NCBI RefSeq assembly: GCF_001578185.1
Contig: NZ_CP011008.1
Span: forward strand, 3,562,001-3,626,000
Direction: 5' to 3'
DNA from: Peribacillus simplex
GTDB lineage: Bacteria > Bacillota > Bacilli > Bacillales > DSM-1321
DNA: 64,000 bases
A program made the translations under genes and the position numbers. The notes under the pieces are model-generated. The model made no database searches, was not told the origin of the DNA, and saw nothing but the letters and a program-made list of their open reading frames with translations. Shown piece after piece: positions 1 through 64,000 of the stretch. Position 1 is the first letter of the stretch; each line of letters starts with the position of its first letter.

Positions 1-332
1 GGATGAAGTACGATTTGCCTTGCACCTATCGCTTCGGTCCGATCGATTTCACTGCGTAAGAAGTTAACCCCCAGCTCGTATGTGGCTGGATTCGTGGTAT
101 TTCCTATATTGATGATATATGGGGCATGGACTACGATGTCGCTTATTCCATTCTCCTCCATATGCAGTCTTCCGGCTTCAATATTTAAATCCTCGATTTT
201 TTTACGTCTTGTATTTTGAGGGGCCCCCGTATAGATCATGAATGTGTTGGAGCCATATGAAGTCGCTTCTTGACTCGCAGCAAGAAGCATATTTTTCCCG
301 CTCATTGAAACATGCGATCCAATCTTCAGCAT
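1..332 (-). CDS. nfo: Endonuclease IV, N-terminal part (runs off left edge)
   Basis: AP endonuclease that cleaves 5' of abasic sites in base-excision repair. Only about 110 N-terminal codons are present. The start [14 protein letters not shown] and the HAPY segment, whose His is residue 69 and a metal ligand in the family, fit the AP endonuclease 2 (TIM-barrel) family. The ATG at 330-332 is preceded by GGGGAG at good spacing. It lies 12 bases after the cshB stop and is probably cotranscribed with it, as yqfR-yqfS are in B. subtilis. Confidence 0.93.
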
Positions 333-344
333 CTGATTACTCCC

Positions 345-1661
345 CTATTTCTTTCTCTGTATACGACGTTCGCGTTTTTTAAAGTTTTCCACATCGCGTT
401 GAATTTTCTTTTTGTATCCTGGCTTGACTTTAGTTGGCTTCTTGACGTGCCTGCTCGCTTTAACATCGATATCAGATTTTTGTTTTTTACGGTTTTTCCG
501 TTTATTACGTTCGTCGATATCAACCCAATCACCGTTTTGGATATCGGCATCACGGAATTCTATGCCCATTTTTTCAAGGCGGTTCAATGAATCTTCATCG
601 GATGTATCATAAATGGTAGTGGCAATGCCGGAATATCCTGCACGAGCAGTCCTTCCCGTCCTATGGATGTAAAAATCCAAATCTGATGGCAATTCATAGT
701 TAATGATATGGCTTACACCTTCAATATCGATTCCACGGGAAGCCAGATCAGTCGCAACGATGAATTGATACTCTAAATCTTTGATTTGCTTCATCATTTT
801 TTTACGCTCACGAGGTGTTAAATCCCCATGAATACGACCGACATTCAACCCTTTTTCAATCAAGGAATTAGCCACATGATCCGCCATTTTTTTTGTGTTC
901 GTGAAAACTATCGCCAAATAAGGATTATAGCGAACAATGATGTCATGAAGTAACTGCTCCCTGTTACGGTGGCGAAGCGGTACCAGAACATGTTCAATTT
1001 TCGCAGCTGTCGCCTGCTTCGGATTCACTTGAACATACTTAGGATTTTCCATATATTTATTCAAAAACGGCTTCAATTTTTCAGGAATGGTTGCCGAGAA
1101 GACAAGCATTTGAATTTTTTCAGCCATACGTGATGCAAACAGATCGACATCTTCAAGGAATCCCATGTCTAGCATAAGGTCCGCTTCATCGACTACAAGC
1201 ATTTTTGCTGTATACACTTGTAATGCCTGAGCCTCAACCAAATCCTTGATCCGGCCTGGCGTTCCGATTACCAACTGTGGCTGTGTCTTCAATTTATCTA
1301 TCATTCGTTGTTTATCAGTACCACCGATGAAACAGCGGACTTGAATCTGCTCATCCTCAGGGAAATGGTCAGCAATTTTCAAAGCTTCTTTGTAGATTTG
1401 GTTCGCTAACTCACGGGTTGGTGCGGAAATAATCGCTTGAACCTCATTCTTACCAGCATCAAGCCTGTTCATAATCGGCAGCAAATAGGAATGTGTCTTT
1501 CCTGTACCTGTCTGCGACTGGCCAATTAAGCTACTTCCCTTTAAAAGCGACGGAAGCACACGCTCTTGAATTTCCGTCGGCTTATCGAACCCTAAAGTAC
1601 GAACTGCATCTAGAATGTAGCTTTTCAAATTAAATCGTTCAAATTGGTTTTGTTTCATCAA
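345..1661 (-). CDS. cshB: DEAD-box ATP-dependent RNA helicase CshB
   Basis: RNA helicase of the DEAD-box family, linked in B. subtilis to RNA remodelling and cold adaptation. All core motifs are visible in the 438-residue protein: Q-motif region near residues 7-32, TGTGKT (about 51-56), PTRELANQ (81-88), GTPGR (about 133-137), DEAD (158-161), then SAT, ATDLASRGID and HRTGRTAR in the second RecA domain. The last 50 residues form a very basic tail, a likely RNA-binding extension. The neighbours yqfQ/ispH and nfo match the B. subtilis yqfR locus. The start could be either of two adjacent Met codons. Confidence 0.95.
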   Translation of the reverse strand: MMKQNQFERFNLKSYILDAVRTLGFDKPTEIQERVLPSLLKGSSLIGQSQTGTGKTHSYLLPIMNRLDAGKNEVQAIISAPTRELANQIYKEALKIADHFPEDEQIQVRCFIGGTDKQRMIDKLKTQPQLVIGTPGRIKDLVEAQALQVYTAKMLVVDEADLMLDMGFLEDVDLFASRMAEKIQMLVFSATIPEKLKPFLNKYMENPKYVQVNPKQATAAKIEHVLVPLRHRNREQLLHDIIVRYNPYLAIVFTNTKKMADHVANSLIEKGLNVGRIHGDLTPRERKKMMKQIKDLEYQFIVATDLASRGIDIEGVSHIINYELPSDLDFYIHRTGRTARAGYSGIATTIYDTSDEDSLNRLEKMGIEFRDADIQNGDWVDIDERNKRKNRKKQKSDIDVKASRHVKKPTKVKPGYKKKIQRDVENFKKRERRIQRKK

Positions 1662-1717
1662 AAAACTCCTTTATCCTGTCAGTCATTAGACATGTCCTGT
1701 TATTATAATAAATTTTA

Positions 1718-2100
1718 CATAAAAAGCGCAAGCGCCTGGGTAGCTCGTGAAGAAAATAGGGATTGTCCCATAAGGCGCTTTTTGCCTTGTGAGGGCAATC
1801 CTCTTTTTCACAGCGAGCTAGGCGCTGAAGCTGGATTTCATAAAAAGCGCAAGCGCCTGGGTAGCTCGTGAAGAAAATAGGGATTGTCCCATAAGGCGCT
1901 TTTTTGCCTTGTAAGGGCAATCCTCTTTTTCACAGCGAGCTAGGCGCTGAAGCTGGATTTCATAAAAAGCGCAAGCGCCTGGGTAGCTCGTGAAGAAAAT
2001 AGGGATTGTCCCATAAGGCGCTTTTTTGCCTTGTGAGGGCAATCCTCTTTTTCACAGCGAGCTAGGCGCTGAAGCTGGATTTCATAAAAAGCGCAAGCGC
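1718..2100. repeat. Three tandem copies of a 121-122 bp palindromic repeat plus a partial fourth
   Basis: Copies start at 1718, 1839 and 1961 and are nearly identical (they differ in one T-run length and one A/G). A fourth copy begins at 2083 and diverges after about 20 bases. Each unit can fold almost end to end: AGCGCCT (1731) pairs with AGGCGCT (1820), TAGCTCG (1741) with CGAGCTA (1814), GATTG (1761) with CAATC (1796), and AAGGC/GCCTT (1772/1784) closes an inner hairpin. No coding function is credible. It resembles dispersed intergenic MITE/REP-like elements of bacilli; I cannot see copies elsewhere from this window. Confidence 0.9.
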
Positions 2101-2310
2101 TGAGGCTAGTTCTCTTAAAATGGACTCTTGCAAATGAAAAGCCCCTGTCCTGGTCATAGCGTATCCCCCGCAGACATGGAGCTAAAAGACTACCGTTACC
2201 ATCTTACCTTCTTTCCGGTCACTTCACAACAGCCCAGTCACTCTTTCCTCAAACCTTTTTTGTCGAGCTGCATAATTTATATAGAAGAATACACCAGCAT
2301 ATAAAATCAG
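2101..2310. other. Intergenic stretch between the palindromic repeat and yqfQ
   Basis: No start codon with a ribosome binding site and no clear hairpin terminator. The first bases (AGCGCTGAGGCTAG) look like a decayed continuation of the repeat outer arm. The yqfQ promoter must lie in the last part, but I could not assign a convincing -35/-10 pair. Confidence 0.5.
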
Positions 2311-2324
2311 AGGAGGTGAAACCT

Positions 2325-3014
2325 ATGTTCCCAGACAGAAATCGTCAACCCGGACCCGGTTTTCAGCCACAAAATGGTCGAAGGATGCAACAGCCGCCAA
2401 TACCATTTAGGCAACCACCGCAAATCCCCAACCCTTATCAGCAGATGCGGCGGCCGATGGCACAAAACAGACCACAGGGACCTCAAGGGCCTCAAGGTTT
2501 CCGGGGTCCTTTCACCACACCGCAGCGGCAGGAAATGCCGCCAGCAAAGAAAGAAGGGCTATTGTCAAAGATACTCGGTAAGTCGAAACAAAGAACTGCT
2601 TCTCCCAACTTGTTTGCACCAGCTGCTCCCACTAACAAAAATTCTTCAAGAAGCAGCGGAGGCGGCGGTATCTTAGAAACACTAAAAAACCCCGATTCCC
2701 TGAACAATATGCTCAACAACACGCAAAAGGTGTTGCAGGCAGCCGAACAATTCACCCCTATGGTGGAACAATATGGACCGGTAATTAAAAACTTGCCTTC
2801 CGTGTGGAAAGTTTTCCGGAACATATCATCAGCCGGTGAAACCGAGGACAAGAAAGCGCCAGCTGAAAGCGTGACTAATGTTAAGGCACAAAAAAATAAT
2901 GAGGTAAAAACGGATTCGAAGGAAAAAGCAAAAGCTGAAGAAGATAAACCCATTTCCCAGGTTCGTACCAAAACCAAAAGGGAAAGGACATCAGGTCCCA
3001 AGCTTTATATTTAA
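2325..3014 (+). CDS. yqfQ: YqfQ (VrrA-like) family protein
   Basis: Protein of unknown function in the YqfQ family, found in this position (between cshB and ispH) across Bacillus. The 229 residues start with a Pro/Gln/Gly-rich, low-complexity segment (about 1-75), then a short conserved region with LSKILGKS and LETLKNPDSLNNML, and end in a charged, Lys/Glu-rich tail. There is no signal peptide or membrane segment. I chose the ATG at 2325 because AGGAGG (2311-2316) sits 8 bases upstream; the in-frame GTG at 2316 overlaps that ribosome binding site. Confidence 0.75.
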   Translation: MFPDRNRQPGPGFQPQNGRRMQQPPIPFRQPPQIPNPYQQMRRPMAQNRPQGPQGPQGFRGPFTTPQRQEMPPAKKEGLLSKILGKSKQRTASPNLFAPAAPTNKNSSRSSGGGGILETLKNPDSLNNMLNNTQKVLQAAEQFTPMVEQYGPVIKNLPSVWKVFRNISSAGETEDKKAPAESVTNVKAQKNNEVKTDSKEKAKAEEDKPISQVRTKTKRERTSGPKLYI

Positions 3015-3062
3015 CGTTTTTAAAAATTTTATCAGGAACTGGCTTTATGCAAATAGGATGTT

Positions 3063-3091
3063 TTGTAATATCATCTATGGTCTTATATAAT
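3063..3091 (+). promoter_or_regulatory. Sigma-A-type promoter of ispH
   Basis: TTGTAA (3063-3068), a 17-base spacer and TATAAT (3086-3091), about 48 bases before the ispH start. Confidence 0.7.
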
Positions 3092-3138
3092 AGAAAGGTA
3101 TAAAAGTGAGAGTTTTTTGCCTTGAGGAGGACACATAG

Positions 3139-4083
3139 ATGAAAGTGATTAAAATTTCCCCGCGCGGCTATTGTTATGGCGTTGTCGATGCCATGGTCAT
3201 CGCCCGAAATGCGGCTTTAGATAAAACCTTGCCACGCCCCATCTACATTTTGGGAATGATCGTGCATAACAAACATGTAACGGATGCGTTTGAAGAAGAA
3301 GGCATCATCACGTTGGACGGCAGCAACCGTCACGATATCATCGAAAAGGTCGACAGCGGAACCGTCATCTTTACTGCTCACGGCGTTTCCCCTGAGATTA
3401 GGAAGATTGCTGAGAAAAAAGGGCTTGTCACGCTAGATGCAACCTGTCCCGATGTTACCGCAACCCATGACTTAATACGGGAAAAAGAAGCGGAAGGCTA
3501 TCAAATTATTTATATTGGCAAGAAAGGCCATCCAGAACCAGAGGGTGCAGTCGGAGTTGCTCCCGATGTCGTTCACCTCGTTCAAAAGGATGAAGACGTC
3601 GAAGCCTTGACATTGAATAGTGATAAGATCATTGTGACAAATCAAACAACGATGAGCCAATGGGATGTTTTGGATATCATGGATAAAGTTAAGGAAAAAT
3701 TCCCGCATGCCGAGGTCCATAAGGAAATTTGTTTAGCGACACAGGTACGTCAAGAAGCGGTTGCCAAGCAGGCTGGCGAAGCTGATGTTTTAATTGTCGT
3801 CGGTGATCCCAAGAGTAATAATTCAAACCGCCTTGCACAAGTATCCGAGGAAATTGCCGGCACGACAGCTTATCGAATCGCGGACATTTCCGAGCTGAAC
3901 CTTGAATGGCTAAAAGATGCAGAAACGGTTGCCGTCACTTCCGGGGCATCAACACCCACTCCGATCACAAAGGAAGTTATAGCATTTCTAGAGCAATATG
4001 AAGCAAATGAAGAAACGACCTGGAATACCGAAAAGAAAACGCCATTGCATAAAATTTTACCTAAGATTAAAGTGAAAAAATGA
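3139..4083 (+). CDS. ispH: 4-hydroxy-3-methylbut-2-enyl diphosphate reductase
   Basis: Last enzyme of the MEP isoprenoid pathway: reduces HMBPP to IPP and DMAPP with a [4Fe-4S] cluster. The three cluster cysteines of the LytB/IspH family are seen in RGYCYGV (near residue 13), DATCPDV (about 97) and EICLATQ (about 195). The length, 314 residues, is normal for bacilli. A GAGGAGG ribosome binding site precedes the ATG. It has its own promoter and a strong terminator and is convergent with yqfO. Confidence 0.96.
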
Positions 4084-4091
4084 TCATGCAC

Positions 4092-4122
4092 AAAAAAGGC
4101 AGCCGCCCCGGCTGCCTTTTTT
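4092..4122. terminator. Bidirectional terminator between ispH and yqfO
   Basis: GGCAGCC (4098-4104), loop GCCCC, GGCTGCC (4110-4116), with A6 before and T6 after, so it can serve both convergent genes. Confidence 0.92.
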
Positions 4123-4128
4123 CGTCTT

Positions 4129-5247
4129 TTAAATGAATCGGAAAGGGTCCGTATTCACCCGAGATGGAATGAATTCCACATCGTAGTTCTTTTCGTGACA
4201 CATTTCTTCAAGGATTCGTGCAACGCCTTTTTTCATCACCTTTTCAACATTGTGGCCTGGGTCCACAATGTTCAAACCAATCATCATAGCGTCATGGGCT
4301 GTATGGTAATACATATCACCTGTAACATATACATCCGCACCCTTGAATTTCGCAGTCGTAAAGTATTTATTGCCGTCTCCGCCCAACACGGCCACTTTTT
4401 TTATCGGGCTTTGCAAATCTCCAACGACGCGCACCTTTTCAACATCAAGGTTCTGCTTCACATGTTCGGAAAATTGTTCAAGTGTCATTTCTTCAGCAAG
4501 CACGCCTATCTTTCCTAATCCAAGTGACTCCCCTTCATTTTCCAGTTTATAAATATCGTACGCAACTTCCTCATATGGGTGGGCTTTAATCATTGCAGAA
4601 AGCACTTTCTTCTCGATATTTTCCGGGAATATCGTTTCAACCCTCATTTCAGCTACTGCTTCAAGCTTTCCTTGGGAGCCAATTTCCGGTTCACTGCCTT
4701 CACCTGGCACGAAGCGTCCTGTACCTTCCACCGAAAACGAACACTGGCTGTAATTCCCGATTGATCCGGCCCCTGCCTTACCTAAGGCTTCCCTCACCTT
4801 TTGTTCGTCGGTCTTTGGAACATAAACGACCAATTTCTTTAGAGCTGTCTCGTAAGTTGGAATCAATACCTCTGTATCCTGCAATTGTAGCGCTTCGGCA
4901 AGTAAATCATTCACTCCGCCCTTAGCGACATCCAAATTGGTATGTGCAGCATAAACAGCGATATCATGTTTGATCAGCTTTTCGATGATGCGGCCTCCAG
5001 CTGCGCTTGTATCGATCTTTTTCAATGGCCGGTAAATAAGCGGATGGTGGGCGATGATCAATTCCACCCCATGTTCTATCGCTTCGTCTACAACCTCTTC
5101 CAGCACATCAAGGGCAATCATCACTTTGGTAACCGGCTTATTGAGCTGTCCGACATGCAAACCGATTGGATCTCCCTCCATTGCATATTGCTTTGGGGAG
5201 AATTGTTCAAACATTTCAATGATTTTGTGACCATTTACGATCTTCAA
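4129..5247 (-). CDS. yqfO: Nif3-like dinuclear metal center protein YqfO
   Basis: Member of the NIF3/DUF34 family (often labelled GTP cyclohydrolase I type 2 homolog); the true reaction is not settled. Visible features are the N-terminal metal-binding motif AHHPLIYRPL (about 66-75), YAAHTNLD (about 98-105), a central inserted PII/CutA-like domain (roughly 125-235) typical of the long bacterial form, and the C-terminal GDMYYHTAHDA motif. The 372-residue length matches this long form. Its start overlaps the trmK stop by 4 bases (ATGA), so the two are translationally coupled. Confidence 0.93.
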   Translation of the reverse strand: MKIVNGHKIIEMFEQFSPKQYAMEGDPIGLHVGQLNKPVTKVMIALDVLEEVVDEAIEHGVELIIAHHPLIYRPLKKIDTSAAGGRIIEKLIKHDIAVYAAHTNLDVAKGGVNDLLAEALQLQDTEVLIPTYETALKKLVVYVPKTDEQKVREALGKAGAGSIGNYSQCSFSVEGTGRFVPGEGSEPEIGSQGKLEAVAEMRVETIFPENIEKKVLSAMIKAHPYEEVAYDIYKLENEGESLGLGKIGVLAEEMTLEQFSEHVKQNLDVEKVRVVGDLQSPIKKVAVLGGDGNKYFTTAKFKGADVYVTGDMYYHTAHDAMMIGLNIVDPGHNVEKVMKKGVARILEEMCHEKNYDVEFIPSRVNTDPFRFI

Positions 5248-5951
5248 CCTTTAAGCACCTCCTCAATTACGGAAATTTGGGATATTAATTCATTGCGCTT
5301 GGTTTCAAGTCCGCTTCGTCCGCTTTCATCCAATTGTTCGATGATTCTTTCCAAATGTTTTTTCTCAAGCTGCCATTTTTTTATGAAAATATCACTGAAT
5401 TGCTCTCTTAAATATGGTCCGAATATGAGACCTGTTTGCCTGTTTACATGATAAGGGCGAAGCGGTTCCCCTTTTTCAGCAATTAAGATTTCGTAAATTT
5501 TTCCATCTTCCTCAAGGATTTCCTCTCCGCTAAGTTCCCAGCCGTTATCGATTAGCCAACTGCGAACATTCGCTGCACCGACATTAGGCTGAAGGATAAG
5601 CCTTTCCGCCTTGCCGAGTTTCCCTTTTCCGCTTTCCAATATACTTGATATTAAAGTCCCTCCCATGCCTGCAATCGTAATGCATGTCGCTTCATCGGGA
5701 TTCAATACTTCAAGCCCGTTTCCTTTACGGACCTCTATCTTGTCCCCAAGTCCCGTTATAGCCACTTGCTTGCGGGCTGACTGATAAGGCCCTTCCACTA
5801 CCTCACCTGCTATAGCGCTGTCACACAGGCCGTTACTCACCGCATAGCACGGTAAGTATGCATGGTCGGAACCTATATCTGCAAGGATGCTTCCTTTTGG
5901 TATATGTATGGCAACACGTTCTAATCTCATCGATAGTTTTTCATGATTCAT
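5244..5951 (-). CDS. trmK: tRNA (adenine(22)-N1)-methyltransferase TrmK
   Basis: SAM-dependent methyltransferase making m1A22 in tRNA. A class I Rossmann motif ADIGSDHAYLP lies near residues 25-35 and the family-typical ITIAGMGGTL near 90. The C-terminal third is a predicted helical, charged hairpin, as in COG2384 members. I start at the ATG ending at 5951 (MNHEKLSMRL), with AAGAGAG 8 bases upstream; the longer TTG start sits directly on that ribosome binding site. First gene of a trmK-yqfO pair. Confidence 0.92.
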   Translation of the reverse strand: MNHEKLSMRLERVAIHIPKGSILADIGSDHAYLPCYAVSNGLCDSAIAGEVVEGPYQSARKQVAITGLGDKIEVRKGNGLEVLNPDEATCITIAGMGGTLISSILESGKGKLGKAERLILQPNVGAANVRSWLIDNGWELSGEEILEEDGKIYEILIAEKGEPLRPYHVNRQTGLIFGPYLREQFSDIFIKKWQLEKKHLERIIEQLDESGRSGLETKRNELISQISVIEEVLKG

Positions 5952-6110
5952 ATTTATCAACTCTCTTAATTCAAATTAATGTCTTACATTTAATTAGTTT
6001 CCCATTCGATTATAACAAGTTCAATAGAAAAATTACAGGAAGGAGAAATGGGGCACCCCTCCATCACTGGATAAATGGAACCTTCCAGCTGGAATCTTCC
6101 TTTTTCCTAA

Positions 6111-6165
6111 TAAAATAAAAACTGACCCAAAAAGGTCGCCTTCAAACGATCTCCTGAGTCAGTTT
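6111..6165 (-). terminator. Probable terminator after cccA
   Basis: On the minus strand AAACTGACTC pairs with GGGTCAGTTT around a long loop of about 27 bases and is followed by TTTTATTTTATT. The long loop makes it a weaker call. Confidence 0.6.
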
Positions 6166-6171
6166 CATGAA

Positions 6172-6537
6172 TTACTTCAGTCCATGAATATATTTGGCCA
6201 TGGCATCAATGTTCTGTTCTTCGACTAAACCTGATGGCATTGCACCCCGTCCATTAGTGATCACGTTTTTAACCTCGTCAACCGAGAGGCGATCGCCAAC
6301 TCCTTTTAGAGCAGGTCCGACGCCGCCTTGATAGGCGTTACCATGACAAGAGATACAGTTTTGCTTATAGATGTCCTCAGGTGATGCAGACGCACTTTCT
6401 TTTTCTTCTGTCTTTTCGCCGCCCTTTTTTTCCTTAGCAAGATCTTTGGCATCACCCAAACCTTTAAACGAAAGTAAAAACATAAGTCCAATACCAAAAA
6501 CCATGATAATAATAAAAGGCATTACTGGATTGCGCAT
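6172..6537 (-). CDS. cccA: Membrane-anchored cytochrome c550
   Basis: Small c-type cytochrome facing the outside of the membrane, an electron carrier of the aerobic respiratory chain. The 121 residues comprise an N-terminal membrane anchor (about 5-25), a Lys/Glu-rich linker, and one haem domain with CISCH (about 61-65) as the covalent haem site; the distal Met ligand is probably in GAMPSG (about 98-103). The layout matches B. subtilis CccA, which lies in the same position near sigA. An AT-rich upstream region carries a perfect inverted repeat. Confidence 0.93.
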   Translation of the reverse strand: MRNPVMPFIIIMVFGIGLMFLLSFKGLGDAKDLAKEKKGGEKTEEKESASASPEDIYKQNCISCHGNAYQGGVGPALKGVGDRLSVDEVKNVITNGRGAMPSGLVEEQNIDAMAKYIHGLK

Positions 6538-6581
6538 AGTATTTCCTCCCCTATGTAGAACCTAAACTTACCATATTTAAT

Positions 6582-6587
6582 ATTATA
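6582..6587 (-). promoter_or_regulatory. Candidate -10 element of cccA
   Basis: TATAAT on the minus strand, 45 bases before the cccA start, with a TG two to three bases upstream. I see no good -35, so the promoter may depend on an activator. Confidence 0.4.
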
Positions 6588-6607
6588 TACAAACAACTAT
6601 ATATTAT

Positions 6608-6633
6608 TTTACTTGAAAAGAGTTTCAAGTAAA
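6608..6633. promoter_or_regulatory. Perfect 11-bp inverted repeat upstream of cccA
   Basis: TTTACTTGAAA, 4-base spacer AGAG, TTTCAAGTAAA. No U-run follows on the minus strand, so a terminator is unlikely. Its centre is about 33 bases upstream of the candidate cccA -10, the place where an activator or repressor would bind. I cannot name the protein. Confidence 0.55.
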
Positions 6634-6772
6634 AGCCCAAAAATAGAAGATATTATATAATTTCTTAAAATTGTCAAAAATTTATGTATATTTCCAAACA
6701 TTTTCATTTCTTCTTACATATATTTCATAATACCCTAAATTCACCATTTAAAACCGCTAAAATGTCTTTGAA

Positions 6773-7246
6773 TTATATTATTAAAAAGTAAGCAATGACT
6801 ATTGCCCCCAGGCCTCCCGCTATGAAGAAATGGAGCAGCTTCAGTTTTTTGCCCATTAAAATCCAGAGTCCGCAATTTATGAACAAGAAAACATAAAGAG
6901 TACCCGCTTTGCCGGGTGCCATGATCTGAAAAATTATTTTCCTGCCGATAAAGCGGCGGACCGCCAGTTCAAAGGCAATGATAGAAATTGTTGTCATGAG
7001 CATTTGCATTCTTATGGGTATTTCAGTAAAATAATTCAAAAATACAATAAATGCAAAAAGGGCTCCAATCAACAGTCCTGAAAGAATGTCTTTCTTATCA
7101 CTCCAGGTTTTATTAAAATTTGCAGGCGGTAGTTCGCCTTGTCAGTATAATGCAAGCAGGTAATCACAATATTGCTCCAGAAGCATACGACTTTCCTTCC
7201 AGGAGTTTTTTTCTTGAATGATGATTTTCTTTCTCATCTCATCCAT
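6773..7246 (-). pseudogene. Small membrane-protein gene interrupted by an in-frame TGA
   Basis: Read in one frame on the minus strand, the codons give a charged N-terminus (MDEMRKKI, EQYCDYLLALY), then TGA at 7142-7144, then QGELPPANFNKTW and a 100-residue tail with three to four hydrophobic segments ending FLII. The frame is open before and after the stop and the two halves make one plausible protein: a soluble N-terminus plus a membrane domain. The C-terminal piece lacks a convincing ribosome binding site of its own. Function unknown. The true start is uncertain: GTG ending at 7255 or ATG ending at 7246, and the frame stays open to 7300. Nonsense mutation and base-call error both fit. Confidence 0.6.
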
Positions 7247-7401
7247 GAATTTCACATCCTCATGCCGGTCATTTCTTTTTAACAGCTTTTTGCCGCTCTT
7301 TTAGGTTGTGGAAACTCAGTTATCGAGTTAAACCCATCTCCATTATATAGATAACTGGTTAAATTTTTTGTTCTTACGAGGAATTTTTTACATCAAATTT
7401 C

Positions 7402-7445
7402 AAAAAAAAAGCCGCTCCCGAACGCTGGGCATTCAAAGAGGGCTC
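7402..7445 (-). terminator. Terminator of the dnaG-sigA operon
   Basis: On the minus strand AGCCCTC pairs with GGAGCGGCT (one bulge), enclosing a second stem GAATGC/GCGTTC, followed by a run of nine T. It lies 20 bases after the sigA stop. Confidence 0.85.
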
Positions 7446-7465
7446 TGTAAAGGGCAAAATATATT

Positions 7466-8599
7466 TTATTCCAAGAAATCTTTCAAGCGTTTGCTGCGGC
7501 TTGGATGTCTCAGTTTTCGTAACGCCTTCGCTTCGATTTGACGGATACGCTCGCGGGTAACCCCAAACACCTTACCTACCTCTTCAAGTGTCCGAGTGCG
7601 GCCATCATCAAGTCCAAAGCGGAGTCTCAAGACGTTCTCTTCACGGTCAGTAAGTGTATCCAATACGTCTTCAAGCTGTTCTTTCAAAAGTTCATATGCT
7701 GCATGTTCTGATGGGGAAGTAGCATCCTGGTCTTCAATGAAATCACCTAAATGGGAATCGTCTTCTTCACCTATTGGCGTTTCCAGGGAAACCGGCTCCT
7801 GAGCTATTTTCAAGATTTCACGAACTTTTTCAGGAGTTAAGTCCATATCTTCTGCAATTTCTTCCGGAGAAGGTTCACGTCCTAAATCCTGAAGAAGCTG
7901 TCTTTGGACACGGATCAATTTATTGATGGTTTCAACCATATGCACCGGTATCCGGATCGTTCTTGCTTGGTCGGCAATGGCACGGGTTATGGCTTGGCGA
8001 ATCCACCATGTTGCATACGTACTGAATTTGAATCCCTTGCGGTAATCAAATTTTTCTACTGCTTTGATAAGTCCCATATTACCTTCCTGAATCAAATCAA
8101 GGAAAAGCATGCCGCGTCCGACATAGCGCTTGGCAATACTGACAACAAGACGAAGGTTAGCTTCAGCCAATCGGCGTTTCGCTTCTTCATCTCCATCCTC
8201 AATTCGCGTCGCCAGAGAGATTTCCTCTTCTGCCGATAAAAGGTCGACCCGTCCGATTTCCTTTAAGTACATACGGACTGGATCATTAATTTTTACGCCA
8301 GGAGGAACACTTAAATCATTTAAGTCAAACTCCTCTTCTTTTGCAAGTTTCTTCTCATCAGGATCATCTTCATCTTCGTCTTCCTCACCATCCGTGAGTA
8401 TCTCGACGCCGTTTTCTGTTAACACCTCATAGAACTCATCCATTTGATCGGAATCTAACTCAAAACCGCCAATCATTTCAGCGATTTTTTCTAAAGTCAA
8501 AGAGCCTCGTTTTTTACCTAGCTCTATTAATTTTTCTTTAACCTGTTCAAGGCTAAATTCATTATCAACTTGTTTGGAACGTGCTGGTTTTTCAGCCAT
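7466..8599 (-). CDS. sigA: RNA polymerase primary sigma factor SigA
   Basis: Housekeeping sigma-70 factor. The 377 residues show a region 1.1-like N-terminus with an acidic stretch (GEEDEDEDD, about 71-79), region 1.2 around [11 protein letters not shown] (about 107), region 2 with the -10 recognition segment [13 protein letters not shown], and region 4.2 with [17 protein letters not shown] near the C-terminus. It is the last gene of yqxD-dnaG-sigA, the conserved macromolecular synthesis operon, 35 bases after dnaG and followed by a strong terminator. Confidence 0.98.
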
Positions 8600-8634
8600 T
8601 AGTTCCCCTCCTTCCAGGACTTACACCTAAACGA

Positions 8635-10443
8635 CTACAACATTTTACGCAATTTAATGATTTCCATGGCAATTTGTGCAGCAGCGACATAATCACTCCG
8701 TCTAACTGCATCTTTTTCTTCAACTTGTTTTTCTTTTATCTTTAACAACTTTTCATATTTCAACACTTGATTTATACAATCGGTCAGTTCTTTATCGGTA
8801 ACTTCCTCATTCACTGACATCATTTCTATTTCCGAAACGATCCTTCTCAAGTTTGGATCCGGTAAATAAGTAAGGAAAAAGCTTGTATCCGGTTCGTGTC
8901 CATCTTCATAGAACGCATATAAATAGGTGATGATTGCCTGATGTTCGTCTACATGAAAGACCGTTTGCCCAAGCAGCTGCTGAATTTTAAAAGTCATATC
9001 CCTGCTTTTTAGCATATGGGCAATCAACTTCGTTTCAGCATTATGGTGAGCAGGCTTTAACTTATGCTCATATTGCAGGGCCATTTTCTTTTGGGCTGCA
9101 GGCTGCGGCAGTGCCCCCTTCTTGCGTTCCGTAAAGAACACCTGTCGCTGCTGCTGTTCCAGCGCATCCAATGATAGGGAAAATTCAGAGGATAACTGCC
9201 GGAGATAATGATCCCTCTCCACTGCATTGGGCAATCGCGAAATTTCTTTAAGGACTTCTTCGATATATTGAATTCGATCTCCTTCATTATTTACATTTTT
9301 CCCTCGACGCAAATAATGCATTTTGAATGCCATGTAGGTTAAACTGTCCCCTATTACTTCAGAAACAAAGCTTTTTTCACCGAATTCCTTTATGTAGTCA
9401 TCGGGGTCCAAGTTATCAGGCATGTGAGCGACTTTCACGGAAAAGTCATGGTCCTGTAGCATATTAACTGCGCGATTGGCTGCGTTCAATCCCGCAGAGT
9501 CCGAATCGTAGCAAATAAGTATCTGGTCAGTATTTCTTTTTAAAAGCTGGATATGCTGTTCCGTCAGGGCAGTCCCCATTGTAGCGACTGAATTTTCTAC
9601 ACCTGCACGAACAGCTGAAATACAATCGGCAAAGCCTTCAAAAATGACTACTTGTTCTTTCTTTCGTATGTGCGGTCTTGCATGATGGAAATTATATAAA
9701 GTTTTACTTTTATTAAAGATTGGCGTTTCAGGGCTATTCAAATATTTGGGCTCATCGTCCCCCATCGCTCTCCCTGAAAACGCAATCGTATTTCCTTGAT
9801 GATCCATAATTGGAAACATGACTCTATTTCTGAAACGGTCAAAATATGACTCGTCTTTTTCCCTGTAAATAATAAGCCCTGCCTGCTCCATGTATTCTGC
9901 TGGAAACCCACGTTTTAAAAGAAACTTGGATACGAAGTCCCATGAATCCAAAGAGTAGCCAATTTGGAACTTTTCTATCGTCTCTTCAGTGAACCCTCGT
10001 TTAAGTAAATATTCGAGAGCATCCTGGCCCTCCTTCGTGTTAACGAGGAGATGATGATAAAACTTTCGCAGCAGGTCATGGGCTTCAACCATTTGCTGAG
10101 AGCCTGCAGGCATGTTAGAACGCTTGGAATCCTTATTAATTTCAACATCCAAAGGAACATTTCCTTTTTCAGCTAAAACTTTTGCAGATTCCACAAAGTT
10201 GTAGCCTTCTATATCCATTAAGAAGGTAAAAATATTTCCGCCTGCCCCACAACCAAAACAGTGAAAGATTTGCTTTTCCGCTGAAACGGAAAACGAGGGC
10301 GAGTTTTCACCATGAAAAGGACAAAGGCCAAAATAATTGCGCCCTTGCTTCTTCAGCTGGACATACTCCCCAATTAAATCAACAATGTCAACAGCTTCGC
10401 GAATTTGGTTAATTTTTTCATCTTCTATACGGCCATTTATCAT
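8635..10443 (-). CDS. dnaG: DNA primase
   Basis: Synthesises RNA primers at the replication fork together with DnaB-type helicase. In order: the CHC2 zinc-binding domain with CPFHGENSPSF and FHCFGCGAGG (about 40-65), the catalytic TOPRIM fold with the acidic residues of IFEGFADC (about 265) and CYDSDSAG (about 310), and a C-terminal helicase-binding domain. I start at ATG ending 10443 (MINGRIEDEKI), preceded by AAGGTGG; that gives 602 residues and matches the usual N-terminus. The in-frame TTG 15 bases upstream overlaps that site. Confidence 0.96.
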   Translation of the reverse strand: MINGRIEDEKINQIREAVDIVDLIGEYVQLKKQGRNYFGLCPFHGENSPSFSVSAEKQIFHCFGCGAGGNIFTFLMDIEGYNFVESAKVLAEKGNVPLDVEINKDSKRSNMPAGSQQMVEAHDLLRKFYHHLLVNTKEGQDALEYLLKRGFTEETIEKFQIGYSLDSWDFVSKFLLKRGFPAEYMEQAGLIIYREKDESYFDRFRNRVMFPIMDHQGNTIAFSGRAMGDDEPKYLNSPETPIFNKSKTLYNFHHARPHIRKKEQVVIFEGFADCISAVRAGVENSVATMGTALTEQHIQLLKRNTDQILICYDSDSAGLNAANRAVNMLQDHDFSVKVAHMPDNLDPDDYIKEFGEKSFVSEVIGDSLTYMAFKMHYLRRGKNVNNEGDRIQYIEEVLKEISRLPNAVERDHYLRQLSSEFSLSLDALEQQQRQVFFTERKKGALPQPAAQKKMALQYEHKLKPAHHNAETKLIAHMLKSRDMTFKIQQLLGQTVFHVDEHQAIITYLYAFYEDGHEPDTSFFLTYLPDPNLRRIVSEIEMMSVNEEVTDKELTDCINQVLKYEKLLKIKEKQVEEKDAVRRSDYVAAAQIAMEIIKLRKML

Positions 10444-10491
10444 TTTTCCACCTTGCAATACTGGTGATAGTTTCTAATTCGATACTGTTTC

Positions 10492-10974
10492 CTAATTCCC
10501 TGCAAAGTTCGACAAAGTTTTCAAAAGTTTATTTGTAAAACATATACGGTCTTCCTTTGTGAATGCTTTCGGCCCTTTCGTATGTTTACCCTGCCTGCGG
10601 AGTTTCGCCGACTGATAACGCATATCCAATAGCATGAAAATATTCTCTTCGGTGTATTCTTTTCCCCTAGGCGAAAGAACATAAACGCTTTTAGGAAGCA
10701 GGGTCCCAGCCAAACCAATATCTGCAGTAACGACGATATCACCCTTTTTTACTGAATTTACTATATAAAGATCTGCCGCTTCTTTGTCTGCATCGACATA
10801 TACCCATTTACCTTCAGGGTTATTCATCATATTTTTATATGATGCAACAAAACAGACTTCAACATCGTGCAATCCTGCACAATGAAGGATCTCGTCTTTC
10901 ACCGGGCATGCATCGGCATCGACGTGTATGGTAGGTTTATTATTCATACCTTCTAATTCTACATCTTTCTGCAT
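10492..10974 (-). CDS. yqxD: YaiI/YqxD family (UPF0178) protein
   Basis: Conserved protein of unknown biochemical role, with a PIN-like/NYN-type fold suggested for the family. The signature HVDADACPVKDEI (about 17-29) and the later KKGDIVVTADIGLA are clear. It is the first gene upstream of dnaG, as in B. subtilis. The start at 10974 has GGGGAG and AAAGG upstream; the alternative Met at residue 10 (10947) has its purine run too close. Probably cotranscribed with dnaG and sigA. Confidence 0.9.
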   Translation of the reverse strand: MQKDVELEGMNNKPTIHVDADACPVKDEILHCAGLHDVEVCFVASYKNMMNNPEGKWVYVDADKEAADLYIVNSVKKGDIVVTADIGLAGTLLPKSVYVLSPRGKEYTEENIFMLLDMRYQSAKLRRQGKHTKGPKAFTKEDRICFTNKLLKTLSNFAGN

Positions 10975-11251
10975 AATCCTTTTTCTCCCCTAAACTTTAT
11001 GAAGATATAGTGAATTTTCAGCATTGGTTCATAGAGTTCCCTCTAAAGAAGCCAACATTTATTCTTCAAGGAATACCAGCTTTCTTAAGTGAAAGCGCCA
11101 CTTTTCCCTTGAATAAGGCCCACCCATTTTGAATTATACGGAACATGTCGAATTATTTTTATGATAAAAACCTTGACATCTCATTAACCTTTAGTTTATT
11201 CCTTATTAATTAAGTCTAAACCTTAAGATTACTTTTTTCTCACAATTTTTT

Positions 11252-11281
11252 ATTATAGTCTATTTGATTAGAAGATGCCAA
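11252..11281 (-). promoter_or_regulatory. Sigma-A-type promoter of yqxD-dnaG-sigA
   Basis: Minus strand TTGGCA (11276-11281), an 18-base spacer and TATAAT (11252-11257). It leaves a 5' untranslated region of about 270 bases before yqxD in which I see no ORF with a ribosome binding site and only a weak hairpin (GCTTTC/GAAAGC near 11080). Confidence 0.55.
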
Positions 11282-11400
11282 CATTTAAATTCCGATTTTA
11301 TTTTCATGCAAATCAATGGATTTACATTTGGAAAAGCAGAGGAATTATATGTATTTATTTTCAATTCATTCTTGATATTCCCTTTATTGACCTTGGCATT

Positions 11401-11440
11401 AAAATGTGAGCTGACACTTAAAGTGTCAAGCTCACATTTT
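11401..11440. terminator. Bidirectional terminator after ppsR
   Basis: A near-perfect 20-bp inverted repeat: AAAATGTGAGC and TGACACTT face AAGTGTCA and GCTCACATTTT, with A4 and T4 at the ends. It lies 22 bases after the ppsR stop. Confidence 0.8.
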
Positions 11441-11461
11441 GGTTTGCCTTGATTATATGGA

Positions 11462-12283
11462 TCAACGATTTTTGTTTTGAAGGATATTGATGATCAAATT
11501 GGCTGTTTCTTCAACAGCTTTATTGGTTACATCAATAATTGGACAGTTCAGCCTTGATATGATTTTATCAAAGTATGTCAATTCTTCTTTTATTCGCTCC
11601 ACATTTGCGTAGATCGCATGATCATTGAGCCCGAGTGACTTTAATCGTTCTTTGCGAATATGGTTCAGCTTTTCCGGACTGATCTTTAAACCAATGCATT
11701 TTTCAGGCGGCACCAAAAACAGCTCTTCTGGCGGTTCCACCTCAGGCACTAAAGGTACATTCGCCACTTTATAGCGTTTGTGGGCTAAATACTGTGATAA
11801 CGGTGTTTTTGAAGTGCGTGAAACACCTACAAGGACGATATCAGCACGTAAAATGCCTCGGGGATCACGTCCATCATCATATTTTACTGCAAATTCAATG
11901 GCTTCCACACGCTTGAAATAATCATCATCCAGCTTTCTTACAAGACCAGGTTCATTAAGAGGCCCTTTTGGTGCCCTTTCCTGAAGGATGTCCATAAGCG
12001 GCCCTAAAATGTCATAAGCAGACAGGTTTTCTTTTTCGACCTGTGCTTTCATATACGCTCTAATAGCTGGCTTCACAAGGGTATAAGCAATGATCGCCCC
12101 ATCTAATTTAGCCAGTGAAATCACTTCATCCACGTTTTGTTCATCTTCAATGTACGGAATTCGCTTTATGGAAAAAGCAGATCCCGAGAACTGGCTTGCA
12201 GCTGCTTTTGTAACCAATTCCGCTGTTTCCCCTACTGAATCCGATACAACATATATAATAGAACCGTTCATATTCTCCGTCAT
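11462..12283 (-). CDS. ppsR: Pyruvate, water dikinase regulatory protein (bifunctional kinase/phosphorylase, DUF299)
   Basis: Member of the PSRP/DUF299 family, which phosphorylates and dephosphorylates PEP synthase or pyruvate phosphate dikinase on a threonine, using ADP and Pi. The family P-loop-like motif [15 protein letters not shown] is present (about 150) and the N-terminus [13 protein letters not shown] is typical. Start taken as ATG ending at 12283 (MTENMNG); ATG at 12271 is also possible. It follows ccpN with overlapping ends, and the pair jointly controls the gluconeogenesis/glycolysis switch, as for B. subtilis yqzB-yqfL. Confidence 0.9.
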
Positions 12284-12299
12284 TCCTTTTGCAAGCCCC

Positions 12300-12938
12300 C
12301 TAATAGCCTTCATCAGCCAAAGCTACGAATGCTTTCGTAATATTGGTTTTTGTAATTCTTCCAATTACTTCATAGCCTTTTTCTGTGTCTTTGACGACCG
12401 GTAATGAGTCGATTTGCTTATCAATCAATTTTTTGGCAACATCAATCAAAAGGTCTTCTTTTGAACACATTGTAATATTGGGCATCCTAGTCATGATGAT
12501 ATTGACTGGAATGGAGTTAAGCTCTTGTTTCCCAATACTCGCACGCAACAAGTCTTTCCTTGATAAGACACCAACAAGCAATGCATGCTTATCGACAACG
12601 AACATTGTCCCGACATCTTCTAAAAACATCATGACTATTGCATCATATACGGAAATGCCTTCGTCAACAACGACCGGGATCGATTGGTAGTCTCGTACAT
12701 AAAGATGGTTAAGGCTGTCGGTCAAAAGCTGTGTTCCTGACCTGCCTGTATAGAAATACCCGACCCTCGGCCTGGCATCAAGAAAACCTGCCATCGTCAA
12801 AATGGCTAGATCTGGACGAAGAGTCGCCCTAGTAAGGTTCAATCTATCGGCAATATGCTCTCCAGTAATCGGTCCGTTTTCTTTTACAATTTGTAAAATC
12901 TGTTCCTGACGCTTATTCAGTTGGATTATAATCACCAC
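12300..12938 (-). CDS. ccpN: Transcriptional repressor CcpN (HTH plus CBS domains)
   Basis: Repressor of gluconeogenic genes (gapB, pckA in B. subtilis). The N-terminus ([20 protein letters not shown]) is a winged-helix DNA-binding domain that runs to about residue 65; two CBS domains follow (about 75-205), the ligand-sensing part. The start is unclear: there is no ATG near the conserved N-terminus. GTG codons end at 12938 and 12935, but GGGGTGGTG around them itself looks like the ribosome binding site, which would place initiation at a rarer ATT/ATA/ATC codon a few bases on. Length here is 212 residues. Confidence 0.88.
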
Positions 12939-13049
12939 CCCACTGCTTTCGCAGAGTAAAGTAACAAAAGTCATTCATTTAATAATTATATACTAAATTA
13001 TTTAATAAGGGCATGTTTGTCCTATTTATTGACCATTTATCTTTTTATA

Positions 13050-13087
13050 GAAATCGGAAACCCTTGTTTAAAGTGTTTCCGATTTCC
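13050..13087 (-). terminator. Hairpin after glyS
   Basis: GAAATCGGAAAC pairs with GTTTCCGATTTC around a short loop, 15 bases after the glyS stop. The following sequence (TATAAAAAG) has a poor U-run, so termination may be inefficient or the hairpin may protect the 3' end. Confidence 0.55.
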
Positions 13088-13101
13088 ATACACCCTTTCA
13101 A

Positions 13102-15171
13102 TTATGTAAGGATGATTTTATTCATGGCAGCAAAACCTGCAACCATATCACTGATTTCCTTCATAAGAGATAAACGGTTACTGCGGATTGCTTCATCGTC
13201 TGCCATGACCATTGTATTCTCGAAATATGATTCTATTTCCGATTGGAGCGAAACAAGCTGTTCAAACCGCTCATTCTCATCTTTAGATTCAGTATAACGA
13301 ATTGCTACATTTTGATATTTTTCGTATAGCGCTTTTTCTTGATCATTTTCAAAGAAAGTTGGATCGACTGTCACTTTATTGTCACATTTCACGGCAATGT
13401 TCATGACGCGGCTTAAAGCTTCCAGACTTTCTTTAAATCCTGCTTCGTCTTTTTTCGCATCCAAGACGTGTGCACGTTCCACGATGGAGTGGATATAACC
13501 GATCTCATTGACCAGAACTGCGTCAATCAAATCGTAACGGATTTGCTGTTCTTGCAGCAGGTGTTTGACACGCGCTTTAAAGAATGTGAACATATCAGAT
13601 TTAACATCCTCAAGATCACGTTTTAAGATACCTTTTGATTCTAGACCTTTAAGACCTATAACAATAAGCTCCTCTAAAGAGATATTCCACTTCTTCTCCG
13701 CTAGAATTTGGACGACACCGCTCGCCTGCCTTCTTAGTGCGTATGGATCCTGGGAACCTGTCGGAATGACGCCAATAGCGAAGAATGAAGACAAGGTATC
13801 AATTTTTTCAGCTAAACTAACAACCGCTCCAATGACAGAAGGCGGAACATTGTCATCCGCATGCCTTGGCATATAGTGTTCATTGATAGCTGCGGCCACT
13901 TCCTTGGTTTCTCCTTTTAGGAGTGCATATTTCTCACCCATATACCCTTGCAATTCAGGGAATTCATAAACCATATGGCTCACCAAATCGAACTTGGCAA
14001 TTTCCGCTGCACGAAGGGCCATTTCTTTTTCCGCCTTTAAATTCAAGGCATCCGCAAGGACTCCGGTAACTGCAGTTACTCTGGCAGTTTTCTCGGCCAA
14101 TGTACCAATTTCTTCATGATAAACGATGCTGTCCAGCTTTTTCAAAGCAGCCGAAATCTCTTTTTTCTGATCTTCTTTATAGAAGAATGCTGCATCCGAT
14201 AGGCGTGCACGCAATACTTTTTCATTTCCTTTAGAAACCTTATCCAAATGGCGATCATCACCATTACGCACGGTTACAAAGAAAGCAAGTAGCTTGCCGT
14301 CCTGATCTTTGACAGGGAAATAACGTTGGTGCTCCTTCATTGAAGTGATCAGGACCTCTGGAGGAAGCTCAAGGAATTCTTCTTCGAAGTGTCCAAATAA
14401 CACCGTTGGATACTCCACCAAATTATTGACTTCTTCAAGCAGTTCTTCATCGACCGGGATGATCCAGCCCTTTTCCTGCTCAAGCCCTTTAATCTGATCT
14501 AGAATAACTTGTCTGCGTTTATCCGGATCCGCCATTACAAATTGTTCTTTTAACGTTTCTTCGTACCGTTCCGGCTGCTCGATGATTGCGCTATCGCCCA
14601 AGAAACGATGTCCCTTTGTTTCACGGGCCGTCTCGACACCAGCGATGCTAAATGGCACCACTTCATTTCCGAATAAGGCAATCAGCCATTTAATCGGACG
14701 GACGAAGCGGAGCTCTTGATTGGCCCAACGCATGTTTTTCGGGAACGTCATGCCGCTGATGATTTCAGCAAGCTCAGATAACAGCTGTACAGTCGGCTGT
14801 CCTTTTATGAATTTATTCACATGGGCATATTCCACACCCTTGAGTTCTTTAAAATAAATATCCTCTGAAGTCATGCCTTGGCCCCTGACAAATCCCAATG
14901 CGGCTTTAGACCAATTGCCTTCGCTGTCCAAAGCTATTTTCTTAGCCGGTCCTTTTGCTTCTTCTTCAATATCCTTTTGTGATTCTTCCACGTCTTTCAC
15001 CAATATGGCCAAACGTCTTGGTGTGGAAAACGCTTCAACTTCTCCGAATTCAATCGCTTTTTCCATTAGCCATTTCTGCACTTTATCTGACAGCTGTTTC
15101 ATGGATGCTGTCACAAAACGTGCTGGCAGCTCTTCCAATCCAATTTCCAATAACAAATCACGCTTGCTCAT
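13102..15171 (-). CDS. glyS: Glycyl-tRNA synthetase beta subunit
   Basis: Beta chain of the heterotetrameric (alpha2 beta2) bacterial glycyl-tRNA synthetase, needed for tRNA binding. The 689-residue protein begins [19 protein letters not shown], the family signature, has the HD-like region and a C-terminal anticodon-binding (DALR-type) domain. Its start lies inside the last codons of glyQ (14-base overlap), so the subunits are coupled. Controlled by the glycine T-box upstream of glyQ. Confidence 0.97.
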
Positions 15172-16054
15172 TTGTATTCTCCCCTTTCACTTTCAGAATC
15201 GGGAAGCCTAATTTTTCCCGCTCTTCATAGAAGGTTTTAGCGACCTTACGCGCTAGGTTACGGCAGCGGGCAATATATCCCGTTCTTTCCGTCACCGAGA
15301 TGGCACCTTTGGCATCCAAAAGGTTAAACGTATGTGAACATTTCAAAACATAATCATAGGCAGGATGCACAAGCCCTTCTTCCATTTGGCGATGCGCTTC
15401 CTTTTCATACATCGTGAAAAGTTGAAACAGCATATCTAGGTCGGATGTTTCAAACGTATATTTTGAATGTTCGTATTCCGGCTGTCCAAATATATCCCTG
15501 ACCGTGAATCCTTCTGTCCATTCCAGGTCAAATACGTTTTCCTTATCTTGAATGTAAGAGGCGAGACGTTCGATCCCGTATGTAATCTCCACGGAAACCG
15601 GCTTACATTCAAGGCCGCCCACTTGTTGGAAATATGTAAATTGCGTGATTTCCATTCCATCAAGCCATACTTCCCAACCGAGACCAGCACACCCTAGTGA
15701 TGGGTTTTCCCAATTGTCCTCCACAAAACGAATATCATGCTCTAGCGGATTAATCCCTAAAGCGCGCAATGAATCCAAATATAAATCTTGGATATTGTCA
15801 GGCGACGGCTTCATGATCACTTGGAACTGATGATGCTGATACAGTCGATTAGGGTTCTCGCCATAACGACCGTCAGCCGGACGGCGGGATGGCTCCACGT
15901 AAGCAACACTCCAAGGCTCAGGTCCAATGGCTCTCAGGAATGTGTATGGGCTCATCGTTCCTGCCCCTTTTTCTACATCATAAGCATTCATTAATATGCA
16001 GCCTTGTTCAGACCAATGCTTTTGTAACGTTAAAATCATATTTTGAATATTCAT
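15158..16054 (-). CDS. glyQ: Glycyl-tRNA synthetase alpha subunit
   Basis: Catalytic alpha chain: class II aminoacyl-tRNA synthetase core that activates glycine. The 298 residues start [19 protein letters not shown] and contain [20 protein letters not shown] (about 52-71) and [20 protein letters not shown], both diagnostic. GGAGGTG precedes the ATG. The operon glyQ-glyS follows a T-box leader and promoter. Confidence 0.97.
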
Positions 16055-16109
16055 CGTACACCTCCAGGTTATTTAAACGGCTCTTTAAAAATTAAGGATC
16101 GGAATCCTT

Positions 16110-16338
16110 TATCAGGCAAACAAAAAACTCCCGTCCCTATGCGAAATGCATAGGGACGAGAGTATACCCGCGGTTCCACCCTAATTGCCGTTTATAAAAC
16201 GGCCTCTTTTCAAAGCAACATGCTCCGGAAACGCCCTTCCCTGTAAATCCATATCCCGGCTTCCACCGTCCCGGGTTCGCTTTTTATGGAGAATGACAGA
16301 TACTCTTTTCCATCAACGCAATCTTCTTATTTTGATGA
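16110..16338 (-). promoter_or_regulatory. T-box leader (glycyl-tRNA responsive) of glyQS
   Basis: On the minus strand the leader carries the canonical T-box sequence AGGGTGGAACCGCG (16169-16182), which pairs with the tRNA acceptor end, followed by a long terminator hairpin (16122-16163) of GTCCCTATGC facing GCATAGGGAC with a T6 tail. Stem I includes an AGAGTA bulge motif and a candidate specifier GGC (complement of 16233-16235), a glycine codon in agreement with the genes downstream. Uncharged tRNA-Gly would stabilise the antiterminator and permit transcription. The exact specifier call is inference. Confidence 0.93.
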
Positions 16339-16343
16339 TTAGA

Positions 16344-16372
16344 ATTTTATACAAACTAGCATGGAATGTCAA
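16344..16372 (-). promoter_or_regulatory. Sigma-A promoter of the glyQS T-box transcript
   Basis: Minus strand TTGACA (16367-16372), 17-base spacer, TAAAAT (16344-16349), directly upstream of the T-box leader. Confidence 0.88.
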
Positions 16373-16383
16373 TAGGTCAGATC

Positions 16384-17136
16384 TTAAAACATATCTTTCA
16401 TCGTATCAATCTGTTTTAGGAACTTTTTTGATTTCAAATGGAGACCGGAATATTCCTCATAATAAGCATCTATTATTTTCTGGATTTCCTTTTTCGTTTC
16501 AGGCTTGACGGAAATGTTTCCTAGCCTTGATAAATCGAAATAATAAAATATCCTCAGCAATTTGACGGCTGCAGGTGAAATTTTAAAATGATAGGGATCC
16601 TTCCCGAGACAGCGATGACAAATAAAGCCCGCTTCCCGAAGCGAGAAGGCGAATTCCCCTTCCGTTTCGCCACAAACAGCACATTGATTCAGCACTGGGT
16701 TAATCCCATTGACGGGCAGCATCTTCATTTCAAAAATGAATTTCAAAACCTCTGCGTCATATTCTTCGTTTATGTAATGCAAGGTTTGCAAAAGCAATTC
16801 ATACAAATATGGATTCGGTTTTTTATCATCGACGCTTTTATCAAGCAACTCAACAATATAAGAAGCATAAGCAGTCGCAAAAAGATCCTCCCGTATGTAA
16901 CGGAGTGAATCGACCATTTCGCCTTGCTGAAGACTTCCGAGTCCGGTTGAAGTGGTTACAAGGAAATACCCGGAGCAAAAAAGCTGTGTGACGGCAGCAA
17001 GCCTGCTATTAGGTTTACTGGCTCCTCTAGCCATAACACCAATTTTTCCTAGCTCTCGGGTATATATAGTAATGATTTTGTTATTTTCTCCATATGCAGT
17101 TCGCCTTATGACAATGCCCTCACATTTTTGGAGCAT
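16384..17136 (-). CDS. recO: DNA repair protein RecO
   Basis: Recombination mediator that helps load RecA on SSB-coated single-stranded DNA (RecFOR pathway). The 250-residue protein has an N-terminal OB fold ([20 protein letters not shown]), a helical middle and a zinc site formed by CAVCGE (about 160) and CHRC (about 183). It sits at the end of era-yqzL-recO, the usual order in bacilli. The glyQS promoter begins only about 10 bases beyond its stop. Confidence 0.96.
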
Positions 17137-17169
17137 ACCAAGACACCACCCATGTTCGCCAAGACTAAC

Positions 17170-17313
17170 CTATGAAACAGGAAAATCAATTTCTGCTAGC
17201 TCATCTTTCAATACCAAGGGTCTTTCCTGTCTTTCGACTTCTATCTCCTTAAAAAGCAAATAGGTGTCCACATTACCTGTTTCACTAAATAATTCCCAGG
17301 TAAAATCCAACAT
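17170..17313 (-). CDS. yqzL: YqzL family small protein
   Basis: Conserved 47-residue protein of unknown role that sits between era and recO in bacilli. The translation starts MLDFTWELFSETGNVDTYLL and ends AEIDFPVS, closely like B. subtilis YqzL in sequence and length. AAAGGTGG precedes the ATG by 7 bases. The gap to recO is 33 bases. Confidence 0.9.
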   Translation of the reverse strand: MLDFTWELFSETGNVDTYLLFKEIEVERQERPLVLKDELAEIDFPVS

Positions 17314-17412
17314 ATAAAGCCCACCTTTCATTTTTAACTAGCAATATGAATATCCGACCATATGATTAGCTTGACCGTTTTCCAAACTTTCATGACTCGT
17401 AAATTTTGTTAA

Positions 17413-19126
<1,714 letters not shown>

Positions 19127-19149
<23 letters not shown>

Positions 19150-19603
19150 ATTCTTCCAAGATCTCCTTTTGTTTCGTAAACATCTCTTTTTCATCATCTT
19201 CATTCATGTGGTCGAAACCTAATAAATGAAGAAAGCCATGCAGTGCTAAAAATCCAAGTTCACGATCGAATGAATGCCCATATTCTTCAGCCTGCTCTTT
19301 CGTGCGTTCAATGGAAATGATGATATCGCCTAATATGCGGGGCATTTCCACCCCGACAATTTCCACTTCATCTTCCCCCATTTCTTCAAGTGCAAAAGAA
19401 ATGACATCGGTTACTGAATCTTTATGACGATATTCTTTATTGATTTCCCGAATTCTCTCATTGTCTACAAATGTAACTGATAGCTCGGTATCTTTTTCAA
19501 TATTTTCTTTTTTAGCCGCAAATTGCAGAATGCTTTCAACAAGTCGCTGAGCTTCTTCCGATACTTCGTTCGTTTCATCCATTAAATCGATAGCTAAAAT
19601 CAT
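19127..19603 (-). CDS. ybeY: rRNA maturation RNase YbeY
   Basis: Zinc-dependent endoribonuclease used in 16S rRNA 3'-end maturation and ribosome quality control. The metal motif [11 protein letters not shown] is near residue 125, and the upstream DVISFAL segment is typical. 158 residues, normal length. Its ATG overlaps the pgpH stop (ATGA), and dgkA overlaps its 3' end. Confidence 0.96.
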
Positions 19604-21771
19604 TCTTTCACCTTCTGTCCTAATTTATCCGCCTCCGGATATTCAATCCTGGAGTGGAAGATACCATTAAGCGATTCACATAAGGAATGCTTCACGATAC
19701 TCAATTCTCTCATAGTAATGTCACATTCATCAAATTGACCATCTTGAATCCTGTCCTGGATGATGAAACTTACCAGTTCTTCAATCTTCTCTGGGGTTGG
19801 ATGCTGCATCGATCTGACTGCAGCTTCCACACTATCGGCAATGCCTATGACAGCTACTTCCTTCATTATCGCCCTTGGCCCGGGATAACGGTAAGCCGAT
19901 TCCAGTGTGGCATCATCCTGTTTTTTTGCCTTATGGTAGAAAAATTTCAATAAAGTTGTCCCATGATGCTGCTCTGCAATATCCACTATCTCTTTAGGGA
20001 ATTTGTGGCTTCGCAGCATCTCACCGCCATCAACGGCATGAGCGATGATGATATCCCTGCTCGTTTCAGGCTGCAGCCGATCATGCGGGTTCTCCACGTT
20101 CATCTGATTTTCGATGAAGAAGTGCGGCCGTTTCGTTTTACCGATATCATGATAATAACTGCCGACCCTTGCCAGCAATCCATTAGATCCAATGGCTTCA
20201 CAAGCCGATTCTGCCAAATTGGCGACCATTACACTGTGATGATAAGTCCCCGGAGCCTCAATCAAGATCTTCCGCAGTAACGGATGATTGGGATTCGAAA
20301 GCTCGATAAGCTTAATAGATGATAAGATCCCGAAACCAGCCTCGAAAAACGGTAAAAGGCCCATGGTCAAAACAGCTGAACCAACTCCAGAACCTATCGC
20401 AGCAACAGCATAATATAAATACTCCATTCTAGTATAATGGCCGTCCATGATGAAGATGAGTGAAAATACGAATGCCATATTGATTAAAGACAATAGTAGC
20501 CCTGCAACCAGAACCTTTGATTTGAAATTGGGCCGCGATAAAATGATGATTGCCGTCAATCCCCCGAAAATGATATAAAGCCCCATCGAGAAATCCAGAT
20601 TACCAGGCGTATCACCATTAAATATAATCGTACCATATGAGCCTAACAATATGATCATGGCTACCGCTAACTTATCGTTCAATAATATCTTGATGAGCAT
20701 CGCCGCCATGGCACCCGGGAAAATGTATTCCAAATTCGAGTTTTTCAGGTCTGCCAGAATGCTGACCGTTTTCATGGTAGCCATTGAAAGGATAAAGACA
20801 AGACTGAAGATCAATAACTGATTGTACTTGTTATCCTTTTTGGAAATGGAAAAGTAGAAAAAGTAATAAAAAGCTGCAAAAGTCAGAAATATGAATAGCA
20901 GCAGGCCGATATACGGGTAAATGGTAGACTCCGTATTTAAAAAGCCTGCCAGTTCAAGCTGCCTATATACATCCCTGTCCACTAACTGGTTCTCTTCTAC
21001 GATGATCTGTCCCTGGAGGATCCTGATTGGCTCCACGCTTTCGACCGCTTTCCGTCGCTGTTCCTCGGTTTTATCCTTATCGAAAAACACATTTTGAATG
21101 ATTGCCGTGCGCGCCAGGGAATTGGAAGCTTTCTTCATATCGCTATTAATGCTCATATAGCCCAATTCCTCTACAACCTTTTTCTTGGCATTTTCGACGT
21201 CACTGGCAGCGATGCGGGAGCTCATCACATTATTCACGGCAGTAATGGTTGAATCTTTCGCTATTTTCAACTCATCTTCATCCGCCTGGACTAAGGCAAG
21301 GAAAACGGATTCCTCAATATTTTTATTGACTTCATCGGTCAATTTTTCTTTTAATATGGAAACTTTTTGAGCATCCGTCTTTATGGTCCCTTTTTTATTT
21401 TCTTTACCATCATCATCATGCTCTTTATCGGGGTCCGTTTCTTTATTCACCTCAATCGCTGAATCGAAGATGGATGAAATCAGATCGACTTTATTTTTGG
21501 CATATTCTTTTTTTAATGAATATACATCAGCCACCTGTTTTGAAATCTCTTCTTTTTCCTGTTCGGTCTTATAGGTATCTTCCACAGTCTTCGTTGAACG
21601 GATTGTTTGTTCCGAAGGCTTAAAAAGCTCTACCTCGACCTTTTCCGGCTTGACGTTGGAGAACATTAACCCATACGCAAACAAACCAAGTATGATAAAC
21701 AATAACACTTGAAAAAAGCGATGGACCAACAGCCCTTTTATTTTAGTGAAAAATTTCTGGATACGATTCAA
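19600..21771 (-). CDS. pgpH: Cyclic-di-AMP phosphodiesterase PgpH (7TMR-HD protein)
   Basis: Membrane phosphodiesterase that hydrolyses c-di-AMP to pApA. Order of parts: one N-terminal membrane helix (about 17-35), a large extracellular domain (about 40-275) rich in Lys/Glu, seven membrane helices (about 280-480) and a cytoplasmic HD domain with [22 protein letters not shown] and [10 protein letters not shown]. 723 residues. It heads the ybeY-dgkA-cdd-era gene string, as yqfF does in B. subtilis. A candidate -10 (TATGAT) lies about 45 bases upstream of the start. Confidence 0.95.
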
Positions 21772-21926
21772 GGAAGGTCCTCCTAAAAAATGATGTTTAT
21801 TATTCTAGATATGTAAAATCATAACAGTTTTCATGTAAATTTTCACCTCGTATTGATAAATGTAAACCTTCTTTCGTTCCATATCCACTTTTTAGCCAAA
21901 AAGATAGGTCATTTAGTCACATCACG

Positions 21927-21960
21927 AAAAATCCGCCGATTGAAAATGGCGGATTTTTTT
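21927..21960. terminator. Terminator after phoH
   Basis: AAAATCCGCC, a 10-base loop, GGCGGATTTTTTT. On the minus strand the run of A at 21927-21931 gives a T5 tail with ATCCGCC/GGCGGAT as stem, directly after the phoH stop; the plus-strand T7 tail is even better. Confidence 0.85.
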
Positions 21961-21964
21961 CTTA

Positions 21965-22924
21965 TCACTTTGCCTGCTCGTAAGCAGTAATGATTTTGGC
22001 GACAAGCGGATGTCTTACTACATCACTTTGCTCAAAATAAACAAAGGAAAGGCCTTTAACATTCTTCAAGATCTCTTCTACCCGTATAAGACCTGACTTT
22101 ATGCCTTTTGGAAGGTCAATCTGGGTCCGATCTCCCGTAATGACCATTTTCGATCCGAACCCTAGCCGGGTCAGGAACATCTTCATTTGGGCTTCCGTCG
22201 TATTTTGGGCTTCATCCAAAATGACAAAGGCATCTTCAAGCGTACGGCCCCTCATATAAGCCAGAGGAGCTATTTCGATCGTTCCGCGCTCTATCATCCG
22301 TTGGGTCTGTTCCATCCCAAGGAGGTCATGGAGAGCGTCATACAGCGGCCGTAGGTAAGGATCTACCTTTTCTTTTAGATCACCAGGCAGAAAACCCAGG
22401 CTTTCGCCCGCTTCGACGGCAGGACGTGTCAGGATGATCCGTTTTACATGTCCATTTTTCAATGCATTGATCGCCATTACAACAGCAAGATAGGTCTTCC
22501 CGGTTCCGGCAGGCCCAATTCCAAATACCAGGTCATGTTTCTTTATTGCCTGGATATAGTATCTCTGCCCGATAGTTTTGACTTTAATGGATTTCCCCTT
22601 AGCCGTTTTCGCGATTTCCTCATCATATAATTCACCAAAATACTCCAAGGTGCCTTTTCTTGCCAATTCAATTGCATAAAGCACATCTCTAGAGCTGATT
22701 GCAATTCCTTTTCTGATCACTGTCAATAGTGCCTTAAGTATTTCCTGTCCCATCGTTACGCGCTCGATATCCCCGGCAACACTCACCGCTTCACCCCGGG
22801 TAATGACGGAAATGCCTAGCTCCTCTTCAAGCACTTTCACATTTGAATCCCCATTGCCCAATAAAGCGATCGCTTCATTAGGTGACTCTATTTCCAGCTT
22901 AATTACTTTCACATCATCTGCCAT
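21965..22924 (-). CDS. phoH: PhoH family ATPase (PhoL)
   Basis: PhoH-like P-loop ATPase, probably acting on RNA; role in bacilli unsettled. An N-terminal KH-like domain (about 1-100) precedes the ATPase core with GPAGTGKTYLAV (Walker A, about 136) and FVILDEAQN (Walker B). 319 residues. It starts 3 bases after the yqfD stop, so yqfC-yqfD-phoH read as one unit; in many bacilli the ybeY-era genes follow, here beyond a terminator. Confidence 0.93.
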   Translation of the reverse strand: MADDVKVIKLEIESPNEAIALLGNGDSNVKVLEEELGISVITRGEAVSVAGDIERVTMGQEILKALLTVIRKGIAISSRDVLYAIELARKGTLEYFGELYDEEIAKTAKGKSIKVKTIGQRYYIQAIKKHDLVFGIGPAGTGKTYLAVVMAINALKNGHVKRIILTRPAVEAGESLGFLPGDLKEKVDPYLRPLYDALHDLLGMEQTQRMIERGTIEIAPLAYMRGRTLEDAFVILDEAQNTTEAQMKMFLTRLGFGSKMVITGDRTQIDLPKGIKSGLIRVEEILKNVKGLSFVYFEQSDVVRHPLVAKIITAYEQAK

Positions 22925-22927
22925 TCG

Positions 22928-24115
22928 TTAGTCTCCTTGAATGATTGGCTGTCCAATCGCTATATCTTCAATAACTTGGTAATGTATAGATAATTTAACT
23001 TTACCATTCTCTATGCTTTCGTGCAAAATTTTTTCTTCGACGATTTCATCTTCCTCGTCTAAATGCTTTTCCAATTCTGCTTTAGCCATTTTCCTGCCTT
23101 CCTTCACCGCTTCTTCCTCTGTATAACTCCGAACAATGTCTTCCTTGCTCCTTAAGGTCACCTGTTTATAAGAAATGGGCAGTTCCCATTGAAGAAAGTG
23201 AAACGGCCTCACTGTCGTTTCTTTTACCTGTTTTTCATATCCCGGATCCTTGAATCCCCAAATAGGCAGTGAAAATTCCCCCATTTTCAAAAAGTGCCTA
23301 CTCGTTTCATTTCCGTTAAAAACAGCAAACTTGGTTTTTAACGGAACATCCACTTTCGCTTTATACCACGTTTTCCCTTTTATTACTCCCTTTGCGGATA
23401 CAATTTCCTGTTTATCCTCTTTTCCAATCAGTCCAGAAACAAGCAGCTGTCCTTTTCCTACATAATCATTCACATTAACTATAGATTGTCCCTTTTCAAC
23501 GAACATATTAGTGATGATCGCTTTTTTGGAAGCTACCAAATTCTGTGGAGATGTTTTCTCTACTTCTTTAGGCTGCCGTTTTTCAACAACCCTGAAATGG
23601 TATGTCGTTCCCTTTAGCTCTACCCCCACCCATGTCAATGCACCAATCCGGTCCGACAGCTTACGCTGAATCGTATCCACATCATCAACAAAGAATTGCA
23701 CTTTACCGATCTTCACGCCCATCTTGTCCAATTCTTTCCGGATGGCATGCTCGGTTGCCGGCTTGGCATCTTGTACCTCGATGCCCCATACCATATTGGA
23801 AAGTACAAATATGCAAAGCAGGAAAGCGATCAGGCCCACTAAAAATCCGCTGTTTTTCATAACCCTCTTCATTAGGAAAGGGACACCCTTTCCCTGCATG
23901 AATTTTACTTTACAATCGCTCTTACGCATGACCTGACGGAGTTTAGGGATATCCCTAACATCCATATGAAAAATCAGGGCTTCGCTGCCGACGCGCTTCA
24001 CATCCCAGATATGCAGCCCTCTTCTCGTCAGCATGTTAATCAGCCGTTCTGCGCCTTTTCCATATGCCTTCACTTTTACATAGCCTGTATAATAGTTTGT
24101 CCATTGGTTTTTCAT
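22928..24115 (-). CDS. yqfD: Sporulation protein YqfD
   Basis: Membrane protein of the YqfD family, transcribed in the mother cell under sigma-E in B. subtilis; detailed function not established. In 395 residues there is a soluble N-terminal part (about 1-85), a single hydrophobic helix (LVGLIAFLLCIFVLSN, about 93-108) and a long extracytoplasmic domain with repeated beta-rich segments and a charged end. The close link to yqfC (15 bases) is conserved. Confidence 0.92.
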   Translation of the reverse strand: MKNQWTNYYTGYVKVKAYGKGAERLINMLTRRGLHIWDVKRVGSEALIFHMDVRDIPKLRQVMRKSDCKVKFMQGKGVPFLMKRVMKNSGFLVGLIAFLLCIFVLSNMVWGIEVQDAKPATEHAIRKELDKMGVKIGKVQFFVDDVDTIQRKLSDRIGALTWVGVELKGTTYHFRVVEKRQPKEVEKTSPQNLVASKKAIITNMFVEKGQSIVNVNDYVGKGQLLVSGLIGKEDKQEIVSAKGVIKGKTWYKAKVDVPLKTKFAVFNGNETSRHFLKMGEFSLPIWGFKDPGYEKQVKETTVRPFHFLQWELPISYKQVTLRSKEDIVRSYTEEEAVKEGRKMAKAELEKHLDEEDEIVEEKILHESIENGKVKLSIHYQVIEDIAIGQPIIQGD

Positions 24116-24130
24116 GGAGACCTCCCGGGA

Positions 24131-24415
24131 TCATTCATTGATAAAATAAACCTTGTCAATTTTGCCTTCGAGCATGATTTCTTCCGGCAAAATCGTCTTT
24201 ATGACAAAGGCGTTTCCCTTTATCAGCAACTGCCCATTTTTCAGCATCAATCGCACTTCGCTGTCTGTAAAAGCCAATAAGCCACGATGGTTTTCAATAT
24301 AAATATGTAATTGTCCGATCATTGTAATTCGCGGCAGGTCCATCATGACATCTTGCGGAAGGTCCATTGTTTTGGTCATAAGCTGTTTCACTTTTTTTCC
24401 CCAATTGCGTGCCAT
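24131..24415 (-). CDS. yqfC: Sporulation protein YqfC
   Basis: Small (94 residues) YabP/YqfC-family sporulation protein; the family is sigma-E dependent and found only in spore formers. The core LPRITMIGQLHIYIENHRGLLAFTD and LMLKNGQLLIKGNAFVI are typical. The ATG is preceded directly by a T6 run at the foot of a strong hairpin, and the GGGGG ribosome binding site lies in the hairpin's 3' arm. Confidence 0.92.
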   Translation of the reverse strand: MARNWGKKVKQLMTKTMDLPQDVMMDLPRITMIGQLHIYIENHRGLLAFTDSEVRLMLKNGQLLIKGNAFVIKTILPEEIMLEGKIDKVYFINE

Positions 24416-24463
24416 AAAAAAGAACCCCCTTTCATCTCAATGTATGAAATGAAAGAGGGTTCT
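24416..24463 (-). terminator. Terminator-like hairpin ending at the yqfC start codon
   Basis: On the minus strand AGAACCCTCTTTCAT pairs with ATGAAAGGGGGTTCT (a few mismatches) and runs into TTTTTT, then straight into ATG of yqfC. It can terminate the yqeZ-floA-yqfB transcript, but also sequesters the yqfC ribosome binding site in any RNA that reads through. Confidence 0.8.
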
Positions 24464-24544
24464 AGCACAAAATTATAAGGGAATGAAAGCCTATTTTTTC
24501 GTGGCATCAAGGATGTAATGAAAAAAGCCCGGTGTTGCACTCTG

Positions 24545-25048
24545 TTACCTTCTGGACCTCTGAAGACTTCGCTTCGCCCTTGGCGGTCCCAGCACTTCTG
24601 ACATGATAATGCCATCAATCAGCTGCTTTTTGCCAAAAGAAGGTCCTTTGCGATAGACCGGACTGCTGTTATCAGATATCGCTGATGTAATTTGATCTGC
24701 CTTCGCTTTTTGATATAAACGCTCTTGATCGTACTTCTGCTGAAGCCGTCTAAGCTCAGCAATCCTTTTGTTCGCTTCATTCTTCGTCTCATCGTTTACT
24801 TCAACAGCCTGCGTTGCCTGCTGTTCGACTTTCCTTACGGGAGCAGGGGCAGGCCTTTGCTGCTGATCCCCTTGTGACATTTCACCTTGAAGCTCCCGCA
24901 TGACCTCCTGCCAGTTCTTTTTCGGAGGCCTGTTTGGATCATCATTTTGCTGAGGCTGCTTTTTCTTTCCTAACATGGACGTTAAAATACCGATCAAGAC
25001 AATGATAAGGAATGGGTTCTTGAGAAAGAAATCAATAATATCTCCCAT
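24545..25048 (-). CDS. yqfB: YqfB-like small membrane-anchored protein
   Basis: 167-residue protein in the position of B. subtilis yqfB, directly after floA. One N-terminal membrane helix (FLIIVLIGILTSML, about 13-26) is followed by a Gln/Pro/Lys-rich soluble region with coiled-coil potential (NEANKRIAELRRLQQKYDQE, about 90-109). No catalytic motif. The gap to floA is 22 bases, so it may act with the flotillin. Symbol by position and general similarity only. Confidence 0.65.
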   Translation of the reverse strand: MGDIIDFFLKNPFLIIVLIGILTSMLGKKKQPQQNDDPNRPPKKNWQEVMRELQGEMSQGDQQQRPAPAPVRKVEQQATQAVEVNDETKNEANKRIAELRRLQQKYDQERLYQKAKADQITSAISDNSSPVYRKGPSFGKKQLIDGIIMSEVLGPPRAKRSLQRSRR

Positions 25049-25070
25049 TTAAAGACCTCCCTTCCCTGAC

Positions 25071-26078
25071 CTAATTATTATTATTGTTGTTATTGCCATC
25101 TTTTGGATTTTCGGATATTTTACTGATGGAATCGCGCATATCCGTATCTGCCGTGATGTTTTGGATATTCATATAATCCATCACTCCCAGATTGCCGCTT
25201 TTCAGTGCATCGGCCATCGCCAACGGAACTTCCGCTTCTGATTGAACAACCTTCGCTCTCATTTCCTGAACACGGGCAACCATTTCCTGTTCAAGTGCAA
25301 CAGCCATTGCACGGCGTTCTTCGGCTTTTGCCTGGGCTATTTTCTTATCGGCCTCAGCTTGGTCAGTCTGTAATATGGCCCCAATATTTTTCCCGATATC
25401 CACTTCAGCGATATCAATGGAAAGAATTTCGAATGCCGTTCCAGAATCCAACCCTTTTGATAAAACCGTTCTTGAAATCAAATCGGGGTTTTCAAGTACA
25501 TCCGTATGCATTTTCGAAGCACCGATCGTCGATACGATCCCTTCACCTACACGGGCAATGATTGTCTCTTCGCCGGCACCACCGACTAGACGTTCAATAT
25601 TGGCACGGACCGTAATCCTCGCCTTTGCTTTCACTTCAATACCATTCATCGCTACACCAGAGATGAATGGAGTTTCGATCACTTTCGGGTTAACGCTCAT
25701 TTGAACGGCTTGCAGTACATCCCGACCTGCAAGGTCAATAGCTGCACCCCGTTCGAAAGGTAGCACGATATTGGCACGTTCTGCAGCAATTAAAGCATTC
25801 ACTACGCGATCGACATTACCGCCTGCAAGGTAATGGCTCTCCAATTGATTCGTTGAAACATTGATTCCAGCCTTATGGGCCTTGATAAGCGGATTGACAA
25901 CCCTGCTTGGTATAACACGGCGAAGCCTCATCCCTACTAATGTAAATATACTGATTTTGACTCCTGCCGCTAAAGCGGAAATCCATAACATTACTGGTAC
26001 GAATGTGAAAAACACTGCCAATACGATTATGGCAGCAATCACTGCCAGTACAATAAATATCGTTCCTGAAGTTATCAC
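25071..26078 (-). CDS. floA: Flotillin-like protein FloA
   Basis: Scaffold protein of bacterial functional membrane microdomains. An N-terminal hydrophobic hairpin (about 5-45) anchors it; the SPFH-like domain follows (about 50-230), then an Ala/Glu-rich coiled coil with [18 protein letters not shown]. 335 residues, ending in an Asn run. It follows yqeZ by 34 bases; in B. subtilis this operon is sigma-W controlled and helps in membrane stress. Confidence 0.95.
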
Positions 26079-26112
26079 TTAATGATTCATCCTTCCTGTT
26101 TCTTAAAATTTT

Positions 26113-27438
26113 TTAATTTGAATCCGGAATTTCCCGGACGACCACCCTAGATCCTTCAACTTTAACGATCATGATTGACGAACCTTTGGAAATAAAGCTT
26201 CCTTCAGTCACGACATCCACTCTTTCATCTTTGATTAAAGCTGTTCCTGAAGGCCTCAAATCTGTAAGGGCCTTCCCTTCCACACCTAATAAATCCACTC
26301 GATTCGGATTGCTGACATATCCTTGTTCCGTTTTTGTTGCATCGGTTAATATCATTTTCCTGAAAAATTTCATTTGTTTTCCAAACACCTTTACAAGTAG
26401 GATGAATACCAAAATGGATACGGTGACCGCAATTAGCAAGGATATCGTCATATGAACCGGATCACCTGATGCGAGGAATAAACTCCCCACAATCGCCGTA
26501 AATCCAAGCAGACCGATAATCCCCCCTGGGATAAAAAACTCAACTAGTACAAGAATGACCCCGATGATGAACATCGCTAACGATTCGTACCCGGTGATAC
26601 CAGCGACAAGATGACCATAGAAGAATAAGACAAGACTGGAGATCCCAATTACCCCCGGAATTCCAAAACCAGGTGAAAACAATTCAATCACAATCCCGAT
26701 TCCTGCTATCGTCAATAAAATGGGGACGACAATCGGATTGGTCAAAAAGCGGGCAAGTTTCTCTGGAAAGCTTTCTTCGATTGACCGAATATCGGCATCC
26801 TCAACCCCAAGTATACTATACAATTCCGCTTTCCCAGAGACGGTGCCTTCACTATAACCAGCTTTTTTTGCCTGTTCAGCTGTAAATGTCAGCAACTTTC
26901 CTCTTTCCGCCCCATATTCGGGAAGGTCGATGTCATCATCCGCCATCGCCTGAGCGAATATGGGATCGCGACCATTTTGTTCTGCAGCAGTCTTCATGGC
27001 AGCCAGCCAATAAGATTGGGCTTTCTTACCTGCAGCGTTCCCCGATGAATCAATCACTGCCGCTGATCCCATAGTGGCACTTGGAACCATATAGATCTCA
27101 TCTGCACTTAGGGAAATATATGCACCTGCAGATAAAGCCCTGTTATTCACGTAAGCAACAGTCTTAATTGGTGAATCGGACAGTAACTTCGCAATTTCCC
27201 CTGCTGCATCCACAGCGCCTCCAGGGGTGTTCACCTCGAATACCACAAGATCTGCATCAGCAGCTTCAGCAGTGGTCAGCGCACGCTCCAAAAAGGCCGA
27301 GAGTCCCTTTTCCACCGTTTCTTCAATTGGAACATGGTAAACGATCTTCTCTTTTGCAGAAACCACCGATCCTCCAAATGAAGACATGGCGAACAGCAAT
27401 CCAAATAAGAGTACAGATAAATAACGCCAAATTTTCAG
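26113..27438 (-). CDS. yqeZ: NfeD-family membrane protease-like protein YqeZ
   Basis: NfeD1b-type protein: signal peptide, a ClpP-class serine protease-like domain (about 40-225, with EVNTPGGAVDA and the serine-containing RALSAGAYISL), four to five membrane helices, and a C-terminal OB-fold domain. It works with FloA. The first ATG in frame would cut the signal peptide in half. The frame extends upstream to CTG ending at 27438, preceded by AGGGGGGG, giving KIWRYLSVLLFGLLFA, a normal signal sequence with cleavage near VVSA-KE. I therefore use the CTG start (441 residues). Confidence 0.9.
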   Translation of the reverse strand: MKIWRYLSVLLFGLLFAMSSFGGSVVSAKEKIVYHVPIEETVEKGLSAFLERALTTAEAADADLVVFEVNTPGGAVDAAGEIAKLLSDSPIKTVAYVNNRALSAGAYISLSADEIYMVPSATMGSAAVIDSSGNAAGKKAQSYWLAAMKTAAEQNGRDPIFAQAMADDDIDLPEYGAERGKLLTFTAEQAKKAGYSEGTVSGKAELYSILGVEDADIRSIEESFPEKLARFLTNPIVVPILLTIAGIGIVIELFSPGFGIPGVIGISSLVLFFYGHLVAGITGYESLAMFIIGVILVLVEFFIPGGIIGLLGFTAIVGSLFLASGDPVHMTISLLIAVTVSILVFILLVKVFGKQMKFFRKMILTDATKTEQGYVSNPNRVDLLGVEGKALTDLRPSGTALIKDERVDVVTEGSFISKGSSIMIVKVEGSRVVVREIPDSN

Positions 27439-27579
27439 GCAGAACGCCCCCCCTTTACCGTCTTAAACGCTGTAAGTGCCTCCAACTTTCAGGAAGATAC
27501 TTACCAGTAAAATTCAGCCCGCAACTAAAATTCGAATAAGGAGCAAATGAAGCAACCCTATACTCTGTTCTTTAGTTAT

Positions 27580-27605
27580 TACGTATGTATATGAAAAAGG
27601 TTTCA
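27580..27605 (-). promoter_or_regulatory. Sigma-W-type promoter of yqeZ-floA-yqfB
   Basis: Minus strand TGAAAC (27600-27605), a 16-base spacer and CGTA (27580-27583), exact matches to the known sigma-W consensus. It lies about 140 bases before yqeZ, whose B. subtilis counterpart is a sigma-W target (envelope stress). Confidence 0.8.
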
Positions 27606-27686
27606 AAAAAAGCAAATAAAATTGAAAGTGCCCATATTATCTTTGGCTTTGTTTCAAGAATATACGCACAAAAACCAGGAAATACA

Positions 27687-27716
27687 CAAAAACCACAGGC
27701 AATTTGCCTGCGGTTA
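27687..27716. terminator. Terminator of rpsU-yqeY
   Basis: Minus strand ACCGCAGGCAA pairs with TTGCCTGTGGT and is followed by TTTTTG, 25 bases after the yqeY stop. Confidence 0.85.
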
Positions 27717-27740
27717 GGTTTCGAGTTTTAAGTTTCGAGT

Positions 27741-28184
27741 TTAAGATAGATGTAGTTGTACTAATTTGTTTACTAGAGAACCATCCGCTTTACCTTTAAC
27801 TTTAGGCATTAAAGCTCCCATAACTCTCCCCATATCTGCTTTGGATGTTGCATTGACTTCTTCAATCGTTTGTTTAACAATTTTAGAAATCTCTTCTTCT
27901 GAAAGTTGCTCAGGCATATATGCCTCTACGTATACTAGTTCGGTGCGGACTTTATCCACGAGATCGGAACGACCTGCGTTTTCAAACTCCTGGAGGGAGT
28001 CTTTGCGTTGTTTTAATTCGCGAGAGAGCACTGTCAATTCTTCATCATCTGTTAAATCTTGTCTCTGCTTCAGTGCTTCGTTTTGAATAGAAGCTTTCAG
28101 CATCCGAATAACAGATAGTTTGTCCTTTTCCTTGTTCTTCATCGCTTGTTTCATATCATTATTTAAACGCTCGAGAAGACTCAT
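27741..28184 (-). CDS. yqeY: GatB/YqeY domain-containing protein
   Basis: 147-residue protein of the YqeY family, related to the C-terminal tRNA-binding domain of the GatB amidotransferase subunit; precise role not known. The N-terminus [31 protein letters not shown] and the C-terminal [21 protein letters not shown] are signatures. It lies 14 bases after rpsU, the conserved arrangement. Confidence 0.94.
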
Positions 28185-28198
28185 CTTTCCACCCTCTC

Positions 28199-28372
28199 TT
28201 AGAATTTACGTTTTCTTGCAGCTTCAGACTTTTTCTTACGTTTTACGCTTGGTTTTTCATAAAATTCACGCTTCCTAGCTTCCTGAAGCGATCCTGCTTT
28301 AGATACAGTACGTTTGAAACGACGAAGAGCATCTTCAAGCGATTCGTTTTTACGAACGACGGTTTTAGACAT
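28199..28372 (-). CDS. rpsU: 30S ribosomal protein S21
   Basis: 57-residue, very basic ribosomal protein of the 30S platform ([20 protein letters not shown] to the end ARKRKF). I start at the ATG ending at 28372, preceded by GGAGGGAAAGAG; the longer frame is not conserved. First gene of the rpsU-yqeY unit. Confidence 0.97.
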
Positions 28373-28439
28373 CTCTTTCCCTCCCTCCGAAAACAACACA
28401 CTAACTCAAGTTGTCAACATGTTATACATGTACTAAACA

Positions 28440-28468
28440 ATTATAATATATCATCTTTAGCAGGTCAA
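28440..28468 (-). promoter_or_regulatory. Sigma-A promoter of rpsU-yqeY
   Basis: Minus strand TTGACC (28463-28468), 17-base spacer, TATAAT (28440-28445), about 68 bases before rpsU. Confidence 0.85.
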
Positions 28469-28607
28469 CCAATAAAATCAAACTTATTTTGAATATTATC
28501 ATGTTATTATCATAATTTTTCTTTAAACCATCATTCAACGGCATGGAAACCCAATTTATAGCATGTCTCCCCTTAACGGACCATAAGTTATTAAAGGGGT
28601 GACAGTC

Positions 28608-29537
28608 ATGTATGAACTATTTTTATTCCTACTATTCATTGCGATATTTTTGGCTGGTATGTCAGTTTTACGAATCGGGTTGTTCAATATGTCCGGTGCA
28701 GCATTAAAAACATTTCTCTCAAAAGTAACGGATAAACCATGGAAGGGTTTCATGGCCGGAACCATCTTTACGGGGATCTTGCAAAGCAGCTCGGCGGTCA
28801 TGGTCATGACTGTCGGCCTCGTTTCTGCAGGAAGCTTAACGTTCCCGCAAACAATCGGGATTATTCTTGGAACGAATATCGGATCCACCTTCACGGCAGA
28901 GTTCATGACCATCTCTTTGGATGGTTGGATCATCCCAGGTGTCATCAGCGGCGCTTTCCTTTGCTTCATGCCAAATGTATTATCGCGAAGCTTAGGTATG
29001 ACATTGATCGGAATCTCGGCCATCTTTGCGGCTATGAGTGGTTTTAAAACGCTTTCGACACCAATTGCAGCCTATCCATCCATACAAACGCTCATCAATT
29101 ACATAGAGGGCCATATGAGTTATGCCCTATTAGCAGGGATATTATTGACGGCACTCATTCACTCTAGTTCCGCTACCATCGGGATAGCCATGAGCTTTTT
29201 GATGAATGGGGAGTTATCCGTCGCTTCCGCAATCATCATCATGTTTGGATCCAATATAGGCACTTGCATCACCGGATACATGGCCAGCATCGGGTCTGGT
29301 AGACAAGCTGCCTTCACAGCTTATGCACATATTTGGCTAAACGTCATCGGGGTTGCTGCATTCCTGCCTTTTGTGGACATCCTGGAACGAACGGCTGCCT
29401 TTTTCACCGAAAACGAGGGGAAACAACTCGCCCATGCTAGTGTCATTTTCAATATCTTGACTTCTTTGGCTGTCTTGCCTTTCGCACGCCAATTCTCCAG
29501 CTTCATTCTTTGGGTGCACCGTCCCCCTAAAAAATAA
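28608..29537 (+). CDS. yqeW: Na/Pi cotransporter family protein YqeW
   Basis: Membrane protein of the Na+/phosphate symporter (PNaS, NptA-like) family. In 309 residues there are about eight hydrophobic helices, with the duplicated family motifs TGILQSSSAVMVM (about 56-68) and ALIHSSSATIGIA (about 184-196), the QSSS/HSSS transport signatures, each followed by a GTNIGS/GSNIGT motif. It lacks the C-terminal PhoU-like domain of longer relatives. Start ATG at 28608 has AAAGGGGTG upstream. It is the only plus-strand gene in this part. Confidence 0.9.
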   Translation: MYELFLFLLFIAIFLAGMSVLRIGLFNMSGAALKTFLSKVTDKPWKGFMAGTIFTGILQSSSAVMVMTVGLVSAGSLTFPQTIGIILGTNIGSTFTAEFMTISLDGWIIPGVISGAFLCFMPNVLSRSLGMTLIGISAIFAAMSGFKTLSTPIAAYPSIQTLINYIEGHMSYALLAGILLTALIHSSSATIGIAMSFLMNGELSVASAIIIMFGSNIGTCITGYMASIGSGRQAAFTAYAHIWLNVIGVAAFLPFVDILERTAAFFTENEGKQLAHASVIFNILTSLAVLPFARQFSSFILWVHRPPKK

Positions 29538-29574
29538 AGGCCTGACCTAAAAGTCAATGGCTTTGGGGACAATT

Positions 29575-30150
29575 TCGGAGGTTTGCTCGTGGGTTTTGGT
29601 GCTTTACTCGTGAAATTTGCGCTTTTACTCGTGAGTTTTGCACGTTTACTCGTGAATTCCGGTGCTTTACTCGTGAGTTTTGCGCTTTTACTCGTGAATT
29701 TCAATTTCCTCCTCAAAATTGCGCGCTTTAGCTTAATTTTGGGGCGTTTTCTTTTGCATTTTCATGACATTCACTCAATTTCGGTGCTTTACTCGTGAAT
29801 TTTGCAAGTTTACTCGTGAATTCCGGTGCTTTACTCGTGAGTTTTGCACTTTTACTCGTGAATTTCAATTTCCTCCTCAAAATTGCGCGCTTTGGCTTAA
29901 TTTTGGGGCGTTTTCTTTTGCATTTTCATGACATTTACTCAATTTCGGTGCTTTACTCGTGAGTTTTGCACGTTTACTCGTGAATTCCGGTGCTTTACTC
30001 GTGAATTTTGCACTTTTACTCGTGAATTTCAATTTCCTCCTCAAAATTGCGCGCTTTAGCTTAATTTTGGGGCGTTTTCTTTTGCATTTTCATGACATTC
30101 ACTCAATTTCGGTGCTTCACTCGTGAATTCGCCGTTCTAACTCGTGAAAC
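29575..30150. repeat. Hierarchical tandem repeat built on TTTACTCGTGA
   Basis: A 21-base unit with core TTTACTCGTGA occurs 13 times exactly by my count, plus degenerate copies at both ends. Groups of four or five units alternate with an 80-90 base segment (starting CAATTTCCTCCTC, including GGGGCGTTTTC), making a larger period of 164 bases (GGTGCTT starts at 29783, 29947, 30111) and one of 185 for the first, which has an extra unit. Both strands are open by chance in places (Lys/Ser/Thr-rich on minus, Leu/Val-rich on plus) without ribosome binding sites. Not a CRISPR array: gaps are about 10 bases and themselves repeated. Confidence 0.92.
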
Positions 30151-30306
30151 TCGCGCTTGTGCGGTTTTCTTTAAAAGTTGCTGGTTCCAAAAATAACTAG
30201 TGAGAATTCAAAATTGATACATCTTTCATTTTTTGCCGTGGAGAGCTTTTTCTTGGACAGGAATGAAGCAAGCGCGATCAGACGTGGTGGGAAAAAGGGG
30301 AATAAA

Positions 30307-30341
30307 AAAAAGGCGGAGAAAAATTATTCTCCGCCTTTGAA
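30307..30341 (-). terminator. Terminator after deoC
   Basis: AAAGGCGGAGAA and TTCTCCGCCTTT form a 12-bp stem with loop AAATTA; the eight A at the plus-strand left end give the minus-strand T tail. Confidence 0.92.
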
Positions 30342-30346
30342 AAAAA

Positions 30347-31018
30347 TCAATAATCGGATTCAGCCGTTAAGCCCTTTACGATGGAGACACCTGCACTCGC
30401 ACCAATTCTTGTTGCACCAGCTTCAATCACTTTCTGGGCATCACTCGTGTTGCGGACACCACCTGAAGCTTTGACACCGATATCGGGACCGACCGTTTTT
30501 CTCATGAGCGTGATATCTTCAACAGTCGCACCGCCGGTCGAAAAACCTGTTGATGTTTTAACATAATCCGTTCCCGCTTTTACTGCCAGTTCACAAGCAC
30601 GGACTTTTTCTTCCTCAGTCAATAGAGAGGTTTCAATGATTACTTTCGATAGAGCCTTACCAGTGGATGCAGCTATCACAGCACGGATATCCCGCTCTAC
30701 CAACTCATCATCCTTGTCCTTCAATGCGCCGATATTGATCACCATATCGACTTCGTGAGCACCATTGCTGATGGCATCTTTCGTTTCAAAAGCTTTAGTT
30801 TCCGGTGTGGTTGCACCTAGAGGGAACCCGATAACCGTACAAACTTTCACTTCTGAACCTTCCAAAAGTTCGCTTGCATACTTAACCCATGTCGGGTTTA
30901 CGCATACGGAAGCAAAGTTATACTCTCTCGCTTCTTCGCATAATACCTTAATTTGCTCTTTGGTTGCATCTGCTTTTAATAACGTGTGGTCAATTAAACC
31001 TGCTACATTTTGTGACAT
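30347..31018 (-). CDS. deoC: Deoxyribose-phosphate aldolase
   Basis: Cleaves 2-deoxyribose 5-phosphate to glyceraldehyde 3-phosphate and acetaldehyde in deoxynucleoside catabolism. The Schiff-base lysine is in [14 protein letters not shown] (about 150), and the TIM-barrel start [12 protein letters not shown] is typical. 223 residues. In B. subtilis this gene belongs to a nucleoside operon elsewhere; here it stands alone after mtaB with its own terminator and a TG-extended -10 (TATGAT) about 50 bases upstream. Confidence 0.95.
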
Positions 31019-31145
31019 TAATAATCCTCCTCAAAACAATCTATTACTAGTTGTACGTACCTCTAATCATACCATAATTTATCCACTTTGACGATATATA
31101 TAGTCTTTACCCGAACGTTCCAAGAAAACACATCAAACAGAGAAT

Positions 31146-31177
31146 AAAAAAAAAGACAGCGTTAAATCGCCGTCTTA
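31146..31177 (-). terminator. Terminator overlapping the mtaB stop codon
   Basis: Minus strand AAGACGGCG pairs with CGCTGTCTT and ends in T9. The 5' arm begins within the last bases of mtaB (TAAGACGG). Confidence 0.85.
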
Positions 31178-32512
31178 AATATTTGATGCTTGTTGCAATG
31201 GTAAATCCTTTACAATCGTCACGAACTGTCCTTCACTAAATGGATAGCCAGACTTCGTAATTTTCACTTTTACGATTTCACCGACCATTTCATCTGAAGC
31301 CGGGAAAACGATTTTCATATAATTATCGGAGTAGCCTTCATAAAGGCCATTTTCCAACTTCGTTTCAGGAATGACTTCCAGAACTTCACCCTCGAATCGG
31401 GAGGCATACTCTTTTGCCAGCTGATCCGACAAAGCGATAAGCCGGTGGACACGTTCATTTTTGACATCTTCATCCACTTGACCCTCCATACGGGCAGCCG
31501 GAGTCCCTGTCCGTTTTGAATAAGGGAAAACATGAAGTTCGGAGAATTTATATTTTTCTATAAAGTTATATGTCTCCATGAATTCTTCTTCGGTTTCACC
31601 TGGGAAACCTACGATGACATCAGAGGTAACAGCAAGACCCGGAAGTGCAATTTTCAACTTTTCGATTCGATCACCGAAGAAATCCATCGTATATTTACGT
31701 CTCATCCGTTTTAGTACTGTATCGGAACCCGATTGGATTGGTATATGCAAATGACGTACGACTTTTTTCGAATTCGTCAGCACTTCAATGATCTCATCTG
31801 TAATTTGGCTGGCTTCAATGGATGAAATACGGATACGCTTCAGCCCATCGATTTTTTCCAAGTCCCGCAGCAGCATCGCCAAATTATAGTCCTTCAAATC
31901 GTCTCCGTAGCCGCCAGTATGGATTCCGGTCAGGACTAACTCCTTATAGCCTGCCTCGACAAGCTGCTCAGCTTGGTGAACGACTTCCTTCGGATCGCGG
32001 GAACGCATCAAGCCACGAGCCCAAGGTATGATGCAGAAAGTGCAGAAATTATTGCAGCCTTCCTGAATCTTTAGCGAAGCGCGTGTACGGTCTGTAAAAG
32101 CTGGTACATCCAACTCTTCATAGACACGGTTTTTCATGATATTTCCTACAGCATTGATTGGTTCACGTTCCACCTTGAATTGCTCGATATAATCAAGAAG
32201 TTTAACCCTGTCCTGTGTTCCTACAACAATATCCACACCTGGTATGGCCATGATTTCAGCTGGCGATGTCTGAGCGTAACATCCCGTTACCGCTATGACG
32301 GCATTCGGATTTTTACGAATGGCACGACGGATGACCTGACGGCTTTTCTTATCGCCAGTGTTTGTCACCGTGCATGTGTTGATGACATATACATCTGATG
32401 TATTTTCAAACTCAACACGATCATATCCCCCAGTTTTAAATAATTGCCAAATAGCCTCTGTTTCATAATGATTCACTTTACAGCCTAATGTATGGAAAGC
32501 GACCGTTGCCAT
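31175..32512 (-). CDS. mtaB: tRNA-t6A37 methylthiotransferase MtaB
   Basis: Radical-SAM enzyme converting t6A to ms2t6A at position 37 of tRNAs reading ANN codons. Parts: N-terminal UPF0004 domain with three cluster cysteines (FHTLGCKVN, INTCTV, TGCYAQ), radical-SAM core with CNNFCTFC (about 152-159), and a C-terminal TRAM RNA-binding domain. 445 residues. It follows rsmE by 6 bases. Confidence 0.96.
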   Translation of the reverse strand: MATVAFHTLGCKVNHYETEAIWQLFKTGGYDRVEFENTSDVYVINTCTVTNTGDKKSRQVIRRAIRKNPNAVIAVTGCYAQTSPAEIMAIPGVDIVVGTQDRVKLLDYIEQFKVEREPINAVGNIMKNRVYEELDVPAFTDRTRASLKIQEGCNNFCTFCIIPWARGLMRSRDPKEVVHQAEQLVEAGYKELVLTGIHTGGYGDDLKDYNLAMLLRDLEKIDGLKRIRISSIEASQITDEIIEVLTNSKKVVRHLHIPIQSGSDTVLKRMRRKYTMDFFGDRIEKLKIALPGLAVTSDVIVGFPGETEEEFMETYNFIEKYKFSELHVFPYSKRTGTPAARMEGQVDEDVKNERVHRLIALSDQLAKEYASRFEGEVLEVIPETKLENGLYEGYSDNYMKIVFPASDEMVGEIVKVKITKSGYPFSEGQFVTIVKDLPLQQASNI

Positions 32513-32518
32513 TTTTCA

Positions 32519-33271
32519 TCACCTCAAAAGTTCTACATGATAAGAAACAGCGGAAAGTGCATATAAAGGTGCTGTTTCAGTTCTTAATATTCTTGGTCCA
32601 AGACCGCAAGCTACAAAACCGGCATCAGACAGTTTTTCAATTTCCTTATCTGCTAAACCACCTTCAGGACCAAAGACAAATAATATCGATTGCCCTCCGG
32701 TGATATCCTTCAGGACCGAAGCGAGTACAGAAGTTTCCCCCCGCTTTGCCTCTTCTTCAAAAGCGATTAATTTATGATCGAAACCAGTTGCATACCCAGC
32801 TAGCTGATCTGCCGTCATCGGCTCCTTGATGGCAGGGATAACCGTGCGGTGAGATTGCTCGGCCGCCTCTTTTGAAATCTTCTGGAGCCTCTCCAATTTC
32901 TTGCCTACCTTTTTGTGGTCCCATTTTACCACCGAACGAGCAGCAATAAAAGGGATAAACTCAACCGCACCCAGTTCCGTACCCTTTTGTACGATATATT
33001 CCAATTTATCCCCTTTAGGCAGACCGCTCGCTATCACAACCCTCACAGGAAGTTCCTTTTCTTCATTCTTCCATTCGATAACAGTCCCTATAACAACATC
33101 ATCAGTTATTTCGGAAATTTCCGTGACAGCAGTCATACCATTAGCTTTCACCGTGATTATCCGCTCTCCCGGTCCCATTCTCATCACCCTGGAGATATGG
33201 TGAAAATCATCACCTGATATCGTCACCGTGTTTCCATTGATGTCTTCTTCGTTAAGAAAATACCGTTGCAC
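32519..33271 (-). CDS. rsmE: 16S rRNA (uracil(1498)-N3)-methyltransferase RsmE
   Basis: SPOUT-class methyltransferase of 16S rRNA U1498. N-terminal PUA-like domain (to about 70) and the trefoil-knot SAM site seen in FVFGPEGGLADKEIE and LGPRILRTETAPLYAL. I start at GTG ending 33271 (QRYFLNEEDI), with AGGTGG just upstream, which matches the N-terminus of homologs (QRYF); upstream codons look non-conserved. 250 residues. Separated from prmA by a terminator-like hairpin, paired with mtaB downstream. Confidence 0.94.
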   Translation of the reverse strand: MQRYFLNEEDINGNTVTISGDDFHHISRVMRMGPGERIITVKANGMTAVTEISEITDDVVIGTVIEWKNEEKELPVRVVIASGLPKGDKLEYIVQKGTELGAVEFIPFIAARSVVKWDHKKVGKKLERLQKISKEAAEQSHRTVIPAIKEPMTADQLAGYATGFDHKLIAFEEEAKRGETSVLASVLKDITGGQSILFVFGPEGGLADKEIEKLSDAGFVACGLGPRILRTETAPLYALSAVSYHVELLR

Positions 33272-33357
33272 ACTGCCACCTACTTCATCTAGTCTAAAAT
33301 ACATACAGCGGCTAACAGTCAGGTTTCCCGAATGCAAGCCATGCAAGGATTCAAGCT

Positions 33358-33408
33358 AAAAAAAGGTACTCTGACTATCAAAATACCCGATAATCAGAGT
33401 AACTTTTT
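33358..33408. terminator. Bidirectional hairpin between prmA and rsmE
   Basis: Minus strand GTTACTCTGATTATC faces GATAGTCAGAGTACC with a 9-base loop, then T7. Coming right after prmA it should end most dnaK-dnaJ-prmA transcripts before rsmE. Confidence 0.85.
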
Positions 33409-33411
33409 CAA

Positions 33412-34353
33412 TTAATCATTTCTTTTCGCTATTATTGCTACCCAATCTTCCATCAAGATCGTTTCCTCAATGGTGAATCCGGATCCTATAATCGCATCCT
33501 TCACATCTTGTTTCTTTGGTTGAATGATTCCAGAAGCGATGAAATATCCGCCAGGTTTAACCACTTTCGCTACATCATCCGTAAATCGCATGATCACTTC
33601 GGCAAGAATATTAGCCACGACGACATCCGCTTGTTCATTCACACCATCCAGCAGGTTGCCTTGTGAAACGGACACTTTATTCTGAACGTTATTAAGTTCC
33701 ACATTTTGAATAGCTGACTGTACAGCCACTTCATCCAAATCAAGGGACTGGATTCGTTCTGCATCCAATAACGCAGCAGCAATGCTTAGAACCCCAGAAC
33801 CCGTTCCTACATCAACAACTAAATCCCCTGGACGAACTGTACGTTCCAGCGCTTGGATGCACATGACCGTTGTCGGATGTGTCCCTGTTCCGAAGGCCAT
33901 GCCGGGATCAAGTTCAATGATCAATTCGTCACTGCTGACAGGAGTATAATCTTCCCATGTCGGTACGATGGTAAACCGTTCGGAAATCTTGACGGGATTA
34001 TAATATTTTTTCCAAGCCGTCGCCCATTCTTCTTCATTCACTTCACTAATTGAAACAATATTCTTCCCAAGGTCTATATCAAATTGAAGGAGATTATTAA
34101 TTGATTCCTTTATAGCATCAACAGTTTCACCAAGGAAGCTGTTAACTGGCAAATAAGCCTTAATCAATACACCTTCATCCGGATAATCATCTGGGTTTAA
34201 GTGGTAGATTTCGCCAAAAACATTTTCGCGTTCCTTGACTAATTCTAGAGGATCCTCAATGACAACACCGCTGGCACCTGCCTCATGAAGAATATTCGAA
34301 ACAGGTTCAACCGCTTCATTCGTTGTTTGGATTGCAAATTCAGACCACTTCAT
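33412..34353 (-). CDS. prmA: Ribosomal protein L11 methyltransferase
   Basis: SAM-dependent methyltransferase of ribosomal protein L11. N-terminal substrate domain (about 1-100), then the Rossmann fold with [14 protein letters not shown] (about 179-192) and VVANILAEV (catalytic-loop region). 313 residues. The HrcA-group order dnaJ-prmA-rsmE is common in bacilli. Confidence 0.95.
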
Positions 34354-34389
34354 AATCTACCAACTCCCAATTTGTTCTTTTACTTTAAT

Positions 34390-35505
34390 TCACCTATCTT
34401 TAAAAGCACGCTTCACTTTTGAGAAAAAACCATCATGATGTTCATCAATACCTTGACCGCTGATATCGCTGAACTCACGAAGCAGGTCTTTTTGTTTTTC
34501 CGTTAATTTTTTAGGTGTGACCACTAATACGACCACATGTTGATCTCCTTGCCCATATCCTCTGACATTAGGAACACCTTTGCCCTTTAAACGGAAGCGC
34601 GTGCTCGTTTGTGTACCGGCAGGGATCTTCAGCTTCACTTTTCCATGAAGGGTCGGAACTTCTATTTCATCCCCTAGTGCGGCCTGAGCAAAAGTAACAG
34701 GCATTTCACAATAGATATCATCGCCATCCCGCTCAAAGAATTCATGACTGCGCACATGGAAGACTACATACAGATCTCCGGCTGGTCCGCCATTGATTCC
34801 TGGCTCGCCTTGTCCGGTTACACGCAATTGCTGGCCATCATCAATTCCTGCTGGCACCTTAACTTGGATCTTTTTACGTTTTTGGACTTTTCCGTCCCCG
34901 CCGCATGTTGAACATTTATTAGGAATGATTTTTCCTGTTCCTTGACAATGATGACATGCTCTCCGGTTCACAATCCTTCCGAACGCTGTGTTTTGTTCTA
35001 CATTCAATTGACCGGTCCCATGACAATGTGAACAGTTTTCCACTTTTGTACCTGGTTTTGCACCTGATCCTTTGCATGTATCACAATTCTCTTCACGCGG
35101 AATTTCAATTTCAGTCTCTTTTCCAAATGCAGCCTCTTCAAAAGAAAGCGTCATCGTATACTGTAAATCCGCCCCTTGACGTGGTGCATTCGGATCTCTC
35201 CTGCGTCCGCCGCCCCCAAAGAAACTGCTGAAAATATCTTCAAAACCGCCGAAACCACCAAAGTCCTGACCGCCAAAGCCCTGATTTGGATCTGTATGTC
35301 CGAATTGGTCATAATGGGCCTTTTTCTGTTCGTCGCTCAATACTTCGTAAGCTTCCTTGATTTCTTTAAATTTATCCGCAGCATCGTCCGCTTTATTAAT
35401 ATCAGGGTGATATTGTTTGGAGAGCTTACGATACGCTTTTTTGATTTCATCCTTCGAAGCACTCTTCGAAAGGCCTAACACCTCATAATAATCGCGTTTA
35501 CTCAT
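34390..35505 (-). CDS. dnaJ: Chaperone protein DnaJ
   Basis: Co-chaperone that stimulates DnaK ATPase. J domain with HPD in YHPDINK (about 33-39), Gly/Phe-rich region (about 75-110), four zinc repeats ([32 protein letters not shown]) and C-terminal substrate-binding domains. Start [11 protein letters not shown] at 35505 gives 371 residues; the frame extends upstream but not as a conserved protein. A terminator and a separate promoter lie between dnaK and dnaJ. Confidence 0.97.
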
Positions 35506-35545
35506 ATCTAAAATCCACTCCCGATTCGATTCACATAAAGGTAAT

Positions 35546-35573
35546 ATTATCACTGAACGAAGATAATAATCAA
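35546..35573 (-). promoter_or_regulatory. Candidate promoter of dnaJ
   Basis: Minus strand TTGATT (35568-35573), 16-base spacer, GATAAT (35546-35551), about 40 bases before dnaJ. It would let dnaJ-prmA be transcribed apart from dnaK. Confidence 0.5.
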
Positions 35574-35733
35574 CTAGAAAAGTACAAACGGCTCTAACAC
35601 TTTTTTGTAAATTGTAATGCCAGTCCCAATTTGCACACATTTCTCTCTAAATTTCCATGATTCCCCACCAGCGATTGTAAGAACAAAAGAAAATCAGATG
35701 CCAACACTTCCTGGCAATGATTCCATCCACTGT

Positions 35734-35773
35734 AAAAAAAGCCAAAGTCAAGATAACCTGACTTTGACTTTTC
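35734..35773 (-). terminator. Terminator between dnaK and dnaJ
   Basis: Minus strand AAGTCAAAGTCA pairs with TGACTTTGGCTT (one T-G pair), loop of about 8 bases, then T7. In the 330-base gap between the two genes I see only this and the dnaJ promoter. Confidence 0.85.
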
Positions 35774-35833
35774 TACAATGGCAGGCAGAAATCAACTGCC
35801 CAATATATATCAGTTTCCCGATTGGGTCACTTT

Positions 35834-37684
<1,851 letters not shown>

Positions 37685-37702
37685 TTATTATATGTAAAAA
37701 TC

Positions 37703-38299
37703 TTATTCGTTCACTTTTACCATTGCAGGTCGAATAACACGGTCTTTAAGAAGGTATCCTTTTTGGAATTCCTCGACGACGATGTTAGAACCGAAGTTTT
37801 CATCTTGAACTTGCATGACCGCTTGATGCAAACGCGGATCGAACTCTTCACCAACCGAACTGATCGGTTCGATGCCTTCTTTAGTCAATGCATCAATAAT
37901 CGCTTTGTAGACCATTTCCATGCCAGATAGCAGGGATTTCGTCTGTTCATTTTCCGCTTCGATTTTTGTAGCTCTTTCAAAATTATCAAGAGCTTCCACT
38001 AAATCAACGGCAATACTTTGAACTCTATATTTTTGAGCCGCCTCCATATCAAGCTTGGCACGGCGTCTTGAATTATCAAAATCGGCCTGCAGACGAAGAT
38101 AACGGTTATCCATTTCTTCGATTTTTGCCTGAAGCTCAGCGATCTTTTCATGAGCCAATTGAAGTTCATCTTTTTCAACCGGAGTTTCCTCCTGGTTTTG
38201 TTCAGCTGGAATTTCATCTTCAGCGAAAACTGCATCTGCAGCGCTTTCCTCGATTGTTTCATTTTCCAATGTTTGTTCTTCGTTTTTATTTTCTGTCAC
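37703..38299 (-). CDS. grpE: Nucleotide exchange factor GrpE
   Basis: Exchanges ADP on DnaK. A long acidic N-terminal tail (about 1-50), a coiled-coil helix (about 50-100, with [14 protein letters not shown]) and the C-terminal beta domain with PAMVKV. 198 residues. Lies between hrcA and dnaK in the heat-shock operon. Confidence 0.97.
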
Positions 38300-38397
38300 A
38301 ATCTCACCTCCCTAAAAGGGTTATACAATTTATGCTAAAGTAATACGTCAGGCTGCGGAGTATGACCTCCGCCACCTTAACAATATTACCTTTGCTC

Positions 38398-39426
38398 CTA
38401 TTTTTGATACAGTTTTGTCATCAGGGCCGTTAAATCTTTCGAGAAAAACGAAAGCAAACTGATCACTCTCGAATATTCCATTCTCGTTGGACCCAATATG
38501 GCTAATGTGCCCACTTGCTCCTGCCCGATTGAGTAGGTTGCCGTAATCAAACTGCAGTCATCGAGCACTGTGTTTTGATTTTCACGGCCAATCTTGACGT
38601 GAATGCCCGATGGATTTTGGGTAATGAGTTCATAAAATCCCTGTTCCTGCTCAATCATTGATAAAAGCGTGCTTACTTTAGCAATATCATGGAACTCCGG
38701 CTGCCTCAGCATATTCGTTTTCCCGCCGAAAAATATCTTTTCAGGTTTTGTGTCCGTCAGGGTATCCGCCAGGACCGAGACCATCGATCCATAGTTATGG
38801 ATGTGACGGCTCAAAAGAACAGCCACTTCCTTATAAATCTTATCCTTTAGATCAACCAGCGGAACATCGACCAAACGGGAATTTAATATGTTCACCATCT
38901 TTTCAATTTCGTTTATATCCAAAGAAGGCGGTAAGGAAATCATTCGATTTTCCACATGACCTGTATCAGTGATAATGATGGCTATTGCCGTTTCGGGGCT
39001 CAGAGGAATGATCTGGATTTTTTTCAGCTTATGCTCATTCACTTTTGGCCCCAGTACAATCGCCGTATAATTCGTCAGTTCCGAAAGTATTTTCGCTGAC
39101 TTTTGAACGATCTTTTCCAATTCATAAATTCGTTCTACAAAAACGGATTTTAATATCTTCATTTCATTCTTTTTCGGAGCTTGAGGAGAAAGTAAATGAT
39201 CCACATAATATCTATACCCTTTTTCAGAAGGAATCCTACCGGAAGAAGTATGGGTTTTTTCTAGAAATCCCATTTCTTCAAGATCGGACATTTCGTTTCG
39301 AATTGTGGCAGAGCTGAACGTAATTTCATCTTTCTTCGACAAGCTTCGTGACCCAACTGGCTGTGCAGAATGGATAAAATCCTCGATTATCACTTGTAGA
39401 ATCAATAATTGACGATCAGTTAGCAT
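38398..39426 (-). CDS. hrcA: Heat-inducible transcription repressor HrcA
   Basis: Repressor that binds CIRCE and needs GroEL for folding. N-terminal winged helix ([18 protein letters not shown], with [18 protein letters not shown], about 40-58) followed by a GAF-like domain and dimerisation region. 342 residues. First gene of the operon, directly behind a perfect CIRCE, so it represses itself. Confidence 0.97.
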
Positions 39427-39441
39427 GTATGATCACCTCTG

Positions 39442-39468
39442 TTAGCACTCTGTCTCTCCGAGTGCTAA
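39442..39468. promoter_or_regulatory. CIRCE operator
   Basis: TTAGCACTC (39442-39450), 9-base spacer, GAGTGCTAA (39460-39468): an exact match to the HrcA binding consensus. It lies between the hrcA promoter and its start. Confidence 0.98.
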
Positions 39469-39477
39469 TATACTAAT

Positions 39478-39506
39478 AAATTATCAAATGAAGCTTATGA
39501 TGTCAA
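39478..39506 (-). promoter_or_regulatory. Sigma-A promoter of hrcA-grpE-dnaK
   Basis: Minus strand TTGACA (39501-39506), 17-base spacer, TAATTT (39478-39483). Transcription would start at the edge of CIRCE. Confidence 0.8.
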
Positions 39507-39550
39507 CAATGAAAACCCCTAATTCATCGTTAAAATAACATAGATTTACT

Positions 39551-40702
39551 TCACTCGGAATCAATAACGCCTAAAAATGATTGGAACACTTCATTTCCAA
39601 GCAATTTTCCCCGTTCGGTCAAGCGCACGAACCCGCCTTCTATCTTAAGCAGACCCTTTGCCGATTCTTCTTCGAGCGGTTTCCTGAAAATCTCCGTCAT
39701 TTCAACAAAAAATTTATTCTTGAAGATTTCCAATGAAACTCCTTCCGTTTTTCGGAGACCCAAAAACATCTCCTCTTCCATCCGTTCATGAAGCGGTACT
39801 GGGTGCTCCTCCAAAACAGGCAGCTGGTTCGCCATCAATGGTGCGATATATTTCATCACCGGACCATGATTGGCCACTCTTGTTCCTCCAGTATAGCCAT
39901 GTGCACCGGCACCAATCCCATAATACTCCGCATTATCCCAATATGTCAGATTGTGCCGGCTTTCAAACCCTTCACGGGCAAAATTACTGATTTCATATTG
40001 ATGCAGGCCATGCTTCTCCATCTCTTCCATCAGCCTCTCATACATCGAAGCCTCGAGCTCCTGCGGCGGCAGGTTTAATTTACCCCTTCGCATCTGATTA
40101 TAAAAAACCGTCTTCGGTTCAACGATCAATGAGTAGCTCGAATAATGCGGCAATTGAAGGGCAATCGCTTTATCCAGCGTATCATTGAAATCTTCCATCG
40201 TTTGGCCCGGCAATCCATAAATCAGATCGATGCTGATATTCGTAAAGCCAACCTCTTGAGCCAGATGAATCGTTTCATATACTTCTAGAGCCCGGTGGGT
40301 CCGGCCAATTCGTTTTAATAATTCATCATTGAAGCTTTGCACACCAAAGCTAAGTCTATTGACACCTGAATGATAAAGTATCTCGAGTTTTTCTCTCGAA
40401 AGATCCCCTGGATTGGCTTCAAATGTATATTCAGCCTTTTTGGGGTCAAATGGCAGGGTTTCATTGATTGCTTCACATAAGAATGCAAGCTGCTTTTCAT
40501 CTAGGGAGGTCGGTGTCCCTCCACCAACAAAAACAGTATCCAATCCTGCAGTCGGGTATTTGGAAAGCTGCATCACCATTTCCCTTTTCATCATCTGTAA
40601 ATAATCGTCGACCGGCTGTCCCTGCAAAAACACTTTATTAAAATCACAATAGTGACAAATATGTTCACAAAATGGTATATGGAGGTAGGCGCTTTTAATC
40701 AT
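39551..40702 (-). CDS. hemW: Radical SAM haem chaperone HemW
   Basis: HemN-like radical-SAM protein that binds haem and delivers it to respiratory enzymes; it is not a coproporphyrinogen oxidase in this subgroup. The [4Fe-4S] motif CEHICHYCDF near residue 14 has the CxxxCxxC spacing followed by Asp-Phe, and FVGGGTPTSL follows. 383 residues from the ATG ending at 40702; a GTG three codons upstream is an alternative. It sits between lepA and hrcA as in B. subtilis. Confidence 0.94.
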   Translation of the reverse strand: MIKSAYLHIPFCEHICHYCDFNKVFLQGQPVDDYLQMMKREMVMQLSKYPTAGLDTVFVGGGTPTSLDEKQLAFLCEAINETLPFDPKKAEYTFEANPGDLSREKLEILYHSGVNRLSFGVQSFNDELLKRIGRTHRALEVYETIHLAQEVGFTNISIDLIYGLPGQTMEDFNDTLDKAIALQLPHYSSYSLIVEPKTVFYNQMRRGKLNLPPQELEASMYERLMEEMEKHGLHQYEISNFAREGFESRHNLTYWDNAEYYGIGAGAHGYTGGTRVANHGPVMKYIAPLMANQLPVLEEHPVPLHERMEEEMFLGLRKTEGVSLEIFKNKFFVEMTEIFRKPLEEESAKGLLKIEGGFVRLTERGKLLGNEVFQSFLGVIDSE

Positions 40703-40732
40703 TGTGTTCACAACCTTTTAATCGAATGAGTC

Positions 40733-40776
40733 GATAGAAAAAGAGGCTAGATCTCCTCTACCCTCTTTTTTCTATC
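40733..40776. terminator. Terminator between lepA and hemW
   Basis: GATAGAAAAAGAGG and CCTCTTTTTTCTATC form the outer stem, with inner TAGA/TCTA. T-rich on both strands and 15 bases after the lepA stop. Confidence 0.8.
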
Positions 40777-40791
40777 TATCGTTTATTTTAT

Positions 40792-42627
40792 TTATTTTTT
40801 TGGTGTCGTATCATCCATTTTCAAAACAGCCATGAAAGCTTCTTGCGGCACTTCAACGGAACCTACCTGTTTCATCCGCTTTTTACCTTCTTTCTGTTTT
40901 TCGAGCAACTTACGTTTACGGGAAATATCGCCGCCGTAACATTTAGCCAATACGTTTTTCCGCATTGCACTAATCGAAGAACGGGCCACGATTTTTTGCC
41001 CGATTGCCGCTTGGATCGGCACTTCAAATTGTTGTCTTGGAATCAATTTCTTCAATTTTTCAACAATGACTTTACCGCGTTCATAGGCAAAGTCCTTATG
41101 AACGATGAAACTTAAAGCATCGACGGTTTCAGCATTCAGTAAGATATCCATCTTCACAAGCTTGGACGGTTTGTAGCCAATCAACTCATAATCGAATGAA
41201 GCATAGCCTCTTGTATTGGATTTCAATTGATCGAAGAAATCATACACGATTTCCGATAAAGGTATTTCATAATGAATGCTCACACGGGTCTCATCGATAT
41301 ATTCCATATCAATGAAGTTGCCGCGTTTATTTTGACAGATTTCCATGATCGTTCCGACGAACTCCGTCGGTGCCATCATCGTCGCTTTGACGTATGGCTC
41401 CTCGACCCGTTCAATCTTTTGAGCATCTGGCATATTAGACGGGTTATCTACTTTCAGGACCGTTCCGTCTGTTTGGATCACATCATAAATAACACTCGGC
41501 GCAGTTGTGATCAGATCAATTTTGAATTCACGTTCAATCCGTTCCTGGATAATTTCCATATGAAGGAGTCCAAGGAATCCGCAACGGAAACCGAAGCCCA
41601 ATGCTTGCGATGATTCCGCTTCGAACTGCAGCGCTGAATCGTTCAATTCCAATTTCTCTAACGCATCCCGTAAATCATTGAATTTCGATGCGTCAATTGG
41701 GTATAGACCGCAATATACCATCGGATTCATCTTCCGGTAGCCCGGCAATGGCTCTGTCGCACTATTCACGGCACTGGTAATCGTATCACCAACAGTCGTA
41801 TCACCAACGTTTTTAATGGCTGCCGTAAGGAAACCTACATCACCGACGTTCAGTTCATCCAACAGCTGGGTCTTTGGATTGAAGACACCCAATTCGGTTA
41901 CATCAAATTCCTTGCCCGTGGACATCATTTTGATTTTGTCGCCCACTTTAATGGAACCTTCAACAACACGGATATAAGCAACCACACCGCGGTACGCATC
42001 AAACAGTGAATCGAAAATAAGCGCCTTGAACGGGGCATCGGGATCTCCCTGTGGAGCTGGGACCAATTCAACGACCTGCTCCAAAATCTCCTCGATTCCG
42101 ATTCCCGCTTTAGCTGAAGCCAAAACTGCATCGGAAGCATCCAACCCGATTACTTCCTCGATTTCTCCACGTACCCGTTCCGGATCGGCACTCGGCAAAT
42201 CAATTTTATTGATGACCGGAATGATTTCCAGATTGTTGTCCAAAGCTAAATACACGTTTGCAAGCGTTTGGGCCTCAATACCCTGTGCCGCATCGACAAC
42301 AAGGACAGCCCCTTCACAAGCTGCAAGGCTTCGTGACACTTCATACGTAAAATCGACATGTCCCGGTGTATCAATAAGATGGAAAATATATTCTTCGCCA
42401 TCTTTCGCATTATATTTCAATTGAATCGCATTCAATTTAATCGTAATTCCACGCTCACGCTCTAAATCCATGGAATCCAACAGTTGACTCTTCATTTCAC
42501 GCTGAGTCATGGCGTTCGTTTTTTCAATGATACGATCCGCCAATGTAGATTTACCATGATCAATATGAGCGATGATGGAAAAGTTACGAATCTTTGATTG
42601 TCTTTTTAATTTTTCTTCTCTATTCAT
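40792..42627 (-). CDS. lepA: Elongation factor 4 (LepA)
   Basis: Ribosome-binding GTPase implicated in back-translocation and 30S biogenesis. G1 [12 protein letters not shown] (about 17-28), G3 DTPGHVD, G4 NKIDLP, then domains II, III, V and the LepA-specific C-terminal domain with [19 protein letters not shown]. Start [19 protein letters not shown] at 42627 gives 611 residues; the frame is open further upstream through the promoter. Confidence 0.97.
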
Positions 42628-42667
42628 GACGTTCACTCCCACTAGTCGACACAATACACTATTTTTT

Positions 42668-42696
42668 ATTATATCAATAGAAAATGCAAGATTCAA
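42668..42696 (-). promoter_or_regulatory. Sigma-A promoter of lepA
   Basis: Minus strand TTGAAT (42691-42696), 17-base spacer ending in TGA, TATAAT (42668-42673): good hexamers with an extended -10. Confidence 0.85.
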
Positions 42697-42737
42697 CAGA
42701 ATAGTTACAAAAGAAGCATCATTACAGGGCAAAGCAT

Positions 42738-42774
42738 AAAAAAAGGCTGCATTCCGGATTCGGATGCAGCCTTT
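42738..42774 (-). terminator. Terminator after yqxA
   Basis: Minus strand AAAGGCTGCATCCG pairs with CGGAATGCAGCCTTT and is followed by T7. It closes the spoIIP-yqxA unit before the lepA promoter. Confidence 0.9.
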
Positions 42775-42803
42775 GGATAGGGCACACTCAACTTATTCCA
42801 CAC

Positions 42804-43127
42804 CTAAATCATATCGATAAGTGCTTGGAAGGCCCCTGATATGGTATCTCCAAGTGCTTTGCCGATCGAAGAGAAAAAGTTGAATGCTTTCATTTCTTCA
42901 AGCTTTTCTTTTTTCGTCTCCAAATCATGACTTGTTACTTTTTGTCCAAGGATATCCGCTTCCATCTCCCCTTTGTCCGATTGGTTAATGATGAATGCAC
43001 TATTCAAAGAGGGATCCTCATACCCCTTCATCTTTTTCATCCCATCGTTCGCTTGCTGCATCCCAATAAGGACACCTAAAAATAATACGAGTACAATCCC
43101 TGTACATTTCAACCAAAATCGAACCAT
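42804..43127 (-). CDS. yqxA: YqxA (DUF3679) family protein
   Basis: 107-residue protein of unknown function located between spoIIP and lepA in bacilli. One N-terminal membrane helix (CTGIVLVLFLGVLIGM, about 8-23) and a soluble, charged remainder (LEEMKAFNFFSSIGKALGDTI). It lies 19 bases after spoIIP and is probably made with it during sporulation. Confidence 0.8.
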   Translation of the reverse strand: MVRFWLKCTGIVLVLFLGVLIGMQQANDGMKKMKGYEDPSLNSAFIINQSDKGEMEADILGQKVTSHDLETKKEKLEEMKAFNFFSSIGKALGDTISGAFQALIDMI

Positions 43128-43146
43128 GATAGAGAACTCCTTTCAA

Positions 43147-44346
43147 TTACTTCGCTTCCGATTCCCCAGTCGTTTTATCCACTGCTTTGGCATCCCAATA
43201 AAATTCGCTGAAAGCATCGCTAAAGGCATCAACGGTTAAGTACATTTCCTCGAATGTATTATCAACACCGCCAATTTCAATGAGCATGGCATTGCCTGAC
43301 AAATCCTGATTATATATACCATTATGTCTAGTTCCGCCCTGTTTCATAAGCCCGCGTGAAATCCCTGGGTATTTTTTCTCCAAAGCTATATGAAGCTTAT
43401 TGGCAAGTGCGGCATTTTTTTCATAGTTCGGATTATTGCCCCCGATCACGAAGGCGATTTTGGCATACTCTTTACCTTTGATCGTAATTGTCGTATCTTT
43501 TTTCCGCTTTGCATCGCGATGGATATCAATCAGATATTCCAAATCTTTGTTAGTGGCCAATGCCGTCTGGACTGACTTTCGGGATTCTTGATAGGATTTG
43601 GTATAATTCAATCCTTTATTATTGAGATTTCCCATGATATCCGTTTTATCGAGCGAGGAACCAATCCCCTTATCAGCCAGATCTTCAACCATCCTTTTCC
43701 CGAGTTTCGTAATATTGATTTTAGAATGGTAGGCCAGATCCGGATTGGTCACCCCTTTTAAATAAGGAAGGTACGATTCCCGGTTATGGCTATGATAAAT
43801 CTCGACCACTTTCCGGCCATTGGTCGTTTGATTCGGCTGATTGGCCACTCCTTTTTCCGGTTCTTCAATCTCATCCAGGTTTTGCAGGGATGCATCCCTT
43901 TCTTCATTCAGGACGTCTACTGGCGGTGAGGATTCATACGGCATATTCGTATAATTCGTCCCCTCCCCAGCCACGAGGATTTCATTATCAAAAATCGAGA
44001 AGCCAGGAAGTTCCCGGCCAAGTAAACTTCGCGGGTCCTCAAATGAAATGTTAGTCGAGACTTTTATCAATTGATTCGTGATCACCGATTCCTGCTTACC
44101 TTCTGGCAGGGCATTAAAAAAATAATGATTTTCATTTGCCAGCATCGCGAACAGCATTTTTCCTGAAAATTGGTTCGCAACGGTATGTACGGAATTCGAG
44201 GATATCCGATATTCCGGTCTTAGGGAAGTCATGACCCCGCTGACTGAAAAAACAAAAAGAAGCAAGGCGAGAATACCTAGAAAAGTTTTTATTATTGTTG
44301 ATCCGTGAATGGCTGTTATGATTCCTGGCGAATTTCTTCTTTTCAT
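43147..44346 (-). CDS. spoIIP: Stage II sporulation protein P
   Basis: Cell-wall amidase/endopeptidase that acts with SpoIID and SpoIIM in septal thinning and engulfment. N-terminal membrane anchor (TFLGILALLLFVFSVSGVM, about 21-39), a linker with Glu-rich segment, and the catalytic domain with EIYHSHNRESYLPY (about 180), IDIHRDAKRK (about 275) and IEIGGVDNT (Glu). 399 residues. Follows gpr, the conserved gpr-spoIIP order. Confidence 0.96.
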   Translation of the reverse strand: MKRRNSPGIITAIHGSTIIKTFLGILALLLFVFSVSGVMTSLRPEYRISSNSVHTVANQFSGKMLFAMLANENHYFFNALPEGKQESVITNQLIKVSTNISFEDPRSLLGRELPGFSIFDNEILVAGEGTNYTNMPYESSPPVDVLNEERDASLQNLDEIEEPEKGVANQPNQTTNGRKVVEIYHSHNRESYLPYLKGVTNPDLAYHSKINITKLGKRMVEDLADKGIGSSLDKTDIMGNLNNKGLNYTKSYQESRKSVQTALATNKDLEYLIDIHRDAKRKKDTTITIKGKEYAKIAFVIGGNNPNYEKNAALANKLHIALEKKYPGISRGLMKQGGTRHNGIYNQDLSGNAMLIEIGGVDNTFEEMYLTVDAFSDAFSEFYWDAKAVDKTTGESEAK

Positions 44347-44432
44347 TCTTCCACCCTCTCTATAGCTTGTCTATTAATACCTATGACTTTGCTAGAAAGG
44401 GTAGAACACCATTTTTGGGCACTTAAAATGAT

Positions 44433-45551
44433 TTAACGGGTATAGTAACCGGTATTTTCTTGATTTATTGAATGATGGAGCGCTGCATTTAACCCATTGG
44501 CTATCAAATTGGCCATATCCTCAATGAAAACATCCACTTCCTTCGGTGTAACCATTAAATTTTGGCCAAGCGGTGACAGCACCTCATATATCAATTTCCG
44601 TTTCTCTTCATCAGGGAGGACACCTATCATCCCCAAGAAGGTTTGGCGTTCCTTTTCGCCTGGCATATCCTCTTCGGTCAGCTTTGTACGTTTTCCAAAA
44701 CTGAATCCAGCGGGTGCCAATGAACGTGATGGTCTGTCCCCTTCATTCAATTCCTTGCCGAAATGCTTCAATATATAATCAATCGTATCACTGGCAATTG
44801 ATACGGCATCTACTACGGTTGGTATTCCAATAGCTATAACAGGAACTCCCAGTGTTTCCTGACTCAATTCTTTTCGTTTATTTCCCACACCAGAACCTGG
44901 ATGGATGCCTGTATCCGTAATTTGAATCGTTGAATTCACACGGTCGATCGAACGGGCAGCCAAGGCATCAACGACGATCAGGAAATCAGGGTTACTTTTT
45001 TCGATGACCCCTTTTATGATGTCACTCGTCTCGATTCCCGTAATCCCCATCACACCAGGGGAAATCGCACTGACCGGGCGATAGCCTTCCTTGACGGACT
45101 CCGGCTGCAATTCGAACAAATGCCTCGTGACTACAAGATTCTCAACGACAGCAGGCCCTAGAGCATCGGGAGTAACATTCCAATTACCAAGTCCGACAAC
45201 TAAACAACTGCTTTCTTTGGTGATTTTATTCCGTTGCAAGAAGTAAGCCAGTTCGTTGGCAAACACCTTTTCCACCCGCTGCTGGGTATCCGTATCCTGC
45301 TGGCGGATCCCCTGGACTTCGATGGTCAAGTAGCTGCCCTTTTTTTTACCGATTTCTTTTTCCCCCTCAGCCGTGACCTCGACTAAGGATACCTTCAGAT
45401 CATCCACTTCTTTTTCCTTAATAATGACCCCTTCGATTCGGGATACATCCACTTCCTCAACAACACCTTTATGTTCAAGGGCAATTTCCTTTGCTTCAAT
45501 CGCCAAATCTGTTCGAATTCCGTATTCACTAAGGTCCAAATTATTTTCCAT
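44433..45551 (-). CDS. gpr: Germination protease GPR
   Basis: Spore protease that degrades small acid-soluble proteins on germination; made as a zymogen in the forespore under sigma-F/sigma-G. The N-terminal propeptide region with [13 protein letters not shown] carries the autoprocessing site of the family. Family blocks include [16 protein letters not shown] and [21 protein letters not shown]. 372 residues. A possible sigma-G-like -35 (TGAATA) lies about 90 bases upstream, but I cannot fix a matching -10. Confidence 0.96.
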
Positions 45552-45792
45552 AACGGCCTCCTGATGTTTGAATTGATATCTAATCTAGTAATTTCCATAG
45601 TCTCTCTTAAACATTCTGTCGTTTTTGCTTTTTTATTATTCATTTTTTTGGTACAATGAACCATGACGAGATGAATTTATTCCTGAAATTATAATTCCTT
45701 TTCGATTCTCAATCTGAAGTATTGCATATTTATGAGCAGTCTGATAGAATATCACTTGTGCTATTTGATATGGATTTGAAAAGTCGAGTTCA

Positions 45793-45798
45793 TATAAT
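45793..45798 (+). promoter_or_regulatory. Candidate -10 of rpsT
   Basis: TATAAT 29 bases before the rpsT start; the upstream hexamer at suitable spacing is weak (TGGATT). Confidence 0.4.
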
Positions 45799-45826
45799 CT
45801 CGATTTCTTTGTAGGAGGTGAACGGA

Positions 45827-46093
45827 ATGCCAAACATTAAATCTGCTATTAAACGTGTAAAAATTAACGACAAAAAACGCGTTCATAACATTACTGTTAG
45901 ATCAACTATGCGTACTACAGTGAAAAATGCTGAAGTTGCATTAGCTGGTGAAAACGTTGAAGCTGCTAAAGAAGCTCTATTAACAGCTGCTGTGAAATTA
46001 GACAAAGCTGCATCTAAAGGATTAATCCATAAAAATGCGGCAGCCCGTAAAAAATCTCGTTTAGCGAAAAGACTTAACGCTCTTAACGCATAA
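45827..46093 (+). CDS. rpsT: 30S ribosomal protein S20
   Basis: 88-residue basic ribosomal protein binding 16S rRNA early in 30S assembly (MPNIKSAIKRVKINDKK to KRLNALNA). The ATG at 45827 has AGGAGGTGAAC upstream; the listed GTG 9 bases before is part of that site. Codon use is AT-rich and biased, as for highly expressed genes. Divergent from gpr, convergent with holA. Confidence 0.98.
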   Translation: MPNIKSAIKRVKINDKKRVHNITVRSTMRTTVKNAEVALAGENVEAAKEALLTAAVKLDKAASKGLIHKNAAARKKSRLAKRLNALNA

Positions 46094-46104
46094 TGACAAA
46101 AAAT

Positions 46105-46133
46105 TAAACGATCCAATTGGATCGTTTTTTTTG
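46105..46133 (+). terminator. Terminator after rpsT
   Basis: AAACGATCC, loop AATT or shorter, GGATCGTTT followed by T6. Confidence 0.88.
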
Positions 46134-46150
46134 TGCGTGTTTTTTTGTTC

Positions 46151-46184
46151 AAAAAAGGTGACAGGGTTTCTGCCACCTTTTTTA
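46151..46184 (-). terminator. Terminator after holA
   Basis: AAAGGTGACAG and CTGCCACCTTT (one mismatch) with A/T runs on both sides, directly after the holA stop on the minus strand. Confidence 0.82.
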
Positions 46185-47198
46185 TCATCTAATTTTCAAG
46201 AGCAGCAATTCAAGTGTTATCGCCTTATCTGCCTGTCCAGTCTTCATTTTATAATCCGCCTCCGCTAAGTCGTTCATGATGCTCAACAGCTCGCGTTCCT
46301 GGAATTTTCCCGTCTTTTCAAGTGCCAGCTTTACCCTGTAGGGGTGCACCTTCAGTTGTCCTGCAATTTTTTGCTGGCTATAGCCTTGACGTGAAAGCTC
46401 TTTCACCTGATACATTAACCTGACCTGTCCCGCCATAACACTCAATATCTTGATCGGCTCTTCATTCTGCCTGAGAAGATCGTGTAAAATCGTCATGGCA
46501 CTCTCCATCTTCCGCTGCAAAACATGGTCAACAAGCGTGAAGATATTCTGCTCAAGGGATTTAGCGACCAGCTTTTCCACTACCTCGACCGTAATGTGTT
46601 TATCAGCTTCAGCATAAAGCACCATTTTATCCAATTCATTTGTCAGCATCATCAGATTCGTTCCTGCAAGTTCAAGTAAAAGCTCTGTAGCTTGTTCATC
46701 TATTTGGACGGAAGAGGTTGCGACCCGCTCCTTCACCCACCCCTTTAATTCATGGTCACCAAGCTTCTTTGCCTCAACGAGAACCGCCTTACGCTTCAGT
46801 TCCTTGGTGACTTTTTTCCGTTCATCCAGTTTCTCATAAGGTGCGGTCAACACGACAATAGAATAAGGAACGGGATCAGCCAAATAGGCTTCAAGCCTTT
46901 TCACATTATGTTCAACTCTTGATTTCGTTTTTTCAGCTGTCAGAAAAAATGGGTTTTGCATGAAAACTAGACGCCTTTCCCCGATAAATGGGAGGGTTTC
47001 AACATCTTCAAGCGCTGTTTCAACAGGCGTCTCTTCCAAATCAAATTGAGAAAAGTTAAAATCCATCTCATCTTCGTGAAGGACATTCTCGATCAATAGC
47101 TGCTTCGTTTCATTAATTAGATAGGCCTCCGTTCCATATAACATGTATACTGGCGCGAATTGCCCTTTTTTTATACTTTTCCATACGTCTAATACCAA
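46185..47198 (-). CDS. holA: DNA polymerase III delta subunit
   Basis: Clamp-loader subunit that opens the beta clamp. The N-terminal AAA+-like domain starts VLDVWKSIKKGQFAPVYMLYGTEAYLINE; helical lid and collar domains follow with KTGQADKAITLELLLLKI at the end. I use TTG ending 47198, with GAGGCGG upstream, since homologs begin at the same point (VxDVWKSxKKG); the longer ATG frame adds a basic leader. 337 residues. Confidence 0.94.
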   Translation of the reverse strand: MVLDVWKSIKKGQFAPVYMLYGTEAYLINETKQLLIENVLHEDEMDFNFSQFDLEETPVETALEDVETLPFIGERRLVFMQNPFFLTAEKTKSRVEHNVKRLEAYLADPVPYSIVVLTAPYEKLDERKKVTKELKRKAVLVEAKKLGDHELKGWVKERVATSSVQIDEQATELLLELAGTNLMMLTNELDKMVLYAEADKHITVEVVEKLVAKSLEQNIFTLVDHVLQRKMESAMTILHDLLRQNEEPIKILSVMAGQVRLMYQVKELSRQGYSQQKIAGQLKVHPYRVKLALEKTGKFQERELLSIMNDLAEADYKMKTGQADKAITLELLLLKIR

Positions 47199-47542
47199 TA
47201 GAATCCGCCTCTTTTTTATGTATTCTTCTCTAATGGTATAGGTGGATGGACCATTTGACAAGCTATAAAGGGAACTAGCCCTCTAAAGGGCTAATTCCGG
47301 ATCTATATGAACACTTTCAAGAAAGGCCCGGGTAATCTCCCTTGAAAGCGGGTAAAGTATTCATGTAGAATTCAAAAATCGAGCTTTGCTTTTTCGCTTG
47401 CTTTGTTTGTACTTTTATTTTGACCTCAAAATCCCAAACTATTTGTGACAACTCTTGTCAGTAAAGGAAATGAAGAAGTGTAGCCTGTAGATTTTTTTTT
47501 GGTAATGTTTTATACTATTAGCAGAAATAGGAGGGGTAAACA
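47199..47542. other. Gap between holA and yqzM with two inverted repeats
   Basis: A 12-bp inverted repeat GGAACTAGCCCT/AGGGCTAATTCC sits at 47271-47298 (loop CTAA, no U-run). At 47307-47364 ATGAACACTTT can pair with AAAGTATTCAT, and CTTTCAAG with CTTGAAAG, the two helices sharing the CTTT. I see no ORF with a ribosome binding site. A TATACT near the yqzM end could be its -10. Confidence 0.55.
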
Positions 47543-47677
47543 ATGAACGAATTCGAAAAGAATGTCCAATCAAAAACAGATGACGTCGCTGATTCCGCTA
47601 TGGGATTCATCGGTTCTTTTGTATTTTTCGCCGCCATGTTCACCATAGCTGTCGTCATTAAAGCTGTCGGATCCTGA
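47543..47677 (+). CDS. yqzM: YqzM family small membrane protein
   Basis: 44-residue protein with an N-terminus MNEFEKNVQSKTDD almost the same as B. subtilis YqzM, and one membrane helix (about 21-42, GSFVFFAAMFTIAVVI). AGGAGGGG precedes the ATG. Function unknown. Its position next to comEC is conserved. Confidence 0.9.
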   Translation: MNEFEKNVQSKTDDVADSAMGFIGSFVFFAAMFTIAVVIKAVGS

Positions 47678-47753
47678 TTTCATTTACTACATGCACTTAT
47701 TTTTCCTGAAGGAGGCTGCCGTTGCAGTCTCTTTCTTATTGATTTTCTACATA

Positions 47754-50060
47754 CTATGGAAGAGTCTTCCGAAAGGTTCCTTTACTTTTATAATACTTGT
47801 AAATAATAGCTCCATCCTCATCCGTCCTGAACACTTTAATGCCATTTCCCTCCAGATTTCCAATTATGTCTCCATGAGGGTGACCGTAGCGATTATCCTT
47901 TCCAACTGAAATAAGCGCAGCTTTCGACTGTAGCTGTTCAAGGAAGGGCGTGGAAGAAGATGTTTTACTGCCATGGTGACCAACCTTCAAGATATCCGCC
48001 TGCAGCTGCGGAAATGCGCTTAACAGTTCCCTTTCCCCCTCTTCTCCCATATCTCCAGTCAATAGCCATGACAATCCCCCAAGCTTTGCTAATAGAACTA
48101 TCGAGGAATCATTCTTATCCTCTTCTTTTTCATATGGACTTAGCACGGAAAACGCAGCTTCGCCCACTGCCCAATGATCCCCCCTCTTCGTAACCGTCAT
48201 TTTAATCTTTTTATCTCTTGCAATGGACACAAAATCCAAATCCCGATAATGCTCTTCACTCCAGCCTCCAATAACAATCTCCCTCACCTTGAAATTTTCA
48301 ATTAATTCCTTTGCACTTCCCATATGATCTGAATCTGCATGAGTTAAAATCAGTTTGTCCAAGTGCTGGATTCCCTTACTTTTCAATAATGGAATAATGA
48401 TATCATCCGCCGTATTGAATTTCTTTCTCCTTTTTGCCCATGTTTCGATTGGAAATGTAATTTGCCCTCCCGTATCAATCAGATAATTACCGCGATTGAA
48501 CGGCAGGATAATTAAAATGGAGTCACCTTGTCCAACATCGATTATCTGTACTTCACCAAAAGGTGAGAACCTTTGTAAATTATATTGAAAAAGCAAAAGG
48601 ACAATCATGATTCCGCACCAGACTTTACATTTTTCAAAAGATTCATCCCAAGTCAGGTATAACCCTAAAAGGGAAATAACAAGTAATGTCATCATGATGA
48701 AAGGCGGTTTTCCAAACGTAATGGATGCAAGGGGCAAATCCGATACCGCATCCGCGGCTTTATTAGAGAGTATGAAAGTGAAGTTCAAAATTGATATGAG
48801 GGGTTGCCCCAAGGAAGGTAGCAATAAATGAATGAAGAGGGTAATCAGTGAAAATGGCAGCAAGATGATGGAATAAAGAGGAATATACAATACGTTCAAG
48901 AACACGCCAAGAAAAGATACTTCAAAAAAGTGAAATAGTAAAATGGGAAGGGCAGCCAATTGGGATATGGAACTGATGATAAATAGCTGCATCGTTTTTT
49001 GCGGGTATTGTAAGAAAATGCTTGAGGACATGATAATGGAGAAAGTGACTGCGAATGAAAGCTGAAAGCCTATATCATAGAGCATATTAGGCTTAAAAAA
49101 CAACAGTGCCATGTAAACCGATGCAATTGTGGCACCCGCCGAGATTCGCTTTTTGAACAGCAGGAGTAAAAAGAAAAGCATAGCCATTAAACACGATCTA
49201 ACCACTGATGGGCTAGCACCTGAAAGTATCATGTAAATTGGAAGGAAAATTAGAATGGCTACCATCATATTTTCCCTTGTAATTCCAACCCTGATGCCAA
49301 GATAAAATAACATTCCCGTTAAAAAACTTACATGAAGACCGGAAATCGCCAGTAAATGAACCAGACCCAACCGCTGATAATTAGTAAGGTCGACTTCATC
49401 TATATCTGTCTGGTCGCCGAATATGAGAGCTTTGACAAAACCGCTCGATTCTTCCGGAAAGTGTTTACTAATATACGTAATTCCCTTCATTCGCAAATTA
49501 CGAATCGAAACTACAATCGAGTTTCCAACCTCTTGGCATTCTCGAAATGAAATGGAATCTGCTTTAAATATCCAATGTGTGCCTTGGCGCAAAAGATAAC
49601 GCTGGTAATCGAAACTGTTTTCATTCCTGTTTTTGTCGGGAACTTGCAAATTCCCTTTGGCCGGACATGATAAACCGATTCGCAGAAGCTGGCTAAGCTT
49701 TGCTTTTTCTTGTTCGGTGGTGATGTTATAACGAAGCATTAGCCGCTCGCCTTTCTCACTGCCAACGAATCCTTTTAATGAATTTCCATCAATATTCGGT
49801 GGATCGGTAAATGTGATGATGAATCGACTTTCCGTTCCATGATATACAGAGTTGTTCCGGTGATCGGAGAAAGAGGCAGCCCCTAAGAAAATCCCCATGA
49901 GCACTAAATGAAGGCTAAGGGCCTTTACGCTCAACCCGACTGATAAATAAAGGAAACAGAGAAAAATAAGGATAATGATCAGCTGCCCTACATGTAAAAA
50001 TGAATGGGCCGAAACCCCAAATGTAGCCGAAACGGCTAATAAGATAAGGTGTCTAGCCAT
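47754..50060 (-). CDS. comEC: Competence DNA channel protein ComEC
   Basis: Membrane channel for single-stranded DNA uptake in transformation. In 768 residues: N-terminal helices and an OB-like extracellular domain (about 60-190), the Competence domain with many helices (about 200-500; LLAISGLHVSFLTG), and a C-terminal metallo-beta-lactamase-like domain with LTHADSDHMG (about 573) and GHHGSKTSSS, the candidate nuclease part. No frameshift seen. Last gene of comEA-comEB-comEC. Confidence 0.96.
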   Translation of the reverse strand: MARHLILLAVSATFGVSAHSFLHVGQLIIILIFLCFLYLSVGLSVKALSLHLVLMGIFLGAASFSDHRNNSVYHGTESRFIITFTDPPNIDGNSLKGFVGSEKGERLMLRYNITTEQEKAKLSQLLRIGLSCPAKGNLQVPDKNRNENSFDYQRYLLRQGTHWIFKADSISFRECQEVGNSIVVSIRNLRMKGITYISKHFPEESSGFVKALIFGDQTDIDEVDLTNYQRLGLVHLLAISGLHVSFLTGMLFYLGIRVGITRENMMVAILIFLPIYMILSGASPSVVRSCLMAMLFFLLLLFKKRISAGATIASVYMALLFFKPNMLYDIGFQLSFAVTFSIIMSSSIFLQYPQKTMQLFIISSISQLAALPILLFHFFEVSFLGVFLNVLYIPLYSIILLPFSLITLFIHLLLPSLGQPLISILNFTFILSNKAADAVSDLPLASITFGKPPFIMMTLLVISLLGLYLTWDESFEKCKVWCGIMIVLLLFQYNLQRFSPFGEVQIIDVGQGDSILIILPFNRGNYLIDTGGQITFPIETWAKRRKKFNTADDIIIPLLKSKGIQHLDKLILTHADSDHMGSAKELIENFKVREIVIGGWSEEHYRDLDFVSIARDKKIKMTVTKRGDHWAVGEAAFSVLSPYEKEEDKNDSSIVLLAKLGGLSWLLTGDMGEEGERELLSAFPQLQADILKVGHHGSKTSSSTPFLEQLQSKAALISVGKDNRYGHPHGDIIGNLEGNGIKVFRTDEDGAIIYKYYKSKGTFRKTLP

Positions 50061-50079
50061 GCCTGCCCCCCCGTCCTAT

Positions 50080-50640
50080 TTAATTGTCAAATATCTGTTT
50101 GGCCTGCTTTTCCAGCTCCAATACAGCTTCTTTTCCCAGACCTGTTCGTTCAAGTTGGGCTAGCAACGAGAACACAAAGTCCTTTTTCTCTTTTCCATTA
50201 ACATCTATGGCCCCTTTCGCTTCGACCTTTTCTGTCTTGACACCAGCCTGTTTAAATAACTCCAGGGCATATGGATGGTTTTTGTAATTCTCCGCATAAT
50301 AAACAGCTTTGATTCCAGCTTGGATGAGTGATTTACAGCATTGAAGACATGGAAAATGTGTCACATATATTTCTGCCCCATCAGCTGGCACTCCAAATTT
50401 CGCACATTGTAAAAGTGCATTCATTTCAGCATGTATCGTTCTGACACAATGATTATCAATTACATAACAGCCATCATCAATACAGTGCGTCCCTCCTGCA
50501 ATGGACCCATTATATCCTCCCGCAATGATCCGGTTATCCCGGACGATCGTCGCTCCTACAGCGAGGCGTGTACATGTGCTTCTTAAAGCTAATAAATGGC
50601 TTTGCGCCATGAAATATTGATCCCAACTAATCCTGTTCAT
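50080..50640 (-). CDS. comEB: dCMP deaminase-family protein ComEB
   Basis: Cytidine/deoxycytidylate deaminase fold. The zinc motifs HAEMNALLQ (about 70) and PCLQCCKSL (about 98) are complete, so it should be active. It is in the comE operon but not needed for DNA uptake in B. subtilis. 186 residues. Separated from comEC by 19 bases. Confidence 0.94.
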   Translation of the reverse strand: MNRISWDQYFMAQSHLLALRSTCTRLAVGATIVRDNRIIAGGYNGSIAGGTHCIDDGCYVIDNHCVRTIHAEMNALLQCAKFGVPADGAEIYVTHFPCLQCCKSLIQAGIKAVYYAENYKNHPYALELFKQAGVKTEKVEAKGAIDVNGKEKKDFVFSLLAQLERTGLGKEAVLELEKQAKQIFDN

Positions 50641-50719
50641 GATGTATCCCCTTACTCCCTAGAATGATTTTCTTCAATTTTACCCTCTTCCTGTCCATTT
50701 GTGTAGCAAATTCAATCAT

Positions 50720-51355
50720 TCATTGCACCGAAATGGAATCCTGTAACTTTTCAAACGTTTTATCGCCGATTCCCGATACCTTCTTCAATTCATCTACTTG
50801 CTTGAATTTCCCCACTTTTTCCCTGTATTCCAGGATCGCAATCGCTTTGGATGGTCCAATTCCCGTCAGTGTTTCCAAATCTTCCTGCGTAGCTGTATTC
50901 AAGTTCACCTGTCTCCCTGACGGCCCCTTAGCGGCGGCATTACCAGGCGGACCGACTTGTATATCCTCCAAGATTCCCTTGTCTTCTTCACCTATTTCCG
51001 GTACATAGATGACCATTTGGTCTTCAACGATTTGGGCAAAGTTCACTTTATCCTTATCGGCCTTGTCCGTAAAACTGCCCGCATCTGTGATCAAATCGAT
51101 TACCCGGTCACCTGCCTGGGCCGTAAATAAGCCTGGGGCCTGCACCGCTCCTTTAACATCCACTTTAATGATTACTGGTTCGGCAGGCGTTTCATTTTCA
51201 CTTTGTTCAATTTTATCTTCATTTGCCGTAACAGCAAATATATCTTCCGTATCAACCGGACCTTTCCCTTGTTGCAAAAAAAAGTAAACTCCTGCTGCCC
51301 CAGATACCAACGCAACGGTAATCATCGCCATTTTCTTTTTTAAAATTTTTCCCAT
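50720..51355 (-). CDS. comEA: Competence DNA receptor ComEA
   Basis: Membrane-anchored protein that binds incoming double-stranded DNA. N-terminal anchor (about 10-27), an acidic linker, an SLBB domain (about 60-120; IKVDVKGAVQAPGLF), and a C-terminal double helix-hairpin-helix domain (VNLNTATQEDLETLTGIGPSKA and VDELKKVSGIGDKTFEKL) that contacts DNA. 211 residues. First gene of the operon; no clear ComK box seen upstream. Confidence 0.95.
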   Translation of the reverse strand: MGKILKKKMAMITVALVSGAAGVYFFLQQGKGPVDTEDIFAVTANEDKIEQSENETPAEPVIIKVDVKGAVQAPGLFTAQAGDRVIDLITDAGSFTDKADKDKVNFAQIVEDQMVIYVPEIGEEDKGILEDIQVGPPGNAAAKGPSGRQVNLNTATQEDLETLTGIGPSKAIAILEYREKVGKFKQVDELKKVSGIGDKTFEKLQDSISVQ

Positions 51356-51389
51356 TCATTTTCCTCCTTGTTAGTTTTCGCACAATACA

Positions 51390-51417
51390 TTGTCATAGGA
51401 CAGATTAAAAATACATA
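51390..51417 (+). promoter_or_regulatory. Candidate promoter of comER
   Basis: TTGTCA (51390-51395), 16-base spacer, TACATA (51412-51417), about 48 bases before comER. Confidence 0.45.
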
Positions 51418-51464
51418 GGGTTTCTAGGAGAATCAATCGCTTAAGTGAGAGGAGTTGATCGGCA

Positions 51465-52295
51465 TTGAAGAAAATCGGTGTAATCGGAACCGGCAATATG
51501 GGGACCATTTTAATCGAGGCGTGGCTGGAGGCAAAAATATTGAATCCGGCTGATCTAATCATTACAAATCGAACAATTTCCAAAGCATTGACGCTGAAAG
51601 AAAAACACCTTGGTATCAGGGTTGCGGAGAGCGCTGCCGAAATCGTCCAGCAAGCGGACTTTATTTTTATCTGTGTAAAACCATTACAAATAGATAGCCT
51701 GTTGCAGGGAATCAAACATCATATAAAAAGGGATCAGCTGGTTATTTCCATCACAAGTCCTGTTTCAGTCTCCCAGCTTGAATCGGCAGTGAATGCCCCC
51801 TGTGCCCGTTTTATACCGAGCATAACGAACCGTGTGGGTTCAGGAGTATCGTTACTGAGTTTCAGTGAGAGCTGCAGTAAGGAGAAAATGTCAGCTTTAT
51901 TTGATTTGGCCTCCGCCATATCGGCACCGGTCATTATTGAAAATGATATTACACGGGTAGCTTCCGATATCGTCAGCTGCGGTCCTGCCTTCTTCAGCTA
52001 TTTAGCACAAGCTTTTATTGACGCGGCTTGCCAAACGACGAAGATAGATAAAGAAACCGCTACGACTTTGACTGAAAACATGCTGGTTGGCTTAGGGGAA
52101 CTGCTTGGTAAAGGAGTTTATACATTGCCGACCTTGCAGGAAAAGGTTTGTGTAAAGGGTGGAATAACGGGTGAGGGGATCAAGGTTTTAGAAGCTGAAA
52201 CCGGGGAAATGTTCCATCATCTTTTTCAAGCGACACATGAAAAGTTTGCAGAGGATCTTCACGAAGTTGAGAAGCAGTTCGGCCATCCTTATTAA
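51465..52295 (+). CDS. comER: ComER, pyrroline-5-carboxylate reductase-like protein
   Basis: Member of the ProC family (NADPH-dependent reductase fold): IGVIGTGNMGTI at residues 4-15 is the dinucleotide-binding motif and the C-terminal TLPTLQEKVCVKGGITGEGI resembles the P5C reductase signature. 276 residues. Divergent from comEA as in B. subtilis, where it is linked to sporulation/biofilm rather than uptake. It starts with TTG; AGGAG lies 10 bases upstream. Confidence 0.92.
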   Translation: MKKIGVIGTGNMGTILIEAWLEAKILNPADLIITNRTISKALTLKEKHLGIRVAESAAEIVQQADFIFICVKPLQIDSLLQGIKHHIKRDQLVISITSPVSVSQLESAVNAPCARFIPSITNRVGSGVSLLSFSESCSKEKMSALFDLASAISAPVIIENDITRVASDIVSCGPAFFSYLAQAFIDAACQTTKIDKETATTLTENMLVGLGELLGKGVYTLPTLQEKVCVKGGITGEGIKVLEAETGEMFHHLFQATHEKFAEDLHEVEKQFGHPY

Positions 52296-52332
52296 TATTC
52301 GTAACATATATCTCATTTCCTTCTAAAAATAA

Positions 52333-52398
52333 AAAAAAGAAGAGGTTAGACCTTCACTCGTACAGGGATGTACGAACGGGGATCTTGACCTCTTCTTT
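52333..52398. terminator. Long bidirectional terminator between comER and yqeM
   Basis: AAGAAGAGGT faces ACCTCTTCTT, with inner TCGTACA/TGTACGA. A-run before and T-run after serve the two convergent genes. Confidence 0.82.
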
Positions 52399-53141
52399 CA
52401 TTTACTGGCTACAAACAAGATTCTTTCGGTTTCCGTTACAAGCGGTGCTTCTTCAAGATCCGCCAGTATTTCAGAAACCGTAAAACCTGCTTCCTTCAAC
52501 CACTTTTTGTATTGTTCAACCGGATAGGTCCGTTGATAATGCAACTCATCAAAACGGTCGTACAGACCACTTTCATCGTCCCTCACGAAAAAACTTAAAT
52601 CATGTTCCACACTGTAAGGTTCTTCCCCCGGGAAACAGTCCCATATATAGGATACTTCCTCATCATTGACAGCAAACGTATTATCATGAAAGATTTTTTC
52701 CATTTTATAAATCGAATGGATATCGAACAAGAATAATCCGCCATCCTTTAAATGCTCATGAACCCTGCTGAACGTTTTTACTATATCCGCCTCGTCGCGA
52801 AGGTAGTTCAGCGAATCACAAAAAATCGTGACACAGTCAAATTGACCAAGTCCCTCGAGTTCTGCCATATTCTGTTGGAAAAGTGGAATCGATAATCCAA
52901 GCCTCACCGCTTTTTCATTGGCAACAAGAAGCATTTCATCAGATAAATCCACGCCGGTGACTTCAAATCCGTGTTGTGCCAATTCAACGGTCATTTCCCC
53001 GGTTCCACAAGCTAAATCCAGGACGTTCCTTCCACCAATTCCGTACTGTTCCAGCTTCGCCGTAAGGATCAGCAGCCATTTTTCATAGGGTGCATCCTTC
53101 ATCAATTCATCGTATACATAGGCAAAGCGTTCATAAGTCAT
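52398..53141 (-). CDS. yqeM: Class I SAM-dependent methyltransferase YqeM
   Basis: Methyltransferase of unknown substrate, 247 residues. SAM-binding motifs NVLDLACGTGEMTVELA (about 39-55) and VTGVDLSDEM are clear. It overlaps the rsfS stop by 4 bases (ATGA), and the nadD-yqeK-rsfS-yqeM order is conserved in bacilli. Confidence 0.93.
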   Translation of the reverse strand: MTYERFAYVYDELMKDAPYEKWLLILTAKLEQYGIGGRNVLDLACGTGEMTVELAQHGFEVTGVDLSDEMLLVANEKAVRLGLSIPLFQQNMAELEGLGQFDCVTIFCDSLNYLRDEADIVKTFSRVHEHLKDGGLFLFDIHSIYKMEKIFHDNTFAVNDEEVSYIWDCFPGEEPYSVEHDLSFFVRDDESGLYDRFDELHYQRTYPVEQYKKWLKEAGFTVSEILADLEEAPLVTETERILFVASK

Positions 53142-53494
53142 GGAGTCAGTTCACTCTCTAGATCTTCAAAAGGTGCATCTCCCCATAAACGTTCAAGGTT
53201 ATAATAGTTTCTTTCATCCTTATGGAAAATGTGGGCCACTACATCGCCAAGATCCACAAGCACCCATTTCGCTTCGTCAAAACCTTCAAGACGTTTTACA
53301 TTGATTCCTGATTCATCAGCTTTGCTCTTCATTTCACGAGCTATTGCTTGTACTTGTTTTTCAGAATTACCGTGGCAGATCAAAAAGTAATCCGCTACAA
53401 GGGAAATACCTTGCATATTCAATGCTACGATATCCTCCGCTCTTTTATCATCTGCCGCTTTTGCTGCAATTACAAGAAGTTCACGTTCAGTCAT
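53138..53494 (-). CDS. rsfS: Ribosome silencing factor RsfS
   Basis: Iojap-family protein that binds L14 and blocks subunit joining in starvation. 118 residues with the family core (GISLVADYFLICHGNSEKQV and WVLVDLGDVVAHIF). Its start and the yqeK stop share one base. Confidence 0.96.
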   Translation of the reverse strand: MTERELLVIAAKAADDKRAEDIVALNMQGISLVADYFLICHGNSEKQVQAIAREMKSKADESGINVKRLEGFDEAKWVLVDLGDVVAHIFHKDERNYYNLERLWGDAPFEDLESELTP

Positions 53495-54066
53495 TACATC
53501 TTCTCCTTCAAATTCATGATCAAATCATTATATGTCTTAAATGTGTCAGGGTAAATTGCCTGATTTCTTTTCATTAAAAAAACAACTGTATTCCTTAAAG
53601 CCTGAATGACAGCATGATCCAAATTTCGCTTTGCTGTCAGCCTGACTTCGTCGACTCCAGGGAAAGAACGTCCCGGCTCAATATAGTCAGCAAGGTATAT
53701 GACCTTATCCAAAAGGCTCATGCCAACCCTGCCAGACGTGTGATAGGCAATCGCATCCAATATTTCTATGTCAGTGATACCCGCTTCCTTTTTCACGAGA
53801 AAAGCCCCGACTGGAGCATGCCACAGCTCCATATCATAATCAAGTAACTCCGGCGCCATTTTTTCAGCGATTATTATTTGCTTCATTTCCTCTTTTGGAC
53901 GAAATTTTGCATAATCATGAAAAATTGCTGCCAATTCTGCTTTTTTGACGTCGGCACCATACAGTTCAGCAAGTTCAATCGCTGATCCGACCACGCCCAA
54001 GGTATGAATGTACCGGCGCTCGGTAATTTGTTCTTTGACGAGCACCAATGCTTTCTCACGATTCAT
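53494..54066 (-). CDS. yqeK: HD-domain nucleotidase YqeK (symmetrical Ap4A hydrolase family)
   Basis: HD-domain phosphohydrolase; family members split Ap4A to two ADP. The metal residues are in RYIHTLGV (His), AIFHDYAKF (His-Asp) and LADYIEPGR. 190 residues from the ATG ending at 54066, which follows GGGAA at 8 bases and lies inside the nadD 3' end (overlap 11 bases). Confidence 0.93.
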   Translation of the reverse strand: MNREKALVLVKEQITERRYIHTLGVVGSAIELAELYGADVKKAELAAIFHDYAKFRPKEEMKQIIIAEKMAPELLDYDMELWHAPVGAFLVKKEAGITDIEILDAIAYHTSGRVGMSLLDKVIYLADYIEPGRSFPGVDEVRLTAKRNLDHAVIQALRNTVVFLMKRNQAIYPDTFKTYNDLIMNLKEKM

Positions 54067-54625
54067 ATAAACCATTCCCTTTAATATACTTCACCACTGG
54101 ATCTGCTATTAAATATTTCACGGTTTTCCCCGTTCTTAGCTTCCTCCGTATCATGGAAGAGGAAATGAACATCTGAGGGACTTTCACCATCGTGATTGGG
54201 TATACGGTCTTTTCATTATAACCGGGGCGCTTCACCCCAACGAAATTGACCATGTCCACCAGCTCGTCAATACGGTGCCAATTCGGTAAATACTCAATCA
54301 TATCTGCGCCAATTATGAAATAGAACTCATTGGTTGGCTCAAGTTCTTTCAGCAATTTTATCGTATCATACGTATAAGATGTGCCTTTTCTTTCTATTTC
54401 AATACCTTCAATATAAAAAGATGGGTTTCCGGCTATCGCGTTTTCCAACATAGCCAGCCTGTCCATATCGGTTACTTCCTCCGATTTTTCTTTATGGGGA
54501 GGAACATGATTTGGCATGAATCTAATTTCATCTAGCTCAAGGGCATCCAACACTTCATTCGCTATTATTAAATGCCCAATATGTGGAGGATTGAATGTAC
54601 CGCCAAGAATTCCAATTTTTTTCAT
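54056..54625 (-). CDS. nadD: Nicotinate-nucleotide adenylyltransferase
   Basis: Makes deamido-NAD from nicotinate mononucleotide and ATP. The nucleotidyltransferase signature GGTFNPPHIGHL (about 8-19) and the C-terminal ISSSMIRRKL are intact. 189 residues. Follows yhbY by 11 bases. Confidence 0.96.
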   Translation of the reverse strand: MKKIGILGGTFNPPHIGHLIIANEVLDALELDEIRFMPNHVPPHKEKSEEVTDMDRLAMLENAIAGNPSFYIEGIEIERKGTSYTYDTIKLLKELEPTNEFYFIIGADMIEYLPNWHRIDELVDMVNFVGVKRPGYNEKTVYPITMVKVPQMFISSSMIRRKLRTGKTVKYLIADPVVKYIKGNGLYES

Positions 54626-54636
54626 AGATAGGTTCC

Positions 54637-54927
54637 TTAAGGTAATTTAAGTTGTTTGTTTTCTCTTGATTCTTTATACAGCACAATTGTGTTGCCGATA
54701 ATCTGAACCAATTCCGCTCTTGCACCTTTTGATAAAGAACGTCCCACATCATTGCGGTCCTCTTCACAGTTTTGCAGGATGCTGACCTTTATTAATTCAC
54801 GTACTTCAAGCGCCTCACCAATTTGCTTGATGAGATTATCATTGACCCCGCCTTTACCAACTTGAAAAATTGGATTGAGGTGATGGGCCTTTGATCGTAA
54901 AAATCTTTTCTGTTTTCCTGTTAACAT
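54637..54927 (-). CDS. yhbY: CRM-domain RNA-binding protein YhbY/YqeI
   Basis: Small ribosome-associated RNA-binding protein. 96 residues with the CRM signature LTGKQKRFLRSKAHHLNPIF and GKGG (about 23-27). The start overlaps the aroE stop by 7 bases. Confidence 0.94.
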   Translation of the reverse strand: MLTGKQKRFLRSKAHHLNPIFQVGKGGVNDNLIKQIGEALEVRELIKVSILQNCEEDRNDVGRSLSKGARAELVQIIGNTIVLYKESRENKQLKLP

Positions 54928-55763
54928 GTGTTACCTCCTAGTTTGTTCAAGACAATCTCTGTCATTCTTGCTGTATCCGGCATAACGCCTGTCCATATCT
55001 CAAATGCAAGCGCAGCCTGGTTGATGAACATCCCCAGACCATTTTGCGTTTCCGCCCCTTTTTCCCGCGCTTCAAGCAGCAGCTTGGTTTGCAGAGGGTT
55101 ATAGATGATATCACTGACGATTGCACCGGTTTTAAGCTGGTCGACCTTCAACGGTGAATGGTCCAATTCAGGACTCATTCCAGAAGAAGTCGTTTGGATG
55201 ATTAAATCATATTGTGATAAGCTTTCTTCCGCTTCGATAATCGTGAGTGCCTTCGATACTTTATCATACGGGCAATCAGAAACAAGCTGGGCCGCTCTTT
55301 CCTTTGTCCGGTTTGCAATATCAACTTGTTTTACCCCTTCTTTAACAAGAGTAAAATAAATCGCACGCGCAGCACCGCCCGCTCCGATCACTAACGTTTT
55401 TTTAGCCTTAATGTCACCTGATATTTCATCGCATAAAGATTTGAAAAATCCTTTTCCGTCTGTATTATACCCTATAAACCGACCATTTTTGTTAACAACC
55501 GTATTTACAGCCCCGATTGCCAGGGCCAGTTCATCCACTTCATCAAGGAAAGGGATGATTGACGTCTTATGAGGAATCGTGATGTTAAACCCTTCTATAC
55601 CAAGGGCTTTCATGCCTTTCACGGCATCGTTCAAACCTTCTTTCGTCACATGAAAATGATGATAAACCGCTTCTATATTTTCTTTTTCAAATGCATCATT
55701 ATGAATGTCCGGGGACATCGAATGTGCAATTGGATCTCCCATTACCCCATATATCTTTTTCAT
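54921..55763 (-). CDS. aroE: Shikimate dehydrogenase (NADP+)
   Basis: Reduces 3-dehydroshikimate to shikimate in aromatic amino acid synthesis. Substrate motif GDPIAHSMSPDIHN (about 9-22), catalytic Lys in ITIPHKTSI and NADP site VIGAGGAARA (about 127-136). 280 residues. Confidence 0.96.
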   Translation of the reverse strand: MKKIYGVMGDPIAHSMSPDIHNDAFEKENIEAVYHHFHVTKEGLNDAVKGMKALGIEGFNITIPHKTSIIPFLDEVDELALAIGAVNTVVNKNGRFIGYNTDGKGFFKSLCDEISGDIKAKKTLVIGAGGAARAIYFTLVKEGVKQVDIANRTKERAAQLVSDCPYDKVSKALTIIEAEESLSQYDLIIQTTSSGMSPELDHSPLKVDQLKTGAIVSDIIYNPLQTKLLLEAREKGAETQNGLGMFINQAALAFEIWTGVMPDTARMTEIVLNKLGGNTC

Positions 55764-55782
55764 AGACTAGACGACCCCTATA

Positions 55783-56892
55783 TTAGATTAATGATTTACG
55801 AACGATCACATTGACACCCTTAGGGACATGTGCAACGATTTTCGCTCCTGGCTCATTGACCGTAACCCAGCCAAGTCCAGAAAACACAATATCCATTTTA
55901 CCATCTTTCAAGGAAAATTCATGTGGAATCAGCTTCGGAAACTCCTCGATTTGTTCAGGGCGTGGGGGCGTCAATAATTCCCCGGCATGGTTTTTATACA
56001 ATTCATCGGCATTTTCCAATTTCGTACGGTGGATATTCAATTCATTCGAAAGGTAGCAAGTGAGTGAACGCCTTCCGCCTGAGACATAGTCCAACCGGGC
56101 CAATCCACCGAAAAATAGTGTCTGCCCTTCATTCAGTTGGTACACTCTCGGCTTGATTTCCTTCTTCGGCATAATCACCTTGAAGTCCCGTTTGTCCACA
56201 TAATGAGCCATTTGATGATGATTAATGATACCTGGTGTATCGATCAAAGCCTGTCCATCATCCAAAGGAATTTCGATCATATCCAGGGTGGTGCCTGGGA
56301 AGTGGGATGTCGTGATGATATCACCTTCACCACTCACTTCTTTTATAAGACGGTTGATGAACGTCGATTTTCCTACATTCGTACAGCCCACGACATAGAC
56401 ATCCTTACCTTTGCGATACCGCTCAATCGCATCAGCCGCTTCAAGGATGTGTTTTCCCTTTTCCGCACTGACAAGCAGGACATCAATCGGGTTAAGCCCC
56501 AATTCCTTGGACGATTGCTTCATCCAATTGATCAACTTGTTCGGTTTTACTGATTTAGGCAATAAGTCGACCTTATTACCGATCAAAAGAACATCATTTC
56601 TTCCGACAAATCGATGCAGGCCCGGAAGCCAGCTTCCATTGAAATCAAAAATATCGACGATTTTGACGATTAAAGAATCGGTTTCGCCTACTTTATTCAA
56701 AATTTTCAAGAAGTCGTCGTCAGTTAAGGACACATCCTGAACTTCGTTATAATGTTTCAATTTAAAGCAGCGCTGACAGACGATGCTCTCTTTTTCCAGG
56801 GCTGATTTAGGGGCAAAGCCCAACTCCTTCGGATCTTCCGTCTGGACCTTCACACCACAGCCGATGCACACTAATTCTTGATGATTGTTCAA
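55783..56892 (-). CDS. yqeH: Ribosome biogenesis GTPase YqeH
   Basis: Circularly permuted GTPase needed for 30S assembly. Zinc finger CIGCG...CQRC first, then motifs in permuted order: G4 GNKVDLL, G5 SAEKGK, G1 GCTNVGKST, G3 DTPG; a C-terminal domain follows. I prefer TTG ending 56892: GGGAGG lies 7 bases upstream and TTG overlaps the yqeG stop (TTGA). That gives 369 residues; an ATG 15 bases upstream is the longer option. Confidence 0.95.
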   Translation of the reverse strand: MNNHQELVCIGCGVKVQTEDPKELGFAPKSALEKESIVCQRCFKLKHYNEVQDVSLTDDDFLKILNKVGETDSLIVKIVDIFDFNGSWLPGLHRFVGRNDVLLIGNKVDLLPKSVKPNKLINWMKQSSKELGLNPIDVLLVSAEKGKHILEAADAIERYRKGKDVYVVGCTNVGKSTFINRLIKEVSGEGDIITTSHFPGTTLDMIEIPLDDGQALIDTPGIINHHQMAHYVDKRDFKVIMPKKEIKPRVYQLNEGQTLFFGGLARLDYVSGGRRSLTCYLSNELNIHRTKLENADELYKNHAGELLTPPRPEQIEEFPKLIPHEFSLKDGKMDIVFSGLGWVTVNEPGAKIVAHVPKGVNVIVRKSLI

Positions 56893-57410
56893 TTGTGATC
56901 CTCCCATTCTATCATTCCTTTTCGTTTAAAAAACGCCATGATCTTTCTTTCAAAATAACGATTGATCTTCGTTCTGAATTCATCGGTCTGCGCAACAGGG
57001 ACCACTAAGATCGTATGGAACCCGCCTCTGTTCCCTCCCAATACATCCGTCAATAATTGATCGCCGATTACCACCGTTTCTTCTAACTTCAATCCCATCG
57101 TCTTACGGGCTTTATGGAAGGCTCTTGCCATCGGTTTTCTGGCCTGGAAGATAAACGGAATGTGAAGCGGATCGGAAAAAGACCGAACCCGTTTTTCATT
57201 ATTATTGGACACAATCGTCACTAAAATCCCATGATCCCGCATATTGTCGAACCATTTGATTAAATCGGGGGTAGCTGTTGGCCTGTCCCATTCAACGAGA
57301 GTATTATCCAAATCGGTGATAACTCCCTTTATCCCTCTTTTTTTCAATTCTTGAGGATCTATATTAAAAATGCTTTTAACATGTTCACTCGGCAAAAATA
57401 ATTTAAGCAT
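56889..57410 (-). CDS. yqeG: YqeG family HAD IIIA-type phosphatase
   Basis: HAD phosphatase of unknown substrate. Catalytic DLDNTLVEWD (about 32-41, nucleophile first Asp), VSNNNEKR (motif II), Lys in the RKPMARAF segment and GDQLLTDVLGGN (motif IV). 173 residues. First gene of the yqeG-yqeH-aroE-yhbY-nadD-yqeK-rsfS-yqeM string. Confidence 0.95.
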   Translation of the reverse strand: MLKLFLPSEHVKSIFNIDPQELKKRGIKGVITDLDNTLVEWDRPTATPDLIKWFDNMRDHGILVTIVSNNNEKRVRSFSDPLHIPFIFQARKPMARAFHKARKTMGLKLEETVVIGDQLLTDVLGGNRGGFHTILVVPVAQTDEFRTKINRYFERKIMAFFKRKGMIEWEDHN

Positions 57411-57448
57411 ATTGCACCTCTATATTTTCATTAAAATTTACCGTCTCC

Positions 57449-57477
57449 ATCATATCGAATTTTCGGCTCACTTTCAA
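57449..57477 (-). promoter_or_regulatory. Sigma-A promoter of the yqeG operon
   Basis: Minus strand TTGAAA (57472-57477), 17-base spacer, TATGAT (57449-57454), about 40 bases before yqeG. Confidence 0.78.
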
Positions 57478-57640
57478 AAAAAATTAGGAAAGAAGGTCTG
57501 ACGGTAAAAAAACATCATAATGTATGTTTTCTGATATGGAAAGTCATTTTTTATTAAAGAATGGGAAATTAGCAGGTAAACCAGACCCAAAGAACTAATT
57601 ATTCCTAAAAGATTTCGACAAAAATTTCATTTATCCAACC

Positions 57641-57739
57641 TGTGGATAACTTTACTAACATTATCCATACTGATGTGCATCATTTCGCTCACCTTGTAAA
57701 CAACTTAACCACAGGTTATCCACTTTTAACTGTGGATAA
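57641..57739. promoter_or_regulatory. DnaA-box cluster between yqeG and sda
   Basis: Two perfect 9-mers TGTGGATAA (reverse of TTATCCACA) at 57641-57649 and 57731-57739, and three with one mismatch: TTATCCATA 57661-57669, TTAACCACA 57705-57713, TTATCCACT 57716-57724. Five boxes lie within 100 bases, the last 9 bases before the sda -35. A DnaA-binding cluster is known at the same place (yqeG-sda) in B. subtilis. Confidence 0.93.
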
Positions 57740-57747
57740 CAGAACGA

Positions 57748-57776
57748 TTGTTCTCCAAGTTTATTTCTGATACAGT
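57748..57776 (+). promoter_or_regulatory. Sigma-A promoter of sda
   Basis: TTGTTC (57748-57753), 17-base spacer ending TGA (extended -10), TACAGT (57771-57776). The adjacent DnaA box puts it under DnaA control. Confidence 0.72.
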
Positions 57777-57863
57777 AGGGGTACATCAAGGAAGACTTAT
57801 CAATATATGCAGGTAAACACCAAATTATTCCTCGCAATCCCTACTGGAGGTGAGCAGCCGTAT

Positions 57864-57875
57864 ATGGCGTTCTGA
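57864..57875 (+). other. Three-codon ORF overlapping the sda start
   Basis: ATG GCG TTC TGA, whose stop shares its last base with the sda ATG (TGATG). The only good ribosome binding site, GGAGGTGAG (57847-57855), is nearer to this ATG than to that of sda, which would be 24 bases away. Confidence 0.5.
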
Positions 57876-58015
57876 TGCAAAAACTATCTGATGACCTGTT
57901 GCTGGAATCCTATTTTAAAGCGCAGAATTTAAAGTTAAGTACCGATTTCATCCGCCTCATAGAAACGGAAATTCATCGAAGATCCTTAACACATAAAATC
58001 CGATCAATATTCTAA
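57875..58015 (+). CDS. sda: Sporulation inhibitor Sda
   Basis: 46-residue antikinase: binds the dimerisation domain of KinA and blocks the phosphorelay when replication initiation or DNA integrity is disturbed. The sequence [19 protein letters not shown] forms the first helix of the hairpin and [15 protein letters not shown] the second, closely like B. subtilis Sda in length and sequence. It is read from its own promoter beside a DnaA-box cluster, and a terminator follows. The start codon has an unusually distant ribosome binding site. Confidence 0.94.
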
Positions 58016-58029
58016 TATGAAATACATAG

Positions 58030-58062
58030 GCTGACATCAAATGTCAGCCTTCTTATTTTTCA
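58030..58062. terminator. Terminator after sda
   Basis: GGCTGACAT, loop CAA, ATGTCAGCC, then TTCTTATTTTT. It lies between convergent sda and psd. Confidence 0.88.
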
Positions 58063-58068
58063 TTGAAG

Positions 58069-58869
58069 TTAGACGGGTCTCATGAATCCGATTGTTTCAC
58101 CGACACGGACATCAGCGGGGATGGTTATGTTTCCTTCAAGTTCAAAACTGCCTTTTTCAAAAAGAAGGACCACTGTCGACCCAAAGCTGAAATAAGAAAA
58201 TTCCTGTCCTTTTTCCAATTCATCCGATTCATCAGTAATGACGATCGAATTTATGAACATGGCTCCGACTTTCACCATTGCCAGACTTCCCGCTTCATTT
58301 TTAAGTTCAGTTATTGTACGATAATTTTTTGCCAAAGGCTCTTTTCCATATTTCATTCCCCATTTATTAACGGGGTACGATTTCCTTCCAAGAGTCCAGC
58401 GTTTGACCACGGAGCCCTTGATTGGTGCATGGATCCTGTGGTAATGACTCGGGCTTAAGTATAACACGAGATATTTGCCGCCTAAGTACTTTTCCAAAAA
58501 AAGCTCATCCCCGAGCATCTCCTCCATTGAATACACCTTTCCCTTAACGACGATCTTTTTATCAGCGCGTATCTCCCCTGAATCCTCGAGTACACCGTCG
58601 ACGGGAGAAGCCACTGCAGAAGGAGCTGCCGTAATAGGCCTGGCGTCCGCCTTTAACTGCCTTGTAAATAGCTCATGAAGATTCGTATACCCTTTTAAAT
58701 CCTTACCAAATTCTTGTTGATTAAGGTTGAAAGTTTTTACATATAGTAAAATCAAGGGCCTGCTCCAACGAGATTGGCTAAAATGCTTTAATAAACCTGA
58801 TGAATACCGACCATTCGTCAGTTCAATAAGAATGCGATACAAAGACTGATACAAATAAAACCACTCCAA
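58069..58869 (-). CDS. psd: Phosphatidylserine decarboxylase proenzyme
   Basis: Pyruvoyl enzyme that makes phosphatidylethanolamine. Self-cleavage occurs at the FGST motif (near residue 229, FSYFSFGSTVVLLF), creating the pyruvoyl group on Ser. 266 residues, with SPVDGVLEDSGEI and HYHRIHAPIKG (His residues of the active site). Divergent from pssA with about 120 bases between them: the two successive steps of PE synthesis share one control region. Confidence 0.95.
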   Translation of the reverse strand: MEWFYLYQSLYRILIELTNGRYSSGLLKHFSQSRWSRPLILLYVKTFNLNQQEFGKDLKGYTNLHELFTRQLKADARPITAAPSAVASPVDGVLEDSGEIRADKKIVVKGKVYSMEEMLGDELFLEKYLGGKYLVLYLSPSHYHRIHAPIKGSVVKRWTLGRKSYPVNKWGMKYGKEPLAKNYRTITELKNEAGSLAMVKVGAMFINSIVITDESDELEKGQEFSYFSFGSTVVLLFEKGSFELEGNITIPADVRVGETIGFMRPV

Positions 58870-58902
58870 ATTGTAAAATTATTCAAAAATTACTTGCATA
58901 AA

Positions 58903-58931
58903 TTGTGTTAAATAAAATATTATTATATAAT
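58903..58931 (+). promoter_or_regulatory. Sigma-A promoter of pssA
   Basis: TTGTGT (58903-58908), 17-base spacer, TATAAT (58926-58931), in a very AT-rich stretch. Confidence 0.7.
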
Positions 58932-58989
58932 AAATACTTATGTTTATTATATTTTGTTTTATTTTGTTTCATTTGAAAGGAGTGAAAAG

Positions 58990-59529
58990 ATGTTTTTATT
59001 ACACGCCCTAGATCAAACCATTAAAAAAGTGAAAGCACAAACAGCAAATATACTTACTTTAATTAATTTATCCCTTGGTGGATTTGCGATAATTGCCGTG
59101 ATGCATGGCCAATTGAATTTAAGCCTGCTTTTAATCTTCTTGGCTGCCCTTGCAGATCGCTTTGACGGAATGGTTGCACGAAAGTTTAACATTGAATCGG
59201 AATTGGGTAAGCAACTTGATTCCATGTGTGACATCATTTCTTTTGGCGTCGCACCAGCCCTATTATTATACCAAGGAATATTAATAGAATTCGGGGCACC
59301 TGGCACACTATTCACGGTTTTCTATATTGGCTGTGGCGCATTTCGCCTCGCCCGCTTCAATATAAGTGAAAGCAATGGATATTTTACAGGAGTTCCCATT
59401 ACAGTTGCAGGCTGCATCGCTACCTTAAGTTTTCTCGCTATCCCGTATTTTCATCCGGTCTTTTTCTTATCCCTCATGATTATATTATCATTACTCATGG
59501 TCAGTCCATTTAAACTAAAGAAAGTTTAA
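58990..59529 (+). CDS. pssA: CDP-diacylglycerol--serine O-phosphatidyltransferase
   Basis: Integral membrane enzyme that makes phosphatidylserine from CDP-diacylglycerol and serine. The CDP-alcohol phosphotransferase motif DG-x2-AR-x8-G-x3-D-x3-D is complete in DGMVARKFN...GKQLDSMCD (about 56-80). Five to six membrane helices in 179 residues. ATG at 58990 follows AAAGGAGTG; the longer upstream frame is unlikely. Confidence 0.95.
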   Translation: MFLLHALDQTIKKVKAQTANILTLINLSLGGFAIIAVMHGQLNLSLLLIFLAALADRFDGMVARKFNIESELGKQLDSMCDIISFGVAPALLLYQGILIEFGAPGTLFTVFYIGCGAFRLARFNISESNGYFTGVPITVAGCIATLSFLAIPYFHPVFFLSLMIILSLLMVSPFKLKKV

Positions 59530-59533
59530 ATAA

Positions 59534-59574
59534 GAAAGCGGATGTCCTTAACTCGGACATCCGCTTTTTTTGTT
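59534..59574. terminator. Terminator after pssA
   Basis: GCGGATGTCC, 7-base loop, GGACATCCGC, T7. Confidence 0.92.
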
Positions 59575-59595
59575 CATATTCACCCTAAACTTATT

Positions 59596-61386
59596 TTATG
59601 CCTTTCGGACAAGCGGATCGGTCAAACGCATGAATTCTTCTACATCCTTCATACAGGCATTAACAGCTTCTTCCCAAAAATCCCGGGTCGTCAAATCGAC
59701 GCCTAAATGTTTGTCCGCCAAATCCTCGACCTTCATCGAACCAGTATCCTTTAATAGGGCGATATATTTTTCTTCGAATCCTGCCGGTTCTTTCAGGGCA
59801 TTCGCGTAAATGCCTAAAGAAAATAAGTAGCCGAATGTATACGGAAAATTATAAAATGGTACATCTGTAATATAGAAATGAAGCTTTGAAGCCCAGAACG
59901 TTGGATTATAATCACTTAATGCATCACCATAAGCTTCTTTTTGTGCATCAACCATCAGTTCATTCAATCGTTCGGCACTGACATATCCTTGTTTCCTCTC
60001 ATCATAAAATCTTGTCTCGAATAAGAAACGGGCATGGACATTCATCAATAATGTTACGGAACGCTGAATTTTATCTTCTAAAAGAACCAGCTTTTCTTCC
60101 TCACTTGCCGCTTCCTTCATGGCAGCATCCGATACGACCATTTCAGCAAAAGTAGAGGCAGTTTCAGCTACGTTCATTGCATATGATCGGTTCAATGGAT
60201 GGATTTCCCTCATCGCATAAGAATGGAACGCATGCCCCAATTCATGGGCCAATGTCGATACATTTGAAGGGGTACCCGAGTACGTCATGAAAATTCTTGA
60301 CTGCTTATTTAAAGGAAAGCCCGTGCAAAAACCGCCTGGCCTTTTACCTGGTCTGTCCTCCGCTTCAATCCAGCTGTCCTCAAAAGCTTTTTGGGCGAAA
60401 TGTGCTAATTGAGAGCCGAATTTAGAGAATTGCTGAACGATGAAGTCTGCACCTTCTTGATAATCCATTACTTTGGATTCTGCTGTAACAGCGAGCGGTG
60501 CATCCAAATCCGCCCAACTTAATTTATCCAAATCAAGTAACTCTGCTTTCCTTTGCAAAAATCGCACAAGCGGCTCCTTATGATCGGCAATTACATTCCA
60601 CATGCTTTCGAGGGTTTCTTTTTTCATCCTCCCTATTTCCAGAGGCTGCTTCAAAATATCATCCCAGCCCCTTTTATCATTCACACTGAGACGAAATCCT
60701 GCTAGGTGGTTCAAAGTCCGGGCAAAAAGGTCACTTTTCCCCCCCCAAGCTTGTTCCCAAGCAGTAAATAATTCTTTCCGGGCCTTTCCATCAGGATCCG
60801 AAAATTTATTCGCCGCTTGGCCTACAGAAAGATTTTCACCCTTATGAGGGATAGTCATTGAACCAACGATCGTATCATACATTTGGCTCCAGCCTTCGAA
60901 ACCGTCCATGGACAATTGAGTGATTAATGATTCTTCCTTAACTGAAAGCTTTTCCTTTGCCCGTTCCCGACGTTCGTTCAATACGAATTTCAATTCATTC
61001 AAAGGTTCTTTTTCAAGGATTTTTTTAAAAAACGCATCATCAAGCTGTATCAACTTTTCATCCAGCTTGCTTAACACCATTTTTAGTGAAGCGACTATCT
61101 TCATTTGTTTGATCCGCAGCTGACCTGCCTTTTTATCCTGCGCATTTTGAGCTTCCAGGCATCCGATGAAAGCACCTGCCTGAGACGATTTCATATTTGT
61201 ATTTTTAAAAAAATCAAATGCCTGGATTAAACTTCCACCATCGTTTCCTTCTGGATTGATTTTGCTAACAAGCCGGTCCAATTCCCCTACCTCTTCGTTA
61301 ATTTCATTTAAGAAAAGCAGGAACTCCTTAGAAGAGCTTCCCCCTTTAAAAAAGATATCCAAATCCCACGTCAAAGAATATCCCAT
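59596..61386 (-). CDS. M3 family oligoendopeptidase (PepF-like)
   Basis: Zinc metallopeptidase that cuts short peptides in the cytoplasm. The HExxH motif is in TLAHELGHAFHSYAM (about 380-394), with the third ligand Glu in VAETASTFAEM. 596 residues from the ATG ending at 61386, preceded by AAAGGGGGC at 9 bases. Of the pepF/M3 subgroup; I do not assign a symbol because several paralogs exist in bacilli. No signal peptide. Confidence 0.93.
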   Translation of the reverse strand: MGYSLTWDLDIFFKGGSSSKEFLLFLNEINEEVGELDRLVSKINPEGNDGGSLIQAFDFFKNTNMKSSQAGAFIGCLEAQNAQDKKAGQLRIKQMKIVASLKMVLSKLDEKLIQLDDAFFKKILEKEPLNELKFVLNERRERAKEKLSVKEESLITQLSMDGFEGWSQMYDTIVGSMTIPHKGENLSVGQAANKFSDPDGKARKELFTAWEQAWGGKSDLFARTLNHLAGFRLSVNDKRGWDDILKQPLEIGRMKKETLESMWNVIADHKEPLVRFLQRKAELLDLDKLSWADLDAPLAVTAESKVMDYQEGADFIVQQFSKFGSQLAHFAQKAFEDSWIEAEDRPGKRPGGFCTGFPLNKQSRIFMTYSGTPSNVSTLAHELGHAFHSYAMREIHPLNRSYAMNVAETASTFAEMVVSDAAMKEAASEEEKLVLLEDKIQRSVTLLMNVHARFLFETRFYDERKQGYVSAERLNELMVDAQKEAYGDALSDYNPTFWASKLHFYITDVPFYNFPYTFGYLFSLGIYANALKEPAGFEEKYIALLKDTGSMKVEDLADKHLGVDLTTRDFWEEAVNACMKDVEEFMRLTDPLVRKA

Positions 61387-61546
61387 ACTGCATTGCCCCC
61401 TTTTTATCAATAATCCTATTATAGAGCTTTATTCAATATTTTTCTAATTTAAAAGAATTTTCAGTATACTTCAGAACATTTTTGTTTATCCCGCAATAAA
61501 AGCATGATATGATGAATATATTCTTCGGAAAGGGGTGGTTGATTGT

Positions 61547-61849
61547 ATGAAATTCTTTATCCACTTGTCTGCTATCGTCCTAATTCTATGGACACTGCCG
61601 ATACAGTTCCATCATCATGGACAGCAGCTAACCCTTGAAGAGCACATTGATGTTCATCACTGGGAAAAGGCCGACAAGAAACTGCCTTTCGTCCCTTTCC
61701 TTAGTTCCTGGCAGTCCATTATCATTATTATCATTTTTGAATTTTCCATTTTAAGTTTCCTTTATTTTCATTCAAATCTTCGCCGACGATATCTCAGTCC
61801 AGTTTTTTTTCAGGCGAATTACGTTGCCACACACTCTGACATTTTATAA
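61547..61849 (+). CDS. Hypothetical two-helix membrane protein, His-rich
   Basis: I do not recognise this 100-residue protein. Two hydrophobic segments (about 4-20 and 56-75) flank a short loop with HHHG (22-25) and HIDVHHWE (33-40), so seven residues of a 17-residue span are His or acidic. A basic stretch NLRRRYL follows the second helix, favouring a cytoplasmic C-terminus. AAAGGGGTGG lies 8 bases before the ATG. It could bind metal in its loop; that is a guess. Followed after 27 bases by another small ORF. Confidence 0.6.
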   Translation: MKFFIHLSAIVLILWTLPIQFHHHGQQLTLEEHIDVHHWEKADKKLPFVPFLSSWQSIIIIIIFEFSILSFLYFHSNLRRRYLSPVFFQANYVATHSDIL

Positions 61850-61876
61850 AAAAAATAAAATCGAGGAGTGATTAAT

Positions 61877-61993
61877 ATGTGGTTCAGACTTATTATGATA
61901 GGGGTATTTTCTTTAACCGCTTCACGTATGTTCCTTTTTCAGGGGATCGAGATTTATCATGCATTTGCAGATATGATCAGAAATAAATATTAA
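61877..61993 (+). CDS. Hypothetical 38-residue membrane-associated protein
   Basis: Short ORF MWFRLIMIGVFSLTASRMFL to IRNKY with one hydrophobic helix (about 4-22) and a polar tail. A strong GAGGAG ribosome binding site lies 8 bases before the ATG, and a terminator starts directly after the stop. It is probably cotranscribed with the preceding small gene. Too short to appear in most gene calls; not recognised. Confidence 0.6.
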   Translation: MWFRLIMIGVFSLTASRMFLFQGIEIYHAFADMIRNKY

Positions 61994-62034
61994 AAAAAAA
62001 GAGTGCAGGGGAATTCCCCCGCACTCTTTTTAAT
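61994..62034. terminator. Terminator between the small-gene pair and sigK
   Basis: GAGTGCAGGGG, loop AATT, CCCCCGCACTC, with A9 before and T5 after: bidirectional for the convergent units. Confidence 0.9.
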
Positions 62035-62044
62035 TTTAGCATTC

Positions 62045-62767
62045 CTATCCTTTTGCTTTCTTTTCCTTCTCTTTTTCTGCCCTGTAAAATTCGTGGAACA
62101 TCTTCATCAAGGCACGCTTTTCGATCCTTGATACATAACTGCGGGAAATGCCAAGCTCTTTAGCGATTTCACGCTGGGTTTTTTCCTTTTTTAAATCCAG
62201 TCCGAACCTGCCGACAATGACTTCCTTTTCCCGTTCATCCAAAATATCAATATACTTTTTCACTTTTTCAATTTCCATATTAAGCTGAATCGTATCGATG
62301 ACATCTTCCGATTCCGATTTCAGTACATCGATTAAACTGATTTCATTTCCCTCTTTATCCTGACCGATTGGATCATGCAGGGAAATATCTTTTTTCGTTT
62401 TCTTAGTCGCTCGTAAATGCATTAAGATCTCATTCTCAATGCATCGCGCCGCATATGTGGCCAGCTTCGTACCCTTCCCATCCGAATAACTCTCAATGGC
62501 CTTTATCAAACCAATTGTTCCTATTGAAATCAAATCCTCTGTATCTTCGCCCGTATTCTCGAATTTCTTGACGATATGGGCAACAAGCCTGAGATTATGC
62601 TCGATCAGGATGTTACGGGCATCACCATCTCCCTCACTCATAAGCTTCAGATATTTCTTTTCATCCTGAGATGACAAGGGCTGGGGAAAAGCGTTGTTTT
62701 TCACATAGGAAACTAATAAGTAAAATTCTTTGATAATATAGCCGACAGCTGTAAGTATTCCGGGCAT
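62045..62767 (-). CDS. sigK: RNA polymerase sporulation sigma factor SigK (pro-form), uninterrupted
   Basis: Late mother-cell sigma factor. Residues 1-20 ([20 protein letters not shown]) are the membrane-targeting pro-sequence removed by SpoIVFB before [12 protein letters not shown]. Region 2 ([37 protein letters not shown]) and region 4 with [17 protein letters not shown] follow. 240 residues in one piece: there is no skin-type insertion, unlike B. subtilis 168. Start ATG ending 62767 has GGGGG 9 bases upstream. TCATGATT and CGTACAAG about 75 and 50 bases upstream loosely resemble sigma-E elements. Confidence 0.96.
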
Positions 62768-62893
62768 TGGTTTCATCCCCCGTTTCTTTGCTTCCCTATT
62801 CATACCTATGCAACTGTGGGCTTGTACGTGTCTGTCCCACTGAAAGAAATCATGAAGTATTAAATGTTCAAACCAGAATGGGTGAATTCTCAA

Positions 62894-62921
62894 ACGGACG
62901 AATACTAACGTACATATAATG
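62894..62921 (+). promoter_or_regulatory. Possible sigma-K-like promoter of the YjcZ-like gene
   Basis: AC (62894-62895), 17 bases, CATATAATG (62913-62921), near to the sigma-K pattern AC-N16/17-CATANNNTA but one base off. TATAAT at the same place could also be a sigma-A -10 without a good -35. Confidence 0.3.
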
Positions 62922-62954
62922 AAAGTGAATTTTTAAGGAAAGGAGGGTTTTAGG

Positions 62955-63143
62955 ATGGGATATAACTTTGGACCATACGGTTGCAGCTATGGTTATCCGC
63001 CTCCTGCACCTTGTTGTGAAGGATCCGGTTACTTGTTTAGTTATGGCCTGTTTATTGTCCTCTTGATTTTATTGCTCATTTTCGGGTTTTGGTGGTTCCC
63101 GGGATGTGGGTTTGGTTATGGCGGACCAGGTCCGTGCTGCTGA
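62955..63143 (+). CDS. YjcZ family sporulation-type small protein
   Basis: 62 residues: a Gly/Tyr/Pro-rich N-terminus with three Cys, the hydrophobic helix FIVLLILLLIFGFWW (about 33-47) typical of YjcZ-type spore proteins, and a Gly/Cys-rich end (GYGGPGPCC). AAAGGAGGG lies before the ATG. Location beside sigK fits late sporulation expression, as for the family. Confidence 0.78.
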   Translation: MGYNFGPYGCSYGYPPPAPCCEGSGYLFSYGLFIVLLILLLIFGFWWFPGCGFGYGGPGPCC

Positions 63144-63154
63144 TGCAAACAAAG

Positions 63155-63182
63155 AAAAAAACTCGGCCAGAGTGCCGAGTTT
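63155..63182 (-). terminator. Terminator of the 29-codon minus-strand ORF
   Basis: Minus strand AAACTCGGC, loop ACTCTG, GCCGAGT, then T7. The plus-strand side has only TTTCCCC, so it mainly serves the minus-strand unit at 63202-63291. Confidence 0.85.
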
Positions 63183-63201
63183 CCCCTTTTACATATTCAT
63201 T

Positions 63202-63291
63202 TCAGCGGATGATAGGCTCAACGGAAACATTTACGGATATCTCAGTTCCGATGACCTCAGTGTAAATTAGCGTCATCTGCATTGAGAACAT
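63202..63291 (-). CDS. Candidate 29-residue microprotein
   Basis: ORF beginning MFSMQMTLIYTEVIGTEI and ending VEPIIR. It has GAGGAGTGA 6 bases before the ATG, a candidate promoter 70 bases upstream and an ideal terminator 20 bases after the stop, so it forms a complete small transcription unit. No match recognised. The alternation of hydrophobic and polar residues in the second half suggests beta structure. Confidence 0.5.
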   Translation of the reverse strand: MFSMQMTLIYTEVIGTEISVNVSVEPIIR

Positions 63292-63360
63292 GATGGATCA
63301 CTCCTCACCGCGATTCATCATGTTTCCAACATCCTTTTCCGCTGTTTAGGTGAACATTTT

Positions 63361-63389
63361 TTTATACAAACCATGTCTATACTGTGAAA
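63361..63389 (-). promoter_or_regulatory. Candidate promoter of the 29-codon ORF
   Basis: Minus strand TTTCAC (63384-63389), 17-base spacer, TATAAA (63361-63366). Confidence 0.4.
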
Positions 63390-63524
63390 CGTCGGCAAAC
63401 CCGTTAGCCGGTATCCTTCTCCTGCCAATAGCAACGCTTCTCTCCTTTTACATATACCAATTTATCCATATTACCCTCCCACCTTTCTTAAAAATCATTT
63501 ATGGAATACCAACCTCATATCTCT

Positions 63525-63665
63525 TTAGAAAAAAGGACGATGCTTCAGCGCTTTATCTAGATGTTCTTCTCGGATCTTGTGGATTCTCTCCTGTTGCAAA
63601 CATTCCTCGGCAGTCATTTTTTTCAATTTAATCGTGATGGTGAAGAAAAGCATATTCAGTGTCAT
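63525..63665 (-). CDS. YrzI family small protein
   Basis: 46 residues: MTLNMLFFTITIKLKKMTAE then a charged helix with EECLQQERIHKIREEHLDKA. The N-terminus TLNxxFFTITIK is that of YrzI-type small proteins of bacilli, whose role is unknown. AAAGGAGGTGATATT before the ATG is an excellent ribosome binding site and decides this start over the longer frame. Confidence 0.78.
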   Translation of the reverse strand: MTLNMLFFTITIKLKKMTAEECLQQERIHKIREEHLDKALKHRPFF

Positions 63666-63706
63666 AATATCACCTCCTTTAAGGGAGCGGCCCAACAAAA
63701 AGGCAT

Positions 63707-63747
63707 AAAAAGGCCGCAGAAAGTTACGTCCTCCTGCGGGATTTTTT
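63707..63747. terminator. Hairpin upstream of the YrzI-like gene
   Basis: CCGCAG faces CTGCGG around 14 bases; T5 on the minus strand and T6 on the plus strand. First of two related hairpins 47 bases apart. Confidence 0.65.
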
Positions 63748-63753
63748 AAATAT

Positions 63754-63790
63754 AAAAAGGCCGCAGGATAAAACACTTCTCCCTGCGGCC
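63754..63790 (-). terminator. Terminator of the 33-codon ORF
   Basis: Minus strand GGCCGCAGG, 14-base loop, CCTGCGGCC, then T5. It is 34 bases after the stop at 63825. Confidence 0.8.
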
Positions 63791-63824
63791 GCTATGTCTG
63801 AATGATTAATAAAGCCAAATTGCT

Positions 63825-63926
63825 TTAGAAATATTCCGCTTGGCACAGGTCGAATGGTATGTGATTGTTATTTGAAACGGACCGGCTGATCTGATTTGTG
63901 ACGATTCCATATAAATACAATTTCAT
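63825..63926 (-). CDS. Candidate 33-residue microprotein
   Basis: ORF MKLYLYGIVTNQISRSVSNN to QAEYF. GGGAGG lies 9 bases before the ATG; promoter upstream and terminator downstream complete a small unit. No family recognised. Lacks a long hydrophobic stretch; contains one Cys near the end. Confidence 0.5.
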   Translation of the reverse strand: MKLYLYGIVTNQISRSVSNNNHIPFDLCQAEYF

Positions 63927-63951
63927 TTTCCTCGACCTCCCTTTGGAATAT

Positions 63952-63980
63952 TTTATATTACCTGGTAAGTATATCCACAA
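63952..63980 (-). promoter_or_regulatory. Candidate promoter of the 33-codon ORF
   Basis: Minus strand TTGTGG (63975-63980), 17-base spacer, TATAAA (63952-63957). Confidence 0.45.
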
Positions 63981-64000
63981 ATTCGATATTTGTAAACGGC

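Follow-up and report, generated by a model that had tools for sequence, protein, structure and literature searches.

Between a membrane transporter gene and deoC in the chromosome of Peribacillus simplex, a short word is repeated at two levels, which raises the question of whether the word is read by some cellular factor or has accumulated through DNA copying. A preliminary description of this locus had noticed the order of the repeat and suggested a protein-binding array or a mobile repeat. The window, by which we mean the whole analysed stretch of 64 kb, covers positions 3,562,001-3,626,000 of a contig of 5,345,500 bp, and the repeat lies near its middle.

The array beside deoC and its counterparts on the chromosome

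The array extends from 29582 to 30147, within slightly narrower limits than the 29575-30150 first assigned to it, and consists of 16 units on the plus strand, taken here as the TTTACTCGTGA orientation. Thirteen units carry the exact core TTTACTCGTGA (29603 to 30025), and three carry diverged cores starting at 29582 (TTTGCTCGTGG), 30116 (TTCACTCGTGA) and 30137 (CTAACTCGTGA). The two-level organization proposed earlier is real: exact cores follow one another at 21-bp steps in three blocks, with five, four and four copies, and a segment of about 90 bp comes after each block; block plus segment recur with the period of 164 bp already given, the "first 185" being 164 + 21. With at most one mismatch, the core was found 16 times in the window, 14 times inside the array, compared with 0.99 expected (shuffle mean), and none of 100 dinucleotide shuffles of the window reached 16. 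The three segment copies are 98-100% alike, and no copy beyond these three was found with 88 bp of the segment as query. The features of the locus are as follows.

28599-29537, plus strand: membrane transporter gene (yqeW of the preliminary description), convergent with deoC; relatives located
29582-29697, plus strand: first block, one diverged and five exact cores at 21-bp steps (core matches)
29698-29787, plus strand: segment copy 1, about 90 bp, the source of the 88-bp query
29788-29861, plus strand: second block, four exact cores (core matches)
29862-29951, plus strand: segment copy 2 (segment search)
29952-30025, plus strand: third block, four exact cores (core matches)
30026-30115, plus strand: segment copy 3 (segment search)
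30116-30147, plus strand: two diverged units at the deoC-facing end (core matches)
30309-30338, minus strand: terminator-like hairpin of deoC, between deoC and the array (our own simple finder)
30347-31018, minus strand: deoC, with its 3' end toward the 3' side of the array (gene call; relatives located)

The gene at 30347-31018 is presumed to be deoC, a name that follows the preliminary description. Elsewhere in the window, at 1718-2100, a 122-bp unit is repeated 3.1 times with 98% matches and contains the inverted words AAAAAGCGCAAGCGCC and GGCGCTTTTT; this is another type of repeat than the 21-bp arrays.

A search of the whole genome for the exact core gave 203 forward and 88 reverse matches, compared with 0 and 2 for the reversed pattern used as a control. 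Every forward core and 84 reverse ones lay in the window and 54 fetched stretches, 1.06 Mb altogether, and 283 of these 287 fall into 27 arrays, each in one orientation and with a main step of 21 bp. The random scatter without phase that would have spoken against an ordered system is thus not what the genome contains, since of the 291 exact cores all but eight belong to phased arrays, four being single and four unlocated. Some of the other arrays have only two or three units. Steps of 18-20 bp, and of 36-101 bp between some neighbours, also occur, which argues against strict helical phasing. The exact core is missing from 2.283 to 3.592 Mb, a stretch of 1.3 Mb or a quarter of the chromosome, inside which a dif-like site lies at 2,561,971. 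Among the matches listed, the named carriers of arrays include P. simplex, P. frigoritolerans, P. muralis and P. butanolivorans.

Alignment of 310 units from 24 arrays of this genome, with arrays equally weighted, gave the consensus TTTACTCGTGARTTYNNNNNN, in which each unit is composed of one 15-bp motif (TTTACTCGTGARTTY) and six nearly free bases. A and G are about equally frequent at position 12, position 15 is occupied by T or C, and positions 3, 6 and 9 hardly vary. The two alternating flank forms pointed out in the preliminary description are present in the window array and in some other arrays, as a local trait; strict alternation is no rule of the genome. One array (chromosome positions 724073-724674) is made of alternating TTTACTCGCGA-type and AATACTCGTGA units, with steps of 19 and 21 bp, and is a mixed array within a genome characterised by the core ending in TGA. 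At another locus (L146, 7611-8582), a gene for 323 amino acids lies between two arrays, and its counterpart is flanked by arrays in several relatives; its product may be a NERD-domain protein.

The repeat class as such is known, since constant-size tandem repeats of 20-21 and 52 nt in Bacillus have been described in the main text of Subirana and Messeguer (2021; PMC8161180), where the SIMPLEX group is reported as rich in 21-nt repeats and the class is called enigmatic. Their B. simplex genome of 5.52 Mb, with 27 such repeats and a GC content of 39.8%, may be the one analysed here, for which the GC content of the fetched DNA is 41.0%. The same text reports conserved short signals, e.g., TCGCGG for B. 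weihaiensis, and proposes either a protein that polymerises on DNA or small RNAs. The present arrays resemble these repeats in unit length, non-coding character, number per genome and a short species-wide signal. Indeed, under the detection rule of at least four repeats with at least 60% of one length (PMC8161180), the window array has 16 units, with 12 of 15 steps at 21 bp. Moreover, the 27 arrays combine the 21-bp main step with differing spacers and the shared motif TTTACTCGTGARTTY, and of the 20 arrays that reach 150 bp, nine, that of the window among them, lack an open frame on both strands. The main text of PMC8161180 gives no B. simplex core, does not use the word orientation, and describes no comparison of orthologous sites and no core switch; relative to it the core dialects and the fixed polarity described below would be new. 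A literature search for the core word returned nothing on the subject.

Fixed places and polarity of the arrays

Arrays of this genome were compared with named loci in relatives for which both flanks could be matched, in 64 comparisons that took in 23 of the 27 arrays. An array was present in 63 of them, a number biased by the fetching of loci for their arrays. These 63 comparisons comprise 69 arrays, and not one departs from the common orientation, a result that the choice of loci does not bias. Flank homology among fetched loci gave 269 array pairs that agree in orientation versus 2, counted from hit rows, that disagree. Unit number varies widely between orthologous arrays.

The gene context was analysed with genes called by our own codon-usage script. 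From at least 120 fetched loci, 158 arrays were grouped into 44 sites, of which three outside the Bacillales (L018, L047 and L049, from Bacteroidaceae, Prevotellaceae and Nostoc) were dropped from the gene-end counts and the core and spacer identities but are still contained in the flank-homology and hairpin counts. At 35 of the remaining 41 sites the 3' side of the array faces the 3' end of a gene (p 2.4e-6, with sites treated as independent), as the window array faces deoC; the rule is broken at six. Tandem gene contexts favour it by 21 to 3, and on the 5' side of the arrays the gene direction is unbiased (24 to 16). The arrays are also skewed with respect to replication: 21 of 27 have the lagging orientation (p 0.003), nearly all of which also fit the gene rule, and in convergent contexts the replication rule fits nine and breaks three. 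For this count the terminus was set at 2.67 Mb, and the dif-like site at 2.562 Mb changes no assignment. As causes of the polarity, replication and transcription are here inseparable. A common regulon was considered and rejected, as 29 of 30 scanned flanking proteins have a Pfam family and their functions are unrelated.

The fixed polarity is one reason to ask whether the arrays act as RNA. Transcripts that run on from the facing gene, or separate transcripts of the arrays, would then supply a repeat RNA, to be recognised by an RNA-binding protein or to base-pair with its targets. A role of the RNA type has been suggested for such repeats by Subirana and Messeguer (PMC8161180), and transcription of 52-nt repeats has been reported for B. 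coagulans (PMC8161180, PMC8625621). The freedom at positions 12 and 15 would, in our interpretation, fit pairing that tolerates G-U, and the folding z, averaged over 26 arrays, is -2.3 for the TTTACTCG strand compared with -1.7 for the opposite strand. Folding is, however, very uneven, ranging from z -6.4 to +1.1 over both strands, and RNA structure was rejected as the main feature because it is both weak and uneven. No Rfam family reached its gathering score in window positions 24000-36000. Furthermore, in 14 of the 32 sites where this could be tested, among them that of the window, our own finder places a terminator-like hairpin between the gene and the array, compared with 22 of 37 control gene ends. 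Taken together, an RNA role seems unlikely.

A constrained core with two dialects

Pairs of units drawn at random from 137 arrays, which represent 40 sites, show how differently the two parts of the unit are constrained. The mean identity of the core is 0.951 within arrays, 0.954 for orthologous arrays and 0.944 across sites, and that of the spacer falls from 0.552 within arrays to 0.448 between orthologous arrays and 0.315, near random, between sites. Since copying of whole units would equalise the spacers and drift would erode the cores equally, these values suggest that something acting at every site holds the core.

The core itself differs between relatives. The genus is represented by 36 genomes, counting the present one; at least 48 exact TGA cores occur in 16 of them and at most 13 in the rest, and 25 genomes outside the genus have 0-4. 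Two genomes, G013 and G017, have only 6 and 4 of these, and carry 226 and 313 copies of TTTACTCGCSA instead, a word present 11 times in the present genome beside its 291 TTTACTCGTGA. The second word was counted 39 times in G010 and 42 times in G034, occurs together with the TGA core in G025 (57 and 48, respectively) and in G012 (37 beside 560), and was found 0-11 times in the other genomes of the genus. In G013, units with CCA mostly have A at position 12 and units with CGA mostly G, with exceptions. The switch at shared sites was read from 15 fetched stretches of G013, in which five arrays of our genome, the window's included, have a counterpart with the other core at the orthologous place, pointing in the same direction.

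Beside deoC, G017 has CGCGA units and a segment about 75% alike to that of the window, from which we conclude that the two arrays share an ancestral array. Arrays are present at this site also in G013 and in G007 (Peribacillus sp. Bi96), and are missing in G001, G004, G006, G010, G016 and G020. A given array is dispensable, since the deoC site is empty in some relatives that carry hundreds of cores. In a tree of deoC, a single gene of 669 bp from 22 genus members and one outgroup, G010, G013 and G017 form one clade (support 100/100) inside the array-bearing clade (100/99), with 85/83 for the branch that nests them; G020, with only 13 cores, falls within the array-bearing clade. The subclade of G010, G013 and G017 uses TTTACTCGCSA in place of the TGA core.

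Outside the genus, a sister genus provided one genome with a single ACTCGCC array. A sample of 249 genomes of the order contained three, all of one genus in another family, with ACTCRGNAC at 21-bp steps (27, 44 and 17 matches; controls 0); as the pattern was derived from two of them, only the third (G131) is an independent case. Four fetched loci from three species of this genus (L279, L282, L284 and L293) contain GAACTCRGNAC in 21-bp arrays. The 3'-end rule is not clear there, with five of nine arrays in accordance. These arrays may represent a parallel code.

The same data bear on the possibility that the arrays are neutral or selfish satellites grown by slippage, in which a bias of copying, and not a use, keeps the core. 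The wide variation in unit number would suit such an origin, as would the empty orthologous sites and the close similarity of the segment copies in the window to one another, as against those of Bi96, which differ from them (about 75% of aligned bases alike), a sign of local homogenisation. Copying of units would, however, carry the spacers along with the cores, and between sites the spacers are close to random. Furthermore, the core is a tract of 11 bp, which is short for homologous recombination, and the dialect changed at shared sites while the arrays stayed in place. We therefore regard a satellite origin as rather improbable.

The mobile repeat that the preliminary description offered as one of two readings fares worse, since the arrays occupy orthologous sites in fixed orientation across species. 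The arrays were found neither in viral contigs, searched with two exact patterns, nor in plasmids, searched with one 181-bp query, and a phage or plasmid origin was dismissed. REP sequences, which are dispersed by RAYT transposases, are oriented and intergenic, and the arrays resemble them in dispersal, orientation and place. The partner transposase is missing, however, as the present genome has no match to PF01797 (Y1 transposase), and the arrays are long, phased and fixed in site. Among genus genomes, PF01797 was found in 1 of the 20 with at least 39 cores (G006) compared with 14 of the 16 that are poor in cores. Dispersal of the REP/RAYT type is accordingly very improbable. Over the 36 genomes the distribution of PF01797 is nearly a mirror image of that of the arrays, a pattern for which kinship may be the cause.

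Two further explanations receive virtually no credit. That the unit codes for a heptapeptide repeat might be supposed from its length, a multiple of three, from the variation at positions 12 and 15, which resembles that of synonymous third bases, and from FTREFxx-type open frames in some arrays, but the step length is no multiple of three in 58 of 391 cases, the third bases at positions 3, 6 and 9 are nearly invariant and many of the longer arrays lack a frame, as described above. An assembly artefact, to which near-identical 164-bp copies are prone through miscounting, is hardly conceivable given similar arrays in many independent assemblies, including those at the deoC site of Bi96, G013 and G017.

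A putative factor that reads the core

The reading we prefer, to which we give an even chance of being correct, is that in each array the units serve as successive recognition sites of a putative sequence-specific factor acting in trans, most likely a DNA-binding protein. One word constrained at unlinked sites, together with a change of this word throughout a lineage at shared sites, points to such a co-evolving factor. The protein-binding half of the preliminary interpretation thus gains indirect support from the sequence comparisons, through the 15-bp motif common to arrays with unrelated spacers and through the core that differs genome-wide in one subclade.

The putative protein would sit on the 15-bp motif, once per 21 bp or two helical turns, so that all copies would be presented on the same side of the double helix. 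The arrays, about 27 in number, hold fixed intergenic places, mostly facing gene 3' ends and with fixed polarity, and their unit number would change by slippage or unequal exchange. Spacers would drift and be homogenised locally, with selection through the shared factor keeping the core; in one lineage the specificity of the factor might have changed and the cores followed. The resulting nucleoprotein stretch would probably either delimit transcription units in a polar manner or organise the nucleoid.

Known systems offer partial parallels to this putative binding array. Noc-binding sites of Bacillus subtilis have been described as single 16-bp sites scattered on the chromosome and bound by one DNA-binding protein; the cores resemble them in being scattered round the chromosome and in leaving free the 1.3 Mb around the dif-like site, and differ in forming tandem arrays with polarity. 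The nearest conceptual parallel to the core dialects is that of the DNA uptake sequence in Neisseriaceae, for which PMC3630211 describes a short word kept within a species, switched between relatives and read by a receptor. The word is likewise kept within the species and switched between related species here, whereas Neisseriaceae have thousands of dispersed copies and nearly all of the 291 cores of P. simplex stand in tandem arrays, not as dispersed single copies. Mostly unique, longer spacers of fixed length, as in CRISPR, are not what the arrays contain, their spacers being about 10 bp (six free bases) and reused within arrays.

More tentatively, and as a possibility somewhat short of even, we propose that the arrays constitute a lineage-specific polar address code, in which a putative factor of the P. 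simplex group coats arrays at gene 3' ends and a change of its specificity in one subclade switched the cores genome-wide. With a defined core, a polarity and two dialects at shared sites, the question of binding becomes testable, and units of the other dialect can serve as the control. If such a factor were found, it would give a large group of soil bacteria a new kind of system for setting boundaries or organising the chromosome.
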